Positions 1 through 63,887 of a DNA stretch of 63,887 bases are shown here, in pieces. The stretch is taken from NCBI GenBank assembly GCA_945905925.1, contig CAMDQN010000019.1, positions 1-63,887 on the forward strand, written 5' to 3'. Below the pieces are notes generated by a model that saw only the letters and a list, made by a program, of their open reading frames with translations, was not told the origin of the DNA and did no database searches. How positions within the stretch are numbered: the first letter of the stretch is position 1; each line of letters begins with the position of its first letter. Both the position numbers and the translations under genes were made by a program. Source of the stretch: Singulisphaera sp. GP187 (GTDB lineage: Bacteria; Planctomycetota; Planctomycetia; Gemmatales; Gemmataceae).

Positions 1-161
1 AATAACTCCTTGTCTTGAAGCGACTTGCCACCGTTGATATTTCGGACTCCTCGGCACTTGAAGAGCCAAATTTCTCAAGGACACCTGGCACTTTCGAGCG
101 GTTTTCACCGCATTTTCACAGGCCACGCGCAAACCATGTCGTGGACCCCCTCGTCGTCTTC

Positions 162-207
162 CGCCGCTTGCGGCATCGCGTCAATGCTCGCGAAGCCGCA
201 AGCGGCG
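162..207. repeat. 13-bp inverted repeat downstream of the DUF2330 gene
   Basis: Arms 162-174 and 195-207 are perfect complements (cgccgcttgcggc / gccgcaagcggcg) around a 20-nt loop. The element ends 16 nt from the stop of the minus-strand DUF2330 gene, so it may fold as a 3' stem-loop. The right arm with its left flank (tgctcgcgaagccgcaagcg) resembles a solitary arm at about 21497-21520, just after the cysteine desulfurase stop. The rest of 1-222 shows no gene I can support. Confidence 0.7.
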
Positions 208-222
208 AAACCAGCAGGCCAA

Positions 223-1428
223 TCACATCCGGCGCACCACGCGCCACAACAGTAGGCCGCCCACGACCAGCGCGATTGGCACTCCATAGTACACCGCCCC
301 GTGCCACCACGGGGTGATGATCACTTCACGCGTCGTCCAGACAATGATCGGCGGGCGCTCCACACGCGATTGGTCCGCGGCCTTCTCGAAATACACCTCG
401 TCGGTGCCCGGGCGCGGCGACGAACGGTCCTCGAACTCGGTCAGCCACCAACCCTCCGGCGCCGGCGGCGTGCGAGTCACGAGCATTCCGTCAGCGCCGG
501 GCACGCTGGTGACCGCCGACAACCTGAACGCTTCGCTTTGGCGGTTGCTCTCCACGGGACCGGACCACACCACCTGACCCGGCCACGGCTTCGCGCCGTC
601 GCCGAACTTCCCCGCGAACCGCGCCGGCGCCGCGAGGAACACTCGCAGCGTTCGCGGCAGCGGGTTGTTGACCGCGACTTCGGTTTCCGGCTCGCGGTAC
701 GGATAAAATGGCTTCTCCGCCTTGAACGACATGCGTATCGGCTTCGCGCGCAGGTCGTACTGACCCGGCCCGCTGACAGGTTGCGCGCCCGACGCGATCT
801 TGAACGCGGTCAGACACCACTCCGTTTCCACGTACCGTTCGAGCCACTTCGCGAGTGCCGGCGACGACTGATACCGGTGCTTCGCGAGCCACTTCGTCAG
901 TTCGGCCGCGCCGTGCGCCGCGTCCTCGCCGTCGCCGCGCCGAAAGATGAGTACGGTCGCGTCGTAGTCGCCCACGCGCTTTTGTTCCAGTACCTCGACG
1001 CCGCCCTTCGCCCGCGGTGCGGCTGACTTGTCCATCCCGGCGGCCGGTGCGCTCTCCGAGGGCATGTCGCGGGCACACCCGAAGCCGAAGTCCCGTTTTA
1101 CATCGCGGACCACTTCGCGGTACTCGTACTTCGCCGCGGTCACCGTCGCGAGTTCGTTGAACAGGTACTCGTTCGCGACCTCCAGTTCCGGCTGGGTCGG
1201 AGTGGGAACCAGGAACCCGAAGTCCGCGCTGGTGCTGTTGAACGTCGCACGGCGGATGAAGTGTTCGGTTTTGGTCTTTTCGTCCCACACGATGTACGCG
1301 GCCTCGTCCGACACATCGACGCGCTCACCGTGGTGCGGCGCGACCCCGCACCCGGCAGCCTCGTCCGCGCGGCTTCCCAACCAGAGTGCCACCGCGAGCA
1401 GAGTTAGGGCGAAGAGCAAGCGGGTCAT
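223..1428 (-). CDS. DUF2330 family exported membrane protein
   Basis: The 401-aa protein opens with a signal peptide (MTRLLFALTLLAVALWLG) followed by AAGCGVAPHHGERVDVSDEA, the cysteine-containing start typical of DUF2330 proteins. The FLVPTPTQPEL stretch is also typical of the family. The C-terminus has one membrane segment (ALVVGGLLLWRV) ending in a basic tail, so most of the protein should be outside the cytoplasm and anchored at its C-terminal end. The start at 1428 is chosen because an upstream extension has no signal sequence and because its ATGA overlaps the stop of the preceding small gene. Function of the family is unknown. Confidence 0.8.
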   Translation of the reverse strand: MTRLLFALTLLAVALWLGSRADEAAGCGVAPHHGERVDVSDEAAYIVWDEKTKTEHFIRRATFNSTSADFGFLVPTPTQPELEVANEYLFNELATVTAAKYEYREVVRDVKRDFGFGCARDMPSESAPAAGMDKSAAPRAKGGVEVLEQKRVGDYDATVLIFRRGDGEDAAHGAAELTKWLAKHRYQSSPALAKWLERYVETEWCLTAFKIASGAQPVSGPGQYDLRAKPIRMSFKAEKPFYPYREPETEVAVNNPLPRTLRVFLAAPARFAGKFGDGAKPWPGQVVWSGPVESNRQSEAFRLSAVTSVPGADGMLVTRTPPAPEGWWLTEFEDRSSPRPGTDEVYFEKAADQSRVERPPIIVWTTREVIITPWWHGAVYYGVPIALVVGGLLLWRVVRRM

Positions 1429-1679
1429 CGGTCCTCTCCGCTGAGTCGGAACGGGATGAACAGCGGTTCGTGGTCCACGTCGTCGCCGTGGCACCCATGC
1501 GCGAACAGCGGCAGCGCGAGCGCGACCACGACGAAGAACCAAAAGATCAGAGGACAGAGGACAGAGAACAGCGGACAGAGTAGAAACCTGCGACCTTTGC
1601 TTGTCTGTCCTCTGTCCTCTGTCCTCTGTCCTCTGATCAGGGGGCTTACGCCCCCCGCTCGCCTCAGAAGAGTCCTCAC
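1425..1679 (-). CDS. Small membrane protein with repeat-derived N-terminus
   Basis: This 84-codon frame starts at a GTG that overlaps the stop of the esterase gene (GTGA) and ends overlapping the ATG of the DUF2330 gene (ATGA), so it forms a coupled three-gene chain. The C-terminal ~40 residues look genuine: a membrane segment (FWFFVVVALALPLFAHG) and then an acidic tail. The N-terminal ~40 residues are the translation of an inverted repeat (RRAGGVSPL from one repeat arm, then RGQRTEDRGQ from hexamer repeats). An internal GTG at 1529 would give a 34-aa product without most of the repeat. I do not recognise a family. Confidence 0.45.
   Translation of the reverse strand: MRTLLRRAGGVSPLIRGQRTEDRGQTSKGRRFLLCPLFSVLCPLIFWFFVVVALALPLFAHGCHGDDVDHEPLFIPFRLSGEDR
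1545..1667. repeat. Inverted repeat with ctgtcc hexamer arms plus solitary family-b arm
   Basis: The left arm 1545-1580 (gatcagaggacagaggacag...) and right arm 1605-1638 (...ctgtcctctgatc) are complementary hexamer tracts. Immediately after lies 1639-1667, a single copy of the 'cttacgccccccgctcgcc' arm that is found as complete pairs at 28557-28641 and 52243-52346. It lies between the esterase stop and the membrane-coding part of the small gene. Confidence 0.75.
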
Positions 1680-2602
1680 TTCTTCTCCTTGCCCTTCAAG
1701 TGCGTGTCGAGAAACGTCACCGCGGTGTTCAGGCTCTTCGTGAACGCGCGACCGTTCCAGCCGTGACCCTCGCCGAACAGCGTGACCAGTTCGACGGTCG
1801 CGCCCGCGTCCTGGAGCTTCTTGTGCAGCGACTCCGAATGCGTCACCGGCACGACCACATCGAACGTGCCGTGGAGCATCAGGATCGGCGGCGCGCTCTT
1901 CGAGACGTAGGTGACCGGCGACGCCTTCTTGTACACTTCCTTATCGGTCTTCGCGGCCTTGCCGAACACTGGCACGAGGAACGCGTCTTCAATGGCAACG
2001 GTTTTGTACAGTGTCAAATCGGTTGGGCCAAAGAAGTCTACCACGCACTGCACGCGCGAGCTTTCCGAGGTGTTGCTGCCGGCGTCCCAGCCGTCCACCT
2101 TGTCCGCGAGTCCGAGCAAGAGCGAAAGGTGCCCCCCGGCCGAGAACCCGCCGGCCGCGAACTTGTCGCGGTCGATGCCGTAGCCCTTCGCGTTGGCGCG
2201 CAGGAACCGCACCGCGGCGCGTGCGTCCTGAATCTGCGCCGGGAACGGGTGCTTCGGCGCGAGCCGGTAGCTCACCGACGCGACCACGTACCCGCGAGCC
2301 GCCACTTCTTCGATCAGACTCGGGCCGATCTTCCCGTCCTTGCCCTTATCCCCGATGGACAGGTCTTTGCGGTTCCCGCCGATCCACGCGCCACCGTGGA
2401 ATAGCACGACGCACGGGTACGACCCGCCCACCTTCGGCATCGCGAGGTCGAGGTACAACTTCTCCTTGTCGATGGTGTCGTACACCACGTTCCGTTCGAT
2501 CTTCACCGTACTCGGCGTGTGCGGAGCGGGCGCCTGTTCCGCGCCGCGCGCGACGGGGGAAATGAGCAGACTGACCGCCAGCGATAACAATGGGCGCGTC
2601 AT
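1676..2602 (-). CDS. Exported alpha/beta hydrolase (acetylesterase / BD-FAE-like)
   Basis: The 308-aa protein has an N-terminal signal peptide (LLSLAVSLLISPVARGA). The alpha/beta-hydrolase pieces are in order: oxyanion-hole HGGAW (69-73), nucleophile elbow GFSAGG (Ser154), a late Asp in TFDVVVP and the catalytic His in GEGHGW near the C-terminus. This layout is that of carboxylesterases acting on acetyl or feruloyl groups of plant polysaccharides. It is probably secreted and heads the chain with the small membrane protein and the DUF2330 gene. Substrate is not deducible. Confidence 0.85.
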   Translation of the reverse strand: MTRPLLSLAVSLLISPVARGAEQAPAPHTPSTVKIERNVVYDTIDKEKLYLDLAMPKVGGSYPCVVLFHGGAWIGGNRKDLSIGDKGKDGKIGPSLIEEVAARGYVVASVSYRLAPKHPFPAQIQDARAAVRFLRANAKGYGIDRDKFAAGGFSAGGHLSLLLGLADKVDGWDAGSNTSESSRVQCVVDFFGPTDLTLYKTVAIEDAFLVPVFGKAAKTDKEVYKKASPVTYVSKSAPPILMLHGTFDVVVPVTHSESLHKKLQDAGATVELVTLFGEGHGWNGRAFTKSLNTAVTFLDTHLKGKEKK

Positions 2603-2718
2603 GGGGGGGGAATTCCGGGCCGGTTAATGAATGTGGGTATTCTACTCACTGTCCGCGTTCCCGCGCCACGGGAATCCGCCGCGCCAGCGGCTGAAACAGG
2701 AGCGAACAGGGTGATTTT

Positions 2719-2830
2719 GTAGGGTGGGACAAGGCTTTGCGCAGGCCCACCAGCGCTGAACTACAGCACTGGCGTCGTTCGTTGCTGGTATCGCCGCGGT
2801 GGGCCTGCGCAAAGCCTTGTCCCACCCTAC
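2719..2830. repeat. Perfect 33-bp inverted repeat (family d)
   Basis: Arms 2719-2751 (starting gtagggtgggacaaggcttt) and 2798-2830 are perfect 33-bp complements with a 46-nt loop. The right end is 3 nt from the stop codon of the DUF1080 gene (2834). A diverged solitary arm of the same family is at 45044-45072. The remainder of 2603-2718 shows no gene. Confidence 0.9.
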
Positions 2831-2833
2831 GAA

Positions 2834-3592
2834 CTACTTCACGGCCCGAATCTTCACGTTGCGGAACGCGGTCGGGCCGTGGTCCGTCTGGACCATGAAC
2901 GAACCGGTCGCGGTCTCCTTCTTCCCCCAGTTCCCGCCGGTCGGGGTCTTCACTTCCACGTTCTCGTGGATCACCTCACCATTCAGTGTCGCCTTCACCA
3001 TCACCGCGCTTGCGGTCTTCTCGCCCTTCGCGTCGAACCTGGGTGCCTTCCACACTGCGGTCAGCGTTTGCCACTCGCCTGGGGCCTTCGCCGCGTTCAC
3101 CTTCGGCGGAACGCCCTTGTCGAGATAGCCACCTTTTTCGAGATTCGCGCGTGGGTAGATGCCGCCCATGTCGCTACCGGTCAGCTCCTTCTTGCTGCCA
3201 AAACTGTCGAAAATCTGGATCTCGTAGACCTCGTGAAACTTGATCCCGGCGTTGGAACCTTTCGCGAGGAGGAACTCGACGTGGACCTCGCAATCGCCGA
3301 ACGCTTCCTTCGTGATGAGGTTGGGAAGTCGCCCGGTTTCGCCATTGACCCACACCTTCCCGCCGTCCTTCTTGTCGGCCTTCAGGCGCACGTCGGCTTT
3401 GCCCTTCGCGTCGGGCGCGAGCTTCACCTCGTCGGTGACGATCCACTTATCATCGACCTTCTTCCACACGTCCGGCTTCATCAGGTCGATCCAGCCATCG
3501 GCCTTCGCGTTGGCCGTTTTCTTCGGCTCCTCGGCGTTCGCGGCCAAGGCTCCAAACACCGTAACAAGCGCGACGGCAAACCGGATTCGCAT
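2834..3592 (-). CDS. Secreted DUF1080 (3-keto-disaccharide hydrolase-like) protein
   Basis: A 252-aa protein with signal peptide MRIRFAVALVTVFGALAANA. The mature part begins GWIDLMKPDVWKKVDDKW and contains the DUF1080 jelly-roll signatures: GRLPNLITKEAFGDCEVHVE, GSNAGIKFHEVYEIQIFDS, and a C-terminal TGSFMVQTDHGPTAFRNVKI. The family is a concanavalin-like fold abundant in planctomycetes and annotated as carbohydrate-related hydrolases. The start at 3592 has a good GGAGAAG ribosome site; a longer reading lacks a signal peptide. It is divergent from the lactonase gene, with the 110-bp gap presumably holding both promoters. Confidence 0.85.
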   Translation of the reverse strand: MRIRFAVALVTVFGALAANAEEPKKTANAKADGWIDLMKPDVWKKVDDKWIVTDEVKLAPDAKGKADVRLKADKKDGGKVWVNGETGRLPNLITKEAFGDCEVHVEFLLAKGSNAGIKFHEVYEIQIFDSFGSKKELTGSDMGGIYPRANLEKGGYLDKGVPPKVNAAKAPGEWQTLTAVWKAPRFDAKGEKTASAVMVKATLNGEVIHENVEVKTPTGGNWGKKETATGSFMVQTDHGPTAFRNVKIRAVK

Positions 3593-3702
3593 AGGACTTC
3601 TCCGAATGGTAGTTTTCGTTACCCGATACGGACTGGGGTTATTATCATCAACCCGCTTCCCCATCGGGGGAATCGTTTTCTCGTCAAATGGGAGACTCTC
3701 CA

Positions 3703-4800
3703 ATGTTACTCACGCGTTTCGCTCTGGTCGCCGCGCTGGTCGCGGTCGGGTCCGCGGCTTCGGCCGCCGAACACTGGGTGTACCTCGGCGTGTACACCGG
3801 CAAAACTGAAAAAGACAGCAAGGGCATCTACCGGGCGAAGTTCGACGACGCGACCGGCAAGATGACCGAACCGGAACTCGCGGCCGAAATGGGCAGCCCG
3901 TCGTTCGTCGCGATCTCGGCCAACAAGAAGTTCCTGTACGCGGTCGGCGAAGGCGGCGGCAAAGAGGGCGGCGCGGTGGTCGCGTTCGCGCTCGACGCCA
4001 AGACCGGCGCACTGACGAAACTGAACGAGGACAAGAGCGGCGGCGGTGGCCCGTGCCACATCGCGGTCAGCCCGAAGGGCGACGCGGTCGCGATCGCGAA
4101 CTACGGTGGCGGCAGCACGTGTGTGTTCGCGGTCGGGACCGATGGCAAACTCGGCAAGCGGATCGGATTCGTTCAGCACAAGATGGGCGCGAAGGCTCCA
4201 CACGGACACTGCTGCGCGTTCGACGCGAGCGGCACGACCGTGTTCACCGTGGACCTCGGACTCGACAAGGTGAAGGCGTTCAAGATCGACGCGGTAAAGG
4301 GCTTAGTGGAAGAAGAATCGAAGGACGTGGCGACGCCGGCCGGGAGCGGCCCGCGACACATCGCGGTCGCCCCGGACGGGAAGTTCGCCTATGTGTGCGG
4401 CGAACTCGACTCCACCGTGAACGTGATCGACAACGGTAAGGTGGTGCAGTCGCTCTCCACGCTGCCCGCGCCGACGAAGGGCAACTCCACGGCGGAGTGC
4501 ATCCTGTCGCCGAACGGCAAGTTCGTGTACGTGTCGAACCGCGGGCACAACAGCATCGCGGTGTTCAAGGTGGGCGAGGACCGCAAGTTGACTGCGGCCG
4601 GGCACATCACCGGCGACATCAAGACGCCGCGTAACTTCAACATCGACCCGTCGGGCAAGTGGATGCTGATCGCGAGCCAGGCCGGTGAGAAGGTCGGCGT
4701 GTGGGAACTCGACGCGAAGACCGGTGGCGCGAAGGAAACCGGCACCACGGTGAAGGTGAGCAAGTGCGTGTGCGTGAAGTTCGTCCCGGTTGCCAAGTAG
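3703..4800 (+). CDS. Exported lactonase-family beta-propeller protein
   Basis: The 365-aa product has a signal peptide (MLLTRFALVAALVAVGSAASAAE) followed by repeated propeller blades of the 6-phosphogluconolactonase (Pgl/YbhE) family. Recurrent blade motifs are HIAVSPKGDAVAIANYGGG, PHGHCCAFDASGTTVF, GPRHIAVAPDGKFAYV, ECILSPNGKFVYVSNRGHNSIAVF and PRNFNIDPSGKWMLIA. A periplasmic location argues against cytosolic phosphogluconolactonase duty and for a role on extracytoplasmic sugar lactones. The start at 3703 is preceded by GGGAG at good spacing. The gene converges on the repeat protein at 4865. Confidence 0.85.
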   Translation: MLLTRFALVAALVAVGSAASAAEHWVYLGVYTGKTEKDSKGIYRAKFDDATGKMTEPELAAEMGSPSFVAISANKKFLYAVGEGGGKEGGAVVAFALDAKTGALTKLNEDKSGGGGPCHIAVSPKGDAVAIANYGGGSTCVFAVGTDGKLGKRIGFVQHKMGAKAPHGHCCAFDASGTTVFTVDLGLDKVKAFKIDAVKGLVEEESKDVATPAGSGPRHIAVAPDGKFAYVCGELDSTVNVIDNGKVVQSLSTLPAPTKGNSTAECILSPNGKFVYVSNRGHNSIAVFKVGEDRKLTAAGHITGDIKTPRNFNIDPSGKWMLIASQAGEKVGVWELDAKTGGAKETGTTVKVSKCVCVKFVPVAK

Positions 4801-4865
4801 TCTCAGGTCCGCAAGTCGAAAGACAGCAATTTGTCTTTCGACTTGGGACTTGCGGACCTGAGACT
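4799..4865. repeat. Inverted repeat bridging two convergent stop codons (family a)
   Basis: The left arm starting at 4799 (agtctcaggtccgcaagtcg) and the right arm ending at 4865 are complementary except for a 7-nt gap; the loop is about 6 nt. The left end overlaps the TAG of the lactonase gene and the right end contributes the first base of the opposing TGA complement. The core ggtccgcaagtcg recurs at 54917-55011. It probably works as a bidirectional terminator. Confidence 0.85.
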
Positions 4866-6034
4866 CATTTCTGAAGGATCGGCAGGTAGTTGTTCGGCAG
4901 TTGCAGCACGATGAGGCTCATGGCAGTGGCGTAGGCGGTGCCGTGAAAGTGGTCGGTCCAGGTGCCGCCGTTGGCGCGTGCGAGGAGTTCGTCGCGGATC
5001 GCGGGGAACCACGTGCGCCAGTAGTCGCCACCGGCCGACCACATCGCGAGCGCCGCGTAGTACTGGCCGTAGTAGTAGTGCGCCTGCGGCAGTTCGCGCT
5101 GGTTGAACTTGCGGTTGGGGATGAAGTTTTGCAGGTAGCGCAGGCCACGCTCGATGGCCTTGCCGTTCACGTTCTCGTCTTCGGGGATGCTCGCGCTGTA
5201 CAGCCCGACGACCGCCGCGGCGGTGCGGGCGAACGCGCTGCCTACCTGCGTCCCCCCCTTGAAATAGCTGAACCCGCCGTCGGCCAGTTGACACTCGCGG
5301 ATATACTTCGCCCCCTTACGAACAAACTCTTTGCGGACAAGCACGCCCGCGTTACGAGCGGCCCGCAACGCCATCATGAGCGCAACCGTCACCGACACGT
5401 CGGCATACGGGTCGTTCGGAACATACCGCCATCCGCCCTCGTTGTTCTGCGCGGCGGTCGCGAACGCGGTCGCCTTTTCGAGCACCGCGCGCACCCGCTT
5501 CTGCCGGAGTGCCTCCGGCATCATGCCGCACACCTCCGCGAGGAACAGGCTCGCGAACCCGTGGCTGTACATGGCGCTTGGCTGATTGCCCAGCCGCCCG
5601 AACTGGCCGTCGTTGGAAGTGAGGAAGCCGGGGTTCGTGCCGGTCACCAGTCCGGTAACGTAATCGACCACGCGGCTCACGTTCTTCCCGTACTTGCCGC
5701 GCCCAGGTTGGTGCCCGGCACCGAGGAGCGCCAGTCCGCCCAGACCGGTGATGCCCGCGGTGGCGCCGCCGATGCGCTCGCCGAACGACCCATCGGTCGC
5801 CTGACTCTGCGCGAGCAGCGCTAGCCCGCGATCGATGGCCGCTTGCGTGTCGGCGGTGATGAACTCGGCGCCGGTGTCGGAACGGGGGGCCGAGCGCGGC
5901 GCGCCGGGTCCGTCGGAGCGCGGCCCGCCGCCGGGCTGGGCGAACGCGGTCAGGTGAAGCGCGGCGACCGACCCGCTCACGGCCGTGGTTCGGAAGAAGT
6001 CGCGTCGCGACACGGATTGCAGGGGGTTACGCAT
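4865..6034 (-). CDS. Tat-exported squalene-cyclase/prenyltransferase-repeat protein
   Basis: The 389-aa protein starts with a twin-arginine-like leader (SRRDFFRTTAVSGSVAALHL). It then has helical-repeat motifs of the prenyltransferase / squalene oxidase superfamily: a QATDGSFGERIGG stretch, QNNEGGWRYVPNDPYADVSVT, and QLADGGFSYF. No DCxxD or DxDD-type cyclase motif is apparent, so it probably uses the alpha/alpha-barrel as a binding scaffold rather than cyclising terpenes. The start at 6034 is the first Met placing the Arg-Arg leader at the N-terminus. It follows the vWA operon, as such genes commonly do in planctomycetes. Confidence 0.75.
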   Translation of the reverse strand: MRNPLQSVSRRDFFRTTAVSGSVAALHLTAFAQPGGGPRSDGPGAPRSAPRSDTGAEFITADTQAAIDRGLALLAQSQATDGSFGERIGGATAGITGLGGLALLGAGHQPGRGKYGKNVSRVVDYVTGLVTGTNPGFLTSNDGQFGRLGNQPSAMYSHGFASLFLAEVCGMMPEALRQKRVRAVLEKATAFATAAQNNEGGWRYVPNDPYADVSVTVALMMALRAARNAGVLVRKEFVRKGAKYIRECQLADGGFSYFKGGTQVGSAFARTAAAVVGLYSASIPEDENVNGKAIERGLRYLQNFIPNRKFNQRELPQAHYYYGQYYAALAMWSAGGDYWRTWFPAIRDELLARANGGTWTDHFHGTAYATAMSLIVLQLPNNYLPILQK

Positions 6035-6055
6035 GTTCGGGAACCTGATGCCTTC

Positions 6056-6167
6056 CGTAGGCGCCGCTTGCCGAGCGGCACAACTTCGCATCTCGTTTTG
6101 CTTGGCGAATGTCCGCAAGACCCGAACGTGGGCTATCGCTTGCCGCTCGGCAAGCGCGGCACCTACG
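6056..6167. repeat. Inverted repeat, family c
   Basis: The left arm 6056-6080 (cgtaggcgccgcttgccgag...) and right arm 6141-6167 are complementary with a 2-nt gap, separated by a 60-nt spacer. Almost the same arms occur perfectly paired at 59354-59462 with an unrelated spacer. The element fills most of the gap between the Met/Pro-rich protein gene and the repeat-protein gene and ends 7 nt from a stop. Confidence 0.85.
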
Positions 6168-6173
6168 AAACAA

Positions 6174-6995
6174 TCACTTCTTCTCGGGCTTCGTGCCCTT
6201 GTCCGAGAGCGACGAGTAGTACAGCCGGAGTAGTTCCGCGTACTTCGGTGTGAAGTCTTCCTTGTAGTATTGCGACATCTGCTGGCGGAGCTTGTCCGGC
6301 AGGTGGCCCCACACGTCCTTCGACACATCCTCCTCGGACGGCGGCACCGCTTTGCCGGGACCGACCTTGCCCATCGGGTTCCCGCCGGTCGCGCCCATCG
6401 GTTCCTTCGGGTCTTTCGGCACGCCGCTCTTCTTCTCGTTGGGCTTTCCGGGGTCTTTCGCGTCGCCGCCCGGTTCCTTCTTGGTGTCCTGCATCGGATC
6501 GCCTTTGCGCGGCTTGCGCTCGCCCATCCCTCCCATGGGGGGCGGATCACTCATTCCCATTCCGTCCTTCGGCATCGGCATCATGGGCATCCCGTCTTTG
6601 TCCATCGGCATGCCATCTTTCATCATCGGATCTTTCATGTCGTTCATGCCCTTCTGGTCTTTCTCCTTGTCCTGATTCTTGTCGGGCTGCGGGGGCGGTG
6701 GGTTCTCTTGTTGGTTGATGAGCACGTCGATGTCGGACAGAATCTTGCTCTGCGTGTTGCGCGTGTCAGTGCCGGTGTCGGTCTTCGCGAGTTTGTCACC
6801 GACCTCCTTCGAGTTGTCGATGATGCGCTTCACGGTGACGGCCGGGTCTTCGGCCTTCGCGGTCGGAATCGGGTCGCGGGTGCCATCGGGCCGAACCTCG
6901 CGCGGCGGTGGTGCAACGGGCAACTCGGCCCGCGCCCGCGAGCTTGCAAGCGAAGCCGCCGCGACGAACAGCACAACAAACGACAACCGGTTCAT
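6174..6995 (-). CDS. Exported low-complexity Met/Pro/Lys-rich protein
   Basis: The 273-aa protein has a signal peptide (MNRLSFVVLFVAAASLASSRARA), a short helical region (about 50-95) and a long central low-complexity stretch rich in Met, Asp, Pro, Gly and Lys (MKDGMPMDKDGMPMMPM). The C-terminal helical segment (DKLRQQMSQYYKEDFTPKYAELLRLYYSS) is the most structured part and resembles tail segments of proteins co-encoded with planctomycete BatA/vWA genes. It overlaps the upstream DUF4175-like gene by ATGA, so the two are translationally coupled. Function unknown; a periplasmic accessory of the vWA complex is inferred from context only. Confidence 0.65.
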   Translation of the reverse strand: MNRLSFVVLFVAAASLASSRARAELPVAPPPREVRPDGTRDPIPTAKAEDPAVTVKRIIDNSKEVGDKLAKTDTGTDTRNTQSKILSDIDVLINQQENPPPPQPDKNQDKEKDQKGMNDMKDPMMKDGMPMDKDGMPMMPMPKDGMGMSDPPPMGGMGERKPRKGDPMQDTKKEPGGDAKDPGKPNEKKSGVPKDPKEPMGATGGNPMGKVGPGKAVPPSEEDVSKDVWGHLPDKLRQQMSQYYKEDFTPKYAELLRLYYSSLSDKGTKPEKK

Positions 6996-9900
6996 GGCTT
7001 CTCCTGAGGCGGCGTGTCTTTGGGAGCCTCTTTCGGCGAGTCCTTCGGCGGGAATAGTTTCGCTATCTGCTCGAACAGATCGGCGATCTCGCGCTGTGCC
7101 TGTTCCAGTTCCTTGAGTTCTTCCCGCTCCGCCTCGGTCAGTTTATCAGGGTCCGGGTGATCCTTCGCGAACTGTGCCGTGCGGCCGTTGAGTTCCGCCT
7201 GAAGCGCACGAAGAACCTTCAGTTGCGCGAGCGGCGGAACCACGTCCTGATCACTGCCGCCGTTGGGGTTCGGCGGGTTATTCTGCGATTTGGGCGGGTT
7301 CGAGGGGTTGTCCTTCTTGGTCGGCTTCTTGTCGTCCGGTTTCAGCGCGTCGGCGAGTTGCTCCAACCGGCGCAGCGCTTGTTCCATCGGCCGCAGCACC
7401 TTGCGGTCGCCGAGTGCTTCGAGGTCCGCGTCGTAGGCGGCGGCGAGGTCTGCGTCGTCGCACCGCGTCTTGATCTTCTCGCGCGCCAGGTCGATCGCTT
7501 TCGCGCTGTCGTTAAGTAGTCGCACGAAGACCGGGAACTGCGCAAGTTCGTTCTCTGCGAGCTTGCGAACCTCGATCGCGATTTCCGTTTCGCGCACCAA
7601 GTCGATGTCTGAATAGCTCGTGAGAAGGAGTTTGTCCCAGCCCTTCTGCTTCGCGACTTCGCCGTGAACGCGAACGGTTTCGGCGACTGCGGCTTTCTGA
7701 CGTTCGAGCAGCGCCTTCACCAGGTCGGCGAGTTTGCGGCGTTTCTCGTCGGAGAGTTGCCGACCGCCCTGCGCCGCGGCTTCGTCGAGTTTGTCGCGTG
7801 CGATGTCGAGCCGTTCCACCGCTTCGCGCTGGGCGCGTGTGTTCGGCTGGCCCTTCTCAAGGTCGTCGCGTGCCGCTTCCATCTTGTCGATCGCCGCGCG
7901 CAAATCACGCGCCGCGTCGTCGGCCTTGTCCGCGGTGAGCTTCTGAAGCAGTTCGCGCCCGCGCTCGATTAACTTGTCCTGTTCCTGCCCGAGTACCTTG
8001 AGCGTTTCTGCACGCTGACCCGGGTCCGTGATGCGCGACGCGGCCTCGACGCGTTTGCGGAGGCTGTCTTCGGCGGCGGCGATCGCGTCGAGTTGATCGG
8101 CGGCGCGCTTCTGCGCCTTCGGTTTCGCGAGTTCGGGGACGGCGTCGTTTTCCTTCTCCGCGAGCGCGGCGGCGATCGCGTCGAGTCGCGCGCCGCTGGA
8201 GGTCAACTTGTTCGCGGCGTCGGCCTGCCGGTTCGCGCGAAGCAACTTGGCCGCCTCGCGGAGTTCGTCGGGCAACTCCTGATTGCCGGCCGCTTCGAGT
8301 CCCTTGCGGAGCGCCTTCGCCTCGGCCTCGGCCTTCTCCGCGGCGGCCTTCATGTCGAGGGCAGTCGCCTCGACCGCGTTAGCCTGCGCGTTCAGCGCGG
8401 ACTTTTCGACTGGGTTATCGGTCGCGTCGGCCCGGCGTTTCAAGTCTGCGGCTTCTTTCTCCTTGAGTGCGGCTGCGCCGCGAAGGTCGTCGGCCTGCTT
8501 GTCCTTCTCGGTGGCGAGTCGCCCCGCGCGGGTGATCAGTTCGCGGGCTTGGTCCGCGGACTGGTCGGCCCGCACCCCGGCACGGTCGAGTTCGCGTTGT
8601 TGGTCGTCGCTCGGCCTCAGCTCGCCCGGCTTCACGCGATCCTTCATTTGCTCGTTGGCGACGAGCTGGCGCAGGATGTTGTCCTTCTGAACGCGGGCCT
8701 CGCCGCGAATCTCGCCGGCCCCGCCCCAGAGCGAGAGCAGGTCGAGCAGCGCGGTCGCGGTGTCCTCGATGTTCTTCTGACTACGCCCGGCTTTGCGAAG
8801 GTAGTCCGCGAGTTCCGCCTCCTGACCGGGCTTCGCGGGCTGACTCACGAGCCTCAGCGCGTCGGCGAGGTTCTGCTGCGCGGTGCCGAGGTCGCGCTCG
8901 ACCATGCGGCCGAGTTCGGCCGCAACGATTTCAACGCGATCAGTTGTGTTCGACTTCGGCAGACCGTTAGCGCGGACCGTTTCGCGGAGCAGTTTGGCCT
9001 TCGCGTGAAGCCCCTGCGCCTCGTCCGTGATCTTCCCGGTAAGCTGCCGTTGCCCTTGGTCCGCGCTGACGAGCCGGTCGCGATCGGCCGGTGAAAGCAC
9101 GCCGCCCGCAAGCGGCATCACCTCGGCTATTTTCTGTCGCGCGTCGCGCTGATGTTCGCGGATGCGGACCAGATCGGGGCGTAGGGTCGCAAGCTCCTTC
9201 TGGAGCCACGCGTCGATCGCCTCCGGCGATGCGATGCGAATCTCGATTTCACCCACACTGCGCCCCGACCCCTTCAACGGGGCGACATCGTCGAAGTCGT
9301 CGGCCATGGCACGAAGGATGAGCAGGTCGCCTTCGCGTACCGGCGTCCCGTCGTCGCGCGTGAAGGATGCAACAGGAACGCGAGCGAACGTGTCGAGGCT
9401 CCCGGTCGGCGGTGCGAGCGCGAACGCCGGCCCACCGACGAGTGCGGTGAGCGCCTGAACCCGTACGTTCCCGGCACCGGCGAGCGGAACCAGGCGCGGC
9501 CGCCCGTCGCGGTTCACGCGGTATTCGAGGAACGAGTCGCGCACGCCATATAGCGGGTCCTCCGCGACCGCGTTCACGAAGACGGACGCGGTCGGGCTGA
9601 GGAACACTGGGTCGCGTCCCGCGGCCGGGCGGTTGAGCGTTACCTTCGGCACCGGGTCGGGGGTGAGGGCGATCGTCAGCGCGCGCGTCCCGGTCAGCCC
9701 GGTGTCGTCGGTGAGTTTCATCGCGTACACGCCGGACAGCAAGGGAATGAAAGTGGCGGAAATGCGCGTCCCATCTCCAGAAATCGTCAGCGGAATGTCG
9801 GCGGTCATTTGGTCGGCTAGTCCCTGCGCGCCGATGGCCGCGAGCGGGTCGAGGTGGCCCAAGTGCGCCACCGGGGACACGTTCACGACGCTGCTCCGAT

Positions 9901-11014
9901 CACCCTGGTACACGAAAACCGCAGCCGAGAGTTTCACGTCGGTCGCGGCGCGGAACTGGACCACGGTCCCAGTGGGAATCTCGATCCGTTCGACGCCGTC
10001 GATGTCTACCGCCGCGAGTTTCGTGTACGCGGGCGGAACGAGGTGCAACCGCGGCGACGCGAGGCCGTCCAGCGGCACGAGGCGCGGCGGCGGAACCACC
10101 GTGACCGTTTGCCAGTCGGTTGTGGCGTCGTTGGAACTGACGCGCACCTCGAACGTGTTCGACACACGCGCCGGGTCGAAGCGAGTCGTGACGACCGCCG
10201 CACCGTAGACCTGCGGGTCGTTATTCAGCGTGAGAGGGAACTGCTCCTCGAACTCGGCGCCGTCCTTCGTGCGAACGGAAACCGTAGCCGGACCTCTCAG
10301 CACGCCGCGCACTGCGAACTTCAGCTCGAACGCCTCGCCTTTCGGGATGCGCACGGGGAACTGGGTCGGCGCGAGAAAGTCGACGCGCGTTTTGGTGGGC
10401 CACGGATGCACGCCGAACGGGTCCGCGAGTCGCACGAACGCGGTCGCGACGAGCCCGGTGTTGAACAACATCAGCGGCAGCGCCATCGCGAGAATCCCGA
10501 AGCAAAGCCATGCGTTCCGCCAACACCGGCCGGTAGGAACGAGGTTGTCTAGCGGCAATCGCCCAGCGCGGCGCTCGGCGACGCGCACTGCGGACGCGGT
10601 GAGCCGGTTGGAGGCGCCGGTCGGTTTCGGCGGGCGGTCTTCGTCTGCGTCCTCTTCGCTGGTGCCGAGGAACGAGATGGCCGACGCGAGCGAGTCATTG
10701 AGCGTGGGGAACTGATCTTCGAGTTCGAGCGCGACGGAGAGGGCGTCGGTGCGATACCGCATCGCGCGACCGTACCCGCGAATCCACACAATTCCTCCGC
10801 CCGCGAGGAGCGTTACGAGGAACAGCACGCGGACGAGCGGGGTCAGGTGGATCGCGGCGTCCAGGAACCCTGCGAGCGTGGCGACGCCCACGACAGTGGC
10901 AACGAACGCGAACGCACCGGACGCGAGCGCGACGCGTTTCCGCGTGCGACCGAGGTCAGCGAGCCGGTCCGGGAGCGATTCGCGCTCGGTCGGCGGTCGC
11001 AGAAGCAGTGCCAT
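6992..11014 (-). CDS. Large DUF4175-like membrane protein with coiled-coil C-half
   Basis: A 1340-aa protein. Residues ~30-52 and ~60-76 form two membrane segments, then a periplasmic part with Ig-like strands (roughly 180-560). A long charged, Ala/Glu/Lys-rich region follows, with strong coiled-coil character (roughly 600-1250) ending in a Pro/Asn-rich linker and a final acidic helix (LKVLRALQAELNGRT...). The architecture matches DUF4175-type proteins that accompany BatA/vWA proteins. It lies between the giant vWA protein gene and the Met/Pro-rich gene, in one direction. Role is inferred as part of a large envelope complex; no catalytic motif is visible. Confidence 0.7.
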   Translation of the reverse strand: MALLLRPPTERESLPDRLADLGRTRKRVALASGAFAFVATVVGVATLAGFLDAAIHLTPLVRVLFLVTLLAGGGIVWIRGYGRAMRYRTDALSVALELEDQFPTLNDSLASAISFLGTSEEDADEDRPPKPTGASNRLTASAVRVAERRAGRLPLDNLVPTGRCWRNAWLCFGILAMALPLMLFNTGLVATAFVRLADPFGVHPWPTKTRVDFLAPTQFPVRIPKGEAFELKFAVRGVLRGPATVSVRTKDGAEFEEQFPLTLNNDPQVYGAAVVTTRFDPARVSNTFEVRVSSNDATTDWQTVTVVPPPRLVPLDGLASPRLHLVPPAYTKLAAVDIDGVERIEIPTGTVVQFRAATDVKLSAAVFVYQGDRSSVVNVSPVAHLGHLDPLAAIGAQGLADQMTADIPLTISGDGTRISATFIPLLSGVYAMKLTDDTGLTGTRALTIALTPDPVPKVTLNRPAAGRDPVFLSPTASVFVNAVAEDPLYGVRDSFLEYRVNRDGRPRLVPLAGAGNVRVQALTALVGGPAFALAPPTGSLDTFARVPVASFTRDDGTPVREGDLLILRAMADDFDDVAPLKGSGRSVGEIEIRIASPEAIDAWLQKELATLRPDLVRIREHQRDARQKIAEVMPLAGGVLSPADRDRLVSADQGQRQLTGKITDEAQGLHAKAKLLRETVRANGLPKSNTTDRVEIVAAELGRMVERDLGTAQQNLADALRLVSQPAKPGQEAELADYLRKAGRSQKNIEDTATALLDLLSLWGGAGEIRGEARVQKDNILRQLVANEQMKDRVKPGELRPSDDQQRELDRAGVRADQSADQARELITRAGRLATEKDKQADDLRGAAALKEKEAADLKRRADATDNPVEKSALNAQANAVEATALDMKAAAEKAEAEAKALRKGLEAAGNQELPDELREAAKLLRANRQADAANKLTSSGARLDAIAAALAEKENDAVPELAKPKAQKRAADQLDAIAAAEDSLRKRVEAASRITDPGQRAETLKVLGQEQDKLIERGRELLQKLTADKADDAARDLRAAIDKMEAARDDLEKGQPNTRAQREAVERLDIARDKLDEAAAQGGRQLSDEKRRKLADLVKALLERQKAAVAETVRVHGEVAKQKGWDKLLLTSYSDIDLVRETEIAIEVRKLAENELAQFPVFVRLLNDSAKAIDLAREKIKTRCDDADLAAAYDADLEALGDRKVLRPMEQALRRLEQLADALKPDDKKPTKKDNPSNPPKSQNNPPNPNGGSDQDVVPPLAQLKVLRALQAELNGRTAQFAKDHPDPDKLTEAEREELKELEQAQREIADLFEQIAKLFPPKDSPKEAPKDTPPQEKP

Positions 11015-11090
11015 TGCGGAACCTCTTGGCTTCGCTACTCGTCAGTTCTCTTCGCACCAGCGCCGACCAAGTACGGCGCATCTGTAAGAC

Positions 11091-11165
11091 GTTTAGCGTC
11101 GGCCCCGCAGGGGCCAGCCGCTATTCAGCGCGTTCGTGGGCCGCCCCTGCGGGTCGTACGCTAAC
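11091..11165. repeat. Imperfect inverted repeat within the vWA operon
   Basis: The left arm (gtttagcgtcggccccgcag...) and right arm (...gcgggtcgtacgctaac) are complementary with small gaps. It lies in the 193-bp gap between the vWA gene stop and the DUF4175-like gene start, 43 nt from the stop. It could attenuate downstream expression or stabilise the upstream transcript. Confidence 0.7.
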
Positions 11166-11207
11166 ACACCACAGGCAATCGGCGCCCTTCACCTGTCTGA
11201 CGCACCA

Positions 11208-14200
11208 TCATAACAGTTGCTCCCGCTTCCGCAAAAGCCACTCGGTCAGCAGAAGTGACAATAGCAATACATACATGAGCGGTTGGTTCCACAGCGGCAC
11301 CGGCGGGCACGGCTGGTTCAGCGGCACGCGTTGGAGGTTCTTCAGGTCGTTGAAGATGTCGGTCGCGTTGGCGAGCGTGTAGAACCCGCCGCCGGAGATG
11401 CCCGCAGCCTGAACGAGATCGGCGCGGTTCAGTTCGGTGCGTTCGCGCTCGCCCATCGGCGGCAGCACGCGCGCCGTCGCAAACGGCCGCGACCCCTGCA
11501 CTTCTGGGTCCGTTAGCTCAAAGCGGTATTCGCCGTCGGGCGCGCGGGCCAGCGTCGTCTCGAACAGCACTGTCGGCCCAGTCGTGCGTGTCAGCACCAG
11601 TGTGCTGGTTTCCGTCGCGCCGGGTCCGGGCGTGCCGTCGTCCTTCAACTGCGGCCCACGCGTCATCGTCACGCGGACTGGCACCGCTCCCGCGGGTGCC
11701 GGCGTCTCGATCGGGAACCGCACCTGCACGGTCACCTTCTCGTCGCGTCGGAACTCGGTTTTGGGCGCGACCCGCACTTCCGGCCGGCGCACACGCGACC
11801 GCGACAGCACACGCATCGTCTGCATCCAGAACCGGTCGAAATGGTCCTCGTCGTTGCGGAACCGCCACCGCCAGGTGTCGTCGAACCCGAAGAACAGCAC
11901 CGGGCCGTTCCCAACGAACTGCTGAACCACGATGGGGTGGTTCTCGCCGGCGGCTCCGCCCTCGGCGCGGAGCGTGGGATGCGTCGCGAGTACCCGCGCC
12001 TGCGGCTTCAGCCGGTAGCCCTTCGCGTACCAGAGCAGTTCCTGGAACTGGTTCCACACGCGACTCGATTCGGCCTGGTCTGGCGAGAGCAAAAAGATCG
12101 GGTGTTGCTTGCCGGTCGGCGTCCACTGCGGGCGGAACCCTTCGGTGATCGGCTGCTCTTCGGGCGGGCGCGTCGCCACCGGAAGTTCGCCGGGCGTCAC
12201 GGGCAGCACCTCCGCGAGTGGCGTGTCCGCGTACGCGGCCGGGGTGCCGTGTTCGCCACAGAGGAAGAGCAACCCGCCGCCTTTCTCTTTCACGAAATCA
12301 GCGATGTCGCGCAGCGCGAGCGCCGAACGCGGCACCTGTTTCGGGTCCACGTCGCCGAGTACGACCACGTCGTAGCCGAACAGTTCGGTGCGCGTGGGGA
12401 AATCGCCGCGGAACGCGGAGCGGTCCGTTTCTGCCCAGCCCTTTGAAGCATCGAGCAGTACCACATGGATTTCGACCGCACGGCCGCCGATGGACTTGTC
12501 CGACTCGCGTTCCAGCATCACCTTCACGAACCGGAAGTCGTACCGCGGGTAGCCTTCCACGTAGAGCACGCGAATCTTGCGCGACTCAGTGACGAGTACC
12601 ACGCGCTCGATTGCGTTGTTGCGCCGGTTGGTCTCGCCCGGCACCGTGGGTACGCTAAGAATGTACGTCTTCGCGCCGATCTCCATTGGGACATGCGTGA
12701 CGACCACGTCCACCGGGTTGCCGTTCGGGTCCGGTCGAACGGTGACTTGGCCACGGTCTTCGAGTTTGCCGTTCGCGAGTTTCTCCTTGAGGTACACTGT
12801 AACCGGGTTAGCCGGCACGTCGCCTTTGGCGGTGAGCCTCGCTTTGAAGACGAGTTGATCGCCGCGGCCGACCACGTCCTCGGCCTGGATGTCGGTGAGT
12901 GCGAGGTCGGGGGTCTGCCACGGATCGCCGGTGCCGACGAGGAGCAGCGGCACGCCGTCGAGCGCTGCGGCGCGGGCCGCTTTGGGCAGGTCGTCTCCGG
13001 CCGTGGTCACGCCGTCGGTGAACATGATGATGGCCGAGAGCGTGCTGCCGCGGAACTTCTTCAACACATCTTCGACGCCGTCGCCGAGGTGCGACCCCTC
13101 GCCGGTCGGCTGCAGCTTGTTGATCGCGTCGCGCGCGTCCGCGAGTTGCGACTCGTCGTCCACGGTGGTGATCAGCCGCGCCTCGGGCTTCGCGTCAACG
13201 GCGAAGATGTGAACCTTCACCTGCTTCTCGCGGAACAATTTGTCGAGCCAGTCGGCGTCCTTGCGAGTGAGGAGCATCTGCGCGAGCCGAAGCCGGTTCG
13301 CCTCGGAGAGGTCCGTGGTGCCGGCCAACTCTTCGGCCTTTGCACGCACGGCGGGGTCTTTCAACTCGTCCACCTTCGCCATACTCGCGGAGGTGTCGAG
13401 GAGGATGACGACTTCGGGCCAGCCTTCACGGTCGAACCCGAGCCTGAGTTGTGTAAGGATGACAAAGAGCGCGAGCAAGAACGTGGCGGAGCGGAGCAGC
13501 GCCGGGACCGCGAGCCGACCGAACCCGCCCGCGGCGCGGCGCTCGACCCAGTACACGCCGAAGGTCAGCACGAGGCACGCACACGCGAACGCCGCGACCG
13601 TGCGTCGGTCGGTCACCGCGTTCTTGAAAAACGGCGGCACGCCTTCAAGACGCCATCGTGTGCCTTCGCCCGGTCCGGCGGTGGGCACGCCGGCGGCGGA
13701 TTCGAGGTGCGAGCGAGGGCCGTGCGGCAAGAACCCGAGCGGGTTCGCGGTGCGCTCCGCGTGTGCCACCGCGAACAGCACCAACCCACCGATCGCGAGC
13801 GGAACCAGCGCCGCCACGAGAGTGAGTGCGCGAACGAGTGACGATCGCGTGTGTGCGCCGCCGGTGGCGCCGGTGCGCGACGGGCCGAGGCGCCACGCGA
13901 GGATGAGTTCGGTCACGAGGAACAGCACCACAAACATCATCGCGACACGCGCGAGCCAGGGGCCGTGCGATCGGGGCGCGATGGTGACGATCGCTCCGCT
14001 CTCGCTGGTCGGCTTCACCTCGGTCGGGTCCGGGACGAACTGCACCGCGCTCAGCGACCGGAACTCGCGCGGGTCGATTCGCGTCAGGTCCGATTCGGTC
14101 GCGACCCCGGCGACGACCTCGGGGACGTTCACCGCGAACACGCGGTCGCGTGCGCCGTTCAGTCCCATCCGGTAGAGGCCGCTGGTCGCGGTGTTGGTGA

Positions 14201-16223
14201 ACCGCGCGACGCCGGCCTCGTCCTGCATCACGAGCGGAACGTTCGCGGAGATGCTGTCGGGACCGTTCAGGCCCGCGATCAGCCCGGCGTTGGAAGCGGG
14301 AAAGAACTCCTCGATCGCCTCGCCAGTGCGGAGCGTGTGCCGGTCAGGGTTCGCAACCGAATACTTGAGAAACTCGTGCCAGAACACGAGGTACGTTTGC
14401 ATCGTGGCCCAGTCGGTCCAGTCGCGGTTGAACGTGCTGGCGAAAACGTAGACACGCCCGCGGTGCTTGGTCCACTCAACGAGCGCCGGGTCCGGCTTTG
14501 CGGTGGAAGTTGCCACCGGCATCGGGTTCGTGCCGGCGCGCGAGAAGGTCATGAGGCGGTGTGCGCGGCCGTCGGCCGGCGCGTCGATCTTCACGTAAGA
14601 ACGGAACGGCTCGTTGATCAGTTCGGCGCGCAGTTTCGGGGCGCCGAACAGCACGAGCGGCGGGCGGCTGTAAGCTTCTTCTTCGGCCGCGAGCCTGAAG
14701 CCGGGGTCGTCCGGTCCGGCGATGGTCACGAGGTCGCCGAACTCGCCTGGCAACACGCCGGCGCCATCGCGGTAGAATTCGGCGTTGTACTTCGCGCGGC
14801 TGGCGACCGCGTTCGGTCCCAGCCCGATGACGACGGTCCCGCCTCGCCGGAGCACCGCGTCGAGCTTCGTCGCCATGTCCGCAGTTGGGTTTGGCACGTC
14901 GCAGAAAAACACGCAATCAATGCCGGTGAGGTCGCACACGGCCGGATCGACGAAGTCGGCGGGCGTGACCACGCGCGGGCGGTTGGGCGTGTCGGTGAAC
15001 TTGGCCTCCGGTGGGAACAGAGCGCGGTTCAGGTGCGTGGCCGCGCGCCGGTTCGCGTCGGGGTCGGCCTTTCCGTCCACGAGGATCGCGTGCAACCCGT
15101 CGCGCACTTCGACCGCAGTGGCGCGTGTGTCGTCGGCGATGAGGTCGTCGCCGTCCATGATTCGCGCCTGCAGAACGTGAACGCCGCGCTCGCGGAACCG
15201 GTGTTGGTGGTCGAGGTCGAACCGCACGTTCTGGCGCCCGCCGGCCGGAATCGGTTCGACCGGCTTCTGCTCGACCGACGCGAGCGTGTCGCCCCCGCCC
15301 GACGGGCGCCCGAGAAGCAACTCGACGCGCACGTTTTTGCGCTCGGCGCGCCCAAAGTTGGCGATGGTGACGGTGACCGTAACCGGTTGATCGACGAGTG
15401 GCATCTCGTCCGCGAGTTTGACATCCGCGACCGCGAGGTTCTCGGCGTCGCGGCCGGCGGTGTCCACGATGGCCACGTCGGAGCGGGATGCGATGCGCTG
15501 CCAGATTTCCGCGGTGCTGTTCTCGGCGCGCGGGACCGCGTTGACCCATGAGGACCGCTGGAGGTCGGTGAAAATCGTGAGTTGGCGCCGCAGGTAGGCT
15601 CGCGGGGACCGCGTGAGGATGTCCGCGACGGTCGCGAGCGCCGCGGTGTGGTCGGCGGTGCCGTGTGAGGGTTTCACCTTCTTCAACTCCGCGACGACCT
15701 TGTCGGGATCGTTGGACGGCCCCGGTACGAGCGGTTGGAGCAAGGTAGTCAGAACGAGAACGGTGTAGCCGTCGCCGGGGTTGCCGCTGCGGACGAGGTT
15801 CTCGGCCTGTGCGACGGCGCGCTGAAACCGGGTCTGGTCGCCATCGGCTTTCGCGGTCATGCTAAGGGACGCGTCGAGGACGATGACGTGGTGCGTGCGC
15901 GGCACGTTGGCGACCGTCTCGGCAGCGCCCGGTTTGATCGCCTGCCACAGTTCTTCGGCCCACGGGGTTGTGGCGATCATGGCGAAGAGGAGCAGCGCGA
16001 GCGCAAGCGTGCGAAGCGAGAGGAGTACCCACTGGTCGATGCGGCGCTTGTGCCTGCGCTCGGCGACGAGGAGGAACCGGATCGCGGCCCACGGCACGAT
16101 CTGGTAGCGTTTGCGAAAGAGTAGGTGAACGACGAGCGGCACGCCGACCGCGACGGCAGTGGCACCTGCGGCCAGGAGTGGGCTAAACACGGCGAACAGG
16201 GGGTACATCATGTGTTGCGCCAT
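11208..16223 (-). CDS. Giant BatA/vWA membrane protein with two vWA and GATase-like domains
   Basis: 1671 aa. The first half has a BatA-type N-terminus with membrane helices (7-36, 66-84), a vWA domain with MIDAS DASLSM (117-122), a CARDB-like stretch (LVDQPVTVTVTIANFGRAER), a glutamine-amidotransferase-like segment and a membrane helix near residue 766. The second half repeats the plan: a helix near 810, further helices, a second MIDAS DTSASM near 941, a GATase-like domain (IRVLYVEGYPRYDF ... GGGLLFLCGEHG, about 1220-1320), a fibronectin-like segment, and a C-terminal helix. In related genomes I would expect these halves as two genes, so this looks like a fusion. No MoxR or DUF58 partner lies next to it. 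Confidence 0.8.
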   Translation of the reverse strand: MAQHMMYPLFAVFSPLLAAGATAVAVGVPLVVHLLFRKRYQIVPWAAIRFLLVAERRHKRRIDQWVLLSLRTLALALLLFAMIATTPWAEELWQAIKPGAAETVANVPRTHHVIVLDASLSMTAKADGDQTRFQRAVAQAENLVRSGNPGDGYTVLVLTTLLQPLVPGPSNDPDKVVAELKKVKPSHGTADHTAALATVADILTRSPRAYLRRQLTIFTDLQRSSWVNAVPRAENSTAEIWQRIASRSDVAIVDTAGRDAENLAVADVKLADEMPLVDQPVTVTVTIANFGRAERKNVRVELLLGRPSGGGDTLASVEQKPVEPIPAGGRQNVRFDLDHQHRFRERGVHVLQARIMDGDDLIADDTRATAVEVRDGLHAILVDGKADPDANRRAATHLNRALFPPEAKFTDTPNRPRVVTPADFVDPAVCDLTGIDCVFFCDVPNPTADMATKLDAVLRRGGTVVIGLGPNAVASRAKYNAEFYRDGAGVLPGEFGDLVTIAGPDDPGFRLAAEEEAYSRPPLVLFGAPKLRAELINEPFRSYVKIDAPADGRAHRLMTFSRAGTNPMPVATSTAKPDPALVEWTKHRGRVYVFASTFNRDWTDWATMQTYLVFWHEFLKYSVANPDRHTLRTGEAIEEFFPASNAGLIAGLNGPDSISANVPLVMQDEAGVARFTNTATSGLYRMGLNGARDRVFAVNVPEVVAGVATESDLTRIDPREFRSLSAVQFVPDPTEVKPTSESGAIVTIAPRSHGPWLARVAMMFVVLFLVTELILAWRLGPSRTGATGGAHTRSSLVRALTLVAALVPLAIGGLVLFAVAHAERTANPLGFLPHGPRSHLESAAGVPTAGPGEGTRWRLEGVPPFFKNAVTDRRTVAAFACACLVLTFGVYWVERRAAGGFGRLAVPALLRSATFLLALFVILTQLRLGFDREGWPEVVILLDTSASMAKVDELKDPAVRAKAEELAGTTDLSEANRLRLAQMLLTRKDADWLDKLFREKQVKVHIFAVDAKPEARLITTVDDESQLADARDAINKLQPTGEGSHLGDGVEDVLKKFRGSTLSAIIMFTDGVTTAGDDLPKAARAAALDGVPLLLVGTGDPWQTPDLALTDIQAEDVVGRGDQLVFKARLTAKGDVPANPVTVYLKEKLANGKLEDRGQVTVRPDPNGNPVDVVVTHVPMEIGAKTYILSVPTVPGETNRRNNAIERVVLVTESRKIRVLYVEGYPRYDFRFVKVMLERESDKSIGGRAVEIHVVLLDASKGWAETDRSAFRGDFPTRTELFGYDVVVLGDVDPKQVPRSALALRDIADFVKEKGGGLLFLCGEHGTPAAYADTPLAEVLPVTPGELPVATRPPEEQPITEGFRPQWTPTGKQHPIFLLSPDQAESSRVWNQFQELLWYAKGYRLKPQARVLATHPTLRAEGGAAGENHPIVVQQFVGNGPVLFFGFDDTWRWRFRNDEDHFDRFWMQTMRVLSRSRVRRPEVRVAPKTEFRRDEKVTVQVRFPIETPAPAGAVPVRVTMTRGPQLKDDGTPGPGATETSTLVLTRTTGPTVLFETTLARAPDGEYRFELTDPEVQGSRPFATARVLPPMGERERTELNRADLVQAAGISGGGFYTLANATDIFNDLKNLQRVPLNQPCPPVPLWNQPLMYVLLLSLLLTEWLLRKREQLL

Positions 16224-16485
16224 GGTACCGCGACGTGGCGGATCGCGGTACGAAAGAACCGGATCGGGGCGCGAACCGGCGCCCGGTCACCGGTGTTCTT
16301 AGTATGACGGTGTGGGATTCGGGTGGCAACGGGCAGAGAGTCACACCGCCCTCGTGCGCAAACCGCCCTCGTGGCCTCAGTATCGTGGATTTTCCCGAAT
16401 ACCGTTGCCGGGTCCGCGACCACACCGTAACCTCTTCTTAACGCGCTGCGTTCGCGCAGACGTTTTGACAACTTAAGTTGGTGAG

Positions 16486-16645
16486 TATCTTATCCAGAGT
16501 GGCTGAGGGGCCAGGCCCGACGACGCCACAGCAACCGGTCCGACGTTACGAGATCACAACTCGTAGCCCGGATGCAGGTGCTAACTCCTGCCCGGCAAAC
16601 GCCCTCCCCAATCGTGGGGTACGGTATGGCCGGGGAAGATAAGAT
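16486..16645 (+). promoter_or_regulatory. SAM-I (S-box) riboswitch aptamer
   Basis: The conserved elements occur in order: P1 5' strand cttatc (16489-16494) followed by cAGAGtGGctGAGGG, then GGCCC, the GCAACC box, the ggTGCTAActCC element of P4 (cagg...cctg), and the closing GATAAG (16638-16643) that pairs with the P1 5' strand. This is the S-adenosylmethionine-binding SAM-I fold, which normally turns off methionine or sulfur assimilation genes when SAM is plentiful. It sits upstream of the threonine-synthase-like gene and presumably controls the whole 16.8-21.5 kb operon. Confidence 0.92.
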
Positions 16646-16804
16646 CTCGCGTGGAGCCGACTCCTCACAGAGTTGCCCCCCGTAGTCTTATCTCACCACA
16701 CCCGCCAATTGTGGCGGCACTTCTGGTTAAGCATTCCCCAACAACGGTAATTGTTCGGCCGCATGTTGCACCGCGATTGTATCGTTCTCTAAAGGGGTTG
16801 TGCC
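16637..16804 (+). promoter_or_regulatory. Expression platform of the SAM riboswitch and GTG start context
   Basis: Bases 16637-16644 (agataaga), which include the 3' strand of aptamer P1, are exactly complementary to 16686-16693 (tcttatct). When SAM is absent this second helix could form in place of P1. A 6-bp hairpin (ccgcca / tggcgg, 16702-16717) follows, without a T-run, so intrinsic termination is not evident and control could be by Rho or at translation. The ribosome site aaagggg (about 16791-16797) precedes the GTG start at 16805. Confidence 0.6.
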
Positions 16805-18076
16805 GTGCCGAGTAACGACTTCGTCCTCGGGCTGAAGTGCCGCGTGTGCGGCAAACTCTACCCGAAGGCCGCCACTTTCTTCTGTCCCGACGACTCCGGG
16901 CCGCTCGAAGTCGCCTACGACTACGACAAGATCAAACCGAACGTGAGTCGCGCGAAGTTCGCGGCCCGTCCGAAGAACATGTGGCGCTACAAGGAACTGC
17001 TCCCGCTCGACGGCGAACCCACCGTCGGTCCGCAGGTCGGCGGCACGCCACTCATCCGCGCGGATCGCCTCGCGGACGCGCTCGGAGTCGAACGCCTCTG
17101 GATCAAGAACGACGCGGTCAACTTCCCAACGCTCTCGTTCAAAGACCGCGTCGTCTCGGTCGCGCTCTCGAAGGCGCGCGAACTCGGTATGCGGATGGTC
17201 GGGTGCGCCAGTACGGGCAACCTCGCGAACAGTGTCGCGGCTCTCGCGGCGTCCGCCGGGTTGGAGACGATCATTCTCGTTCCGGCGGACCTGGAACGCG
17301 TGAAGATTTACGGCACCGCGATCTACGGCGCGAAGGTCGTGAAGGTCGCGGGCACGTACGACCAAGTGAACCGCTTATGCACGCAGATCGTGATGAAGTA
17401 CGGTTGGGGCTTCGTGAACGTGAACCTTCGGCCGTTCTACGCGGAAGGCTCGAAGACCGTCGGCTTCGAGATCGCCGAAGACCTCGGCTGGCGGTTCCCG
17501 CAACACGTGGTGTGCCCGATGGCCGGCGGCGCGCTCATCGGCAAGATCCACAAAGGTTTCAACGAACTGAGTAAGCTGGGGTTGGTCGATCAACCCGTCA
17601 CGACGAAGATGTACGGTGCGCAGGCGACTGGGTGCAACCCGATCAGCGATTGTGTGAAGTCCAACCGCGACCGGCACAAGCCGATCAAAACGCCGAACAC
17701 GATCTGCAAGTCGCTCGCGATCGGCGACCCAGCCGACGGGTACTTCGCCGCGAAGCTCATCAAGGATAGCGGCGGTTGGGCCGAAGACGTGTCCGACCCC
17801 GAAATCGTGGACGCGATGATGCTCCTCGCGAAGACCGAAGGCGTGTTCGCAGAGACGGCCGGAGGCGCCACGCTCGCGGTCGCGAAGAAACTGATCGAGT
17901 CCGGGCGCATCCCGCGGAACGAAGAGATCGTGATCTGCATCACCGGCAACGGGCTGAAGACGCAGGACGCGGTGTTCGACGCAATCGATGAACCCGCGAC
18001 GATCAAGCCGGCTCTGGCCGACTTCGAGGCGCTCGCGGGCTTGAGTCAACTGGCCGCCGAGCCGGTACTCGCATGA
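16805..18076 (+). CDS. thrC: Threonine synthase-family PLP enzyme, possibly O-phosphohomoserine-dependent homocysteine synthase
   Basis: The 423-aa protein is a fold-type II PLP enzyme of the threonine synthase family. It has an N-terminal zinc-ribbon-like CRVCGKLYP...FFCPDD, GGTPLI, PLP lysine Lys113 in LSFKDR, the CASTGNLANSV phosphate loop, and ICITGNGLKTQDA near the C-terminus. The classical reaction is O-phosphohomoserine to threonine. Its position behind a SAM riboswitch with a sulfur carrier, E1 and cysteine desulfurase suggests instead a replacement of phosphate by sulfur to give homocysteine. I recall a Streptomyces route of this type (threonine-synthase-like MetM with carrier MetO), but cannot check it here. 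The start is GTG with a good aaagggg ribosome site. It overlaps the next gene by ATGA. Confidence 0.85.
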   Translation: MPSNDFVLGLKCRVCGKLYPKAATFFCPDDSGPLEVAYDYDKIKPNVSRAKFAARPKNMWRYKELLPLDGEPTVGPQVGGTPLIRADRLADALGVERLWIKNDAVNFPTLSFKDRVVSVALSKARELGMRMVGCASTGNLANSVAALAASAGLETIILVPADLERVKIYGTAIYGAKVVKVAGTYDQVNRLCTQIVMKYGWGFVNVNLRPFYAEGSKTVGFEIAEDLGWRFPQHVVCPMAGGALIGKIHKGFNELSKLGLVDQPVTTKMYGAQATGCNPISDCVKSNRDRHKPIKTPNTICKSLAIGDPADGYFAAKLIKDSGGWAEDVSDPEIVDAMMLLAKTEGVFAETAGGATLAVAKKLIESGRIPRNEEIVICITGNGLKTQDAVFDAIDEPATIKPALADFEALAGLSQLAAEPVLA

Positions 18077-18438
18077 GCCTCGAGCAACCGACTCCCAACG
18101 CCGGAGACGAAGCCGACGACCGACCGCACAAGAAGTCGCGGTTGATGGGCGGGTTGTTCCTGTTCCTCGGCGCGCTGATGATCGTGGTCGTATTCTCCGG
18201 TCAGCTCGACCGCGAAGGCAATCGGATGCGAGCGCTGGTCGGAATGCTCGCCTTTGGTGGCAGTTGTATCGGCTTCGGCCTCCTCTTATTCCCGTGGTCG
18301 AATCGGACGGTGAAGGGTTTCACCGCCGAAAACAATTTTATGATCGGGTTCCGCAAACTCCCGCTACTGTGGCGGGCGTGGCTGATCCTGGCGCTGGTGT
18401 TTACCGTCGGGTCGTGGGTGCTGGTAATCCCGCGGTGA
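18073..18438 (+). CDS. Small membrane protein in the SAM-riboswitch operon
   Basis: 121 aa. A charged N-terminal cytoplasmic tail (1-24) is followed by three predicted membrane helices (LMGGLFLFLGALMIVVVF, MLAFGGSCIGFGLLLFPW, WRAWLILALVFTVGSWVLVI). It starts inside the stop of the threonine-synthase-like gene (ATGA), so coupled translation is likely. No family recognised; a transport or anchoring role for the sulfur operon is only a guess. Confidence 0.7.
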   Translation: MSLEQPTPNAGDEADDRPHKKSRLMGGLFLFLGALMIVVVFSGQLDREGNRMRALVGMLAFGGSCIGFGLLLFPWSNRTVKGFTAENNFMIGFRKLPLLWRAWLILALVFTVGSWVLVIPR

Positions 18439-18454
18439 CCGGTACGAGGGCTGT

Positions 18455-18727
18455 ATGGCAATCAAGGTTCAGATCCCGACCCCGATGCGCGAGCAGTCGG
18501 GCGGCAAGGCGGAAGTGGAAGTCACCGGCGCGACCGTGAAGGCCGCGCTCGAAGACCTGCTGCGCCAGTACCCCGCGATGGGGCCGAAGTTGTTCGCGGA
18601 CGGCAAAATACGGCCCTACATCAACGTGTTCCTCAACGACGAGGACATCCGCTACCTCGACGAGATGGATACCGCGGTCACCGACGGCGTCATCCTCGCG
18701 CTGATCCCCGCCGTTGCAGGGGGCTGA
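18455..18727 (+). CDS. MoaD/ThiS-like sulfur carrier protein
   Basis: 90 aa with the beta-grasp fold pattern: MAIKVQIPTPMREQSGG, LEDLLRQYPAM, INVFLNDEDIRYL, VTDGVILALIPAVAGG. It ends in the Gly-Gly required for adenylation and thiocarboxylation by an E1 enzyme. An E1 and a cysteine desulfurase follow two and three genes later, so a complete charging system is encoded. In this operon it most likely carries sulfur to the threonine-synthase-like enzyme rather than to molybdopterin or thiazole, as no moa or thi genes are near. Confidence 0.88.
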   Translation: MAIKVQIPTPMREQSGGKAEVEVTGATVKAALEDLLRQYPAMGPKLFADGKIRPYINVFLNDEDIRYLDEMDTAVTDGVILALIPAVAGG

Positions 18728-18731
18728 GTTG

Positions 18732-19073
18732 ATGTCCGATGAAGCGCCAGAAGCGAAGCCCGAAGAGACGCCCGACGGCGCCGCGGTGTTCCCGATGATT
18801 CCGGCGGAACTCGGCGTTCACCCGCTGTTGCTCGCCGCGATCCACGCCTACGTGTTCCTCGAAGGCTCCGAGGCCACGGTGCTGAACTCTGCGGTCGCCG
18901 AAGAAGCGATGAACTACGTCGTGTCGTACCTCCAGCGGCTCGACGGGAACGATTTGCGTCGCGCCCGCGAAGACATGGCCACGCTGGTCGGGTTCGCGAA
19001 GGCCGAGAAGTGGCCCAAGCAGCACGTCCGCTTTCTGCAAGAGTTCCTCAAAGAGAATGGAATAGGTCAGTAG
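18732..19073 (+). CDS. Small hypothetical protein of the sulfur operon
   Basis: 113 aa: an acidic N-terminus followed by a compact, helical domain (LGVHPLLLAAIHAYVFLEGSEATVLNSAVAEEAMNYVVSYLQRL) and a C-terminal segment KWPKQHVRFLQEFLKENGIG. The ATG at 18732 follows the carrier stop by 4 nt, so it is coupled to it. An earlier in-frame ATG would overlap the carrier gene and is less likely. I do not recognise a family. Its fixed place between carrier and E1 suggests an accessory subunit. Confidence 0.7.
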   Translation: MSDEAPEAKPEETPDGAAVFPMIPAELGVHPLLLAAIHAYVFLEGSEATVLNSAVAEEAMNYVVSYLQRLDGNDLRRAREDMATLVGFAKAEKWPKQHVRFLQEFLKENGIGQ

Positions 19074-19086
19074 GCCAGCACTCATC

Positions 19087-19231
19087 GTTTAGCCGCGACC
19101 CGTAGTCCGCGGAGGGGAGCGCGCCACGCCGCACCCAAGTTCTCGCGCCGCGCCCAAGAGAACACCCCCAACTTGAGACGATGGTGCGACGTGGCGCGCT
19201 CCCCTCCGCGGACTACGGGTCGCGGCTAAAC
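19087..19231. repeat. Perfect 41-bp inverted repeat inside the sulfur operon
   Basis: Arms 19087-19127 (starting gtttagccgcgacccgtagt) and 19191-19231 are perfect 41-bp complements, and the pairing continues inward with one mismatch (gccgcaccca / atggtgcgac). It fills the gap between the 113-aa protein gene and the E1 gene, starting 14 nt after the stop. It could reduce read-through to the last two genes of the operon or mark a 3' end. Confidence 0.92.
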
Positions 19232-19248
19232 CATTTACGAAACCCACC

Positions 19249-20304
19249 ATGATCAACACCAACCCGCTCGAACGATACTCCCGCCAAATGCGGTTCCCCG
19301 GTCTCGGCAAAACCGGGCAAGAGAAGTTGCTCGCGAGCCGCGTCACGCTCTGCGGGTGCGGCGCGCTCGGTACCGTCCTCGCGAACGTTCTCGTGCGTGC
19401 CGGCGTCGGATTCGTGCGCGTCATCGATCGCGATTTCGTGGAACCGTCGAACTTGCAGCGGCAGGTTCTGTTCGACGAATCGGACGTGGCGAACAACCTG
19501 CCCAAAGCCGAAGCCGCCGCTACCAAGTTGCGGCAGATCAACTCCTCGGTAACAGTGGAACCGATCGTCGCCGACATCAACCGCACCAACATCGAAGACT
19601 TCTGTGATGGCGCAGATCTCATTCTTGATGGCAGTGATAACTTCGAGATTCGTTATCTCATCAACGATGTCTCAATCAAGCACAACAAACCGTGGGTGTA
19701 CGGTGGTGCGGTCGGCAGTCAGGGGATGAGCATGACCATCATCCCCGGCGAAACGCCGTGCTTGCGGTGTGTATTTGAAGCCGCACCCGCTCCTGGCGAA
19801 ACCGGCACCTGCGAAACCGCCGGCGTGCTGGCGCCCGCAGTCAACATCGTCGCGAGTTACCAGGCGACGGAAGCGATCAAGCTGCTCTCCGGCAACAAGG
19901 CCGTCGTAAACCGCGAGTTAATCATTCTCGACGTGTGGGAGAACACCAATAAGCGCGTGAAGGTCGCACCGCTTGCGGGGCGCAAAGGGCAGTGCCCGTG
20001 TTGTGCCAAGCGGAACTTCGAGTGGCTCGACGGCGCGCACGGCACGCAAACGACCACGCTCTGCGGGCGCAACGCGGTGCAGGTGAGCCATCGCGTAAAG
20101 GGCAAACTCGACTTCGCGTATCTCGCAACCGTGCTGAAACAAAGCGGCGAAGTGAGTTACAACAAGTTCTTGCTGAAGTTCCAACTCGTTGAGAATGGCG
20201 ACCCTTACGAGTTCACGGTGTTCGAGGACGGCCGCGCGATCATCAAGGGCACCGACGAACCGGACAAGGCCCGCACACTCTACGCGAAGTACGTCGGGCA
20301 CTGA
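19249..20304 (+). CDS. ThiF/MoeB/HesA-family E1-like adenylyltransferase
   Basis: 351 aa. Residues 1-260 are an E1 domain: ERYSRQMRFPGLG start, nucleotide-binding CGCGALGT (35-42), DGSDNFEIRY (127-136), zinc cysteines CLRC (171-174) and CPCC (249-252), and a reactive-cysteine candidate Cys188 in GTCETAG. A ~90-residue C-terminal extension (LCGRNAVQVSHRVKGKLDF ... AIIKGTDEPDKARTLYAKYVG) follows, in the place where some MoeB/ThiF enzymes carry a rhodanese domain; it has no rhodanese active-site Cys loop. It should adenylate and thiocarboxylate the Gly-Gly end of the carrier encoded at 18455-18727. Confidence 0.88.
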   Translation: MINTNPLERYSRQMRFPGLGKTGQEKLLASRVTLCGCGALGTVLANVLVRAGVGFVRVIDRDFVEPSNLQRQVLFDESDVANNLPKAEAAATKLRQINSSVTVEPIVADINRTNIEDFCDGADLILDGSDNFEIRYLINDVSIKHNKPWVYGGAVGSQGMSMTIIPGETPCLRCVFEAAPAPGETGTCETAGVLAPAVNIVASYQATEAIKLLSGNKAVVNRELIILDVWENTNKRVKVAPLAGRKGQCPCCAKRNFEWLDGAHGTQTTTLCGRNAVQVSHRVKGKLDFAYLATVLKQSGEVSYNKFLLKFQLVENGDPYEFTVFEDGRAIIKGTDEPDKARTLYAKYVGH

Positions 20305-20348
20305 TTTTCACTCCGTTGCTTCGCCCTTACGTTTCGTGACTTGTTCCC

Positions 20349-21491
20349 ATGATCTACCTCGATAACGCCGCGACCAGTTTCCCCAAGCCGGAGGCGGTCT
20401 ACGTCGCGATGGACCGGTTCGCGCGACACTCGCTCGCCAACCCCGGCCGGTCCGGCCACAAGATGGCGCTGGAGTCCGAACACGCGCTCTCCGACGCGCG
20501 GCACCGGCTCAACCGGTTCTTCAACGGCCGCAACCCGGACCGCTGGGCGTTCACACTCAACTGTACCGACGCGCTCAACATGGCCTTCAAAGGGGTGTTG
20601 AACGACGGCGACCACGTCATCACCACCGACCTCGAACACAACAGCGTGTCGCGACCGCTCGTGGCGCTCGCGGAGGCAAAACGAATCACGTTAACGCGCG
20701 TTCCTTCGGACGCGGGCGGCACCATCGACCCGGACGCCATTCGCGCCGCGATCACGCCGAAGACGCGGCTCGTCGCGATGACGCACGCGAGCAACGTCCT
20801 CGGCACCGTGCAGCCTATCGCGGACGTGGGCCGCATCGCGCGCGAACGCGACCTGCTATTCCTCGTGGACGCAGCTCAGACCGCCGGCGTGCTACCCATC
20901 GACGTGCAGACCGCATGCATCGACCTGCTCGCGTTCCCCGGTCACAAGTCGCTGCTCGGCCCGACCGGTACCGGCGCGCTGTACGTGGGTTCGCGAGTCA
21001 CCTTGCGCCCGTGGCGCGAGGGCGGCACCGGCGGCGACTCGCTCACGCCCACGCAGCCCACCGACTTCCCGCACTATCTCGAAGGCGGCACGCCGAACGT
21101 GCTCGGCGTCGCGGGCCTCGTCGCGGGGCTAGACTTCGTGGAAGAACGCGGCGTCGAAGCGATTCGGAAGCACGAAGTGGAACTGTGCGACCGGGTGCGG
21201 CACGCGCTCGCGGAGATGCCCGGCTTCGAGGTGTTTGGCCACGCGGCCTCGTCGTACCGGGTCGGAGCGCTGAGCTTCCGCTGTGAGATGCTCGCCGCGC
21301 CGGAACTTGCGGGGCTGCTCGATGAGAAGTTCGACATCGCGGTGCGGCCTGGACTGCACTGCGCGCCGTACATCCACAAGGCGCTCGACACCGTGCCGGA
21401 CGGGTTGGTGCGAGTCAGCCCCGGCCCGTTCAACACCGAAGCCGACATGGACCACCTCATCGACGCGCTCAAGCAGATAATTGGGATGTGA
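20349..21491 (+). CDS. Cysteine desulfurase (class V aminotransferase fold)
   Basis: 380 aa. The N-terminus MIYLDNAATSFPKP, Asp174 in FLVDAAQ, PLP lysine Lys200 in FPGHKSLLGPTGTG, and a catalytic cysteine near 338 in VRPGLHCAPYIH identify a type II (SufS/CsdA-like) cysteine desulfurase. It would transfer sulfane sulfur from cysteine to the E1/carrier pair. The short, compact form (without the SufS N-terminal extension) is like those annotated as class-V PLP desulfurases in sulfur-carrier clusters. It is the last gene of the operon; 21492-21634 carries one solitary stem arm and no gene. Confidence 0.88.
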   Translation: MIYLDNAATSFPKPEAVYVAMDRFARHSLANPGRSGHKMALESEHALSDARHRLNRFFNGRNPDRWAFTLNCTDALNMAFKGVLNDGDHVITTDLEHNSVSRPLVALAEAKRITLTRVPSDAGGTIDPDAIRAAITPKTRLVAMTHASNVLGTVQPIADVGRIARERDLLFLVDAAQTAGVLPIDVQTACIDLLAFPGHKSLLGPTGTGALYVGSRVTLRPWREGGTGGDSLTPTQPTDFPHYLEGGTPNVLGVAGLVAGLDFVEERGVEAIRKHEVELCDRVRHALAEMPGFEVFGHAASSYRVGALSFRCEMLAAPELAGLLDEKFDIAVRPGLHCAPYIHKALDTVPDGLVRVSPGPFNTEADMDHLIDALKQIIGM

Positions 21492-21634
21492 TGTGGTCTG
21501 CTCGCGAAGCCGCGAGCGGCGAAATGGCACTTCCTTCTGGCAACTCGCCGGCGCCGCGCCTAACCTAATCATCATCCCGCCGGTGAACATTCCCCTTCAC
21601 TCTGCTGCCGGCGGTCCTCAGCGAGGGTTCACTC

Positions 21635-23422
21635 ATGCTGCGTCGCGTACTCTTTGTACTCGCCGGGGTCGCCGTTGCGGCGTTCTTGGCGACGGACCGC
21701 GCCCCGAAGGCGGTCGCCGCCGATGACGACATCGCGGGTAGTTGGATGCTCAGTTACTCAACCCGAGGCGGATTTGAGCAGAACACCGCCATCATTCGCG
21801 TCCAGGTGAAAGACGGGAAAGCCGCCGCGGTGGTGCTGTACACGCCGATCAAGGGCGCGGCCCTGAAGGTCACTGGGCTCGAGGTGAAAGACGGCAAGAC
21901 CGTGAAGTTCAACCTCGGCACCGCGGTGTTCGAGGGGATGCTGGACAAGGACGGGAATCTCGCGGTCGGGAGCTACGGCAACGATCAGGTCGCGTACAGG
22001 GCGAAGTTCGCGCGGACCGACAAGACCGAACTGGCCGCGAACGAAATCACGACTGTCACCCCGGTCCCGGCGCCGATGGCCGCCGCGAACAAACTCACCA
22101 GCGCCGTGACGCTGCTCCGGGGGCAGGCGCTGCGCGAGAAGGACGCCGACAAGAAGAAGGAGATTCTCGACAAGATCCCCGAAGCCGAGAAGGAAACGAA
22201 CGAGAAGGCGCCCGAACTGCTTCGCGAAGTGCTCACGAAGCACGCGGATACGCCCTTTGCGTTGGATGCAGCGATGGCGCTGCTCCAGAACGGCGCGAAG
22301 ATGAAAATCACCGTCGACGAAGCGACGAAGTTGCTCTCCACGGTCGAGAAGCAGTCGGTTCCGTTCGGCACCAAGTTCGCGCGGTTCCAGATGATGAGCG
22401 CGGTTGAATCGCTGGCGGGCCAGAAGGGACTTGAGGGCGCTGCGGAAGGCGCCGCCGCGAAGCTCGCGAAGACCGAGGGCGCGCCGGCCGCGTTTCTCTC
22501 TCGCGCACTGACCGCGCGAAAGACCGCGCTTGAATCGCTGGGCAAGACCGAAGAAGCGAAGGCCGTCGCGGTCGAACTGGTGAAACTCGAAGAGAAGATC
22601 GACGCGGAGTACCTCAAGACGGTGCCGCCGTTCAAGCCGACCGCGTTCGCCGGGCGCAAGGAAAAGGGTGCGAACCAGGTCGCCGTGATGGAACTGTTCA
22701 CCGGGGCGCAGTGCCCGCCGTGCGTCGCCGCGGATGTCGCCTTCGACGCGCTTCTGAAGTCGTACAAGCCGAGTGAACTGGTCCTCATCCAGTACCACCT
22801 GCACATCCCTGGACCGGACCCGCTCACGAACGCGGACACCGTCGCGCGCGCGAAGTTCTACGGCGCGAACAGCACGCCGAGCACGTTCTTCAACGGCGGG
22901 AAGGCCGCCGCCGGCGGCGGCGGGATGGCCGCTTCGGAGAACAAGTACACGCAGTACGTCGGCGTCATCGACCCGCTGTTGGAGAAAACGACCGAGACGA
23001 AGGTCGGCGGTCGCGCTACCCGCACCGGCGACAAGATCGACATCGCGGTGGAAGTGAACGGCGGCAGCGGCGACGACATGAAGCTCCGCGTTCTCGTCGT
23101 CGAGGACACCGTGAAGTACGTCGGCAGCAACCAACTCCGGTTCCACCACCAGGTGGTTCGCGCGATGCCGTTGGGCGCCGAGGGTGTGGCAATCAAGGAC
23201 AAAGCGTTCAAGCAAACCACCTCGGTCGATCTGGCCGGCGTGCGCAAGAATTTGACGAAGTACCTCGACGACTTCGCGGAGAACACCCGGCCGTTCCCGA
23301 AGCCGGACCGCCCGATGGACATGAAGTCGCTGAAGGTGATCGTGTTCGTGCAAAACGACGACACGAAGGAGATCGTCCAGGCCGCACAACTCGAAGTCGA
23401 GAACAAGGGCGCCGGGCAGTAA
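21635..23422 (+). CDS. Exported thioredoxin-fold protein
   Basis: 595 aa. A signal peptide (MLRRVLFVLAGVAVAAFLATD) is followed by a beta-rich domain (30-130), a helical repeat region (about 145-325) and a thioredoxin-like domain from ~340 with MELFTGAQCPPCVAADVAFD, where CPPC is the redox motif. A C-terminal beta domain (about 450-590) follows. A periplasmic disulfide or redox role is inferred from the CxxC. GAGGG precedes the start. It may read from its own promoter, since the desulfurase stop is 143 bp away. Confidence 0.75.
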   Translation: MLRRVLFVLAGVAVAAFLATDRAPKAVAADDDIAGSWMLSYSTRGGFEQNTAIIRVQVKDGKAAAVVLYTPIKGAALKVTGLEVKDGKTVKFNLGTAVFEGMLDKDGNLAVGSYGNDQVAYRAKFARTDKTELAANEITTVTPVPAPMAAANKLTSAVTLLRGQALREKDADKKKEILDKIPEAEKETNEKAPELLREVLTKHADTPFALDAAMALLQNGAKMKITVDEATKLLSTVEKQSVPFGTKFARFQMMSAVESLAGQKGLEGAAEGAAAKLAKTEGAPAAFLSRALTARKTALESLGKTEEAKAVAVELVKLEEKIDAEYLKTVPPFKPTAFAGRKEKGANQVAVMELFTGAQCPPCVAADVAFDALLKSYKPSELVLIQYHLHIPGPDPLTNADTVARAKFYGANSTPSTFFNGGKAAAGGGGMAASENKYTQYVGVIDPLLEKTTETKVGGRATRTGDKIDIAVEVNGGSGDDMKLRVLVVEDTVKYVGSNQLRFHHQVVRAMPLGAEGVAIKDKAFKQTTSVDLAGVRKNLTKYLDDFAENTRPFPKPDRPMDMKSLKVIVFVQNDDTKEIVQAAQLEVENKGAGQ

Positions 23423-23462
23423 CGCACGGGGCAAAGGTCTACGGACAGAACCAGCAGTGTTG

Positions 23463-23556
23463 TTAACCGCGAGCCACAAGCGAGCACGCCAGCGTCACAA
23501 CTCAACAGACGCTGGCGATGTGAAGGTGACGCCCTCGCATTCGGTTCGGGGCTAAC
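23463..23556. repeat. Degenerate inverted repeat
   Basis: A perfect 10-bp core (cgccagcgtc 23487-23496 / gacgctggcg 23508-23517) lies inside a weaker outer pairing (gttaaccgcgagc ... gttcggggctaac). It looks like an old copy of the same kind of element found elsewhere in the window. Nothing else is seen in 23423-23663. Confidence 0.55.
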
Positions 23557-23663
23557 GAGTTCTTTGTCCTCTGATTTTTCTTCGCATCACCGCCTTTCCT
23601 TCACGCAACTGACCTGATAATTTCACCAATAACACGTCACGCTCGTCACGGAGGGGACTCACA

Positions 23664-24008
23664 ATGACGTTCGGGATCGTCGTGGAGTTGCCAATCACCG
23701 GCACATTCGGGACGGACGAGGAATTCGACCTGCGCACGCGGTTGGAGCGAGACCTCAACACGGCCCTTATTGCGGAACGCTCCGGCGAGTGCGGTCGCGG
23801 CGAAACCGATGGCGGACTCATTCGCGTTTACCTGGAAGCCGTCACCGACCCCAACGCGACGCTGTGTGTCGTCATGGATGTACTCACACACCACAAGTTA
23901 TTGCACCTGGCGACGGTCGTACTGGAAACCCGCAGCGAGGCGGATCCGGACGACGTCGACCGCCGCACCCTCTGGCCGCGCGAAGCAATACCGGTGAAAG
24001 TGGCCTGA
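23664..24008 (+). CDS. Conserved-looking hypothetical protein
   Basis: 114 aa, cytoplasmic, alpha/beta: MTFGIVVELPITGTFGTDEEFDLRTRLERDLN, then ETDGGLIRVYLEAVTDPNATLCVVMDVLTHHKLLHLATVVLET. The strand-helix-strand pattern is ferredoxin-like. A strong ribosome site (GGAGGGG) precedes the ATG, which supports a real gene. I do not recognise the family. Confidence 0.65.
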   Translation: MTFGIVVELPITGTFGTDEEFDLRTRLERDLNTALIAERSGECGRGETDGGLIRVYLEAVTDPNATLCVVMDVLTHHKLLHLATVVLETRSEADPDDVDRRTLWPREAIPVKVA

Positions 24009-24030
24009 CGCGCACACTTATTCGCGTTCT

Positions 24031-24093
24031 ACCGGCGGGCTGACGCCGCGCCGCTCGCCAATCCTCGGCGAGCGGCGGCGTCAGCCCGCCGGT
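24031..24093. repeat. Compact inverted repeat with 27-bp arms
   Basis: The left arm 24031-24059 (accggcgggctgacgccgcg...) and right arm 24067-24093 pair fully except for a 2-nt bulge, with a 7-nt loop. It begins 22 nt after the stop of the 114-aa gene and would make a very strong hairpin. There is no T-run. Confidence 0.88.
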
Positions 24094-24154
24094 GCTTTAT
24101 CATCAATTATGCGCCGGGAGTTGTTCGCGAACCGTTCCACTGTGGGTTGCGTTC

Positions 24155-24550
24155 ATGCGCCAGATTGCCGCCGTGCTGATTCTCGTCGCGCTGTTCCTGC
24201 TGCTCGTCGGGAGCCGGTTCAAGGCGTCCGACGGGGACAAACTCGCGGCCGTGTCGCGATTGAGCACAGCGAAGGTGCGGAACGCGATGCCGCCCGCGGT
24301 GAACATGGCCGCCCCGATAGACGCGCTGCGGAAGGAGATGCCGACGCGAGTCGACGACGCTGTGCGCGCGCGACTCTCGGCCGACAAGCGGTTCGTGGGC
24401 GTCGAGTTCAAGGTCACGGCGGACGGGAACGTGGTTACGCTCCGCGGCGTGATGCCGACCGCACGAATCAAGTGGCTCGCGGTCGGCGTGGCGGACAACA
24501 CTGTTGGCGTCGAGCGGGTGGTCGACGAGTTGGCGGTGCCGGCGGAATGA
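24155..24550 (+). CDS. Membrane-anchored BON-domain protein
   Basis: 131 aa. One N-terminal membrane segment (AAVLILVALFLLLVGSRF) is followed by a BON-like domain: VRARLSADKRFVGVEFKVTADGNVVTLRGVMPTARIKWLAVGVADNTVGVERVVDELAV. BON domains are thought to bind phospholipid or envelope partners. The start at 24155 places the membrane helix at the N-terminus; the longer reading begins inside the preceding inverted repeat. Confidence 0.7.
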   Translation: MRQIAAVLILVALFLLLVGSRFKASDGDKLAAVSRLSTAKVRNAMPPAVNMAAPIDALRKEMPTRVDDAVRARLSADKRFVGVEFKVTADGNVVTLRGVMPTARIKWLAVGVADNTVGVERVVDELAVPAE

Positions 24551-24689
24551 CGGACCGCCCCACTTCATCGCTTCAAAACCGGTAGACAAACACAACCCGC
24601 CACATCACAGTAACAGGACGCCCTGCTTTCCCACGAAGGCCAGGCGGTCTTGTGCTTGCCTACATTTAATCTCTCTCAAGGCTGTTCTC

Positions 24690-24883
24690 ATGTTCTTCCT
24701 CCCCCGGCGCGCGGCGCGTTCACGCTGATCGAATTGCTCGTCGTCATCGCCATTATCGCAGTGCTGATCGGGTTGCTCTCGGCCGTGCAGAAGGGACGCG
24801 AGACCGCGGCCCGCATGAGTTGCCAAAACAACTGTAAGCAGATCGACCTTGCGGTCGTCAACCACGAGAGCCAGTCCGGTTAG
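24690..24883 (+). pseudogene. Broken DUF1559 pseudopilin-like gene (frameshift plus early stop)
   Basis: The sequence encodes the prepilin-type start of a DUF1559 protein. The expected leader MFFLPRRAA from the ATG at 24690 is in a different frame from [20 protein letters not shown], so a frameshift lies in the GC-rich run just before the cleavage site. The body then stops after [17 protein letters not shown], about 60 residues in, where intact family members continue for about 300. [17 protein letters not shown] also differs from the usual [17 protein letters not shown]. It is probably a degraded relative of the intact gene 240 bp downstream. Confidence 0.75.
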
Positions 24884-25123
24884 GAACGGGCACGGCATAA
24901 CTTCCCGGCATTGTAGTTCTCAGTTACGCTCGCTTCCGTGACGCCTACCCGGCGTGGACAAAGGCACGGTTTTCGATTGACGGCAGTTTGAATCGAGGGG
25001 ATGATACTATTGAATGGTTGAACAGACCGCTAAATGCACCTTCATCCATCAGATGTTCAGATGCCGGCCTCACAACCAGAGTCTGGTCTGCTCCAAATCC
25101 CCCCATTTTCCTCCGGGTTTTCC

Positions 25124-26206
25124 ATGGTCCGGTCTTTGTTATTTCGGCGTGGTTTCACGCTGATCGAGTTGTTGGTGGTCATCGCGATTATCGCGATCCT
25201 GATTGGCTTACTGCTCCCGGCGGTGCAGAAGGTGCGCGAGGCCGCGGCACGCATGAAGTGCCAGAATAACCTCAAACAGATGGCGCTCGGGTTTCACAAC
25301 TACCACGACGCCAACAACGCCTTTCCGTCCGGTCGCACCGGTCCGGTCGGTTCGACATCCCAGGAGCGGCTCAGCGCTCACGTGTACATCACTCCGTTCC
25401 TCGAGCAGTCAAACCTCCAGAACCTGATCTTCACCATGCCGCAGACCTACGGGGCGACGACGTACACGTCCGTTCCGTTCCCGTGGGACAACAACTTCGA
25501 TCCGTGGGGGAGGGCGTTCCAGATGCCGAACATGCACTGCCCGTCGGACACGCCGCGGTACGACGCGCGCGGTGGGCGGACTGTGGAGATCGCGTCCACC
25601 AGTTACGCCGTCTGTTGGGGGGATTTCGTGACGGGGACCGGGTTGAACGGAGCGTACAAGCCGCGCGGCCCGTTCGGGTGGAACAGCAAGACCAAAGTGG
25701 CTGACATTACCGACGGCACCTCGAACTCGATCATGATGTCCGAGCGGACGTTTCGGATGGGCGCTCGGACGATCCTCGGGAACGCCGCCATCGGCGTCAC
25801 CAACGCCGCGACCAACCCAGCCGCGTGCCTGCTCACGGTGAACCGGGCGACCGGAGAGTACCTGCCCGGCACCCTCCTGAACGGGTACTACGCCGGGGTC
25901 CGGTGGAACGACGGGTCGGCTGAGTTCACTGGGTTTAACACGATTCTCCCGCCGAACAGTCCGACGTGCTACGCGGGCGGCGGCGCATCGCAAGCGGGGA
26001 GCAATTTCCCCGGCCTGTTCTCGGTCCAGAGTCGACACTCCGCCGGCGTCAACGCGTCCTTCGCCGACGGCTCGGTCCGGTTCATTTCCGAGACGATCAA
26101 CGCCGGCAACCAGGCCGCCCCCGAGCAAACGTCCGGCGCCAGCCCTTACGGCACCTGGGGCGCTCTCGGCACGATCAACGGTGGCGAGGTATTGGGGACT
26201 TACTAA
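25124..26206 (+). CDS. DUF1559 prepilin-like protein
   Basis: 360 aa. Type IV prepilin leader and helix: [36 protein letters not shown], followed by the family signatures [54 protein letters not shown] and the C-terminal [21 protein letters not shown]. These proteins are abundant in planctomycetes and are presumed to be exported by a type II-like system; their role is unknown. The start at 25124 is the Met directly before the basic leader. It is paired with the lipoprotein gene downstream, the usual arrangement. Confidence 0.93.
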
Positions 26207-26297
26207 CCCGGTCGTTCGACATCCGATGTGTTCGGCGGGACAACGATGTTAGCCCGCCGAACACTTGCTTTTCCCACCATTTGACGGAACTCCTGCT

Positions 26298-26762
26298 ATG
26301 CGTCCTCTACCCCGCGTCCACCGGGCCGTACTCGTTTTCCTCCTGTTCGGTCTCGTCACGATCGCCGGGTGTTCCGGTACTGGCGGCCGGCCCAAGGTCG
26401 TGAAGGCTGGCGGCCGAGTGTTGTACAAGGGTCAGCCGGTCGAAGGGGCAGTGGTGACGTTTACCAACGAGGGGGCCAACGCCTCGGCTTACGCCAAGAC
26501 CGGGCCGGACGGACGGTTCCTGCTCACTACCTTCGGGCACGAAGACGGCGCCATCCCCGGACCCCAGAAAGTGTCCGTGTCCAAAGTGGAAGTCACCGAG
26601 AAGGCGAAGCCCGACGTTGATTACAACGCGTCGTCGGCGATCCCTCCGACGCCGGAACAAAAACAATTGCTCCCCACCAAGTACGGTTCCCCTACCACGT
26701 CCGGGTTGGAGGTCGAGGTCAAAGTCGGGGACAAGAACGACTTCGTTTTGGAACTGAATTGA
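26298..26762 (+). CDS. Small lipoprotein paired with DUF1559 gene
   Basis: 154 aa. Lipoprotein signal peptide VFLLFGLVTIAGCSG with lipobox Cys, then a carboxypeptidase-regulatory-like / transthyretin-like fold: GRVLYKGQPVEGAVVTFTNEGANAS, AKTGPDGRFLLTTF, and a terminal EVEVKVGDKNDFVLELN. Such proteins regularly follow DUF1559 genes in planctomycetes, suggesting joint function at the cell surface. The start at 26298 is chosen to place the signal peptide at the N-terminus. Confidence 0.85.
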   Translation: MRPLPRVHRAVLVFLLFGLVTIAGCSGTGGRPKVVKAGGRVLYKGQPVEGAVVTFTNEGANASAYAKTGPDGRFLLTTFGHEDGAIPGPQKVSVSKVEVTEKAKPDVDYNASSAIPPTPEQKQLLPTKYGSPTTSGLEVEVKVGDKNDFVLELN

Positions 26763-26777
26763 CCCGGCACTTCGGGG

Positions 26778-28934
26778 CTACGGCGGCGAAGTGGCCCGGG
26801 CTGCCTGAAGATGCACCCCGACGATGTAGCCCGCTCGAAGGAATTCGACCGCGGGTTGTTTCCCAGCGAACGGATCAATCAACTCTGCCAAACCGCTGTC
26901 CCGCAGAAGTGCGAAGACCTCGGCGGCGTGGTCCCCTTGAGACCCGCGGCGCACGCCAGCCTCGGCGGCGCTCACGAGCAGCGCCTCGTACTCCCGCAGC
27001 AGACCGACCAGGCCGCGGTCCGCGTCCGCGCCGTCGACGGCGGGCGGGTCGTCTTCGTCGCCCATCGTGGTTGGGATGCGGTCTTTGCCGAACTTCGTCC
27101 GGAGCTTCTCCAATAATCCCTCGTTCTTCGATTCGATGAACTTGCGGTCGAATCCTGGGCAGAACACCCGGTGATTGCGAAGGTTCCCGTCGCCGAGCAG
27201 CGACAGTGGTTCGAGACTCGTGCCGTGCGGACCGGCAACGAGCCTCGCGACGACGTGTGTGAGTTTGTCGATCGGAGGGCGGACTGCTTCGAGGAATTCG
27301 ACGCTCGATTCGTTGACGCCGTTCCACGGCACCGTCAGCACGACTTCGCGGCCCGCGGCGTCCGCGACCGGCCAGCAGAAGCACTGCCGGAGTTCGTCGA
27401 ACACGCGGTTGCCCCACGCCGCGGGCTTAAGCACAACGACGCGTTCCATCGGGCGGATCTCGGCCAGGCCAATCGGGTAGGTGTTCGCGGAGTGCGCGCC
27501 GAGTGCGCCCCAGTCGTCGAACACGCGGTCGCCGAAGTCGATCTTCGATGGCGTGATTTGTTCGAGCATTTCCGCGATGCTCTCCTTGCCTGCCGAGAGC
27601 CGACCCGCGGGATTAACGCGAGCGGCCCGGAGATGCACGAGCGCGCGGCACAGGTTCTCGGCCGGACCGCAGTTCCAGAGCGTTTCCGTGCGATAGGCGC
27701 CGTCCGCGGTGAATTGACCCGGTGTGGTGACGGGTCGGCTTGCGGTCCACGTTAAGAACCGTTTGTGGCCCAAATCCCAGAACAATGCCGTGACGCCTTC
27801 GAACCCGGACGCGGTTTGCCACGGGTGTGCCCCGACCCCGGCAAGTGTGAGGTCGCCGGCGAGGTCGTACTCTGTGCGTGGCTTCCCCGCGAGCCGCGCG
27901 GACGGTGTGTCACCGTCAGCGAGCAGCGCGCGGGCGAGAGCGTCCGCGGCGTTGAGTCGGCCGAACAGCCGCGACGTTTCCGCGGCGGCGTTGCGGTCGA
28001 GCGCGAGTTGCACATCGTCGGCGATTGAGCGCACGAGGCGCGCGAGTCGTGGAAGTACAACCGCGGTGGCCGAAACCGACAGCGTGAACAGGTGCTGTGC
28101 GGTGCGGTTGGAGAGGTGAGCAAGCCCGGTGGTGACCATCGCGGCGAACAACTGGCGGGCCGATTCGAGAACCTGCGCGCGAGTGACCGGTGTTCCGGTC
28201 GGTCCAGCCGCGGCAGTCGCTTCGGCTCGTTCGATAACCTTTCCGCGCTTGAGTTGGAACGCAAGAACCGCGATCGCGACCCATCGCGCGGAATGCGCAC
28301 GTGGGGCCGTGGTCTTGATGCTGTCGAGCAGTTCCGCGGCTTTTCCGCCTGAACCCGCGAACAGCCGCGATTCCACTCCGTGTTTGACGAGCCGAATGAC
28401 CAACCCGGCATGCGTCTCAATCTCGACCTCCGGCGCCGGGTAGACAACCGCGAGCGCGTCGCGCAGCGCGGTCTTCCCGGCCCACTTCCGCAGATCATCG
28501 AGCGTGAGCGCGAATACCGCGTCCGCGAGCGCCTCACCCGGCGATGGTCCGGTTGTGGCGAGCGGGGGGCGTAAGCCCCCTGTTGGGTCTGTTGGGGCGA
28601 CAGCCTCAGATTCAACAGAGGGCTGACGCCCCCCGCTCGCCTCAACACCAGCCCACGTGTCGCGGAGGTAGATCGTCGCGGCGAGGATCTGGCGCGTGAC
28701 GCCGGTGGCCTTCGTGGTATCGGTGGCTTTCGTGGGTCCGTCGGGCGGCATGGTCACGGCCCAGTCCGGTCCGCGCACGATCATCGCCGCGTCGGTCTCT
28801 TCGTGCGTGACGCCGCTAGCCTCCAGGTCTTTGCGCGCGCGTCGAACTAGGCCCACATTCGCGAGCGCGGTTAACCCGCCCTCGTCGAACGAGGCGAGAA
28901 TGCGCTTCAGTTTGTCGCGGTCTTCGGGTCGCAT
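26778..28934 (-). CDS. SWIM-family-like protein with lost zinc ligands (YehQ-like)
   Basis: 718 aa, last gene of the DUF4132/MoxR/DUF5682/vWA operon, in the place of the SWIM-finger protein (E. coli YehQ). The N-terminal region (LANVGLVRRARKDLE ... GPTKATDTTKATGVTRQIL) follows the layout of that domain, but CxC...CxH is DxT...TxQ here (Asp72, Thr74, Thr80, Gln82), so zinc binding seems lost. Residues 99-127 (GGRQPSVESE...GGLRPPLATT) are the in-frame translation of an inverted repeat. The rest is a long alpha/beta region with no catalytic motif I recognise. It converges on the lipoprotein gene (15-bp gap). Confidence 0.7.
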   Translation of the reverse strand: MRPEDRDKLKRILASFDEGGLTALANVGLVRRARKDLEASGVTHEETDAAMIVRGPDWAVTMPPDGPTKATDTTKATGVTRQILAATIYLRDTWAGVEASGGRQPSVESEAVAPTDPTGGLRPPLATTGPSPGEALADAVFALTLDDLRKWAGKTALRDALAVVYPAPEVEIETHAGLVIRLVKHGVESRLFAGSGGKAAELLDSIKTTAPRAHSARWVAIAVLAFQLKRGKVIERAEATAAAGPTGTPVTRAQVLESARQLFAAMVTTGLAHLSNRTAQHLFTLSVSATAVVLPRLARLVRSIADDVQLALDRNAAAETSRLFGRLNAADALARALLADGDTPSARLAGKPRTEYDLAGDLTLAGVGAHPWQTASGFEGVTALFWDLGHKRFLTWTASRPVTTPGQFTADGAYRTETLWNCGPAENLCRALVHLRAARVNPAGRLSAGKESIAEMLEQITPSKIDFGDRVFDDWGALGAHSANTYPIGLAEIRPMERVVVLKPAAWGNRVFDELRQCFCWPVADAAGREVVLTVPWNGVNESSVEFLEAVRPPIDKLTHVVARLVAGPHGTSLEPLSLLGDGNLRNHRVFCPGFDRKFIESKNEGLLEKLRTKFGKDRIPTTMGDEDDPPAVDGADADRGLVGLLREYEALLVSAAEAGVRRGSQGDHAAEVFALLRDSGLAELIDPFAGKQPAVEFLRAGYIVGVHLQAARATSPP
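28557..28641. repeat. Inverted repeat (family b) inside a coding sequence
   Basis: Arms 28557-28585 (starting ggcgagcggggggcgtaagc) and 28613-28641 match at 27 of 29 positions. The same arms are intergenic at 52243-52346 and occur singly at 1639-1667 and in the ung gene. Here the element sits within the 718-codon gene and keeps the frame open, encoding about 28 extra residues between the finger-like region and the rest of the protein. Confidence 0.9.
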
Positions 28935-28950
28935 CGGTAACGCGGGGTCT

Positions 28951-29035
28951 CTTGTAGGTCGGGTCGTGTCTTCGAGGCCCGACGTGCATCTGATCGCAGA
29001 ACGTCGGGCCTCGAAGACTCGACCCGACCTACGAA
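28951..29035. repeat. Inverted repeat between vWA and SWIM-like genes
   Basis: The left arm 28952-28985 (ttgtaggtcgggtcgtgtct...) and right arm 29001-29035 pair with one mismatch and a 1-nt gap; the loop is 15 nt. The right end lies 4 nt from the stop of the vWA gene. It occupies nearly all of the 105-bp gap. Confidence 0.9.
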
Positions 29036-29039
29036 TTGG

Positions 29040-30182
29040 TCACGCCGAGTCCATCACGGCGGCGAGCCAGTGGGCCAACTGTTCCGGCGTGAGAGCCGCG
29101 ATCTCCATGCCCTCGTTCGCCAGCGCCCCGGCCGTTTGCTGATCGTAAAACGGCGCCGCGTTGCCGTCGAGCGCCGCCAGACCGAGCAACTTCACGCCAG
29201 CACCGCGGAGTCGCTTCACGGCCGACACCAACTCTCGCGGGTCGGCGCCTTCGCAGAAGTCCGTCACCAACACCAGAATCGTTCGCTTTGGCACATCGAC
29301 GAGTTGCTCGCAGTACCGCACGGCCCGGCCAATATCGGTTCCGCCACCGAGTTGCACCGACATCAGCACTTCGACCGGATCCGATGCGTACTCACTCAAA
29401 TCGACGATGCTCGTGTCGAACACGACCAGTTTGACGCGCACCGCCGGGAGTGCGGCCAAGATGCCCGCCATCACCGCGGAGTGAATCACGCTGTCTGTCA
29501 TCGAGCCGGACTGATCGACGCACAGGATCACTTCCCACGGCAGGTGACGGCGCACGCGGTTGAAGAACTGCGGGTTTTCCACCACGAGTTTCTGGCGATT
29601 CGGATCCCAGTTCTTGAGATTTCGGCGGATGGTGTTGCGGGCGTCGAAGTTCTTCGCGACCTTGTGGTGGCTCCGCCTGAAGCGGTTCAGCCGACCGGTG
29701 AGCGCGCCGAGAACTTCGCGCTCCAGCTTCCGCTTCACCTCTTCGACAACGCGCGCGATCAATCGCCGGACCTCGGCCAGCACCGGCCCCTTCATCTGCC
29801 CCTTGAGCGAGAGTACGGCCGCGAGCAGTTCCGCCGACGGCTCCAGCCTCGCGAGTGTCGCGGGGTCTTGGATGATCTCGGTCATGCCGTAGCGGTCGAG
29901 GGCGTGCTTAACGATGCGCTCGCAGGTTTGTTGCGGGAAGAGTTCCCGCACCTCGGCGAGCCACCGCGGGACGTTGAGTTGCGATGCGTCGAGCGAACCG
30001 GGGCCGAGTTTGCCGGTCTGCCGCACGCCGCGACCCCGGTACTCGCGGGAGTACAGCGATTCGAGGGCGTCGGCCATCTTCTGCTGTCCGCTCGAGAGGC
30101 AGTCTGGCATCTTGTTCTGGGCGAACTTGCCCAGCACGAGCCGCCACCGGGCGAGAACCGCCTTCTGCGCTGGATTACTCAC
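29040..30182 (-). CDS. vWA-domain protein of the MoxR/DUF5682 operon (YehP-like)
   Basis: 380 aa, no signal peptide, so cytoplasmic. A helical N-terminal region (1-190) contains RRSHHKVAKNFDARNTIRRNLKNW. The vWA domain follows with a complete MIDAS: DQSGSM (223-228), GGGTDIGRAV, and TDFCEGAD. Such CoxE/YehP-type proteins are metal-binding partners of MoxR AAA+ ATPases. The start is GTG at 30182 with a GGGG ribosome site; it is the third-to-last step of a one-direction operon. Confidence 0.88.
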   Translation of the reverse strand: MSNPAQKAVLARWRLVLGKFAQNKMPDCLSSGQQKMADALESLYSREYRGRGVRQTGKLGPGSLDASQLNVPRWLAEVRELFPQQTCERIVKHALDRYGMTEIIQDPATLARLEPSAELLAAVLSLKGQMKGPVLAEVRRLIARVVEEVKRKLEREVLGALTGRLNRFRRSHHKVAKNFDARNTIRRNLKNWDPNRQKLVVENPQFFNRVRRHLPWEVILCVDQSGSMTDSVIHSAVMAGILAALPAVRVKLVVFDTSIVDLSEYASDPVEVLMSVQLGGGTDIGRAVRYCEQLVDVPKRTILVLVTDFCEGADPRELVSAVKRLRGAGVKLLGLAALDGNAAPFYDQQTAGALANEGMEIAALTPEQLAHWLAAVMDSA

Positions 30183-30221
30183 GACACACCCCGCAAGAAA
30201 CGCTTCAAATAGAGAAGAGAT

Positions 30222-30357
30222 TTAACCACAGAGTCACAGAGGACACAGAGAGCAAAGACAAATACCGAGAAAGGCAGAAGACTGAGTTCAAAACACTGCA
30301 TTCTCTCTTCTCTCGGCCTTTTGTCAGCCTCTGTGTCTTCTGTGACTCTGTGGTTAA
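30222..30357. repeat. Inverted repeat supplying the DUF5682 stop (ccacagag... family)
   Basis: Arms 30222-30250 (ttaaccacagagtcacagag...) and 30329-30357 match at 28 of 29 positions. The TAA stop of the DUF5682 gene (30354-30356, read on the minus strand) is the outer end of the right arm. The wording of this arm (translating as NHRVTEDTE / LLSVSSVTLWL) is one I remember from spurious frames in many unrelated bacterial genomes; that is recollection, not checked here. Confidence 0.9.
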
Positions 30358-32873
30358 TCCCTCTTCGGTTTTCTCTCTTTCGCTTGTTCGACCAGCCCGT
30401 CGGCGGCGAGCGACTCTCGCACCAGTCGCGTTACTTCGACCGCGAGCAGCGCGTCCTTTTCGGATAGGTCGTACCGGACGAGGCCGGTCAGCTCCGAGCC
30501 ATGCATGCCCGCGACCGCATCGGCGACTCTGGCGATTTCGCGCGGTGTCAGGTCCGCGAACGCGAGCCGCAGTTCGGGCAGTACGTTCAGGAACGACTCG
30601 TCGTCCCAGCCGCCGAACTGGGCGTCGATCGCTTCGACCACGCCGACCACCTGCCACGCCACTTCGCGCGCCGTCGCGAGCAACCCGCGAACGAACCCGG
30701 CCCCGCGTTTCGGGTCGGCCGATGTGCCGCTGAGGAACCCCATCGCTAAGCCCACGAGTTCCGACTCGGGTAAACGACCTTCCCCGTAGAGGATGCCCGC
30801 GGCGGCACCGATAACGGCCGTTTGTCCACGGTCCGGCGGGGAGTTGATAATCGTGCGCAACGCGAGGTGCAGCAACGCGGGATCGAACTGCGTCTCGCCG
30901 CTCAGCGTCTCTCGCAATGATTGCAGTGCGCGAACACCGGGATCGACCAGTTCGGTCGGGCAGTTCACGAGGTCGGCCGCGAGGTAGCACGCCCGCTGAT
31001 ACGCGGTCAGCGCGAGATCGGGAAGCGTCGTCAGGTGCGTGGCTTCCAACGGTTCGCGCGAGCGGCCTAACAATTCGAGTTGCGTTAAGCCCGCGACGAG
31101 CGACACGAACGAAGGGTCTTCGGCCGCGAACTTCGAGACCAGGTTCGTCATCGCCGCGGCGTGGCGGTGCAACCCGAGCCGACACGCTTTCACCAGCGTG
31201 CCAACGGCTTCCGCCGTGTTCCGTCCGAGTCCGCCGGCTTCGAGTTGCGCGGCTTCTTCGCGCAACTTCGACCCGGCCGCTTCTTCCACCGTGGGGCCGT
31301 ACACCGAGGCTTCGACGAGCGAACTCTCGACTCCCGGCGCCCAACGAACCTGCCAGTGTTCTTGCATCAATTCAAGGCCCGTACCCGCGACGAAATCCGG
31401 GCCGCCTTCGTAGCTGCCGTACTCCGAACCGAGCAGGTCGAGCCGGTGCAACAGCCGGCTGATGCCGCGGTGGCGAGCGTCGCGGTACAGGTCGAGCGCG
31501 AGTTCCTTCCGCTCGGCGGTATCGACGGGAAGTTTCAGCCGGCGCGCCTCGCGGTAGAAGTCGTCCACGATGGGCGGCACGCCGGCGGCTTTCGGAACCT
31601 GACCGACGCGATTGCCCGCCAGCACCTCACCGACCAACCGCAGGAGCGGCACGCCGTCGGTGACGGTTTCGCCCTTGATGAAACAACTGCGCATGCCGTC
31701 GAGAACGTCGTCGCGTGTCGGCCACGGGTGTCCGCGGAACGCGGCGAGTTCGCGGCTCATGCGCACCGCGGCGGCCGCGTCGGGTGTTGTCACGGCTGGG
31801 TTGAAGCCGCGAAGTCGCGTGAGTCTGCTCACTTCAACCGCGATGTCCGCGGCGGCGTGCGTTCGCACTTCGCTCAAGCGGTTCGGATCGGGTGCGGTTT
31901 CGCTCGCGTGCCAGAGCCGGTCGTAGAACGCGGGCTGCGGCATTCCGGACGCGTAGCCCGCGAGCGCGTCGAGTTGGTCGAAGCTGTACCGCATGAGCCA
32001 AGCGCCCGCCTCGTCGTCGGTCAACTCGACAACAGGCGGGCGCGTCGCGCCGCTTGCGACGAGATCGGGCAACGCGACCGAGTGGAACCCACCTGTGACC
32101 ACGAGAACCGGTCCTTTGATCTTCGCGCCCGCAAGTCGCGTCAACTCCTCGTTGATCGCTGCGGCCATGCACAGTTCGCGTGCGTTCGTGCCGTCGGCTT
32201 CCAGTTCTTCGGGCCGGTAGCTGAATCGCGCCATCGCGCAATAAGCCGCGACCTGATCGATGAGGCGGTCGGTGTCCGCTGAATCCCACTGCGTCTCGAA
32301 CAGGTGATCCCAGGCCTCGTTGAAGTCGCGGCAACCGAGCCGGCGGGCGAGTTCGCGCACGTATTCGCTGTGCGAGAGATGGCTATCGGCCGCGAGCGAA
32401 TCGACGCGCACCGTCGGTTGCTCGGCCTCCGGCTTGCGGTGGCGCAGCAGTACCATTTCGGCGTATTCGAGGTCAATGAACCGCAGATTCGCCTTCGCGG
32501 CGTGCCCGGCGCGGAGCGCGACGAGTTCCGGCGAGTAATCGCAGAACGGGTAGTACGCCGCGAACCGCCTGGGGCCGAGCGCGCCGGGGTCCCCCATCCG
32601 GCCCTTCTTGTCCGCGAACGTGGTGTACAGCGCGAACGGGCACACCGCGCCGGGGTCGAGCAGGAGGTCAATTTTCGACGTAAACGAACTCGGCCCTTCC
32701 ACGAGAACTGCCGCTGGCTTGCGGGCAATGATCCACCGACGGAGGTGCGCGGCGCACGCCGGCGAATGGTGCCGGATGGGGAAGTACGTGACGCGACCCG
32801 TCCGCATCTTCTGCGGCAACGAGGCAACGAACTCGGCCGGATCGGGCGATTCGGGTAATGACGAACTGGTCAT
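30354..32873 (-). CDS. DUF5682 family protein (YehM-like)
   Basis: 839 aa. Starts MTSSSLPESPDPAEFVASLP and carries the family motifs VTYFPIRHHSPACAAHLRRWI, VLVEGPSSFTSKI, GHAAKANLRFIDLEYAEM, GPVLVVTGGFHSVALP. The N-terminal half resembles the TraB/ChaN-like fold (the RHHSP and GGFHS histidines are candidates for a metal or catalytic site). The C-terminal half is helical. It starts within the stop of the MoxR ATPase gene (ATGA), so the two products are made together. The stop codon is provided by the inverted repeat at its 3' end. Confidence 0.88.
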   Translation of the reverse strand: MTSSSLPESPDPAEFVASLPQKMRTGRVTYFPIRHHSPACAAHLRRWIIARKPAAVLVEGPSSFTSKIDLLLDPGAVCPFALYTTFADKKGRMGDPGALGPRRFAAYYPFCDYSPELVALRAGHAAKANLRFIDLEYAEMVLLRHRKPEAEQPTVRVDSLAADSHLSHSEYVRELARRLGCRDFNEAWDHLFETQWDSADTDRLIDQVAAYCAMARFSYRPEELEADGTNARELCMAAAINEELTRLAGAKIKGPVLVVTGGFHSVALPDLVASGATRPPVVELTDDEAGAWLMRYSFDQLDALAGYASGMPQPAFYDRLWHASETAPDPNRLSEVRTHAAADIAVEVSRLTRLRGFNPAVTTPDAAAAVRMSRELAAFRGHPWPTRDDVLDGMRSCFIKGETVTDGVPLLRLVGEVLAGNRVGQVPKAAGVPPIVDDFYREARRLKLPVDTAERKELALDLYRDARHRGISRLLHRLDLLGSEYGSYEGGPDFVAGTGLELMQEHWQVRWAPGVESSLVEASVYGPTVEEAAGSKLREEAAQLEAGGLGRNTAEAVGTLVKACRLGLHRHAAAMTNLVSKFAAEDPSFVSLVAGLTQLELLGRSREPLEATHLTTLPDLALTAYQRACYLAADLVNCPTELVDPGVRALQSLRETLSGETQFDPALLHLALRTIINSPPDRGQTAVIGAAAGILYGEGRLPESELVGLAMGFLSGTSADPKRGAGFVRGLLATAREVAWQVVGVVEAIDAQFGGWDDESFLNVLPELRLAFADLTPREIARVADAVAGMHGSELTGLVRYDLSEKDALLAVEVTRLVRESLAADGLVEQAKERKPKRD

Positions 32874-34042
32874 TGGCCCAGAACCCCGCGGCCGTCGTAG
32901 AAGGACTTCCAGTTCGGGTCTTTCTTCGCGCGGACCTTCACGACTACCTCGAAATACTGCTTCACCTTCTTGGCGTCCTCGACCGAATCCTTCAGCACCG
33001 TGCCGACGAGCTGCCGGGCGAGGTGTTGGCCCTGAACAGTTCCGTCGCCGAAGTACGCGGCATCCAGTCCGGCCGCGAATGCGACCGACACCGCCTCCGC
33101 AGTGCTCATCGTCGCGTTCGGCCGCTCCACAGCCGTGCCTTCTTCGGTCTTGCCCTTTCGCAAGTCGAGGAATGTCGTCACGAGTACGTCGATAACGTTG
33201 TCGGGAATGGTGGCGACCGCGCCAGCGTGGTACAGCATCTCGCCGGCTTGCTTGGCCACGAGTTCCAACTCGAACTTCTTCTCCGCGATCGGCGGCACCG
33301 TCTCGAAGTTGAACCGCCGCTTGAGCGCGGCCGACATCTCGTGAACGCCGCGGTCGCGCGTGTTCGCGGTCGCGATGATGTTGAACCCCGGGCGCGCGTA
33401 CACCGCGTTCCCTTCGCCCTTCAGTTCGGGAATGTACAGTACCTTGTCGCTCAACATGCTGATGAGCGTGTCCTGAATTTCCGGCGGGCAGCGGGTGATT
33501 TCCTCGAACCGCACAATGTGCCCGCGACTCATCCCGTAGAAGAGCGGAGCGGGTACGAGCGCGTTCGGCGTCGGCCCTTCGGCTAGCAGTATCGCGTAGT
33601 TCCACGAATACTTGATCTGGTCTTCGGTCGTGCCGGCTGTGCCCTGCACGGTGAGCGCGCTCGTGCCAGATATCGCGGCAGTGAGTAGCTCCGAGAGCAT
33701 CGACTTCGCGGTGCCGGGTTCACCGACGAGGAGCAGTCCGCGATTGCTCATCAGCGTGACGATCGCGCGATCAATCATCGCGTCGTCACCGTGGAACTTC
33801 CGTGTAATCGCGGTGTCGGTGGAAGGCGCGGCAGCGGCCGGTTTCTTTCCTTTCGCGGCTTTGGGCGAGGCGGCGGAGGGCGTGCCCTCTGAGCCGACGA
33901 TGAAGGTGCGGACCGCTCGCGGGCTGAGCTTCCAGCCCGGCGGCTTCGCGGCCGTATCGGAAGCCGCGAGCGCGGCGAGTTCTGCCGCGAACTGCATTTC
34001 GGCCGGTTCGCGGAGCATCGGTTGCGGGTCGTTCTTGGGCAT
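32870..34042 (-). CDS. MoxR-type AAA+ ATPase (YehL-like)
   Basis: 390 aa. A Pro/Ala/Lys-rich linker (50-78) precedes the AAA+ core: Walker A GEPGTAKS (107-114), HIVRFEEITRCP in the Walker B position, NIIATANTRDRG (sensor 1 with Asn), and SAALKRRFNFETVPP. Here the Walker B motif reads RFEEI, with Glu in the usual Asp place, as in several MoxR-like ATPases that act as chaperone-like remodelers with vWA proteins. The start at 34042 is chosen because upstream codons fall in the neighbouring repeat. Overlaps the DUF5682 start by 4 nt. Confidence 0.9.
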   Translation of the reverse strand: MPKNDPQPMLREPAEMQFAAELAALAASDTAAKPPGWKLSPRAVRTFIVGSEGTPSAASPKAAKGKKPAAAAPSTDTAITRKFHGDDAMIDRAIVTLMSNRGLLLVGEPGTAKSMLSELLTAAISGTSALTVQGTAGTTEDQIKYSWNYAILLAEGPTPNALVPAPLFYGMSRGHIVRFEEITRCPPEIQDTLISMLSDKVLYIPELKGEGNAVYARPGFNIIATANTRDRGVHEMSAALKRRFNFETVPPIAEKKFELELVAKQAGEMLYHAGAVATIPDNVIDVLVTTFLDLRKGKTEEGTAVERPNATMSTAEAVSVAFAAGLDAAYFGDGTVQGQHLARQLVGTVLKDSVEDAKKVKQYFEVVVKVRAKKDPNWKSFYDGRGVLGQ

Positions 34043-34069
34043 AATGGTCTCGCGGTTGAACGGCCAAGA

Positions 34070-34150
34070 CCCCCTCCCCAACCTCCCCTAAGAAGGGAGG
34101 GGCAAGAGTCTGAAGCCCCCTCCCTTCTTAGGGGAGGGGTTGGGGAGGGG
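34070..34150. repeat. Inverted repeat of C-rich/G-rich arms
   Basis: The left arm 34070-34103 (cccctccccaacctcccct...) and right arm 34116-34150 (...ggggttggggagggg) pair with a 1-nt gap around a 12-nt loop. It occupies most of the gap between the DUF4132 stop (34163) and the MoxR gene start. The G-rich strand (three or four G-runs) might also form a quadruplex. Confidence 0.88.
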
Positions 34151-34162
34151 TTTCTTCAGACC

Positions 34163-37100
34163 TCAATAGTAACTGCTCTTCTCCCACTCAGGGTTGAACC
34201 CGGTGCCCTCGCCGGCGAGCTGCTTCAAGTCGTTGTAACACTCGCTCAGCAATACCGGCGGCACCTTCCCCAACTCGATCGTCTTGTGGTGCCAACTGCT
34301 CCCGGTGTCGCCCTCGGGCTTCATCTTGGTGAACGACAACGAACCGAGCGCGGCGCGGCGGTCCTCTTCGGGCAGTGAGTTCCCGGAGAACTCGATCTCG
34401 GCGCAGATGCCGAGCGACCGGAACGGCTTCAGGTACTCGTGGAACCAACCGCCGTCCTGCGCCTCGCCGCGAACGTAGCCGGCCTTCGTCATCTTGCCGC
34501 GCATCTGGAACGTGCCCAGTTCGTAACCCTGGAAGTCGGTGATCGCGGTTTCCTTCGTCTTCGCTTCCGGGAGAGTGTAGGTCGCGCGGCCGAACTGCTC
34601 GAACACCGGCTCAATGGTGTAGTCGGTGAAGTGCTGCTTCCACACGGCGGCCAGCGCCGGCGGCGTGTTCGCGGTATGTGCGAGACGAATTAGCGTCTCT
34701 GGCGGGAACGTCACCGCGTCGTCCTTTTCATTGGTCAACGAGCCGTCTTCCAGCGGGCGGAAGCAACCCAGGAACTTGCCGCTCTCGCCCGGCTCGGATG
34801 CGCTCCACGCGAGCCTCACGCACATCCGCCCGACGATGGGGTGGTCGCCGAGGAACTGCTTCCAGTCCGCGAACGCCCACGCTCGCTGCGTGCAAAGTGC
34901 CTCGTACATCCGCTCACTCTGGCGTTTCACCACGTCCTTGACCTGCTTCTTCGCGTCGGTGAACGCCTTCTTCGCTTCCTTCGCTTTCACCGCATCGTCG
35001 GCCTTCGCGGGGGAAGGCAGCGCCTTGACGATCTTGCCGCCCTCGCCCTGAAGAATGGGTTCGAGTTCGTCGTCGAGCTTCGCGGTGAACTGCCGCGCGC
35101 CGTAATCGAGAACGAGTGTCGCGTTGCCGCCTTCAGCGGGCTTCGCGAAGCCGCCGTCGGGGATGGTGCGGTCGGCCAACTCGTCGAGCGTCCAGCCCTC
35201 GCGCTCCGCGAGCGCGTTGACGAACTGCGACGCGAGTGTGCGAAGGCCCGCCGTGCGGAACCGGTTCGCGATCGAGAGCAGCACCTGAAGCGCCATCGGG
35301 TGCTTGACCCACGCCAGCATCTCGATGAGCGACTTGCACTGACTCATCTTCTGCCCGAACCACGTGCGAATGAACTTCTCGGACATGCGAACGCAGTCCG
35401 CGTCCCCGCCCGCCGACACGATCGCGAGCAACCCCTTCGAGCCGCCGCGTTCGAGCCACCCCGTGAGCACGTACTTCGCGAGGGCAGACCTGTCGAGCGG
35501 CCGGCACATGGCGAGATAGCGCCGCAGAATTGGCCCGCACGCCGGGGCGTTCTGAGCTGCGGCCTGCACGAGCCACCACTGCACGATGGTCGGGTCCACC
35601 GGCTTGCCGGTGTCCGCCCAGTGAACCGCCGGAACCTTGTCCAGTTCGATGCCGTACATTTTCGGCGGCTTCTTCATCCCGGCTTCGGCTTCCTTCGCGA
35701 GCGCCTTGCGGTCGAGGAACTCGGTCACGTCGGCGCCGAGCTTCTCCAGCGCGATCATGATGACGCCCTTCGTCACCTCCTGCGCCTCCTTGCGGAACGC
35801 GGTCTTGAGCGCCGGAACGGCGGACTTGTCGCCGATGTTGCCGAGCCACTCCGCGGCGACATCGCGCACCGACTGCCGCGTGTTTGTCAGCCCCACAACA
35901 ACGCGTTTCGCCTTTTCCGGCAGCGTGCGCAGCGCCGCTTGCGCCGGCGCCCGGTCGGTCTTGATCTCGCCCATCGCGATGTCCCACAGGAGCGGGACGA
36001 ACCCCGGCGGGAGCTTCGGGAACGCGGCCAGCACCGTGAACGCGTTCCGCTTGCGCTCGGGGATGTAGTAGTCGCGCTCGTTGCTTCGCGGTGTGCCGGC
36101 CAGCGCGTCGCGAAGAACATCGAGGCGCTCGGCGAACGCCGGCCAGAGCGCCTCTGGTTCCCAGTCGCAGAAGTCGCGGTACTTCGAGTTGTTCTGAAGG
36201 TACGCGAACGTGATGATCCCCGGTTTGCCGTTGGGCAGCGTGGCGACAGCGGCGTCCAGTTCGCGCAACCCCGGCGGCGGTTCGCCGCGACCCCTGTAAA
36301 CGTCCAAGTCGGACGTGTCGCTCCAGTAGAAGTAGCCGTCGCCGCGTTCCAGGTCGAACCGGTGCAGCGCGTAACACAACCTGACGATGTGGATGAAATG
36401 AACCTGGGGCGGTGCGAACGATTCGTCGGCGAGCGTCCCGCCAAGTCTGCGGTAAGCGTCGCGAGCGGGGAGCGTATTGAGACCGCCGCTCACGAACTCG
36501 AAGAGTTCGTCCAGCAGTTTTCCCCCGAGCGGGGCGGGCTGCGTCGGCTTGGTCTTCCACGACGGGCGGTCCGGGGCGTTGTACGCGACGAGTTCCTGCT
36601 CGTAGGCCCGCGTCGCCGTCTCGTGTGCTTTCTGGAACAGCGCCCGGATGCGCGCGCGGGCTACCTCCGGGAACGGAACGAAACCGAGTTCGATCGCCAG
36701 CGGCGGGAACGTGATCTCTTCGCCGTCGCTGGGGTCGGGCGGGGCCGCGAGCAGCCTTTCGAGAGTCTGCTTGACCTTCTCGGCGGTTTCGGCCGCGAGT
36801 TGCTTCTTCAGTTTGGGAATGGCCTTCTCGCCTTCGATCCGCCACAGCAGCGCGGCGGCTTCGTTGCGCTGCACCGTACTCTTCCCGGTGAGCAGTCGGT
36901 CGAGGTGCGGCACGGCCACCGCCGCGTACTTGTGCAGCACGGGAGCGACCGTGTCGCGAACGCTCTTCGACGACGAAGCGCCGAGTGCCGCGAGTACGTC
37001 GATTGTCGGCGTGTAGTCGAACCCGAGTTTGGTCAACAGCGGAACGATTTGGTTCGCGAGGTAACCGCCGCTCTTTTCGAGCGACTCCCGGATCGCGGGG

Positions 37101-37957
37101 AGGTTCTCGGTGAGAACTTCCGGCCAGCCGCTGAACAACCCGTCCGCGTTGCTGGAACCGTAGTAGTAACTGGTGCTGCCGCGCCGCCGCAACGAGGAAA
37201 CGAGACTGGAATCGAACAGCAACCGGAGCGCTTCGCGGGGCGGAAGTTTGGCCTCCGCGAACAGTGCGACCAGCCGCTCAGCGGGCCAGACCGCGCCTTC
37301 CGACCGGGAACCGCCGTCCTGGAACGAGACGACCAGTTCGCCGAGCGCCGACGCGAGCCAGTCGGGCCAACCGGAGATTGGGGCGGCTTTGCGCCCGGAG
37401 GCGCGAGCCGCGGCCTCGAACACTTCACCGAGCCGGCTCCACACAACGGGTGGAGTTTCTTTTCCCGCGCCGTAAACGCCGACCCGTTCCTTCTGGATGT
37501 CCTGCCGGAGCGTGTACGGCACGTCGTTGGACACCCCCGAGAGGGCGAGTGACTTCCCGGCTTCGGCCGCCTTGCCGATGCTGAGGAGAACGTCCGCGTC
37601 GTCGCCGTTCAGCACATACGCGACGGTTTGGGCGGCGAGGTCAGCGTCACCGATCCGCTTGAGGTGTTTGGTGAGAGCCTTCACGAACGTGGAGTTGATT
37701 GACGTGGGAAGCGGCGCCTTCACCGGCGCGGGCGTCGGTGCCGCGATCGGCTGAACCTCCGCGATCGGTTCTGGGGTCGCGGGGGGCTTCGGCTTCGCGG
37801 CCACCTTCGGTTTTGCTGTGGCCTTCGGCTTTGCGACGGCTTTGCGATTCGCAGCCAGTTTGCCTTTCGCTACTGCGTTCGGATTCGTGGCCGTCTTCGA
37901 CTTGGTCGGTGCCTTCGCGGTCTTGGTGTTCGACTTTTTCGCCGCTTGGTTGGCCAT
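34163..37957 (-). CDS. DUF4132 protein with histone-like basic tail (MolR/YehI-like)
   Basis: 1264 aa, first gene of the MoxR/vWA operon. Residues 1-60 are a Lys/Ala/Pro-rich tail (AKPKATAKPKVAAKPKPP) like that of H1-type DNA-binding proteins, followed by a Pro/Ala linker. A long helical HEAT-like region follows (about 85-900, e.g. HLDRLLTGKSTVQRNEAAALLWRIEGEKAIPKL). The DUF4132 domain is C-terminal (about 990-1264; GRMCVRLAW, ITDFQGYELGTFQMRGKMTKAGYVRG, FHEYLKPFRSLGI, LLSECYNDLKQL). In E. coli the homologue neighbours the yehL-yehQ genes. The start at 37957 is the first Met before the basic tail. Confidence 0.88.
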   Translation of the reverse strand: MANQAAKKSNTKTAKAPTKSKTATNPNAVAKGKLAANRKAVAKPKATAKPKVAAKPKPPATPEPIAEVQPIAAPTPAPVKAPLPTSINSTFVKALTKHLKRIGDADLAAQTVAYVLNGDDADVLLSIGKAAEAGKSLALSGVSNDVPYTLRQDIQKERVGVYGAGKETPPVVWSRLGEVFEAAARASGRKAAPISGWPDWLASALGELVVSFQDGGSRSEGAVWPAERLVALFAEAKLPPREALRLLFDSSLVSSLRRRGSTSYYYGSSNADGLFSGWPEVLTENLPAIRESLEKSGGYLANQIVPLLTKLGFDYTPTIDVLAALGASSSKSVRDTVAPVLHKYAAVAVPHLDRLLTGKSTVQRNEAAALLWRIEGEKAIPKLKKQLAAETAEKVKQTLERLLAAPPDPSDGEEITFPPLAIELGFVPFPEVARARIRALFQKAHETATRAYEQELVAYNAPDRPSWKTKPTQPAPLGGKLLDELFEFVSGGLNTLPARDAYRRLGGTLADESFAPPQVHFIHIVRLCYALHRFDLERGDGYFYWSDTSDLDVYRGRGEPPPGLRELDAAVATLPNGKPGIITFAYLQNNSKYRDFCDWEPEALWPAFAERLDVLRDALAGTPRSNERDYYIPERKRNAFTVLAAFPKLPPGFVPLLWDIAMGEIKTDRAPAQAALRTLPEKAKRVVVGLTNTRQSVRDVAAEWLGNIGDKSAVPALKTAFRKEAQEVTKGVIMIALEKLGADVTEFLDRKALAKEAEAGMKKPPKMYGIELDKVPAVHWADTGKPVDPTIVQWWLVQAAAQNAPACGPILRRYLAMCRPLDRSALAKYVLTGWLERGGSKGLLAIVSAGGDADCVRMSEKFIRTWFGQKMSQCKSLIEMLAWVKHPMALQVLLSIANRFRTAGLRTLASQFVNALAEREGWTLDELADRTIPDGGFAKPAEGGNATLVLDYGARQFTAKLDDELEPILQGEGGKIVKALPSPAKADDAVKAKEAKKAFTDAKKQVKDVVKRQSERMYEALCTQRAWAFADWKQFLGDHPIVGRMCVRLAWSASEPGESGKFLGCFRPLEDGSLTNEKDDAVTFPPETLIRLAHTANTPPALAAVWKQHFTDYTIEPVFEQFGRATYTLPEAKTKETAITDFQGYELGTFQMRGKMTKAGYVRGEAQDGGWFHEYLKPFRSLGICAEIEFSGNSLPEEDRRAALGSLSFTKMKPEGDTGSSWHHKTIELGKVPPVLLSECYNDLKQLAGEGTGFNPEWEKSSYY

Positions 37958-38104
37958 TGGTAAGTGTCTCGAAAGGGACCAAGATGGTGGTCTGAGAAAG
38001 GTAACCGGTCGTTCGGCGCTCCGCAATCCCCGGTGCGAAGAGACTCCGGTGATGACGAGGAGTTGCCGCATGGTACCCGGTTCGGGCACGAAAACACGAC
38101 CGCA

Positions 38105-39178
38105 CTACGAGCCGACGCGGAACCGGAGCGCGCGGGGCGCGTCCTTCTTCTCTGGCAATTTCAGATTCAGATCGAAGGGCCGGAGGAGCGTGTTGCCCGC
38201 GAGGTCTTCCAGGTTCTCGTGTGCGGTCAGTGTGTAGTCACCGGCCTTCCAGGGGCGATCCGGTTGGAATGTCCACGACTGTTCGCGTTCGCCCACGGTC
38301 GCCTTGCCGGGAACGCGTTCGTCCTGAGCATCACGCACCGTGAGCGAGCGCCCGAGTAACGCGCGGTCGAGCGGGCGCGGGAATCGCACTTCGAGCGCCT
38401 GCGCGGTGTCGCTTTTCGGAGCGGTGAGTTTCCAGTCTTTCACTTCGACTGCCGCGCGCACGGGGTCCGTCGTGCGGAACGTCTTCTTGAACGCGGTCCC
38501 GAGCGGGCGCCCTTCGGCGTCCAGTAACTTCTCGCTCAGGACGAGCGTGTACCGGCGCTTCGGTTCCAGAACCGGGCCGAGTTCGTCGCGCAGGTTCACG
38601 CCCTCCTTCACGCGCCCGGGGTGAATCCAGAGCGTGAGCCGGGTGGCGTCCTCGTTCCAGAGTTCGGTGCGGCGCCACGGGTCTTCGACTTCCTCGCCCT
38701 TCTCGTCGAGCAACTTGATCCGGTCGAAGATGGCCGGCCCTTCGCGCATCGGCTTCGAGAAGTGCAGGTACAGTTTGAGCAGGTTCGCCGGGAGTACTTC
38801 CGTCGACGGGTAGACCGCCGCGACGGTCGTCGGCTTTGTGGGTGGGTTGGCGGGAACGCGGTACTCGGCGCGGAACGTGTTCGTTCTGGTTGTGAGTGTG
38901 GCGTGGTAGCGTTCGCCCGCCGCGAGCTTGAACCGCGGCGTGAAGATGAGCCAGTCGCCGCGCTGCTCATAAGCACCGAGCATCGCCGGCCCGTTCGCGT
39001 CCCCGGTTTCGGAAACCAGCACGAAGCGAAGCAATTTCTCGCCGTCTTTTTGCGAGAGCTTGCCCGCAGGTACGTTTCCCGGAGCGCGCGCGATGACGGT
39101 GACTTCGGCCGCGTGCGGCCCGGGCTGAACCCGGACTGGTGCGGCGAACACACTCACGAGCAGAATGACGTGCAGCAT
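38105..39178 (-). CDS. Secreted Ig-like domain protein
   Basis: 357 aa. Signal peptide MLHVILLVSVFAAPVRVQPG; the mature part contains repeated SbsA-type Ig-like segments: YLHFSKPMREGPAIFDRIKLLDEKGEEVEDPWRRTELWNEDATRLTLWIHPGRVKEG and a C-terminal SWTFQPDRPWKAGDYTLTAHENLEDLAGN. These are extracellular adhesion or scaffolding folds. The start at 39178 places the signal peptide first; the longer reading begins in the adjacent inverted repeat. Confidence 0.75.
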   Translation of the reverse strand: MLHVILLVSVFAAPVRVQPGPHAAEVTVIARAPGNVPAGKLSQKDGEKLLRFVLVSETGDANGPAMLGAYEQRGDWLIFTPRFKLAAGERYHATLTTRTNTFRAEYRVPANPPTKPTTVAAVYPSTEVLPANLLKLYLHFSKPMREGPAIFDRIKLLDEKGEEVEDPWRRTELWNEDATRLTLWIHPGRVKEGVNLRDELGPVLEPKRRYTLVLSEKLLDAEGRPLGTAFKKTFRTTDPVRAAVEVKDWKLTAPKSDTAQALEVRFPRPLDRALLGRSLTVRDAQDERVPGKATVGEREQSWTFQPDRPWKAGDYTLTAHENLEDLAGNTLLRPFDLNLKLPEKKDAPRALRFRVGS

Positions 39179-39199
39179 GGAAAGCCCAGAGTTGCGAGC

Positions 39200-39257
39200 A
39201 CCAACCCGAAGCGTCAGCAAGGGTCACAGCATTCCCTTGCTGACGCTTTGGGTTGGT
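39200..39257. repeat. Compact inverted repeat with 24-bp arms
   Basis: Arms 39200-39223 (accaacccgaagcgtcagca...) and 39234-39257 match at 23 of 24 positions with a 10-nt loop. The right end is 7 nt from the stop of the upstream exported-protein gene (39265). Confidence 0.9.
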
Positions 39258-39264
39258 TCCCGGA

Positions 39265-40404
39265 TCACGGCAGTGGGATTGCGGCGAGCGTTAGCCCGCC
39301 TTCCTTCTCCTCCTTGACGACCAACGCCCGCTCCTTGTCGAGCTTGTCGAGGTGAATCGTGCCTTCGAACTCGGCCACCATGGTGATCTTGTCCGTCGCC
39401 GGCTTGTCGCCGGTGAGCCTCAAGATCGCCTTTTCGTTAAGCTTCTCGTTCTCCGCGAACAGCCCCGACTCCATCTTGAAGGTTACGTAAGGACTCCACC
39501 CGAACGGCTTGTTCTTGTGGTGGAAGCGGAACGTGTTCATCAGGACGAAGGACTTGCCGCCTTTCTCGTACGCGATCATGGTCCGCGGCTGGTTGCCGGA
39601 CCCGAGTTCGATCACGCTCTCGCCCTTGACCTTCGCTCCGGCCTTCACGTCGTCCAGCGGATATCGCACCACCGGCGTGCAGGCGAACGCCCCGACGACG
39701 TACTTCTTCCCGTTCGCCTCGAATGGCACCAGCGAAGTCATCGGCGCCTTCGTCTCCCATTTGCGGTGCGCGACGTGGTACGTCTCGGTGCTGAACCCGA
39801 TCGCGGTGCCCTTCGGGTCGAGCGGCGCGGGAATGGAGCACACCTTCGATGCGAACTCCTCGCTCGCCACCGCTCCGACCAGTACGCGGTCACCCATCCA
39901 CGCGAGGTCCGTGATCCGGCTCACCGGCGCGGTCTCGCCCTTCGGCAGCGGGATCGCGACGTGCTTCACGTTCTCCAGTGCGAACTCGCCGACTTCGCCC
40001 GCACCGTCGATCGTGAGAATCAGCGTCTTCTTGTCGTCGAGTTTGCGGACGACGAAGTACGCGGTGTGCGAGGCCGGGTTGACCGCCATTCCGCGAATCT
40101 CGATTCCCTTCGCGGTCGCACCGATTCGCGAGGCGAGCTTCTCGTCGATTTTCGCGGTCTTCGCGTCGGCCTTCCACGGCTTCGGCTTCACGTCGCCGGT
40201 TTCCACAGCGACGAGCTGCGCCCCCGGACCGTCCCCGACGAGCAGGACACCACCCGGGGCAAATTTCACGGCGTCGATGGACTTGATTTTCGGCGTGCCA
40301 ACAGCGGCGTTCTTGATCACGTCCGCGCCGTTGGCGGCAGAGACGAACGCGAAGAATGCGAGAGGCAGGAGTGCCGTGCGGACGGCGAGAGTTCTCGGAC
40401 GCAT
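39265..40404 (-). CDS. Exported protein of unknown function, beta-rich
   Basis: 379 aa with signal peptide RTALLPLAFFAFVSAANGA. The mature chain has repeating short blocks such as KIKSIDAVKFAPGGVLLVGDGPGAQLVAVE, RITDLAWMGDRVLVGAVASEE and FEANGKKYVVGAFACTPVVRYPLDDVK, which looks like a beta-propeller without a clear family. The start at 40404 is chosen for the signal peptide. It is divergent from the periplasmic-binding-like protein gene; 40405-40643 holds both upstream regions and no other gene. Confidence 0.7.
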   Translation of the reverse strand: MRPRTLAVRTALLPLAFFAFVSAANGADVIKNAAVGTPKIKSIDAVKFAPGGVLLVGDGPGAQLVAVETGDVKPKPWKADAKTAKIDEKLASRIGATAKGIEIRGMAVNPASHTAYFVVRKLDDKKTLILTIDGAGEVGEFALENVKHVAIPLPKGETAPVSRITDLAWMGDRVLVGAVASEEFASKVCSIPAPLDPKGTAIGFSTETYHVAHRKWETKAPMTSLVPFEANGKKYVVGAFACTPVVRYPLDDVKAGAKVKGESVIELGSGNQPRTMIAYEKGGKSFVLMNTFRFHHKNKPFGWSPYVTFKMESGLFAENEKLNEKAILRLTGDKPATDKITMVAEFEGTIHLDKLDKERALVVKEEKEGGLTLAAIPLP

Positions 40405-40643
40405 GAGGCGTACTCTGAAGGTGAGGGTGGGGAGGGGCGGGTGCCCTTCACCGGCGATGGTATCATGATCGGTCGGTAATGCCATCCGTTTTCGAGTGCT
40501 GTCGAAATACTCGGTCTTGTTCCCACGAAACCGGCTGTCGGTCGGTGTGAACCCGGCACAACGGGTCTCGACGAAGCGTGATGCCGACACTCGCACTTGG
40601 TACAGTGAAAGCGGTTAGCACCTCTATATTGGGAGTCGCAGTT

Positions 40644-42263
40644 ATGCAACGGCGGTGGCCGTTAGTCGCGGGCGTGTTGGTGTTGGGGTTGGTCGGCGCC
40701 GTGGTACTGGTCCGGTCGGGGTGGTTCGGCGCGAGTGTGGCCGAACCGCGACCCGTGCCGGACGGCGACCAGGAAATCGCGTGGCTGCACATCCCCACGT
40801 CCGGCGATTCGTGGGAGAACTTCGTGTGGGGGATGAAACGCGCGGAGATGAGCGCCGCTCCCACAGGCCTTCGTGTGGACGACTCCGGCGCTTTCCCGTC
40901 GAGTACGACCGCGGTGCCCGAGATCGTCCTTTCGCGCGACGGGTTCGCGGGCAAGCTCCGGGTCCGCTGGTACAAGGTCACCAACGACGCGCCAAACGCG
41001 GCCTGGGTAAAGGCACTGGCGGCCCGCAATCCAACCCCGCTCGCGATCATTGGTGGGTGGTCCAGCGACCGCGCGCGCGAACTCGCTGAAGCGATGGCCT
41101 CAACCGCGTGGCCCGGACAAAAGCCGCTGCTCCTGTTGGCCACTGCGACCGCCGATTCCGTGGATCCCGAGGAGAACTCTGCGAACGGTAATACCCCCTC
41201 GAAGCTCATCGAACTCTACGATCGCTCGTACCGATTCTGCTTCACGAACAAGCAGATGGCTGACGCGGTCAGTGCCTTCGTCTTCGCGGACCCGACCCTG
41301 CGCCCCGGTCCTGCAGTGCCGCCCGAATTGCGCGCCGCGGCCGGCGCCGCCGGCAGCATTTGGGGGTTCCCGTGGTTCGCGGAAATGGCCGGCAAACCCC
41401 AACCCATTCAGGCGTTCGCGGTCGAATGGATGGACGATCCCTACTCGAAGGATTTGTCGCAGCAGTTACGCGAGGCCTTCGCGAAACAGGGTGGCAGACC
41501 CGGGCGCCCGCAGCTCGAATTCGCAGCGTTCCGGGTGCCATTTAGTGCCGGCCGGTTCGCCCGCCCGAACCCATTCGAGGCGCGAATTGTCGATGACATC
41601 CTCGCGCACCCGAAGTTCCCGCAACGCGGAGATCGCACGGTTGTGGTGATTCCCACGGTCACGGCGCCCGCACGCCGGGTTCTGGGCTCGCTAGCGCAGG
41701 GCAACCCCGGCGCGGCCTGGCGCCTGGTTGCGGTGACCGGCGACGGCATCCCGGTAAACGCGCTGTTCCGCGACGGCGAGTTCGCGTGGCCCGTGCGGGC
41801 GGTTCCGATCCCACTCGTGTTGTTCACACACACCGACCCTTGCGACTGGGACGAACCCGGCGACCCTCGCCCGCCCCAAGGGTACGAACTCAGGCCGCCC
41901 GTCAAGCCTGGCGAGGTGAAGAACAGCACCGAGGACATTCAACTGTTCACGCTGCTCACCAGGGTCGTCGCGCGGGGCGCATTCGCTGAGGGAACCGACC
42001 GGTTGATCGCCGGTCCGGACCAACTTGTGGAGCAGTTCCGCACGTTGACACCGGCGGTTTTTGAGTCATCGGGGAACCGGATCAGCAGATCCGGGGAACA
42101 CGTGGTCGTACTCCGCCCAACGCCGCGGATCGAAGGTACGGTCACGTTTCCGGACGCGGTGCTGGAAGTGTGGACCCAGAAGCCGGACGAGGGTTGGAAG
42201 CGTATCCACTCGTGTCCTGTGGTGCAGACGATGCACCCGGACAACAGGGGGGCTGGCGAATGA
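40644..42263 (+). CDS. Membrane-anchored periplasmic-binding-like protein
   Basis: 539 aa. One N-terminal membrane helix (PLVAGVLVLGLVGAVVLV) is followed by a large extracytoplasmic region. The alternating alpha/beta segments (LAIIGGWSSDRARELAEAMAS, PLLLLATATADSVDPEENSA, YDRSYRFCFTNKQMADAVSAFVF, RTVVVIPTVTAPARRVLGSLAQ) are reminiscent of a type-1 periplasmic-binding fold. Ribosome site GGGAG supports the start at 40644. The stop overlaps the ATG of the histidine kinase (ATGA), so a ligand-sensing pair is likely. Ligand unknown; the fold call is tentative. Confidence 0.6.
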   Translation: MQRRWPLVAGVLVLGLVGAVVLVRSGWFGASVAEPRPVPDGDQEIAWLHIPTSGDSWENFVWGMKRAEMSAAPTGLRVDDSGAFPSSTTAVPEIVLSRDGFAGKLRVRWYKVTNDAPNAAWVKALAARNPTPLAIIGGWSSDRARELAEAMASTAWPGQKPLLLLATATADSVDPEENSANGNTPSKLIELYDRSYRFCFTNKQMADAVSAFVFADPTLRPGPAVPPELRAAAGAAGSIWGFPWFAEMAGKPQPIQAFAVEWMDDPYSKDLSQQLREAFAKQGGRPGRPQLEFAAFRVPFSAGRFARPNPFEARIVDDILAHPKFPQRGDRTVVVIPTVTAPARRVLGSLAQGNPGAAWRLVAVTGDGIPVNALFRDGEFAWPVRAVPIPLVLFTHTDPCDWDEPGDPRPPQGYELRPPVKPGEVKNSTEDIQLFTLLTRVVARGAFAEGTDRLIAGPDQLVEQFRTLTPAVFESSGNRISRSGEHVVVLRPTPRIEGTVTFPDAVLEVWTQKPDEGWKRIHSCPVVQTMHPDNRGAGE

Positions 42264-43969
42264 GTTCCCCCGTCGCGAAGAGTGAGGCGCCTCACCTCTC
42301 AGTGTGGCGGTACGCGGGCCGGCTCGCGCCGCTCGCGGTGCTCTGGGTTGTGCTGATCGGACTGCTGGTTTGGCTGCTCGCGACGCGCGCGAACTGGGGC
42401 GAGGAGTCCGACCGCGCGGATGTGCGCGAGTGGCTCGATAACACCCGCGTGTTCCGCAAGACGCTCGCCGAACTGGTGAAGGAGTACGTCGATTTCCTCA
42501 ACGCCGAGGTGCGCGGCCCGGACCACGACGACCGCGTGAAGAACAAGCGCGCGGAGATCGAAGAACACTTGCGCGCGATGGTCGAACCGACGCGCATGTA
42601 CTCCGGCCAACTTCCATTATTCCCCAACGTGTACTCGCTCGAAGTCGAGTTCGCTGGGGTGACCGGTCTCGACGGTCATCCGGTGGAACCGGTGGTGTGG
42701 ACATCGCCGAAGCCGCGCCCCGGTGGGCCGGCGAAGGCGCAACTCCGCACGCTCGAATACGAACCACCACTCAACCGCGCGGGCGCGCGGGCGCAAGTCC
42801 GGTGCGTGTACCAACTCCACTCGTTCAACCGGATGCAGAAACAGCAGGACGAGTACCGGTTGTGGCAGGCGATCGCGGCCTGCGTGCTGGTGCCCACGAC
42901 GTTGCTCGCGGTGTTCCTCGTGGCGCGGTTCGTGCGGCGCGAACAGGCACGCGAGTTGGAGAAGTGGCGGACCACCGCCGAGTCCGAACACCGGCAGCGC
43001 GAACTGCTTGCCGCGCAGGTCGAGCGCGAACTGATCGAGAAGCACCTGCTCGAAGCCCGCATCAAGCAGCAAGAAGCCGAGCGGTCGAGTGAAGAGTTGG
43101 GGCGCAAGTTGCTCGAACAGGAACTGGAGGCCGCGAAGTTGGTGAACCGCGCTGCGGAGGCCGAGCGCGAGGCACTGGAGATGAAGTCGCAACTCTACGC
43201 GAGCATCGGCATTATGGCCGGGAGCTACGCGCACAACATCAAGAACCTGCTGGTGCGCCCCAACGACCTCATCGCGCGCTGCATGGACGCGGCCGGTGAC
43301 GCCGAACAACACGGGCGCCTGGAAGAAGTGAAGACCACACTCGGCACGGTCACGGAGCGGCTTCAGCAGATCCTGCGCACGGTGCGCCGCGACCCCGAGA
43401 ACGCGGAGCTAACCCAGGTCGACGTGTACGATCTGTTCGGCGACACCGAGCGCACGTGGGGCGAGATGGGGCGCGAGAAGTGGAAGCTCGCGGTGAGCGC
43501 GGAAATTCCCCCGGGTGCGGCGCTCATCACGGGCGATCTTTCGCACCTTCAGCAGGCGCTCGAGAACCTCGTGTTCAACGCGCGCGACGCGACCTTCGAG
43601 ATGCGGAACTACCTGCGCGACGAGGCCAAGCGCGCGACCGACCCCGCGGAAAGGCGGCAGAAACTCCTCGACGCAGCCGCTTGGAAAGGCGAGGTTCGCT
43701 TGCGTGCCCAGTGCGACGGCGATCACGTCGTGCTTGAGGTTCGCGACAACGGCATCGGGATGACCGACGAGGTGCGCCAGAATTGCCTGAAGACGCATTT
43801 CACGACGAAACGCGACAACGCACTTTACGAAGGCTACAGTGCGGGCATGGGACTGGGGCTGTCGTTCGTGGCGATGGTGGTCGAGCACCACGGCGGCACG
43901 CTGGAGGTTGACTCCGCCCCGCTCCGCGGAACGACCTTCCGCGTCCGGTTCCCGCTGGTTTTGGAGTGA
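42260..43969 (+). CDS. Membrane histidine kinase
   Basis: 569 aa. Two membrane helices (about 25-45 and 212-232) bracket an extracytoplasmic sensor region of about 165 residues. A long Glu/Arg-rich coiled coil (about 235-315) leads to the phosphoacceptor segment IGIMAGSYAHNIKNLLVRP (His near 325). The ATPase domain has ENLVFNARDATFEM (N box), LEVRDNGIGMT (G1), and MGLGLSFVAMVVEHHGG (G2). It is coupled to the upstream binding-like protein. No response regulator is nearby, so the partner must be encoded elsewhere. Ends at the inverted repeat shared with ung. Confidence 0.88.
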   Translation: MSSPVAKSEAPHLSVWRYAGRLAPLAVLWVVLIGLLVWLLATRANWGEESDRADVREWLDNTRVFRKTLAELVKEYVDFLNAEVRGPDHDDRVKNKRAEIEEHLRAMVEPTRMYSGQLPLFPNVYSLEVEFAGVTGLDGHPVEPVVWTSPKPRPGGPAKAQLRTLEYEPPLNRAGARAQVRCVYQLHSFNRMQKQQDEYRLWQAIAACVLVPTTLLAVFLVARFVRREQARELEKWRTTAESEHRQRELLAAQVERELIEKHLLEARIKQQEAERSSEELGRKLLEQELEAAKLVNRAAEAEREALEMKSQLYASIGIMAGSYAHNIKNLLVRPNDLIARCMDAAGDAEQHGRLEEVKTTLGTVTERLQQILRTVRRDPENAELTQVDVYDLFGDTERTWGEMGREKWKLAVSAEIPPGAALITGDLSHLQQALENLVFNARDATFEMRNYLRDEAKRATDPAERRQKLLDAAAWKGEVRLRAQCDGDHVVLEVRDNGIGMTDEVRQNCLKTHFTTKRDNALYEGYSAGMGLGLSFVAMVVEHHGGTLEVDSAPLRGTTFRVRFPLVLE

Positions 43970-44045
43970 TGAGTAATGAGTGACGAGTCAAAGGCAGAAG
44001 ACCAACGACACCAGTGCCTTCGGTCTTCTGCCTTTGACTCATCAC
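43966..44045. repeat. Inverted repeat spanning convergent stops of the kinase and ung
   Basis: The core pairing is gagtcaaaggcagaagacc (about 43985-44003) with its complement at 44022-44040. At both outer ends the element reads gtgatgagt, and the TGA inside this supplies the stop of the kinase gene (43967-43969) and of ung (44042-44044, minus strand). Confidence 0.82.
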
Positions 44046-44857
44046 GCTTCCGGCGAAGCCTGGAGCCGCCAGTCGATCGGTTCTTCGCCAGCGGCTTCGA
44101 TCGCGGCGTTGACCTTCGAGAACGGCTGGGTGCCGAAGAACTTGAGTTCGGAGAACGGTGACGGGTGCGCCGATTTCACCACCACGTGCCGCTTCTGATC
44201 GATGAGCGGAATCTTCTTCTGCGCGTACGCGCCCCAGAGCACGAACACGATGGGCCGCTTCTGGTCGTTGACCGCACGAATGGCGGCGTCAGTAAACAGC
44301 TCCCACCCCTTACCAGCGTGCGAGTTGGGGGTGGCTTGGCGCACCGTCATGCACGCGTTAAGCATGAGCACGCCGCGCCGCGCCCAATCAGCCAGATAGC
44401 CGTGTTTCACCGGCGGGATGCCGAGGTCGGTTTCGAGTTCCTTGTAGATGTTGCGCAGCGAAGGGGGTATTGCGATGCCGGGCCGGACCGAGAAGCAGAG
44501 ACCGTGCGCTTGACCCGGCCCGTGGTACGGGTCTTGACCGAGGATGAGCACCTTGACTTTGTCGAGCGGGGTGTAGCGGAACGCGTTGAACACGTCGGCC
44601 GCGGGCGGGAACACGGTTTGTGTTTTGCGTTCCTCAATGATGAATTTCGCGAGTTCGGCCCAGTACGGCTTCCGTGTTTCGGGGTCGAGAGCCGCATGCC
44701 ACGACGGATCGAGGTCGGCGGGCAGTCCCGGAACGCCGGGGGGAAGCGGTGGCAACTCTTCCTGCTTGGGTGAGCGGGGGGCGTCAGCCTCCCGAGTTTC
44801 TTTCGGCTCCTCGTCGAACAAAGACGGAGTTTCGGTGGGTTTCTTTTTCTTGCCCAT
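44042..44857 (-). CDS. ung: Uracil-DNA glycosylase, family 1
   Basis: 271 aa. Catalytic motif GQDPYHGPGQAHGLCFSV (107-124, Asp109 as the water-activating residue), the Ung loop NACMTVRQATPNSHAGKGWE, and the minor-groove loop HPSPFS near 226-231. It removes uracil from DNA in base excision repair. The first ~45 residues are an unstructured extension not needed for the fold. Residues 22-29 (READAPRS) are encoded by a single family-b repeat arm (44772-44793). The ribosome site GAGG precedes the ATG. The stop lies in the inverted repeat shared with the histidine kinase gene. Confidence 0.96.
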   Translation of the reverse strand: MGKKKKPTETPSLFDEEPKETREADAPRSPKQEELPPLPPGVPGLPADLDPSWHAALDPETRKPYWAELAKFIIEERKTQTVFPPAADVFNAFRYTPLDKVKVLILGQDPYHGPGQAHGLCFSVRPGIAIPPSLRNIYKELETDLGIPPVKHGYLADWARRGVLMLNACMTVRQATPNSHAGKGWELFTDAAIRAVNDQKRPIVFVLWGAYAQKKIPLIDQKRHVVVKSAHPSPFSELKFFGTQPFSKVNAAIEAAGEEPIDWRLQASPEA

Positions 44858-45043
44858 GCGTCTGCCTCGTGGGATGTTTGACTACTTTACCCACTGCCAG
44901 GCGCCGGTGCATCCCACGTTGGCCGATCGCGCCGTTAAACCAGCGGTCAAGTTCCGTTGGATCTGGATCGCATCCGGGCCGATCGTGACCACGAAGGCGA
45001 CCGGCAGGCAAACGAACACGCCCCACCCGATCTGGATCGTCGT

Positions 45044-45072
45044 GGTGGGACGAGGCGTTGCGCAGGCCCACC
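45044..45072. repeat. Solitary, diverged family-d repeat arm
   Basis: ggtgggacgaggcgttgcgc... matches most of the arm of the perfect repeat at 2719-2830, but no partner arm is found close by. It lies 11 nt from the stop of the kinase-tubulin gene. It looks like a remnant of an element. The rest of 44858-45082 shows no gene. Confidence 0.65.
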
Positions 45073-45082
45073 CCCACAACAA

Positions 45083-48000
45083 TCAGGGCGCGTCCACGTC
45101 GAGCCACGCGGTCACGTCAAGGCGCGTGTGCGGGGTACAGTGGTTCGTGTCGGGCATCGCCTCGTAAGCCGCGGACGCCGTTGGGCCGAGGTGCGGTAGC
45201 GCCGCGAGCGGCACCGACACCCACTCGCGGTAAATCGTCAGGTCGTCGCGACTGTCAGTGATTGGTAACCCCGCGATCGGGATCGCGCGCCGCGCCAGTT
45301 CGCGCAACGTCTCGCCCGATGCGCCGCCGGGACATGCGAGCACCGCCACTTCTGAACTGCTCCAAGGGCCGTTCCCGGTCCACGCCGGTTCCGCTTCCTG
45401 ATACGCCTGCTCGATGGCCCGCTCCGCTTGTTGCGGGGTGCGGAATCGCTCCGCGAACATCTCTGCCAGCGCTACCTCGCCGAGTCGTTGGTCCAGGTGC
45501 GCGCGGGCCTCCTCGAACATGATTGCGATCACCCCCTCGACGCCGGCACTCGAGTTCAGACAGAGCTGGAACAGTCCGCCGGCTTTTGGTTCGAGGACCG
45601 ACTGCACGCGGCGGTCGATCTCGGTCATGTCCGCGTCGGTGAGTACCTTCAGGAATCGGTCCACCGCATCGCCGATGCTCTGGCACCCTGGCGGCATGAA
45701 CCGGCGTAGCGACACCGGCGGTTCGGGCGGTTCGTCGGGCACGGTCGCGCTCGCGGTCGCCATGCGCTGGCGGGCGATCGCGATGTCGGCGACCTGACCG
45801 GCCAGCGCGTCGCGCACCGTCTGGTAAACGCCGACCAGTTGGCGGAACGTGATCGCCTGAAACCGGGCACGCGGGTACTGACGCAGTGCGTCGGCCAGTT
45901 CCGCGGCGCTCGGCTTCCACATCCCCTTGTGGTAGTGCGCGTAGCACGAGAGACACTCGAACCCGGTGACTGCCTTGGAGTCGAGTTCGATCGTCAGTTG
46001 CGTGTACCGTACGATGTGGCGGTCCGTCACGGCGAGGAACTGTCGGAACAGTTCTTCGGTCCCGGCGAGCCTGAACCCGGCGTCGTCCACAAGAATGGGG
46101 GCGAGCGTGTGCAGGTCCAGCACGAACGCGGCGCCCTTCGCCGCGGCGCCCTTCGCCACGGCTGCTTCGATCGCGGTCGGTGGGCGATTGAGCGAAGACG
46201 AGGGTGGCCCGAGTATCCGGTTGAGGGTGTCGAGCGCGAGGTTGACCTGGGCCGGTTCCGGGAGCCGGTTGAGCCAGCCTCGCGGCAGGAGCGGTTCGGT
46301 GAGCGCCCCCATCGCCTCGTCCACCTTCACGCCGCTCGCCGCGTCCGCGGCGCGCTGTAGGTGGCCGAGGACCGTATCCGGGTCGAGGCCGAGTTGGGTC
46401 CACCGGCTTGCGGCGATCCCGGGCATCACCTCGCGGGCGCGCTTTAGGTCGGGCGCGGCCCAGCGTTTCAACATCGCGCGCCCGACGGTCGCGGCGGTGC
46501 GCGCGACCACATCGGCGCGGGGCCAGTCGAACGTCGCCACGCCGAACGCGGAGATTGCCACCGGGCCGGGCTTCTCGGACACTTCTTCCGCGGCGCGCGC
46601 CTCATCCGCGGCGCGGCCGATCGGCGCGAACAGGTCCAACCTAATGCGATCGGCTGCGTCCGCGAACGGTTCGAGTGCGGAGCTTGCCCCGTCCGGGTCC
46701 GGGGTACGCTGCATGGCGAGCGAAACCACCTGCGAGCCAGGCTTGTTCACGATGCCGGAACCCGGTCCGCGCACCCGCGAGCCGGGGTTCGGAATGCTTG
46801 TCGGGGTGCGCCGCGGCGGCGGGCTGACCCCGGCTTGCGCCACCATCCCGGACGCGGACCCGGGCAGCAGGTAGCATCGCGTAAACGGTGCGTCCTTCTC
46901 CTTCACATACCCGTTCCGCTCGTCGTAGTGCGCGGTGAACAGCGTGTCGGGCCGGCTGTAGTGGTTCAGTTCGGTGAGCGCGGCGTAGGTGTTCCCGAGT
47001 GCTTGTGGCGGCGTGAGCGTCGCGTCCGCGGGCGGCAGCACGAACAACCCGATGATTTCGGGGCGGTCGTACCCCATTCGCTTCAACCGACTGCGCACCG
47101 CGTAGGCCAGATCGAGGAACATCCCGCCGGCGGTGCCGCCCGCCAGACTCCCGGTGAGGTACACACGCGGACGGTTGGAGCGGCGATTCAACCCGGTGCG
47201 GCTCTCGGTGAGCAACAGCGCGTCGGGCGTGACGGCGGCATCGAGTTCCGCCTGCACGCGCGACATCAGCGCGCGGTAGTGATCGAGGAACGCGAGCCGG
47301 CCGAACGAACGGATGCCGAGCGTCTGCGGATTTCGTGGGAGCTTGTAAAGCAACTGCGGGTCGAACCAGCCTTCGGTCAGGGAGCGGCCGTTGAACCGCG
47401 GCTTCATGTAGTGCCCGGCGCGGTTCAGCTTCGCGGCAAACGCCTCGTTGGGGGCGAGCGCGGCGAGCCGGTCGGCGCGGCGCTCGCGGACCGCGTCGTC
47501 GAGGGCTTCCGCGTCGGTGTCGATGAACAGCGCGCGGATCGCGGGCGTCAGGTTCGACGGGCCGTAGCGCTCCGCGAGGTCGAACCGCAACCGCTGGATG
47601 ACGCGCAGCCCGGCGTTCCCCAACCCGAGTACCAGCGCCGGTTGAAGCGGACCGTCGCCGCCGAGTTCGGGCGGGGCCGGCGTGAACACCGGGCCGTAGG
47701 CATCGGCGCCGTGGGGCGGGGTGTCGGTCACGGACACGATCGCGGAACTCAGCGCGGCCGGCACGCCAATCAAGTTCGGCGTGTCCGTCTCGGACGCCCC
47801 GAGCCGCGCGTGGATGGTCGAGCCGTTCCCGCCGGCGCCGGGCAGCGCGCGCACGAACGCGGACACACTGGGCCACCGCTCGTTCGGTTTCTTGGACAGC
47901 GCGCGGGCCAGCGTGGGCCGGTCGCCGGGCGGGCTGGGGTCCAGATTGGGCGGCAGGTTCAAGTGCTGCATGAGCAACTGGCTCATGCTGCTGCCGTCGA

Positions 48001-48664
48001 ACGGGCGCATCCCGGTGAGCAGTTCCTGGTACACGCACGCGAGGCTGTATTGGTCGCAGTAGCGGGTGACGACGCCGTCGAAGGTTTCCGGGGCCGCGTA
48101 CACCGGGGTGATGCCGCCGGTGACCTGCGCCATCAGCCCTTGCAGGTCTTTCACCTGTCCGAAGTCGGCCACTTTTACGTGGTTGTGTAGCAGGAACAGG
48201 TTCTGCGGTTTGATGTCGAGGTGCTGCAACTGGAACTGGTCGTTGAAGAGGTCGAGTACCTCGGCGGTCTCGATCATGTACTGAAGGAGTTCTTCGCGCG
48301 GGATGCCGATCAGCCCCTTGTCGCGGCACTCGCGGAACCGGTCCCAGAGGTTGCGGTCGGCGAGTTCCATGACGATCATGAGCCGACCGTCAACGATGTC
48401 GTAGCGGTCGAGCGCGAGCAGGTACGGGTGCCGCACCCCCTGAATGCGTTTGAGCGACTTGAGTTCTTGTTCGGCGTAGCGAACGAGGTCCGAGTCTTTG
48501 GACCGTAGGTCGCCGTGGATGATCTTGACGGCTTTGAAGATGCCGCCGGGCGCCTCGCAGCGCCAGACCTCACCGAACCCGCCCGCGCCGAGGCGATCGA
48601 GGAGTTTGTAGCCGGGGATCGGCTCAACCTGGGCTTCGGGACGAACGGGCATCGGACGGCCCAT
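45083..48664 (-). CDS. Ser/Thr protein kinase fused to a tubulin-like (Tubulin_2) domain
   Basis: 1193 aa. Residues 18-280 form a complete Hanks-type kinase: GAGGFGEV loop, Lys47 in KAVKII, HLDIKPQN (148-155, catalytic Asp150), DFG (167-169), and APE. A short linker leads to a tubulin/FtsZ-like domain from ~340 (LVLGLGNAGLRVIQRLR) with a Gly-rich signature loop GSLAGGTAGGMF near 500-512 in the place of GGGTGTG. The remaining C-terminal half is helical with a CxxC pair (CLSCYAHYH). A cytoplasmic kinase coupled to a GTPase-like filament or switch domain is implied. No membrane helix is seen. M1 is used as start; a Met at residue 5 is possible. Confidence 0.85.
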   Translation of the reverse strand: MGRPMPVRPEAQVEPIPGYKLLDRLGAGGFGEVWRCEAPGGIFKAVKIIHGDLRSKDSDLVRYAEQELKSLKRIQGVRHPYLLALDRYDIVDGRLMIVMELADRNLWDRFRECRDKGLIGIPREELLQYMIETAEVLDLFNDQFQLQHLDIKPQNLFLLHNHVKVADFGQVKDLQGLMAQVTGGITPVYAAPETFDGVVTRYCDQYSLACVYQELLTGMRPFDGSSMSQLLMQHLNLPPNLDPSPPGDRPTLARALSKKPNERWPSVSAFVRALPGAGGNGSTIHARLGASETDTPNLIGVPAALSSAIVSVTDTPPHGADAYGPVFTPAPPELGGDGPLQPALVLGLGNAGLRVIQRLRFDLAERYGPSNLTPAIRALFIDTDAEALDDAVRERRADRLAALAPNEAFAAKLNRAGHYMKPRFNGRSLTEGWFDPQLLYKLPRNPQTLGIRSFGRLAFLDHYRALMSRVQAELDAAVTPDALLLTESRTGLNRRSNRPRVYLTGSLAGGTAGGMFLDLAYAVRSRLKRMGYDRPEIIGLFVLPPADATLTPPQALGNTYAALTELNHYSRPDTLFTAHYDERNGYVKEKDAPFTRCYLLPGSASGMVAQAGVSPPPRRTPTSIPNPGSRVRGPGSGIVNKPGSQVVSLAMQRTPDPDGASSALEPFADAADRIRLDLFAPIGRAADEARAAEEVSEKPGPVAISAFGVATFDWPRADVVARTAATVGRAMLKRWAAPDLKRAREVMPGIAASRWTQLGLDPDTVLGHLQRAADAASGVKVDEAMGALTEPLLPRGWLNRLPEPAQVNLALDTLNRILGPPSSSLNRPPTAIEAAVAKGAAAKGAAFVLDLHTLAPILVDDAGFRLAGTEELFRQFLAVTDRHIVRYTQLTIELDSKAVTGFECLSCYAHYHKGMWKPSAAELADALRQYPRARFQAITFRQLVGVYQTVRDALAGQVADIAIARQRMATASATVPDEPPEPPVSLRRFMPPGCQSIGDAVDRFLKVLTDADMTEIDRRVQSVLEPKAGGLFQLCLNSSAGVEGVIAIMFEEARAHLDQRLGEVALAEMFAERFRTPQQAERAIEQAYQEAEPAWTGNGPWSSSEVAVLACPGGASGETLRELARRAIPIAGLPITDSRDDLTIYREWVSVPLAALPHLGPTASAAYEAMPDTNHCTPHTRLDVTAWLDVDAP

Positions 48665-48796
48665 CGCTTGAGGGGTTGTCGGGTGTGGGCGTACTGATTG
48701 AACCGTAGCACAGGATTTCCGGCCGGGTCTGAAGAACCGTCACGAGGGAGAGGAAGGGCGGATTCGGGCCGCATTTCGGCGGGAACCTGAAACGCA

Positions 48797-48821
48797 CGAA
48801 GCCCGCCAGAGGCGGGCTTCG
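48797..48821 (-). terminator. Hairpin terminator downstream of a secreted-protein gene
   Basis: Perfect 11-bp stem cgaagcccgcc / ggcgggcttcg with a 3-nt loop, located 87 nt past the stop of the minus-strand gene at 48908. Read on that strand it is followed by tgcgtttcagg, only a weak T-rich stretch. The rest of 48665-48907 holds no gene. Confidence 0.65.
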
Positions 48822-48907
48822 CGGTGAAGGTCATTCGTGCGCGGCTACGGCTTCGCGCTTCGCGGCATCGGCGCAAACGGAAGAGGGGCGCTGCCGGTGG
48901 CTCGGCG

Positions 48908-50011
48908 TCACTTGCTCTTGTCGATCGCCGCTTCAAGAGCCTTCGCGACTTCGGCATCCTTCTCACCCGCGAGCAGCGTCCGCAGCGTGCTGACCTGGGC
49001 CGGGTCGCCCCACTTGAAGCGGGCCAACCCCTTCGCCGCGTCGACCCGCACGGCGCTGTCGATCCCGCCACGGACCACCGCCGCGAGGATGTCGAACGTG
49101 AAGTCCGGTTTCGCGCCCGCGCCGCCGGCCACTTCGACCACCCGCGCGACGACAATTTGCCGGACGTTCTTCGACTGGCGCGGGTCGGTCGCGATCTTGG
49201 TGAGGAGACTGGCCGCTTCCTCCGCAGTGAACCACGTTCCATCCGGTGATTGGAAGTACTGGCTGCGGACGATGTGGCCAGCAACTTTCACCGCGTCGTC
49301 GTCCGAAAGTGGTTCGGTGAACCGCGCCACCAGTGCCTTCCGCCGGTCGGAATCGACCCACTTTTTCTTATCGCGGTCGATGAGCAAGTCGTCGGCAGTA
49401 ACGAGAGCGGCGTGCGTGATGCCCTTGCCCTCTGATAACTCAGTAAAGAACTCGGACACGCCGGCGCGTTTGGCGTCGTCGGGCTTGGCTCCGAACAGCA
49501 CCTCAACGCCGAGTCGGGCGATCCTGGGACTTTTGTCACCGCACAGTTCGCGTGCCGCCACCAACCGCTTTGTCGCATCCAGTTTAGTCAACTTCTCGAT
49601 CGTGGTCGCCCACTCGACCACATGGTCGTAGTCTGGCACACGGTCCTTGCGTGTTACCCCTCGGACGCTCCAGGCGCGCGCAATTTCTTTGAAGTATAGC
49701 GTCGCAACGCCCGTCTCCCCGACCTTCAGAAGCGGGCCGATGAGATACCCACTGGTTCTGCCCTGGTTCCCGGTCGCGGCGAACAGCTCCTTTCCTTTCA
49801 AGTCCTTTGGGCCGGAGTACACGTGAACGACTTTGAGCGTCGCCAGTGTTCCTCCTTCGGCCTGCTTCTCGACGGCAGTGACCTCGACCGACACGAGGGC
49901 GTGTACGTCGCTCCCGTGAACGAAAATTGCCCCTTGTGGCAGATGCTGAGCCGTAGCCGTGCCGGCACCCAGCACGAAAGCCGAGAGCAGGACCAGGAGC
50001 AGGCGGGACAT
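48908..50011 (-). CDS. Secreted HEAT-like protein of unknown function
   Basis: 367 aa. Signal peptide MSRLLLVLLSAFVLGAGTATA, then a small beta domain (about 25-120; AIFVHGSDVHALVSVEVTAVEKQ) and a helical-repeat C-terminal part (about 150-367; LVAARELCGDKSPRIARLGVEVL, RVDAAKGLARFKWGDPAQVSTLRTLLAG). The start at 50011 has a clear GGAGG site. It is 33 bp behind the LEDRVVP protein gene, possibly co-transcribed. Confidence 0.65.
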   Translation of the reverse strand: MSRLLLVLLSAFVLGAGTATAQHLPQGAIFVHGSDVHALVSVEVTAVEKQAEGGTLATLKVVHVYSGPKDLKGKELFAATGNQGRTSGYLIGPLLKVGETGVATLYFKEIARAWSVRGVTRKDRVPDYDHVVEWATTIEKLTKLDATKRLVAARELCGDKSPRIARLGVEVLFGAKPDDAKRAGVSEFFTELSEGKGITHAALVTADDLLIDRDKKKWVDSDRRKALVARFTEPLSDDDAVKVAGHIVRSQYFQSPDGTWFTAEEAASLLTKIATDPRQSKNVRQIVVARVVEVAGGAGAKPDFTFDILAAVVRGGIDSAVRVDAAKGLARFKWGDPAQVSTLRTLLAGEKDAEVAKALEAAIDKSK

Positions 50012-50043
50012 AAACGTGCCTCCGAGTTCGTAGTCTGCACCGA

Positions 50044-52110
50044 TTACCACCGAATACCGGGCGGCGTGGGCGGGACAATGGGCGAGACAATCGGGGGATC
50101 CCGGTGCCACGTCTCCACCACCTCTTGCGCCGTGTTTGAGCTCATGCCCTTGGTGAGAGTCGTCGATACGATCTCGCCAGCGGTCGATTCGACCAACTTC
50201 CTCGGGTTGACAGGGGAGGAGAGCGTGGTGACGTTGGCGTCGGGGGTCCATTTCCCCGTTGGTTTCGGACGCCCGGCGGCGTCGCGGGTGGGATCGTCGA
50301 GCGACCCGCCATCGACCTTGCCAGAGGCGTCCCAAGTCCACGGGATTGAAGCCCGAATTGTGTACGAGTCGTTCGCCGTGTTGACTTCCTCTCGCGTCTG
50401 AACGACGAAGTACGTGACGAAGTTCGCTTTGAGCCAGAAGCGACCGACCATAATCCCTTCTTCGACCATCTTCGGCACTGCCGCCCAGTCCGGGGCGTCG
50501 GCCATGTCGAACACCAGGTTCTCCTTCACGTTCGCCCCGAAGCGCCCGTGCCGCGCCTGACCTTTTTTCGTCGGGTCGTATACCTGCTCGTACCACGGCT
50601 TGCCCCCATCGACGATCGAGTCGATGTAACTCTTCCCCTCAGTATTTGAGATCATGCTGAAGTCGTTGAAGAGGGGGAAGGTGCCAGCGAAGTCGCCGCG
50701 CTTCCGAACGTGGGTGATGGTCTGCACGAAGCCGATGTCGATGAACTGCTGGCCACGCCGGACGCCATCGACGAGAGGGCCGGCGAAGCGAGAAACCTTG
50801 ATGCTTGCGTACATCGACCCGGGAGCGTCGTCGACGACCTCATATTGCGGCGCGGAATGGACACCGTTCCTATCGGTCCTCTGAGCCTGCATATCCGCGT
50901 CCAGCACGAGTTTGTTGTCCGCGCCAGCCGCGTCCAGTTGGACCTTGACGACGTTCACCTGCCGGGTGACGAAGAAGCCGCCGGGGACGTTGACCCGGTA
51001 CGTGCCGACGACCTCGCCCTCGCCCCAGTTGACGATCAGCCCGTTTACCGTGGCCCCGCCGCCGGGCGCGGGTGCGCTCGGTACGACCGAGTGCTGTGTC
51101 CCACCAGCGATGGCCCCGAAGGTTGCCGCGACCTGACCGGGAATGGTGGTCACGTAGGTGTGCCGCGAGTACCCCGGCACATTCTGCGCGCCTTTCACTT
51201 GGTACACCGTGAGCAACACCTGATCGATGATCGCGATCGCGTTCCCGCGCACCCATTCGAGTGCAACGGACTCGGCGTTGACCGCGGAACTCAGCCCCAG
51301 TCCCTCCGCGTAGACCGTGTGCGCGACGAGCGGATCGAACTCCGTCACGCTGCTAATGACCTGACCCCCGCTCTTATCCGTGTTCATCCAGAGGCGAATA
51401 TTGGGACTGGTAAAGTTGAGACGGGCCGTGTCCCCGGCAACGGCACCGGTGATCGGGTCAAAGTGAATGGCGACGAGATCGTCTTCCCCCGCGACCGCGG
51501 CGAGTTCGTCCTTGTCGGCGATCTGATCCAGCGACGTGTCGGGGTCGCCGGAGAAGTTGTAGTTGTCGTTGTCGTCGTTCTCCGCGACCCAGCCCTCTTC
51601 GGCCTCCCCGTATCCATCCGACCGGACAGCTGTGATCGACCCAGAAACCGGCGGGATGTCGTAGATGTTCACGGTGTCGTAGCCAAGCCCGCCGATCGTA
51701 CAGCCCGAGACCGCGGTCAGGGTGACGTACACTGTCTCGGTTCCTTCCACCAACGAGTCGGGGAGCGCGGCGAGGGTCAGCAGTTTCGTGCCCTTGGTCG
51801 GCTCGAACTCGATCTCAAAGTTCGTGGACCCAGAGTAATCGTCGCCGGCGGTCGCGGTGCCTGTCAAGGTGATCGCGACCGTCGCGGAGTTCGTCGTGTC
51901 CGTTCGCGTGAGTTGGATCACGGCCGGGTTGCCACCCTCGGTCGCGTGTATGACCTCGATGCTGACCACCGACCCCGCCGTTGGCACCACGCGATCCTCC
52001 AAGGCTGTCACGTTCAGCCGCGCCCGGTTGGGCGTTGGCGCCTTCAGCGTACCCGGCTTCGTGAACCGCTGGAACAGGCGCGTGGCCAGATTGCGAATGT
52101 TGAGCGACAT
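50044..52110 (-). CDS. Large secreted protein with LEDRVVP N-terminus and Calx-beta domain
   Basis: 688 aa. There is no standard signal peptide; instead MSLNIRNLATRLFQRFTK is followed by RARLNVTALEDRVVPTAG, the short 'LEDRxxP' motif seen at the start of many planctomycete cell-surface proteins. A Calx-beta-like domain follows (SVVSIEVIHATEGGNPAVIQLTRTDTTNSATVAITLTGTATAGDDYSG). Later parts are beta-rich and unrecognised, with Asp-rich segments (AENDDNDNYNF) that could bind calcium. The start at 52110 has a GGAAGGA ribosome site and removes an upstream repeat-coded extension. Confidence 0.75.
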   Translation of the reverse strand: MSLNIRNLATRLFQRFTKPGTLKAPTPNRARLNVTALEDRVVPTAGSVVSIEVIHATEGGNPAVIQLTRTDTTNSATVAITLTGTATAGDDYSGSTNFEIEFEPTKGTKLLTLAALPDSLVEGTETVYVTLTAVSGCTIGGLGYDTVNIYDIPPVSGSITAVRSDGYGEAEEGWVAENDDNDNYNFSGDPDTSLDQIADKDELAAVAGEDDLVAIHFDPITGAVAGDTARLNFTSPNIRLWMNTDKSGGQVISSVTEFDPLVAHTVYAEGLGLSSAVNAESVALEWVRGNAIAIIDQVLLTVYQVKGAQNVPGYSRHTYVTTIPGQVAATFGAIAGGTQHSVVPSAPAPGGGATVNGLIVNWGEGEVVGTYRVNVPGGFFVTRQVNVVKVQLDAAGADNKLVLDADMQAQRTDRNGVHSAPQYEVVDDAPGSMYASIKVSRFAGPLVDGVRRGQQFIDIGFVQTITHVRKRGDFAGTFPLFNDFSMISNTEGKSYIDSIVDGGKPWYEQVYDPTKKGQARHGRFGANVKENLVFDMADAPDWAAVPKMVEEGIMVGRFWLKANFVTYFVVQTREEVNTANDSYTIRASIPWTWDASGKVDGGSLDDPTRDAAGRPKPTGKWTPDANVTTLSSPVNPRKLVESTAGEIVSTTLTKGMSSNTAQEVVETWHRDPPIVSPIVPPTPPGIRW

Positions 52111-52242
52111 GGGCGGACGTCCTTCCGAGGTGAGGTGATACGCCAACCGCATTACCGTAACAACCAGCACCCCCACCCCGTTCAAGGGGAATTCCGAACA
52201 ATCGGACCAGATTTCCGTTGTGTCCCCCAAAGGTAAAGAACA

Positions 52243-52346
52243 GGCGAGCGGGGGGCGTAAGCCCCCTGTTGCGCTCACGACGACCTTCGCGGTCGTCGCG
52301 GGAAGTTGTTGGTGTCGCAACAGGGGGCTTACGCCCCCCGCTCGCC
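52243..52346. repeat. Perfect 31-bp inverted repeat, family b
   Basis: Arms 52243-52273 (starting ggcgagcggggggcgtaagc) and 52316-52346 are perfect complements, with a smaller hairpin (gacgacc / ggtcgtc) in the loop. It lies between the divergent starts of the LEDRVVP gene and purF, so here it is in a promoter region and not at a 3' end. The remaining ~240 bp of 52111-52454 shows no gene. Confidence 0.95.
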
Positions 52347-52454
52347 AAGATTACGACGCCAGCGAACGCGGCTGGGGTTGTTCACGAAACCCACACCGAT
52401 TTATATTCTGATCTGGGGACGGCGCCCCGCTCTTCTTTTCTACCCGGCGGTGAC

Positions 52455-54077
52455 ATGGACGAGTTGCACCACGAATGCGGCGTGGCGGCGTTGTACTACC
52501 TCCCCCGCCCGGGAGACAAATCCGCGGTCTGGACCGGCGCGCCGGATCAGGTGTCACGCCTGATGCCGCGAATGCTCCTCGATTTGCAGAACCGCGGGCA
52601 GCTCGCTGCGGGGCTGGCCACCTACAACCCGGACCGCGACAAGCTCGTCAACACCTACAAGGACACCGGGACCGTCATCGAGGCGTTCCGCATCAACGAG
52701 CCGGCGAAGTACGCTTCCATCATGGAGGACTACGCCGGCCGCGCCGCGATCGGACACACCCGCTACGCGACCTGCGGTGGCCAGACGCGCAGTTACGCAC
52801 AGCCGTTCGAGCGGCGGCACGGCTGTAAATGGAAGTGGTTCGCGTTCGCATTCAACGGGCAACTCACCAACTTCGCCGAACTCCGGCAGCAACTTCTCCA
52901 GAACCACGACTACCACCTGACGCGGGACAACGATACCGAAGTCATCATGCACTACCTGTCCCACGAGATGCGGGGCGACGACCGCCCAGACCTCGTGGAG
53001 GTGTTCCGGCGGCTCGCGGAGAAATTCGACGGCGCGTACAACCTCGTGTTCCTCAACGCGATGGGCGACATGGTCGTCCTCCGCGACCCCGTGGGAATCC
53101 GGCCGCTCGTGTACGCACAGGACGGACCGATGTTCGGTGCCGCGAGCGAAAGTGTCGCGCTCCAGAACCTCGGGTTCCGCCAGTCGAGTATCAAGTCCCT
53201 CGCTCCGGGCGAAATGATCCTGATTCGCGACGGCGAACTGAGCGTTCACCGGTTCGCGGAGACGAAGCGCACGGCACACTGTTTCTTCGAGTGGATTTAT
53301 TTCGCGAACGTGGCGAGCACGCTCGACGACCGCAGCGTGTACCTGAGCCGGTCGCGGTTGGGTCAGGAGTTGGCGAAGCAAGAACGCGCACTGGGCCGCG
53401 TGCCTCTTGACCCGTCGGAAACGGTGGTGGTGCCGGTCCCCGACACCGGCAAGGCCTCGGCCGACGCGATGGCTTTCGCGCTGGGCATTCCGAGCGTGGA
53501 AGGCTTGATCCGCAACCGGTACATCGGGCGCACGTTCATCGAAGGCGGCAACCGCGCCGACAAAGTTCGGCTGAAGTTCACGCCGCTCCGCGAGGTGCTG
53601 AACGGCAAGAAGGTGCTGCTCGTCGAGGATTCCATCGTCCGCAGCACGACGCTTCAGAGCCTGTTGAAGCACTTGCGCGACCAGGGCGGGGCGGCGGAAA
53701 TTCATGTGCGAGTCGCGTGCCCGCCGATCCTGTCGCCGTGCTTCTACGGCATCGACATGAGCACGGTGAAGGAGCTATTCGCGCCGAAGTTCATGGCGGG
53801 GAAGGTGCCGACCGTCGAAGAACAGGACGCGATGGCGAAGGCGCTGGGCGCCGACTCACTGTTCTACTTACCGGTGGACGCGGTTGCGAGGTGTATTGAT
53901 CTGCCGACCGAGAAGCTGTGCCGCGCGTGTATCACTGGCGAGTATCCGACGCCGGCCGGGGAGCAGATGTACCAGCTCTCGCTCCGCAACCACGCCGCCG
54001 GGGACACCGACGGTCGCACCTACGAGCGCCCGAACGAACCGCTCATGTGCTCGGTGAACGACACCGGACGCACGTAG
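52455..54077 (+). CDS. purF: Amidophosphoribosyltransferase
   Basis: 540 aa. The class II glutamine amidotransferase nucleophile is Cys8 in HHECGVAALYY, exposed after removal of a 7-residue propeptide. Other landmarks are QNRGQLAAGLA, IGHTRYATCG, NGQLTNF, and the PRPP loop VLLVEDSIVRSTT. Late cysteines (CPPILSPCFYGID ... CRACITGEYP) could bind an iron-sulfur cluster as in Bacillus PurF. It makes 5-phosphoribosylamine, the first committed step of purine synthesis. No other pur gene is adjacent. The stop codon is at the left end of an inverted repeat. Confidence 0.95.
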   Translation: MDELHHECGVAALYYLPRPGDKSAVWTGAPDQVSRLMPRMLLDLQNRGQLAAGLATYNPDRDKLVNTYKDTGTVIEAFRINEPAKYASIMEDYAGRAAIGHTRYATCGGQTRSYAQPFERRHGCKWKWFAFAFNGQLTNFAELRQQLLQNHDYHLTRDNDTEVIMHYLSHEMRGDDRPDLVEVFRRLAEKFDGAYNLVFLNAMGDMVVLRDPVGIRPLVYAQDGPMFGAASESVALQNLGFRQSSIKSLAPGEMILIRDGELSVHRFAETKRTAHCFFEWIYFANVASTLDDRSVYLSRSRLGQELAKQERALGRVPLDPSETVVVPVPDTGKASADAMAFALGIPSVEGLIRNRYIGRTFIEGGNRADKVRLKFTPLREVLNGKKVLLVEDSIVRSTTLQSLLKHLRDQGGAAEIHVRVACPPILSPCFYGIDMSTVKELFAPKFMAGKVPTVEEQDAMAKALGADSLFYLPVDAVARCIDLPTEKLCRACITGEYPTPAGEQMYQLSLRNHAAGDTDGRTYERPNEPLMCSVNDTGRT

Positions 54078-54160
54078 GAAGGATGAAGGATGAAGGGAAC
54101 CAAGACGCCGATGCCTGCCGGTCGTGTCTTGGTTCCTTCATCCTTCATCCTTCATCCTTT
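54076..54160. repeat. Inverted repeat of gaaggat / atccttc tandem arms
   Basis: The left arm (aaggatgaaggatgaaggga..., about 54079-54106) pairs with the right arm (...cttcatccttcatccttcat, 54126-54159); the right arm has one additional unit. The left end overlaps the purF stop. The right end is 13 nt from the ATG of the next gene. Confidence 0.85.
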
Positions 54161-54172
54161 TTCAGGCTTCCC

Positions 54173-54919
54173 ATGCCAGAGAACGACAACGCACTCATCG
54201 CCTACTCGTTACATCCGAACCAGCCGACCGACGTGTTCCCCGAACCGGCGCCCATCACCCGCGAATGGATGGACGCGGCGCACCTCAGACACCCGTACCG
54301 TTGCCTGCCGCTCGTCATCGCGAACCAGTGCGGCTGGGTGCTGCGGAATCCGGTCGGGTTCAACGCGTTCTGGTACGGTGGCGCCGGCAAAGATGACGTG
54401 GAGTTGCGCTTCGACAAACCGGACAACCGCATTGTGAGTCACTTCGGCAGCGGCGTCATCACGTTCACGATACCTTTTTTGTTCCGCACGCCCGCAGGTA
54501 TCAACCTGTGGGTGAAGGGTCCGGCGAACTGGATTAAAGATGGCGTGCAACCGCTCGAAGGCGTGGTGGAAACGGACTGGCTCGCGTCCACTTTCACGAT
54601 GAACTGGAAGATGACGCGTATGTGCGAGTGGGTACGGTTCGAGCAAGGCGATCCGTTCTGTATGCTGGTGCCTGTGCCGCGCGGCCTCGTCGAGAGCTTC
54701 GTCCCGCGTGTCGAGCCGATCGCCGCGACCCCGGAACTGTTGGCGCAGTACAAGCAGTGGGAGGCGAGCCGCAGCGGGTTCCTTGAGGATTTGAGCGCGC
54801 GCGACCCGGAGGCGGTGGCTCGCGGCTGGCAGAAGGACTACTTCCAGGGGAAGACGATCGATGGCAAACCGGTCGAGTCGCACCAGACCAAGCTGAACGT
54901 GAAGCCGTTCGCTGAGTAA
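54173..54919 (+). CDS. DUF6065-like protein
   Basis: 248 aa, cytoplasmic. Features: EPAPITREWMDAAHLRHPYRCLPLVIANQCGWVLRNP at the start, VITFTIPFLFRTPAGINLWVKGP in the middle, and a C-terminal GRP-like tail KDYFQGKTIDGKPVESHQTKLNVKPF. I believe this matches the DUF6065 family, whose function is unknown; the assignment is from memory. The TAA stop is the outermost triplet of the inverted repeat that follows. Confidence 0.6.
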   Translation: MPENDNALIAYSLHPNQPTDVFPEPAPITREWMDAAHLRHPYRCLPLVIANQCGWVLRNPVGFNAFWYGGAGKDDVELRFDKPDNRIVSHFGSGVITFTIPFLFRTPAGINLWVKGPANWIKDGVQPLEGVVETDWLASTFTMNWKMTRMCEWVRFEQGDPFCMLVPVPRGLVESFVPRVEPIAATPELLAQYKQWEASRSGFLEDLSARDPEAVARGWQKDYFQGKTIDGKPVESHQTKLNVKPFAE

Positions 54920-55011
54920 GTCACAGGTCCGCAAGTCGCAAGTCCCAAGTCGAAGACCAAAGCCGTCCTGGTCTTAGACTTGGGACTTGCGACTTGCGGA
55001 CCTGTGACTTA
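54917..55011. repeat. 43-bp inverted repeat whose ends are both stop codons (family a)
   Basis: Arms 54917-54959 (starting taagtcacaggtccgcaagt) and 54969-55011 match at 42 of 43 positions with a 9-nt loop. The first three bases are the TAA of the plus-strand gene, and the last three, read on the minus strand, are the TAA of the PPC-domain gene. The core is shared with 4799-4865. Confidence 0.95.
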
Positions 55012-57264
55012 TCTGACCGCTTCCACCTTCGTCTCGGCGGTGACGGGGCCGGTGGGCGTCATCACGGTGGCCTTAACCACGAGTGGCACGTTGAACGGCC
55101 CGGCGTCCGGTGCGAATTTCAACACTAACTCGCCTTCGCTCTTGTCCGCCGCGACCACGAGCTTCATGACGGTCACGCCTTTCACGTGTTCCGGTAGCAC
55201 GAGTTCCACGGTCGCTGGGCCGCTCAGGTTCTTGCTTCGGCTCACCTTCACCGCGAGTTTCACTTCGCCCTCGGCTCGCACGCTCGTCTTCTCGAGGCTC
55301 ACGTCCAATCGCCCCGGCGTGACGACCACAATCATCTGCTGGTTCTGCTCCACCGAACTGAAACTGACCGTGTGTTCGCGACCGTCCACGGGGTCTTTCA
55401 CTTTCGCGGTCGCCATCACGCACACGCGACAGGTGCGGCCGAGTTCCATCCACGGCGGAAGGAACGCCGGGTACGCGAACTCCGTCTGATCGGCTTTGAG
55501 CGTGAGAACCGGTCCGGTGACGCCTTGCAGGTGGCGCGCCTGCTTGTCCGCGAGTTGCACCAGAATCGGACCATCGAAGCCGTTGCGGTCGATCTTGTAC
55601 TGGCGGTAGTACGTCTCGCCGCGCGGCGCGGAGGTCATCACGTACTGGTCGATGATCTTGAACGGCGTCGGGAACGCGACCGCGAGCCACAGTTCACTCG
55701 ACCCCGAACGCTGAGCGGTCGGCGCGGGCGCCGCTGAGGATTTGCCTCTCGTAGGAGGAGCACCCGCGTCAACAAACTCCGCGGCGAGTGACACCGGCTT
55801 GTCACCGACGGTCGCGGTGCCGACCACCGCGAGCGGCGCGTTACCAATGATGGCGTCCGCGGTCGCTGTGATGGTGAGGTCCGCGGCGGTCTGGTTCGCC
55901 GCGAGCGTGAGCGGCTTGGCTTCGATGCCCTTCGGCAAGGCGTCCACTTTCAACTCGATTGGTCCCTTGAACGTGCCGAGTCGTTCGGCGGTGACCTTCA
56001 CCTTGAGCGAACCGGCACGCGGTAGCGTGAACACATCGGCCGCGACCGTGAGCCGGAAACCGGGTTCGATCACTTCGGGCGCGTCCAGCACGCGCAGGCG
56101 GTAGACGAAGTTCGCCGCGACGGGCCGACGAAACTTCTCAGCCACCTTCACGATGTAAATACCGTCGGCGGGTGGGCTGAACGCGAACGCCGTGGGATCA
56201 GCCGTCTCGGTGCCCTCGGCGCGCTTCAGTTCCTTGCCGGTCGCGTCCAGGATCGTGACCACACCGCACAGCGGAGATTCGTACTTGTGTGCTTGCAACT
56301 CGAAGGTGTAACTCGCGGCCTTCTTCAGATCGAGCTTCCACTCGCTCACGGCGCCGGGGCGCTCGATGACGCCGTTGAGCGCGATCGGTGCTTGCAGTGA
56401 CTTGCTCGCGTCGGTCGCGTCCTTCAGCGTGTCGGGCTTCGCCTTCAGCGGGAAGTGGAACGCGGGCACGTCCACGGTTGTGACCGTGAGCCGGTACACG
56501 TAAGCCGGGCCGCCGAGCGTGTTCGCGTCGGTGACTCGCACGCGGTACTTGCCCGCGACCTTTGGCGTGAACTTCGCACTTGCGTCCGTGCCGACGCACG
56601 CGTGGAGCATCTGCTCCGCGACCACGTTGCCTTTCGTGTCGATGATGTCGAGCTTCGTGACGAGCGGTGAGTTGATCGACTGCGCGTGAACGAACGCGGT
56701 GACCGTCTTGCCGGCGACCGCATCGAATTCCCAGAGGTCAACGTCTTCGCGCGGGAAGATGCGGCCGTTCGCGGTGACCGGCAGCGTGATGGGCTTCGGC
56801 AGCGGTTCGCCGTCGATCTCCTTTTCGATCACCTCCGGCAATTCGCCGACGACGAACACCGGTCCGCCGGCACCGCCCTGCGCGGTGAAGACACGCACGC
56901 GGCGCGCCCCCAGAGGCGCGTCCTTCGCGAGCGTGACTTTTCCTTGCGTGTCGGCCGGGTAGTCTTCTTGTCGCTGCGAGTCCGGCAGCGGGAGAACCGG
57001 CCCCTCGAACCACATGCGCTTCGCGGGGCTGAGGTGCGGCGACGCGGTGATGCCGGTGCCGGTCACCTCGAACGCGGGTTTGTCGTGGAGGAACAGCCCG
57101 CCGACACGCACGTCAACGGAGGTGCCGCGCTGCGCGCCCGCCGGGAAGATGTACGCGGCCGTCGGCGGGTTGGCGCGAAGAGAAGATTGTTCACCGCAGA
57201 GAACGCAGAGAACGCAGAGAGAAATCAGGAGTCGAGTTCCGGCGCACTCGGTCACGGGTCTCAT
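55009..57264 (-). CDS. Exported PPC-domain protein with repeat-derived signal peptide
   Basis: 751 aa. The mature part starts near ANPPTAAYIFPAGAQRGTSVDVRV and has several pre-peptidase C-terminal (PPC)-type beta domains (INSPLVTKLDIIDTKGNVVAEQ, EWKLDLKKAASYTFELQAHKYESPL, FAFSPPADGIYIVKVAEKF), typical of secreted planctomycete proteins in DUF1501 operons. The signal peptide RLLISLCVLCVLCGEQSSLRA is the translation of a repeat arm (57181-57220). The start overlaps the stop of the upstream 231-aa gene (ATGA). Confidence 0.8.
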   Translation of the reverse strand: MRPVTECAGTRLLISLCVLCVLCGEQSSLRANPPTAAYIFPAGAQRGTSVDVRVGGLFLHDKPAFEVTGTGITASPHLSPAKRMWFEGPVLPLPDSQRQEDYPADTQGKVTLAKDAPLGARRVRVFTAQGGAGGPVFVVGELPEVIEKEIDGEPLPKPITLPVTANGRIFPREDVDLWEFDAVAGKTVTAFVHAQSINSPLVTKLDIIDTKGNVVAEQMLHACVGTDASAKFTPKVAGKYRVRVTDANTLGGPAYVYRLTVTTVDVPAFHFPLKAKPDTLKDATDASKSLQAPIALNGVIERPGAVSEWKLDLKKAASYTFELQAHKYESPLCGVVTILDATGKELKRAEGTETADPTAFAFSPPADGIYIVKVAEKFRRPVAANFVYRLRVLDAPEVIEPGFRLTVAADVFTLPRAGSLKVKVTAERLGTFKGPIELKVDALPKGIEAKPLTLAANQTAADLTITATADAIIGNAPLAVVGTATVGDKPVSLAAEFVDAGAPPTRGKSSAAPAPTAQRSGSSELWLAVAFPTPFKIIDQYVMTSAPRGETYYRQYKIDRNGFDGPILVQLADKQARHLQGVTGPVLTLKADQTEFAYPAFLPPWMELGRTCRVCVMATAKVKDPVDGREHTVSFSSVEQNQQMIVVVTPGRLDVSLEKTSVRAEGEVKLAVKVSRSKNLSGPATVELVLPEHVKGVTVMKLVVAADKSEGELVLKFAPDAGPFNVPLVVKATVMTPTGPVTAETKVEAVR

Positions 57265-58020
57265 TGCCTCACCTCGTTACCCTGCTGATCGTTCGTGAAC
57301 GCTTTGATGGCCGAGATAACTTGTTCGTAACCGGGGCAGTTCTCAGTAACGGCCGGATTCCGAGCATTCGGGACCAAGAAGAACCGGTCGTAGTTCCTCA
57401 GTTCCGGCACGTTCTCCGCCCACTCTCCCCGTTGCCCTAGGCGCATAAGGATAACGACCGCGTTCCGCGCAACCGCATCACTCACCAACCCAAAACTGTA
57501 GCGCACCGATGGAACAGAAAGGTGCCCATAGTTTCGAGAGGGATACGGGCACAAGACAACATTCAAGATGCAGCGTGCCACCGTCTGCTTGTCGAATCGC
57601 TTAATGAGCCGTCGGACTCTCTTCCGCCGCCACCATTTTTCCCACACATCAAAAGCCGGATTGAGGTACAGGAAGGGCCAGTCCGTCGCCACATGATGCA
57701 AGTTATTTCGCATCATCGCACGGAAATCGCTAGTCTGCCGAAACGGTACGTTCTCCCCAAAGCCGGGATTGTTGCTCAAAAGGACTACCGGCGCGTCTTT
57801 GTCTCCAATAAAAGGCTCCGGCAGAAGTTCGTTGATGTGCAGGAAGTGATCGTGAGCCTGACCGCGTGCGCGGTTGAACTCCTCCACGGCCTCCCTGTCT
57901 TCGGGAAGAACGTAAGGTGGGTTGGTAGGTAGACGAAGCCACGGGTTCGTGTCCATAATTCCGACTCTGCTTTCGGTCTTTCTCCGCGTCCTCTGCGTTC
58001 TCTGTGGTGAACAATCTTCT
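57181..58020. repeat. 40-bp inverted repeats flanking a single gene
   Basis: Arms 57181-57220 (agaagattgttcaccgcaga...) and 57981-58020 match at 37 of 40 positions in inverted orientation. They are 760 bp apart and enclose the 231-aa gene. The arm wording (cagagaacgcagag) belongs to the same loose group as the 30222-30357 element. The outer end of the right arm lies 5 nt from the stop of the DUF1501 gene; the left arm is inside the PPC gene's signal-peptide region. Confidence 0.85.
57261..57956 (-). CDS. Hypothetical protein enclosed by inverted repeats
   Basis: 231 aa, cytoplasmic. The base composition is visibly less GC-rich than its neighbours. Motifs: DAPVVLLSNNPGFGENVPFR, LYLNPAFDVWEKWWRRKRVRRLIKRF, LNVVLCPYPSRNYGHLSVPS, and FFLVPNARNPAVTENCPGYEQV. 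The first and last segments loosely recall the uracil-DNA-glycosylase superfamily (a glycine-proline loop after a strand and a late strand-loop), but I cannot support that firmly. It interrupts the otherwise common DUF1501-PPC gene arrangement and is bracketed by 40-bp inverted repeats. It looks like an insertion. Confidence 0.65.
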   Translation of the reverse strand: MDTNPWLRLPTNPPYVLPEDREAVEEFNRARGQAHDHFLHINELLPEPFIGDKDAPVVLLSNNPGFGENVPFRQTSDFRAMMRNNLHHVATDWPFLYLNPAFDVWEKWWRRKRVRRLIKRFDKQTVARCILNVVLCPYPSRNYGHLSVPSVRYSFGLVSDAVARNAVVILMRLGQRGEWAENVPELRNYDRFFLVPNARNPAVTENCPGYEQVISAIKAFTNDQQGNEVRQ

Positions 58021-58025
58021 GCCTT

Positions 58026-59342
58026 TCACACCAGTTCCGACATCACCTTGCCGTTGTTGACCAGCGCGATCGGGCGGCCGTCGGCGGTGTGGACTTCGTC
58101 CTTGGGGCTGATGCCCATCAGTTCGTACATGGTGGCGAACAGGTCTTCCGGGCCATACGGGTCGCTCGCGGGCTTCTCCGCTCGCGCGTCGGTCTTGCCC
58201 ACCACCACGCCGGGCTTGATGCCGCCACCACCCAGGAGTACTGTGAACGCCGGTCCCCAGTGGTCGCGACCCGCGTTCTTGTTGATCCGCGGCGTGCGCC
58301 CGAACTCGCCCGTGACCACCACCATCGTTGAGTCGAGCATGCCGCGGTCACTCAGGTCGCGGAACAGCGCGCTGATGGCGCTGTCGTACATCGGCAGAAG
58401 CGTGTTCTTCAACACCGCGAAGTTGCCGTCGTGCGTGTCCCAATTCGAGTGGTCGATGGTCACACACCGCACGCCGGCTTCGACCAACCGGCGACCCATC
58501 AAGCACGACTGACCTAGCGAGTGCAAGCCGTACTCAGCACGGAGTTTGTCGGCCTCCGCGTGGATGTTGAACGCTTCTTTCGCCTGCCGCGAGGTCATCA
58601 AGTCGAAGGCTTTGTCGCGGAACGTGGTGAGCGCGCCCGCTTGCGGGTTGGCTTTCACTTCCGCGCTCCTGTGGAACCGGTCCATGGTTTCGAGCAGCTT
58701 TTTGCGGTCGTCGAGCCGGTCGCTCGCGATAGCCGGCGGCGGCACGAGGTCCGGCACGCTGAAGTTCGGCGCGGAAGGGTCGGCATCAATGACAAATGGC
58801 GCGTGATTCGCGCCGAGGTACGCCGGGCCGCCGCTCGGGTGAACCTTCGGCAGCGCGACGTAAGCCGGTACCGAACCCTTCGGCCCGAGTTTCTTCGACA
58901 CAACGGAGCCGACGCACGGGCGCTGGTTGTTCGGCGTCACCGACGGGTTGAATCCCGCCGTGGGGAAGTATCCGGTGAGGATGTAGTGGTCGGCCGGACC
59001 GTGGTCCGAGTTGTGGTGCCTGAATGAGCGCACTAGCGAGAACTTATCCACTTGCGTCGCGACCTTCGGCAACAGGTCGCAGATTTGAAGACCAGGAATC
59101 TTGGTCTTCGCGGGGTTGAAGTCGCCGCGGAACTCGGCCGGCGCGTCGGGCTTCAGGTCGAACGTGTCGAGGTGGCTCTGGCCCCCGTGCAGGAACACGA
59201 AGATCAGCGACACATCTTTCTTGGCTTTCGCGCCCGCGTCGGCACGCAGCAGTTGCGGCAGCCCGATCGTGGAGCCGAATAGCGAAGCCGTTCCGACGCG
59301 GAGTGCGTCGCGTCGCGTAATGCCGTCGCAGAAGGTAGGCAT
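58026..59342 (-). CDS. DUF1501 protein, Tat-exported
   Basis: 438 aa. Twin-arginine leader GITRRDALRVGTASLFGST, then DUF1501 landmarks: FLHGGQSHLDTFDLKPDAPAE, LVRSFRHHNSDHGPADHYI, CVTIDHSNWDTHDGNF, VVVTGEFGRTPRINKNAGRDHWG, and a final TADGRPIALVNNG. The fold is sulfatase/alkaline-phosphatase-like with the metal ligands in the HGGQSHLD and DHWG regions, though function is unproven. It is second of two DUF1501 genes in this operon. Confidence 0.92.
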   Translation of the reverse strand: MPTFCDGITRRDALRVGTASLFGSTIGLPQLLRADAGAKAKKDVSLIFVFLHGGQSHLDTFDLKPDAPAEFRGDFNPAKTKIPGLQICDLLPKVATQVDKFSLVRSFRHHNSDHGPADHYILTGYFPTAGFNPSVTPNNQRPCVGSVVSKKLGPKGSVPAYVALPKVHPSGGPAYLGANHAPFVIDADPSAPNFSVPDLVPPPAIASDRLDDRKKLLETMDRFHRSAEVKANPQAGALTTFRDKAFDLMTSRQAKEAFNIHAEADKLRAEYGLHSLGQSCLMGRRLVEAGVRCVTIDHSNWDTHDGNFAVLKNTLLPMYDSAISALFRDLSDRGMLDSTMVVVTGEFGRTPRINKNAGRDHWGPAFTVLLGGGGIKPGVVVGKTDARAEKPASDPYGPEDLFATMYELMGISPKDEVHTADGRPIALVNNGKVMSELV

Positions 59343-59353
59343 GATTTATCCTG

Positions 59354-59462
59354 GTAGGTGCCGCTTGCCGAGCGGCACAGTTTCGCCGGTCAGATCACGT
59401 CGAGATGGTCCACGTCACTCGAACGCATGTCGTCGCCGTGCCGCTCGGCAAGCGGCACCTAC
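59354..59462. repeat. Perfect 25-bp inverted repeat, family c
   Basis: Arms 59354-59378 (gtaggtgccgcttgccgagc...) and 59438-59462 are perfect complements with a 59-nt spacer. The right end directly touches the stop codon of the upstream DUF1501 gene (59463-59465), and the left end stops just before the ribosome site of the next gene. The pair is nearly the same as at 6056-6167, with a different spacer. Confidence 0.95.
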
Positions 59463-60836
59463 TCAAAACAGACTCAATACCGGCTTGCCGTCGCACAATC
59501 TGTGCGGTCGGTTCTCGCGGTCGGGGATCATCGCGGCGGGATCAACTCCCAACGCGTGATAGATCGTCGCGAGGAAGTCGTCCGGTGACACCGGGCTGTC
59601 AGTCGGGTATGCCGCGATCTTGTCCGTCTTCCCGTACACCTGACCGCCGCGAATGCCTCCGCCCGCGAACAGCGCGCTCTGCGCCGCGCCCCAGTGGTCG
59701 CGGCCTTGCGCGCTGTTGATCTTCGGCGTGCGCCCGAACTCACCCGCGACCGCGACCAACGTGCGCTCCAGCATTCCGCGATCGCTCAGGTCTTCGAGCA
59801 GAGCCGCGAGCGCGCGGTCGAGCGGCGGGAGGCAGTACTTCTCTTTCAGCATCGCGTAGCCGGTGATGCCGCCCAATCCGCCGGTGCCGCCGTGGTTGTC
59901 CCACACGTTCGCGACGCCGCCGTTGGGCATGATGTACAGCCAGATCACGCTCACGACCTTCACGCCGCTCTCGACGAGGCGCCGTGCGAGCAGGAAACTT
60001 TCGCCGTACTCGTTGCGGCCGTAGTGGTCGCGCAACCGCGACGATTCCTTTTCGAGTGCGAACGCTTCGCGCACTTTGGGCGACGCGATCATCTTCATCG
60101 CTTGCCCGCGGAACTGGTCGAGGTCGCTGCCGCCGGTCTTCTGCAACTCGGCGTCTTGCTTCTGAAGCAACTTCAACAAGCCTTCGCGGGCCGCGAGGCG
60201 GGTTTCGCTCACGTCTGGCGGGAGAACGTCGGGGTGCGCCGCGGGTTCGTTCGACTTGTTGGCGGCGAGCCGTTCGAGCGGATCGTACTTCGGGCCGAGG
60301 AACCCCGCGTGCGTGCCCGCGTAGGTGACACCGTCGTGTCCGACCGGGCGCGGGATGGTGACGTTCGCGGGCACCGCGCTCGGCGGGCTGAAGTACGCCA
60401 ACGCGCTGGCGAAGTTCGGCGGGTGGCTCCGCTTTCGCGGGTTGCGCGGCGACACAAGCGTCGGGTCTTTGCGACCCGTGAGCATGTGGTACACGCTCGG
60501 TTCGTGGTTGTTGTCGGCGTGCGACAGCGACCGCACCACCGCGACCTTGTCGGTGTGCCTCGCGAACAGCGGCATCTGGTCGCACACCTGAATGCCTGGC
60601 ACGACCGTGTCGATCGGCTTGAACTGCGAGCGGATGCCTTCGGGCGCGTCCGGCTTCATGTCCCACATGTCCTGTTGCGGCGGCCCGCCCCACAGGAAGA
60701 TGAAGATACACGAGTCTGCGCTTCCGGCGCGCGAAGCCAGCGGCGCCGTGGCGCGCGCTTCGAGTAAGGTGGGGAGCGCAAGGCCACCGGCGCCGAGTTG
60801 CCCCAGTCGAATCATCGCGTCACGGCGGTGGAGCAT
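59463..60836 (-). CDS. DUF1501 protein
   Basis: 457 aa. Leader MLHRRDAMIRLGQLGAGGLALPTLL (twin-arginine-like). Landmarks: FIFLWGGPPQQDMWDMKPDAPEGIRSQF, VVRSLSHADNNHEPSVYHMLTG, NVWDNHGGTGGLGG, LVAVAGEFGRTPKINSAQGRDHWG, and the C-terminal NRPHRLCDGKPVLSLF. It is a paralogue of the gene downstream. The start at 60836 has a GGAG site at good spacing. It follows the cytochrome-protein gene. Confidence 0.92.
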   Translation of the reverse strand: MLHRRDAMIRLGQLGAGGLALPTLLEARATAPLASRAGSADSCIFIFLWGGPPQQDMWDMKPDAPEGIRSQFKPIDTVVPGIQVCDQMPLFARHTDKVAVVRSLSHADNNHEPSVYHMLTGRKDPTLVSPRNPRKRSHPPNFASALAYFSPPSAVPANVTIPRPVGHDGVTYAGTHAGFLGPKYDPLERLAANKSNEPAAHPDVLPPDVSETRLAAREGLLKLLQKQDAELQKTGGSDLDQFRGQAMKMIASPKVREAFALEKESSRLRDHYGRNEYGESFLLARRLVESGVKVVSVIWLYIMPNGGVANVWDNHGGTGGLGGITGYAMLKEKYCLPPLDRALAALLEDLSDRGMLERTLVAVAGEFGRTPKINSAQGRDHWGAAQSALFAGGGIRGGQVYGKTDKIAAYPTDSPVSPDDFLATIYHALGVDPAAMIPDRENRPHRLCDGKPVLSLF

Positions 60837-60846
60837 GGCCGAAGCT

Positions 60847-60980
60847 CCAAGACAGAAGAAATTCTGCCGCACGAAAAACGCAGACAAAAGGCACGATAAA
60901 ACAGAAGACTGTATTTAACACTGCTTTCGGTCTTATCGTGTCTTTCTCTGCGTTTTTCGTGCGGCGAAATTTCTTGGCTT
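60847..60980. repeat. Inverted repeat between the cytochrome and DUF1501 genes
   Basis: The core pairing is ccgcacgaaaaacgcaga... (60867-60899) with 60933-60964, and a weaker outer pairing (ccaagacagaagaaattct / aaatttcttgg). The right end abuts the TAA stop of the cytochrome-protein gene (60981-60983). The left end contains the ribosome site of the DUF1501 gene. Confidence 0.85.
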
Positions 60981-63071
60981 TTAATGGTTGAACAAGAACT
61001 CGGTGCTGTTCATCAGCGCCCACGCCAGGTCTTCTGTCGCGGCGCGGCGGTTGTCCTGGTACTTCTTCAGGTGCCTCACGCCCACCACAATTTCATCGGC
61101 AGTCGGCAGGCGTGCGTAGAACGTCAAATACAGCTCTTCGATCAACTTTGCGTCGTCCTTGTGTGCGCGCACAAGTTTCGCGACGCTCCCCGCTTCGTGC
61201 GTGAGCTTCGCTTGAATCTCGGTTGAGTTCAGGAGATTGAGAACCTGACTCACCGACGGTTCGCGGGTGCGCTCGCAGTCGCACGCGGTCACACGATTGG
61301 GCCGCCCGAACAGCTTCAAGAAATCAGATCGCGCTTTGCTGTCCCAGAGTTGAACGGCTCGCGTGATACCGGGCGAACCGCCGAATTTTTCCGGCACGCC
61401 AAGCGACTGGCTAATCATGTCGAGCAGCACCTCCGCGTCCGGCCGCTTGAAGTACGCACGCGAGAAGTTGCGTTCGTCTTTCTCGTTGGTCGCGTTCGGC
61501 GTTGCGGAACTTTGGTACACGCGCGAACTCGTGATAAGCACGATGAGTTTCCGCACGTCGAACTTGTTTTCGACGGTGAACTTCGCGAGCGCGTCTAACA
61601 ACTCTGGGTTCGACGGTGGGTTGGTGGCACGCACGTCATCGACCGGTTCGACCAAACCGCGACCGAGCGTCCACGCCCATACGCGATTTGACAGGTTCCG
61701 CGCGAAGAACGCGTTGTCCGGTTTCGTCATCCATTCGGACAGCGGAATGCGGCGGTCGCCCGTGGGGTCGGCGGTCGGCATGTCGGCGCCGAGCGCGTGC
61801 GCGTACACCGCTTTCTTCGTGCGTGGGTGTGTGGTTGTGCCGCCGCTGAAAAACGCGGTCATGCCGTAGTAGTCGGACTGTTTCCAGCGGTCGAACGGGT
61901 GGTGGTGGCACTCGGCGCACGCGATCCGCACGCCGAGGAACACCTGCGACACCGTCCCCGCGACATCGCCCGGTTTCGTGACCACCTTGAAGAAGTTCGT
62001 TGGGCCGACTTCGGTCACCGGCCCTTCTGCGGTGACGAGTTCGCGCGCGAACTGGTCGAACGGCTTGTTGGTCGCGATCGATTCGCGAATCCACTTGTAG
62101 TAGAGATGCGCGCGCTGGTGGCCGAGCGGTTGGCGGTCCACTCGCAGCAAGTCGGCCCAGCGCAGCGCCCAGAGATCAGCGAACTCGGGTCGATCCAATA
62201 GCGATTCCACCAACTTCGCGCGTTTGTCCTTCGATGTGTCCGCGAGGAACTTCCGAGCTTCTTCCGGTGCGGGTAGCGTGCCCGTGAGGTCGAGGAAGAC
62301 GCGGCGCAGGAAGTCCGCGTCGTCGCACAATCCGGAAGGGGCGACGTTCAGTTTCGCGAGCTTCGCGTCCACCAACTTGTCGATCAGGTTGAATTGCGGA
62401 AGCGTGTTCTTCGTGGGTTCTCCCGGTCGCGGGACCATTACGCGGAACAGCCCGACTTCGCCGAGGTACGCGGCCATCACTGCGGCTTCGCCGGGAACGT
62501 CGCGCGTTGTCACGGCGCCGGTCGCATTCACCGTCGCGACCCCTTCCGTGTTGCTCTGGAAGCGGGCGTGTCGCGTCACGTCCTTTTCGGTGCCGTCGGT
62601 GTACTTCGCGAACACCTTCAGTTGCTGCTGAGCTTTCTGCCCCATTACGCGCTCGACCGGTTCGACGCGAAGCGAGATCACGCGCGGAGCGTCGGGCGAA
62701 CCGACGGGCATACCGGTCCTGATCCAGTCGCGCAACGTGTGATAGTCTTCGCTCTGGAAGGGGATTTTCGTCCCACCGCCGTGCGCGATGCGCCCGCTCG
62801 CCTTGCGAAGGAACAAGCTTTCATCCGGTGCGGGCGTGAACACGCGCCGGCCGCGGCCCTCTTTGGTGAGCGCCGCATAATCGGCTTCCGGGTCCGACGC
62901 GAACACCGATAACTTGAACCCGCCTTGCCCTTCGGCTTTCCCGTGACAACCGGACGAGTTACACCCGTGCCGCCCGAGGATCGGTAAGATGTCGTTCTCG
63001 AAGTGAAGCACCTCACCCGCGAATGTGGGGGACGGCGCGGCGAGGAGCAGGATTGGCAGGCAGAACCGCAT
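60981..63071 (-). CDS. Planctomycete cytochrome-type DUF1549/DUF1553 protein
   Basis: 696 aa. Signal peptide MRFCLPILLLAAPSPTFA, then a cytochrome-like N-terminal domain with GRHGCNSSGCHGKAEGQGGFKLSVF (a C-x4-CH pattern that may bind haem), a BIG2-like middle domain (LRVEPVERVMGQKAQQQLKVFAKYTDGTEKDVTRHARF), the DUF1549 domain with FLDLTGTLPAPEEARKFLAD and CAECHHHPFDRWKQSDYYGMTAFF (CxxCH), and the C-terminal DUF1553 domain (TACDCERTREPSVSQVLNLLNS). It heads the operon with the two DUF1501 genes and the PPC protein. The start at 63071 is chosen for the signal peptide. Confidence 0.92.
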   Translation of the reverse strand: MRFCLPILLLAAPSPTFAGEVLHFENDILPILGRHGCNSSGCHGKAEGQGGFKLSVFASDPEADYAALTKEGRGRRVFTPAPDESLFLRKASGRIAHGGGTKIPFQSEDYHTLRDWIRTGMPVGSPDAPRVISLRVEPVERVMGQKAQQQLKVFAKYTDGTEKDVTRHARFQSNTEGVATVNATGAVTTRDVPGEAAVMAAYLGEVGLFRVMVPRPGEPTKNTLPQFNLIDKLVDAKLAKLNVAPSGLCDDADFLRRVFLDLTGTLPAPEEARKFLADTSKDKRAKLVESLLDRPEFADLWALRWADLLRVDRQPLGHQRAHLYYKWIRESIATNKPFDQFARELVTAEGPVTEVGPTNFFKVVTKPGDVAGTVSQVFLGVRIACAECHHHPFDRWKQSDYYGMTAFFSGGTTTHPRTKKAVYAHALGADMPTADPTGDRRIPLSEWMTKPDNAFFARNLSNRVWAWTLGRGLVEPVDDVRATNPPSNPELLDALAKFTVENKFDVRKLIVLITSSRVYQSSATPNATNEKDERNFSRAYFKRPDAEVLLDMISQSLGVPEKFGGSPGITRAVQLWDSKARSDFLKLFGRPNRVTACDCERTREPSVSQVLNLLNSTEIQAKLTHEAGSVAKLVRAHKDDAKLIEELYLTFYARLPTADEIVVGVRHLKKYQDNRRAATEDLAWALMNSTEFLFNH

Positions 63072-63249
63072 GGGCGGCGTCCGGTGTGGTCGTGGCGAGC
63101 GGAGGGTGTGAGCCTCTCCGAATCTTTGGCGGGAAGCCGTAGCGGACAACAAACCAAGCGTATTGTGACACGGATCGCGCCGCAGGGCAACGGAAATGCC
63201 GTCTGGAAACCCCGTGGCGCGCTCCTATGATGAAAGCGTGCGATGGCAC

Positions 63250-63321
63250 GCGCCTGTAGCTCAGTGGTAGAGCAAGCGGCTTTTAACCGCTTGGTCGAGG
63301 GTTCGACCCCCTCCGGGCGCA
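63250..63321 (+). tRNA. tRNA-Lys (anticodon TTT)
   Basis: Cloverleaf is complete: acceptor gcgcctg / cgggcgc with discriminator A at 63321, D arm gctcagtggtagagc, anticodon stem agcgg-cttttaa-ccgct (anticodon TTT), and T arm gaggg-ttcgacc-ccctc. The 3' CCA is not encoded. It is followed by an integrase remnant, so its 3' end may be an integration site. Confidence 0.96.
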
Positions 63322-63442
63322 CTGGTCAGAAGTAACGGCGACTGAAGCACTTTTCTTACCTCGCGACGTTCGCGAGCGCGGTCGGAAGCACTGGGTTTGC
63401 GGGTAGCAACTACCCGTTAACTCCTTCCGTGATCGCTCGCGA

Positions 63443-63565
63443 ATGGCATGTCTAAAGAATCTGCAACCCAGTTACAAGCACCACAAACCCACAAACACAG
63501 CCCGCTGCTACGTCGACAGCAAGTGGGTCGGTCTCGGGCGCTACGGCAGCCCAGAGTCTCGATAG
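63443..63565 (+). pseudogene. Integrase N-terminal remnant
   Basis: A 40-codon frame, MACLKNLQPSYKHHKPTN...KWVGLGRYGSPESR, then a stop. The wording PSYxxHKP(T/S)...ARCYVDSKWVGLGRYGSPESR matches the start of the N-terminal arm of planctomycete tyrosine-recombinase/integrase-like proteins, which normally continues with EEYDRLI and about 300 more residues. Only this piece is left, 122 bp past the tRNA-Lys. It is probably what is left of an excised or decayed element. The stretch 63322-63442 shows no gene. Confidence 0.55.
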
Positions 63566-63597
63566 CGGATCGGACGTATCAATCGCGTTCAAGTGGG

Positions 63598-63887
63598 GGC
63601 GTCAGCCGGTGCATCGACTACTTCGAGACCAACAAGATCGTCGATGCCAAGAAGATCGCCATTACGGGCGCGTCGCGGTTGGGCAAGACGGTGCTGTGGG
63701 CCGGCGCGCAGGACGAACGGGTGGTGGCCGTGTTCGCCGCGGTGCCGGGCGAGATGGGCGCGTCGCTGATCCGGCGCGACTGGGGCGAGACGCTCGACGA
63801 CATGGCCCAGAACTTCCACTGGCAGTTCGCGGGGAATCTTTCGAAGTGGGCGGGCAAGTGGAATGATTTGGCGGTGGATCAGCACAT
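63598..63887 (+). CDS. CE15-type glucuronyl esterase / alpha-beta hydrolase, 5'-truncated, runs off the window
   Basis: The frame reads GVSRCIDYFETNKIVDAKKIAITGASRLGKTVLWAGAQDERVVAV...GEMGASLIRRDWGETLDDMAQNFHWQFAGNLSKWAGKWNDLAVDQH. GASRLGKTVLWAGA is the nucleophile-Ser motif of bacterial glucuronoyl esterases (CE15), and the RRDWGET and HWQFAGN segments fit the same family. The N-terminal ~200 residues that normally come first are absent; upstream, the open frame runs into unrelated sequence around the integrase remnant. It is either a true truncation or a 5' fragment displaced by recombination. The 3' end lies outside the window. Confidence 0.7.

Follow-up and report, generated by a model that had tools for sequence, protein, structure and literature searches.

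A Ser/Thr kinase fused to a predicted tubulin fold in Singulisphaera sp. GP187

The kinase-tubulin gene and its kinase domain

The window, a stretch of 63,887 nucleotides from Singulisphaera sp. GP187, carries one open reading frame of 1193 amino acids (45083..48664, (-) strand) encoding an N-terminal Ser/Thr kinase followed by a tubulin-like domain, here called KT (kinase-tubulin). All KT features described below lie on the same (-) strand. The true start is probably 48652, corresponding to residue 5, since many orthologues start at a Met aligning with this residue. Both domains that an earlier sequence-only reading had placed in a single chain were matched by Pfam profiles, Pkinase at residues 19-231 (E 3.6e-26) and Tubulin_2 (PF13809) at residues 344-601 (E 2.8e-36; 125.9 bits vs a gathering score of 27).

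The fusion of a kinase with Tubulin_2 is not new. Makarova & Koonin described in 2010 a kinase fused to the tubulin-related family FtsZl1 in four planctomycete proteins (PMC2875224), and such fusions have also been mentioned in papers from 2023 and 2024. The section of a 2024 paper dealing with "tubulin-like" cytoplasmic Ser/Thr kinases of Planctomycetota treats neither the paralogue groups of these proteins nor their structure or genomic context (PMC11032199). Our literature search found no biochemistry or functional experiment on FtsZl1 proteins; Ser/Thr kinases of Tuwongella have been recovered in Triton and SDS fractions, with nothing specific to KT in the passages concerned (PMC8567305).

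Near-full-length orthologues of the window protein, 54-86% identical, are encoded in genomes of its own genus, and dN/dS against four of them was 0.07-0.12 for the kinase, 0.09-0.17 for the tubulin part and 0.17-0.27 for the C-terminal part. Orthologues of this length and purifying selection over all three parts indicate that the two domains were not joined by chance. Rows of the 92-row alignment comprised ORFs extending past residue 450 and at least 500 aa long; median identity to the window protein was 66% for the kinase (80 rows), 44% for the tubulin part (91 rows), and 23% (86 rows) and 29% (84 rows) for two C-terminal stretches. The constraint thus decreases from the kinase towards the C-terminus, and this gradient, together with that of dN/dS, would fit a protein in which the kinase does the work and the module attached to it regulates or scaffolds.

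The kinase domain (residues 15-275; 47840..48622) has a PknB-like fold according to Pfam, a predicted-structure match (Z 29.4, rmsd 2.1 over 250 residues to PknB-type kinases) and its conserved residues. The sequence carries all the Hanks-type features (P-loop, VAIK Lys, catalytic Asp and DFG), and the complete kinase proposed from the letters alone was found at the expected places: K47, the catalytic loop HLDIKPQN at residues 148-155 (48200..48223) and DFG at residues 167-169. Among the 82 kinase-bearing rows of the alignment, H148, D150, K152, N155, D167, F168, G169 and T186 are each invariant, K47 and E67 are each present in 80 and T182 in 78. The Arg of the canonical HRD is replaced by Leu in 81 of these rows, which we take to mark KT as a non-RD kinase; presumably, its control differs from activation-loop phosphorylation. 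The protein departs from PknB-type kinases in this HLD motif and in its score against the NCBIfam PASTA-kinase model (72.8 bits vs a cut-off of 450), no NCBIfam model scoring above its cut-off on the window protein. The best PDB chain by sequence for the window kinase is another kinase, 7naa_A (E 1.4e-24), and not PknB. A Pkinase domain is also present in both other Tubulin_2 copies of the same genome.

The resemblance of this domain to defence-associated kinases bears on the suggestion that KT serves in conflict control, with the assembly of tubulin setting off a kinase effector against phages. A role in conflict has been proposed for GTPase systems of firmicutes and actinobacteria that include tubulin components (PMC7159879), the kinase part resembles the PADLOC kinases mad6 (E 8e-35) and PD-T4-6, and there is a weak match to NCBIfam MADS6 (56.6 of 460 bits). 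However, the best 25 of the 28 PADLOC matches all fall within the kinase part (residues 5-304), the family occurs in 45 of 49 genomes of its taxonomic family, unlike patchy defence genes, and no defence family is found among the 25 most frequent of the 78 Pfam families in 70 flanking genes. Neither the position of the PADLOC matches nor the flanking families lends support to a conflict role, which we consider very improbable.

The tubulin-like domain and its predicted fold

The nucleotide-binding domain of the putative tubulin fold (residues 341-604; 46853..47644), delimited by PF13809, the models and the fold match, is separated from the kinase by a poorly conserved and mostly predicted disordered linker (residues 276-340; 47645..47839), with pLDDT below 50 at model residues 276-318 (chain 280-322). 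The loop GLGNAGL (residues 347-353; 47606..47626) is conserved and, from the order of the elements, probably corresponds to T1. It is followed, beyond the second strand, by a near-invariant DTD motif (residues 382-384; 47513..47521), which resembles NTD in FtsZ.

The glycine loop T4 was assigned by sequence and alignment to GGTAGG (residues 509-514; 47123..47140). The sequence-only reading had pointed to another sequence in place of GGGTGTG of FtsZ, and GSLAGGTAGGMF is indeed found at residues 505-516. The T4 signature of the tubulin/FtsZ superfamily is GGTG[ST]G. GGTAGG is not the motif of the family, which is mostly GGTG[SG]G: Gly occupies position 512 in 90 of 92 rows, with Ala only in the window protein and one other, position 513 is Ser or Gly in 91 of 92, and GGTGGG stands in the orthologue nearest to the window protein (86% identical). 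Judged by the alignment, GGTAGG is nearly private to the window protein, and Ala512 might make nucleotides bind less well in this organism.

A mostly predicted disordered insert of low pLDDT (residues 605-653; 46706..46852) leads to a segment (residues 654-736; 46457..46705) which in the model and alignment comprises an H7-like helix, a candidate T7 loop (PxGRxxDxxR, with D687) and the strand and helix that open the C-terminal tubulin subdomain, the H7 and T7 assignments being putative. Asp is present at position 687 in 72 of the 83 non-cyanobacterial rows having a letter there, and the position is Lys in all seven cyanobacterial rows; GTP hydrolysis may therefore not be general in the family. 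The chain then continues in the model into an all-helical insert (residues 737-1098; 45371..46456), two helices of which are long (45 and 55 residues); the insert measures 360 to 457 residues (median 370) across 84 rows. The strands and helices that complete the C-terminal subdomain (residues 1099-1193; 45086..45370) were placed by predicted secondary structure and by alignments with CetZ and tubulin that extend to fragment residues 844-865.

The AlphaFold2 model was confident (pLDDT 91, pTM 0.86), and its comparison with known structures by VIA-align gave Z 20.7-22.7 among the 50 matches listed, the likeness being to CetZ, tubulin and TubZ structures. CetZ was matched with Z 22.7 and rmsd 3.4 over 301 of 342 residues (fragment 12-845 vs chain 1-344), and tubulin chains were aligned up to residue 430. 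Judged by their titles and chain lengths, the 50 matches listed by Foldseek were tubulins, gamma-tubulins and TubZ, with 4.8e-5 as the best E; their TM-scores were low (TMt 0.29-0.42), which is weak by itself and expected with large inserts. Among viral structures (BFVD) none matched at E <0.001, the best being a phage tubulin (E 3.5e-3). The model thus predicts a whole tubulin fold with both subdomains, the C-terminal one split by a helical insert of about 360 residues; a fold unlike tubulin would have spoken against the sequence-only reading, and the predicted one is tubulin-like.

Although the predicted fold resembles CetZ, tubulin and TubZ across both subdomains, the window protein is only 10-16% identical to them and differs in the long helical insert and the fused kinase. 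A profile of residues 329-1193 searched against PDB sequences found no tubulin or FtsZ chain at E <= 10; it matched chains named as helical proteins, best ZorA (E 8.6e-6) inside the helical stretch. A single-sequence PDB search with the residues from about 310 onwards found nothing.

In its layout, with an N-terminal kinase, Tubulin_2 and a coiled-coil or helical region, the window protein resembles the kinase-fused FtsZl1 members of the 2010 paper (PMC2875224); in the model the helices lie at fragment residues 412-762, where the two long ones may stand in for the coiled coil. In the account given there of FtsZl1, T6-H7 were not confidently identified, no similarity was reported for the C-terminal domain, and the presence of filament-forming elements was left undecided. 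The present model, in contrast, shows candidate T6-H7-type elements and a C-terminal subdomain that the helical insert divides in two. If correct, the whole tubulin fold would bear on the question of filament-forming elements and would make the polymerisation of FtsZl1 directly testable.

Distribution of the Tubulin_2 family and of FtsZ

The Tubulin_2 family was found in 58 of 79 genomes (the own genome and 78 relatives); of 148 genomes sampled across the phylum, 10 have it. The FtsZ/tubulin profile PF00091 gave no match at E <= 0.001 in the own genome and matched in 13 of 14 control genomes; its single match among the 79 genomes lies inside a kinase-tubulin gene, a separate FtsZ being absent by this profile from all 79. 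Thus, 21 of the 79 genomes have neither family, one of them (G046, about 100% complete) from the same taxonomic family as the window. Within the genus, the best match to the window protein has E 0 in 17 genomes and only about 1e-133, at 40-odd % identity, in two others (G003, about 100% complete, and G006), so that the window gene seems dispensable.

The idea that KT replaces FtsZ in planctomycete division, the unusual division suggested from the sequence, has in its favour the predicted tubulin fold and the lack of a PF00091 match in the own genome. The distribution over the 79 and 148 genomes and the apparent dispensability of the window gene disfavour it, and we regard it as extremely improbable.

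Paralogue groups, gene neighbourhood and a possible mode of action

The tree, built from rows covering positions <90 to >1100 together with 12 from the window and further genomes (85 in total), indicates two KT paralogue groups, A and B, with the window gene in group B and 22 rows in neither. It was a quick tree without bootstrap; the program flagged long branches, so that the deeper positions within group A are uncertain. KT genes form tandems at 17 of 76 loci: all 11 tandems with both members placed have the order A then B, and in the other six, with one member unplaced, the placed member fits this order.

The genes next to the window gene were discarded as a functional clue, neither the UDG gene nor a secreted-looking upstream gene (start ~50011) being matched by tblastn (E <= 1e-6) in any of 118 other loci. 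The flanking scan covered 70 immediate neighbours picked by hand from 137 genes within two places, genome G014 (L040, L142) being left aside, with one KT-gene entry dropped and, upstream of the window gene, an in-frame gene substituted for a pair of overlapping ORFs. ScpA was encoded by 6 of the 70, a count inflated by the choice of L130-L134 for their scpA adjoining KT, which contributed three of the six.

The 2010 paper proposed for FtsZl1 a membrane-remodelling system with a vWA protein, a P-loop GTPase and an OmpA-like protein, kinases being part of the operons concerned (PMC2875224). KT might belong to this system, being of the same Tubulin_2 family, and near its orthologue in L036-L039 and L054 lie genes for a mechanosensitive channel and for a protein that matches an outer-membrane-efflux family weakly, below the cut-off. 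However, vWA, P-loop GTPase and OmpA-like families are absent from the 25 most frequent of the 78 families in the flanking genes, the window gene itself has no vWA- or OmpA-type neighbour by Pfam, and the recurrent neighbours of its relatives are ScpA and 4-HFC-P synthase. We consider membership in the membrane-remodelling system unlikely.

Of the 23 other-genus genomes of the family having both genes, 8, from eight different genera, have a KT gene followed by scpA on the same strand; between the stop of KT and the beginning of the scpA alignment there is anything from an overlap to 194 nt. Five of these KT copies belong to group B, one lies outside A and B and two are not on the tree. In four genomes (G019, G026, G027, G028) the order is 4-HFC-P synthase (divergent), KT-A, KT-B and scpA, with small ORFs between the first two. 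This arrangement and the regular A-B tandems suggest that KT-A and KT-B could form a mixed GTP-dependent assembly acting on chromosome organisation via the SMC kleisin ScpA, e.g. by phosphorylating ScpA/SMC or placing the complex. Against it, KT adjoins scpA in none of the 19 own-genus genomes, the own scpA lying on contig C29, apart from the window gene; the eight cases may be one old persisting gene order; three genomes (G032, G039, G046) have ScpA without Tubulin_2; and shared transcription need not mean shared function. We consider the proposal unlikely; the A-B tandem adjoining scpA gives a concrete process to examine. Its specific form, in which KT-A and KT-B of Gemmataceae co-assemble with GTP as two subunits and the kinase controls the SMC-ScpAB condensin, seems to us quite improbable; if true, a bacterial cytoskeletal polymer would be its own kinase, acting on chromosome organisation in cells without FtsZ.

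The likeliest reading, which we put at about even chances, is that KT is a planctomycete FtsZl1 signalling protein whose GTP-binding tubulin-fold module gates the fused Ser/Thr kinase. On binding GTP, the tubulin modules would associate with one another, perhaps with those of the paralogue KT-A as well; the kinase domains would thereby be brought together, so that the non-RD kinase is switched on and phosphorylates in trans, and GTP hydrolysis would reset the protein. The helical insert may act as a lever or a partner-binding arm. The domain order, purifying selection, intact kinase residues, family glycine loop, predicted whole tubulin fold with its split C-terminal subdomain and A-B tandems are read from alignments and the model; that KT binds GTP, assembles, is active as a kinase and couples these activities, as well as its substrates and cell location, is what we infer. 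The sequence data would be equally compatible with a KT protein that does not assemble at all.

The third paralogue group, to which the own copy on contig C165 belongs, faces an FtsH gene at 4 of 13 loci, without forming an operon. The A-B tandem next to scpA is present in Zavarzinella formosa DSM 19928 (L067).

Kinase and tubulin-like domain on one chain

The reading frame 45083-48664 on the complementary strand is uninterrupted and encodes a chain of 1193 amino acids, its start lying probably at 48652 since the Met matching residue 5 opens many orthologues. Pfam places Pkinase at residues 19-231 (E 3.6e-26) and Tubulin_2 (PF13809, the FtsZl1 family) at residues 344-601 (E 2.8e-36), which confirms the sequence-only reading that a kinase and a tubulin-like domain share one polypeptide. 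The genome carrying this gene comprises 6.47 Mb in 251 contigs (96.6% complete), of which the window is C19, and the nearest named relative, at 86% identity, is L054, a 'Gemmataceae bacterium'.

In the 92-row alignment of homologous chains the catalytic residues show little or no variation among the 82 kinase-bearing rows, and the Arg of HRD is replaced by Leu in 81 of them. The modelled kinase comes closest to PknB (Z 29.4, rmsd 2.1 over 250 residues), other kinases being tied within 1 Z. Thr182 and Thr186, which from kinase anatomy we take to be a possible activation-loop phosphosite and a possible P+1 Thr, are kept in 78/82 and 82/82 of these rows, respectively. Conservation along the kinase-tubulin (KT) chain is highest in the kinase and lowest in the C-terminal stretches, and the linker joining the two domains varies between 50 and 153 residues (median 100, 79 rows).

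The architecture was known before the present analysis: the kinase fusion appears in PMC2875224 (2010), in a paper of 2023 and in PMC11032199 (2024), and FtsZl1 is reported for Gemmata massiliana in PMC4672568. No title among the listed papers matching PF13809 or FtsZl1 announces an experimental study of the family, and the one paper matched on FtsZ-like proteins, tubulin, planctomycetes and AlphaFold together concerns Chlamydia.

Predicted tubulin fold and split subdomain

The full-length model has a mean pLDDT of 89.2 and pTM of 0.70, and that of the fragment 329-1193 reaches 91.4 and 0.86. The sequence-only reading had proposed structural prediction against FtsZ/tubulin, and in the model the fragment adopts a tubulin-like fold. 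In VIA-align 2 it gave Z 22.7 and rmsd 3.4 with CetZ of Methanosaeta thermophila (3zid_B) over 301/342 residues, fragment positions 12-845 aligning with CetZ 1-344, followed by tubulins at Z ~21 with alignments extending to chain residues 420-430; because rows within 1 Z are tied, no single structural relative stands out. The best 50 Foldseek rows, judged by title and chain length, were all of the tubulin superfamily (best E 4.8e-5, modest TM-scores), and a sequence search of the PDB found no solved structure of the family.

Since 301 of the 342 CetZ residues are aligned, both tubulin subdomains are predicted to be present. By element order, strand 703-713 and helix 716-736 (chain numbering) would start the C-terminal subdomain, and the strands and helices at 1105-1174 would finish it after a helical insert of 360-457 residues (median 370, 84 rows). 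The same stretch measures 391-392 residues in seven cyanobacterial rows, where it is poorly aligned (9-12% identity in one displayed row); the insert probably therefore characterizes the family more widely. In PMC2875224 the T6-H7 elements were not assigned with confidence and no similarity was seen for the C-terminal domain, and PMC9871819 reports that FtsZ_C and Tubulin_C, both Pfam domains, are missing. The model offers a possible reason, namely a subdomain that is present and split.

The glycine loop GGTAGG, noted earlier in place of FtsZ's GGGTGTG, turned out to be peculiar to the window protein: residue 512 is Gly in 90/92 rows, the other Ala512 occurring in a group-A protein (see below) of Zavarzinella (L067), and at position 513 Ser is found in 55 rows and Gly in 36, with a gap in one. 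Element order also suggests PxGRxxDxxR as a candidate T7 loop; its Asp687 is found in 72/83 non-cyanobacterial rows and is Lys in 7/7 cyanobacterial ones.

An intact and most constrained kinase, a variable linker and a tubulin-fold module are most simply read as a GTP-gated, assembly-activated kinase, in which GTP would gate the kinase through the tubulin-fold module and assembly of KT chains would activate it. Of the earlier interpretation, the tie between a kinase and a tubulin-fold domain stands; roles in unusual division or conflict control found no support in the genomes and flanking genes scanned.

Distribution and paralogue groups

All three Tubulin_2 genes of the own genome carry an N-terminal kinase. 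The family occurs in 58/79 genomes (own plus 78 relatives): 45/49 in the own family, 7/7 in the second family of the order, 3/3 and 3/4 in two families of the class and none in the other four families represented; one of these four families (f4) does match in the wider sample through its member G193. That phylum-wide sample gave matches in 10/148 genomes (own included), eight over the cut-off. PF00091 (FtsZ/tubulin) matched once in the 79 genomes, in G019 and within a KT gene. Of 406 pattern matches in a scan of named genomes 358 were relatives, of which the best 80, representing 76 distinct loci, were kept. In the seven cyanobacterial rows the match starts only at about residue 324, and the one scanned with Pfam has Tubulin_2 and lacks the kinase. 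KT genes were also seen in two records under the title 'Bacteroidales bacterium' (L062, L105) and in one under 'Isosphaera sp.' (L110), titles that look misassigned; L105 and L110 group with Gemmataceae rows on the tree, from which L062 is absent.

A quick tree of 85 chains (SH-aLRT support only, long branches flagged) resolved group A (32 rows, support 93, including the own copy on contig C97), group B (31 rows, support 99, including the window protein) and a group of 9 rows with the own copy on contig C165 (support 98), the remaining 13 rows lying elsewhere. Tandem same-strand KT pairs occupy 17/76 loci, in the order A then B in 11/11 with both members placed; in the other six only one member could be placed, and its group agrees with this order. 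KT copies lie apart in the own-genus genomes compared, except G014, where they adjoin. The third paralogue (own C165; L035:4776-10794) faces an FtsH-type protease gene, a neighbour seen in 4/13 loci.

Gene order around scpA

The SMC kleisin gene scpA follows a KT gene on the same strand in eight genomes, one per genus (G019, G026, G027, G028, G030, G037, G041 and G043), and between the KT stop and the first aligned base of scpA there is anything from an overlap to 194 nt. Five of these KT copies belong to group B and that of G041 lies outside A and B; the tree does not include those of G037 and G043. The order is present in at least 8/23 family genomes of other genera that have both genes, a lower bound because of contig breaks, and in 0/19 of the own genus; at a further locus, L075, scpA lies 864 nt behind a KT gene.

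In G019, G026, G027 and G028 the A copy is preceded by a 4-HFC-P synthase gene in divergent orientation, small ORFs separating the two in three of these genomes, and such a gene adjoins the own genome's A copy; homologues were found in 33/97 sequences searched (duplicates included). The full order, divergent 4-HFC-P synthase, KT-A, KT-B and scpA, recurs in four genera (L047, L048, L050, L133 and related loci). Tubulin_2 has no match in G046, and there scpA directly adjoins the 4-HFC-P synthase gene, 136 bp apart (L139:9718-11332); this junction corresponds to the same site with the KT pair absent, either by loss or as the ancestral state.

Gene order provides a lead towards a possible link between KT proteins and ScpA. 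No such link appears by title among the matches listed in the literature on Gemmata, tubulin and ScpA. The split subdomain and the A-B-scpA order, two points worth testing, were not found in the literature covered, which consisted of the main texts of published, mostly open-access papers.

Elsewhere in the window, Pfam recognizes DUF4132 and HEAT repeats in a 1308-aa protein (34163-38089, complementary strand) and a Calx-beta domain in a 758-aa protein (50044-52320, complementary strand). At 40578-43969 on the forward strand two proteins overlap, one of 561 aa that matches no Pfam family and one of 599 aa that has a histidine-kinase-type ATPase domain; the two are perhaps a sensor pair.
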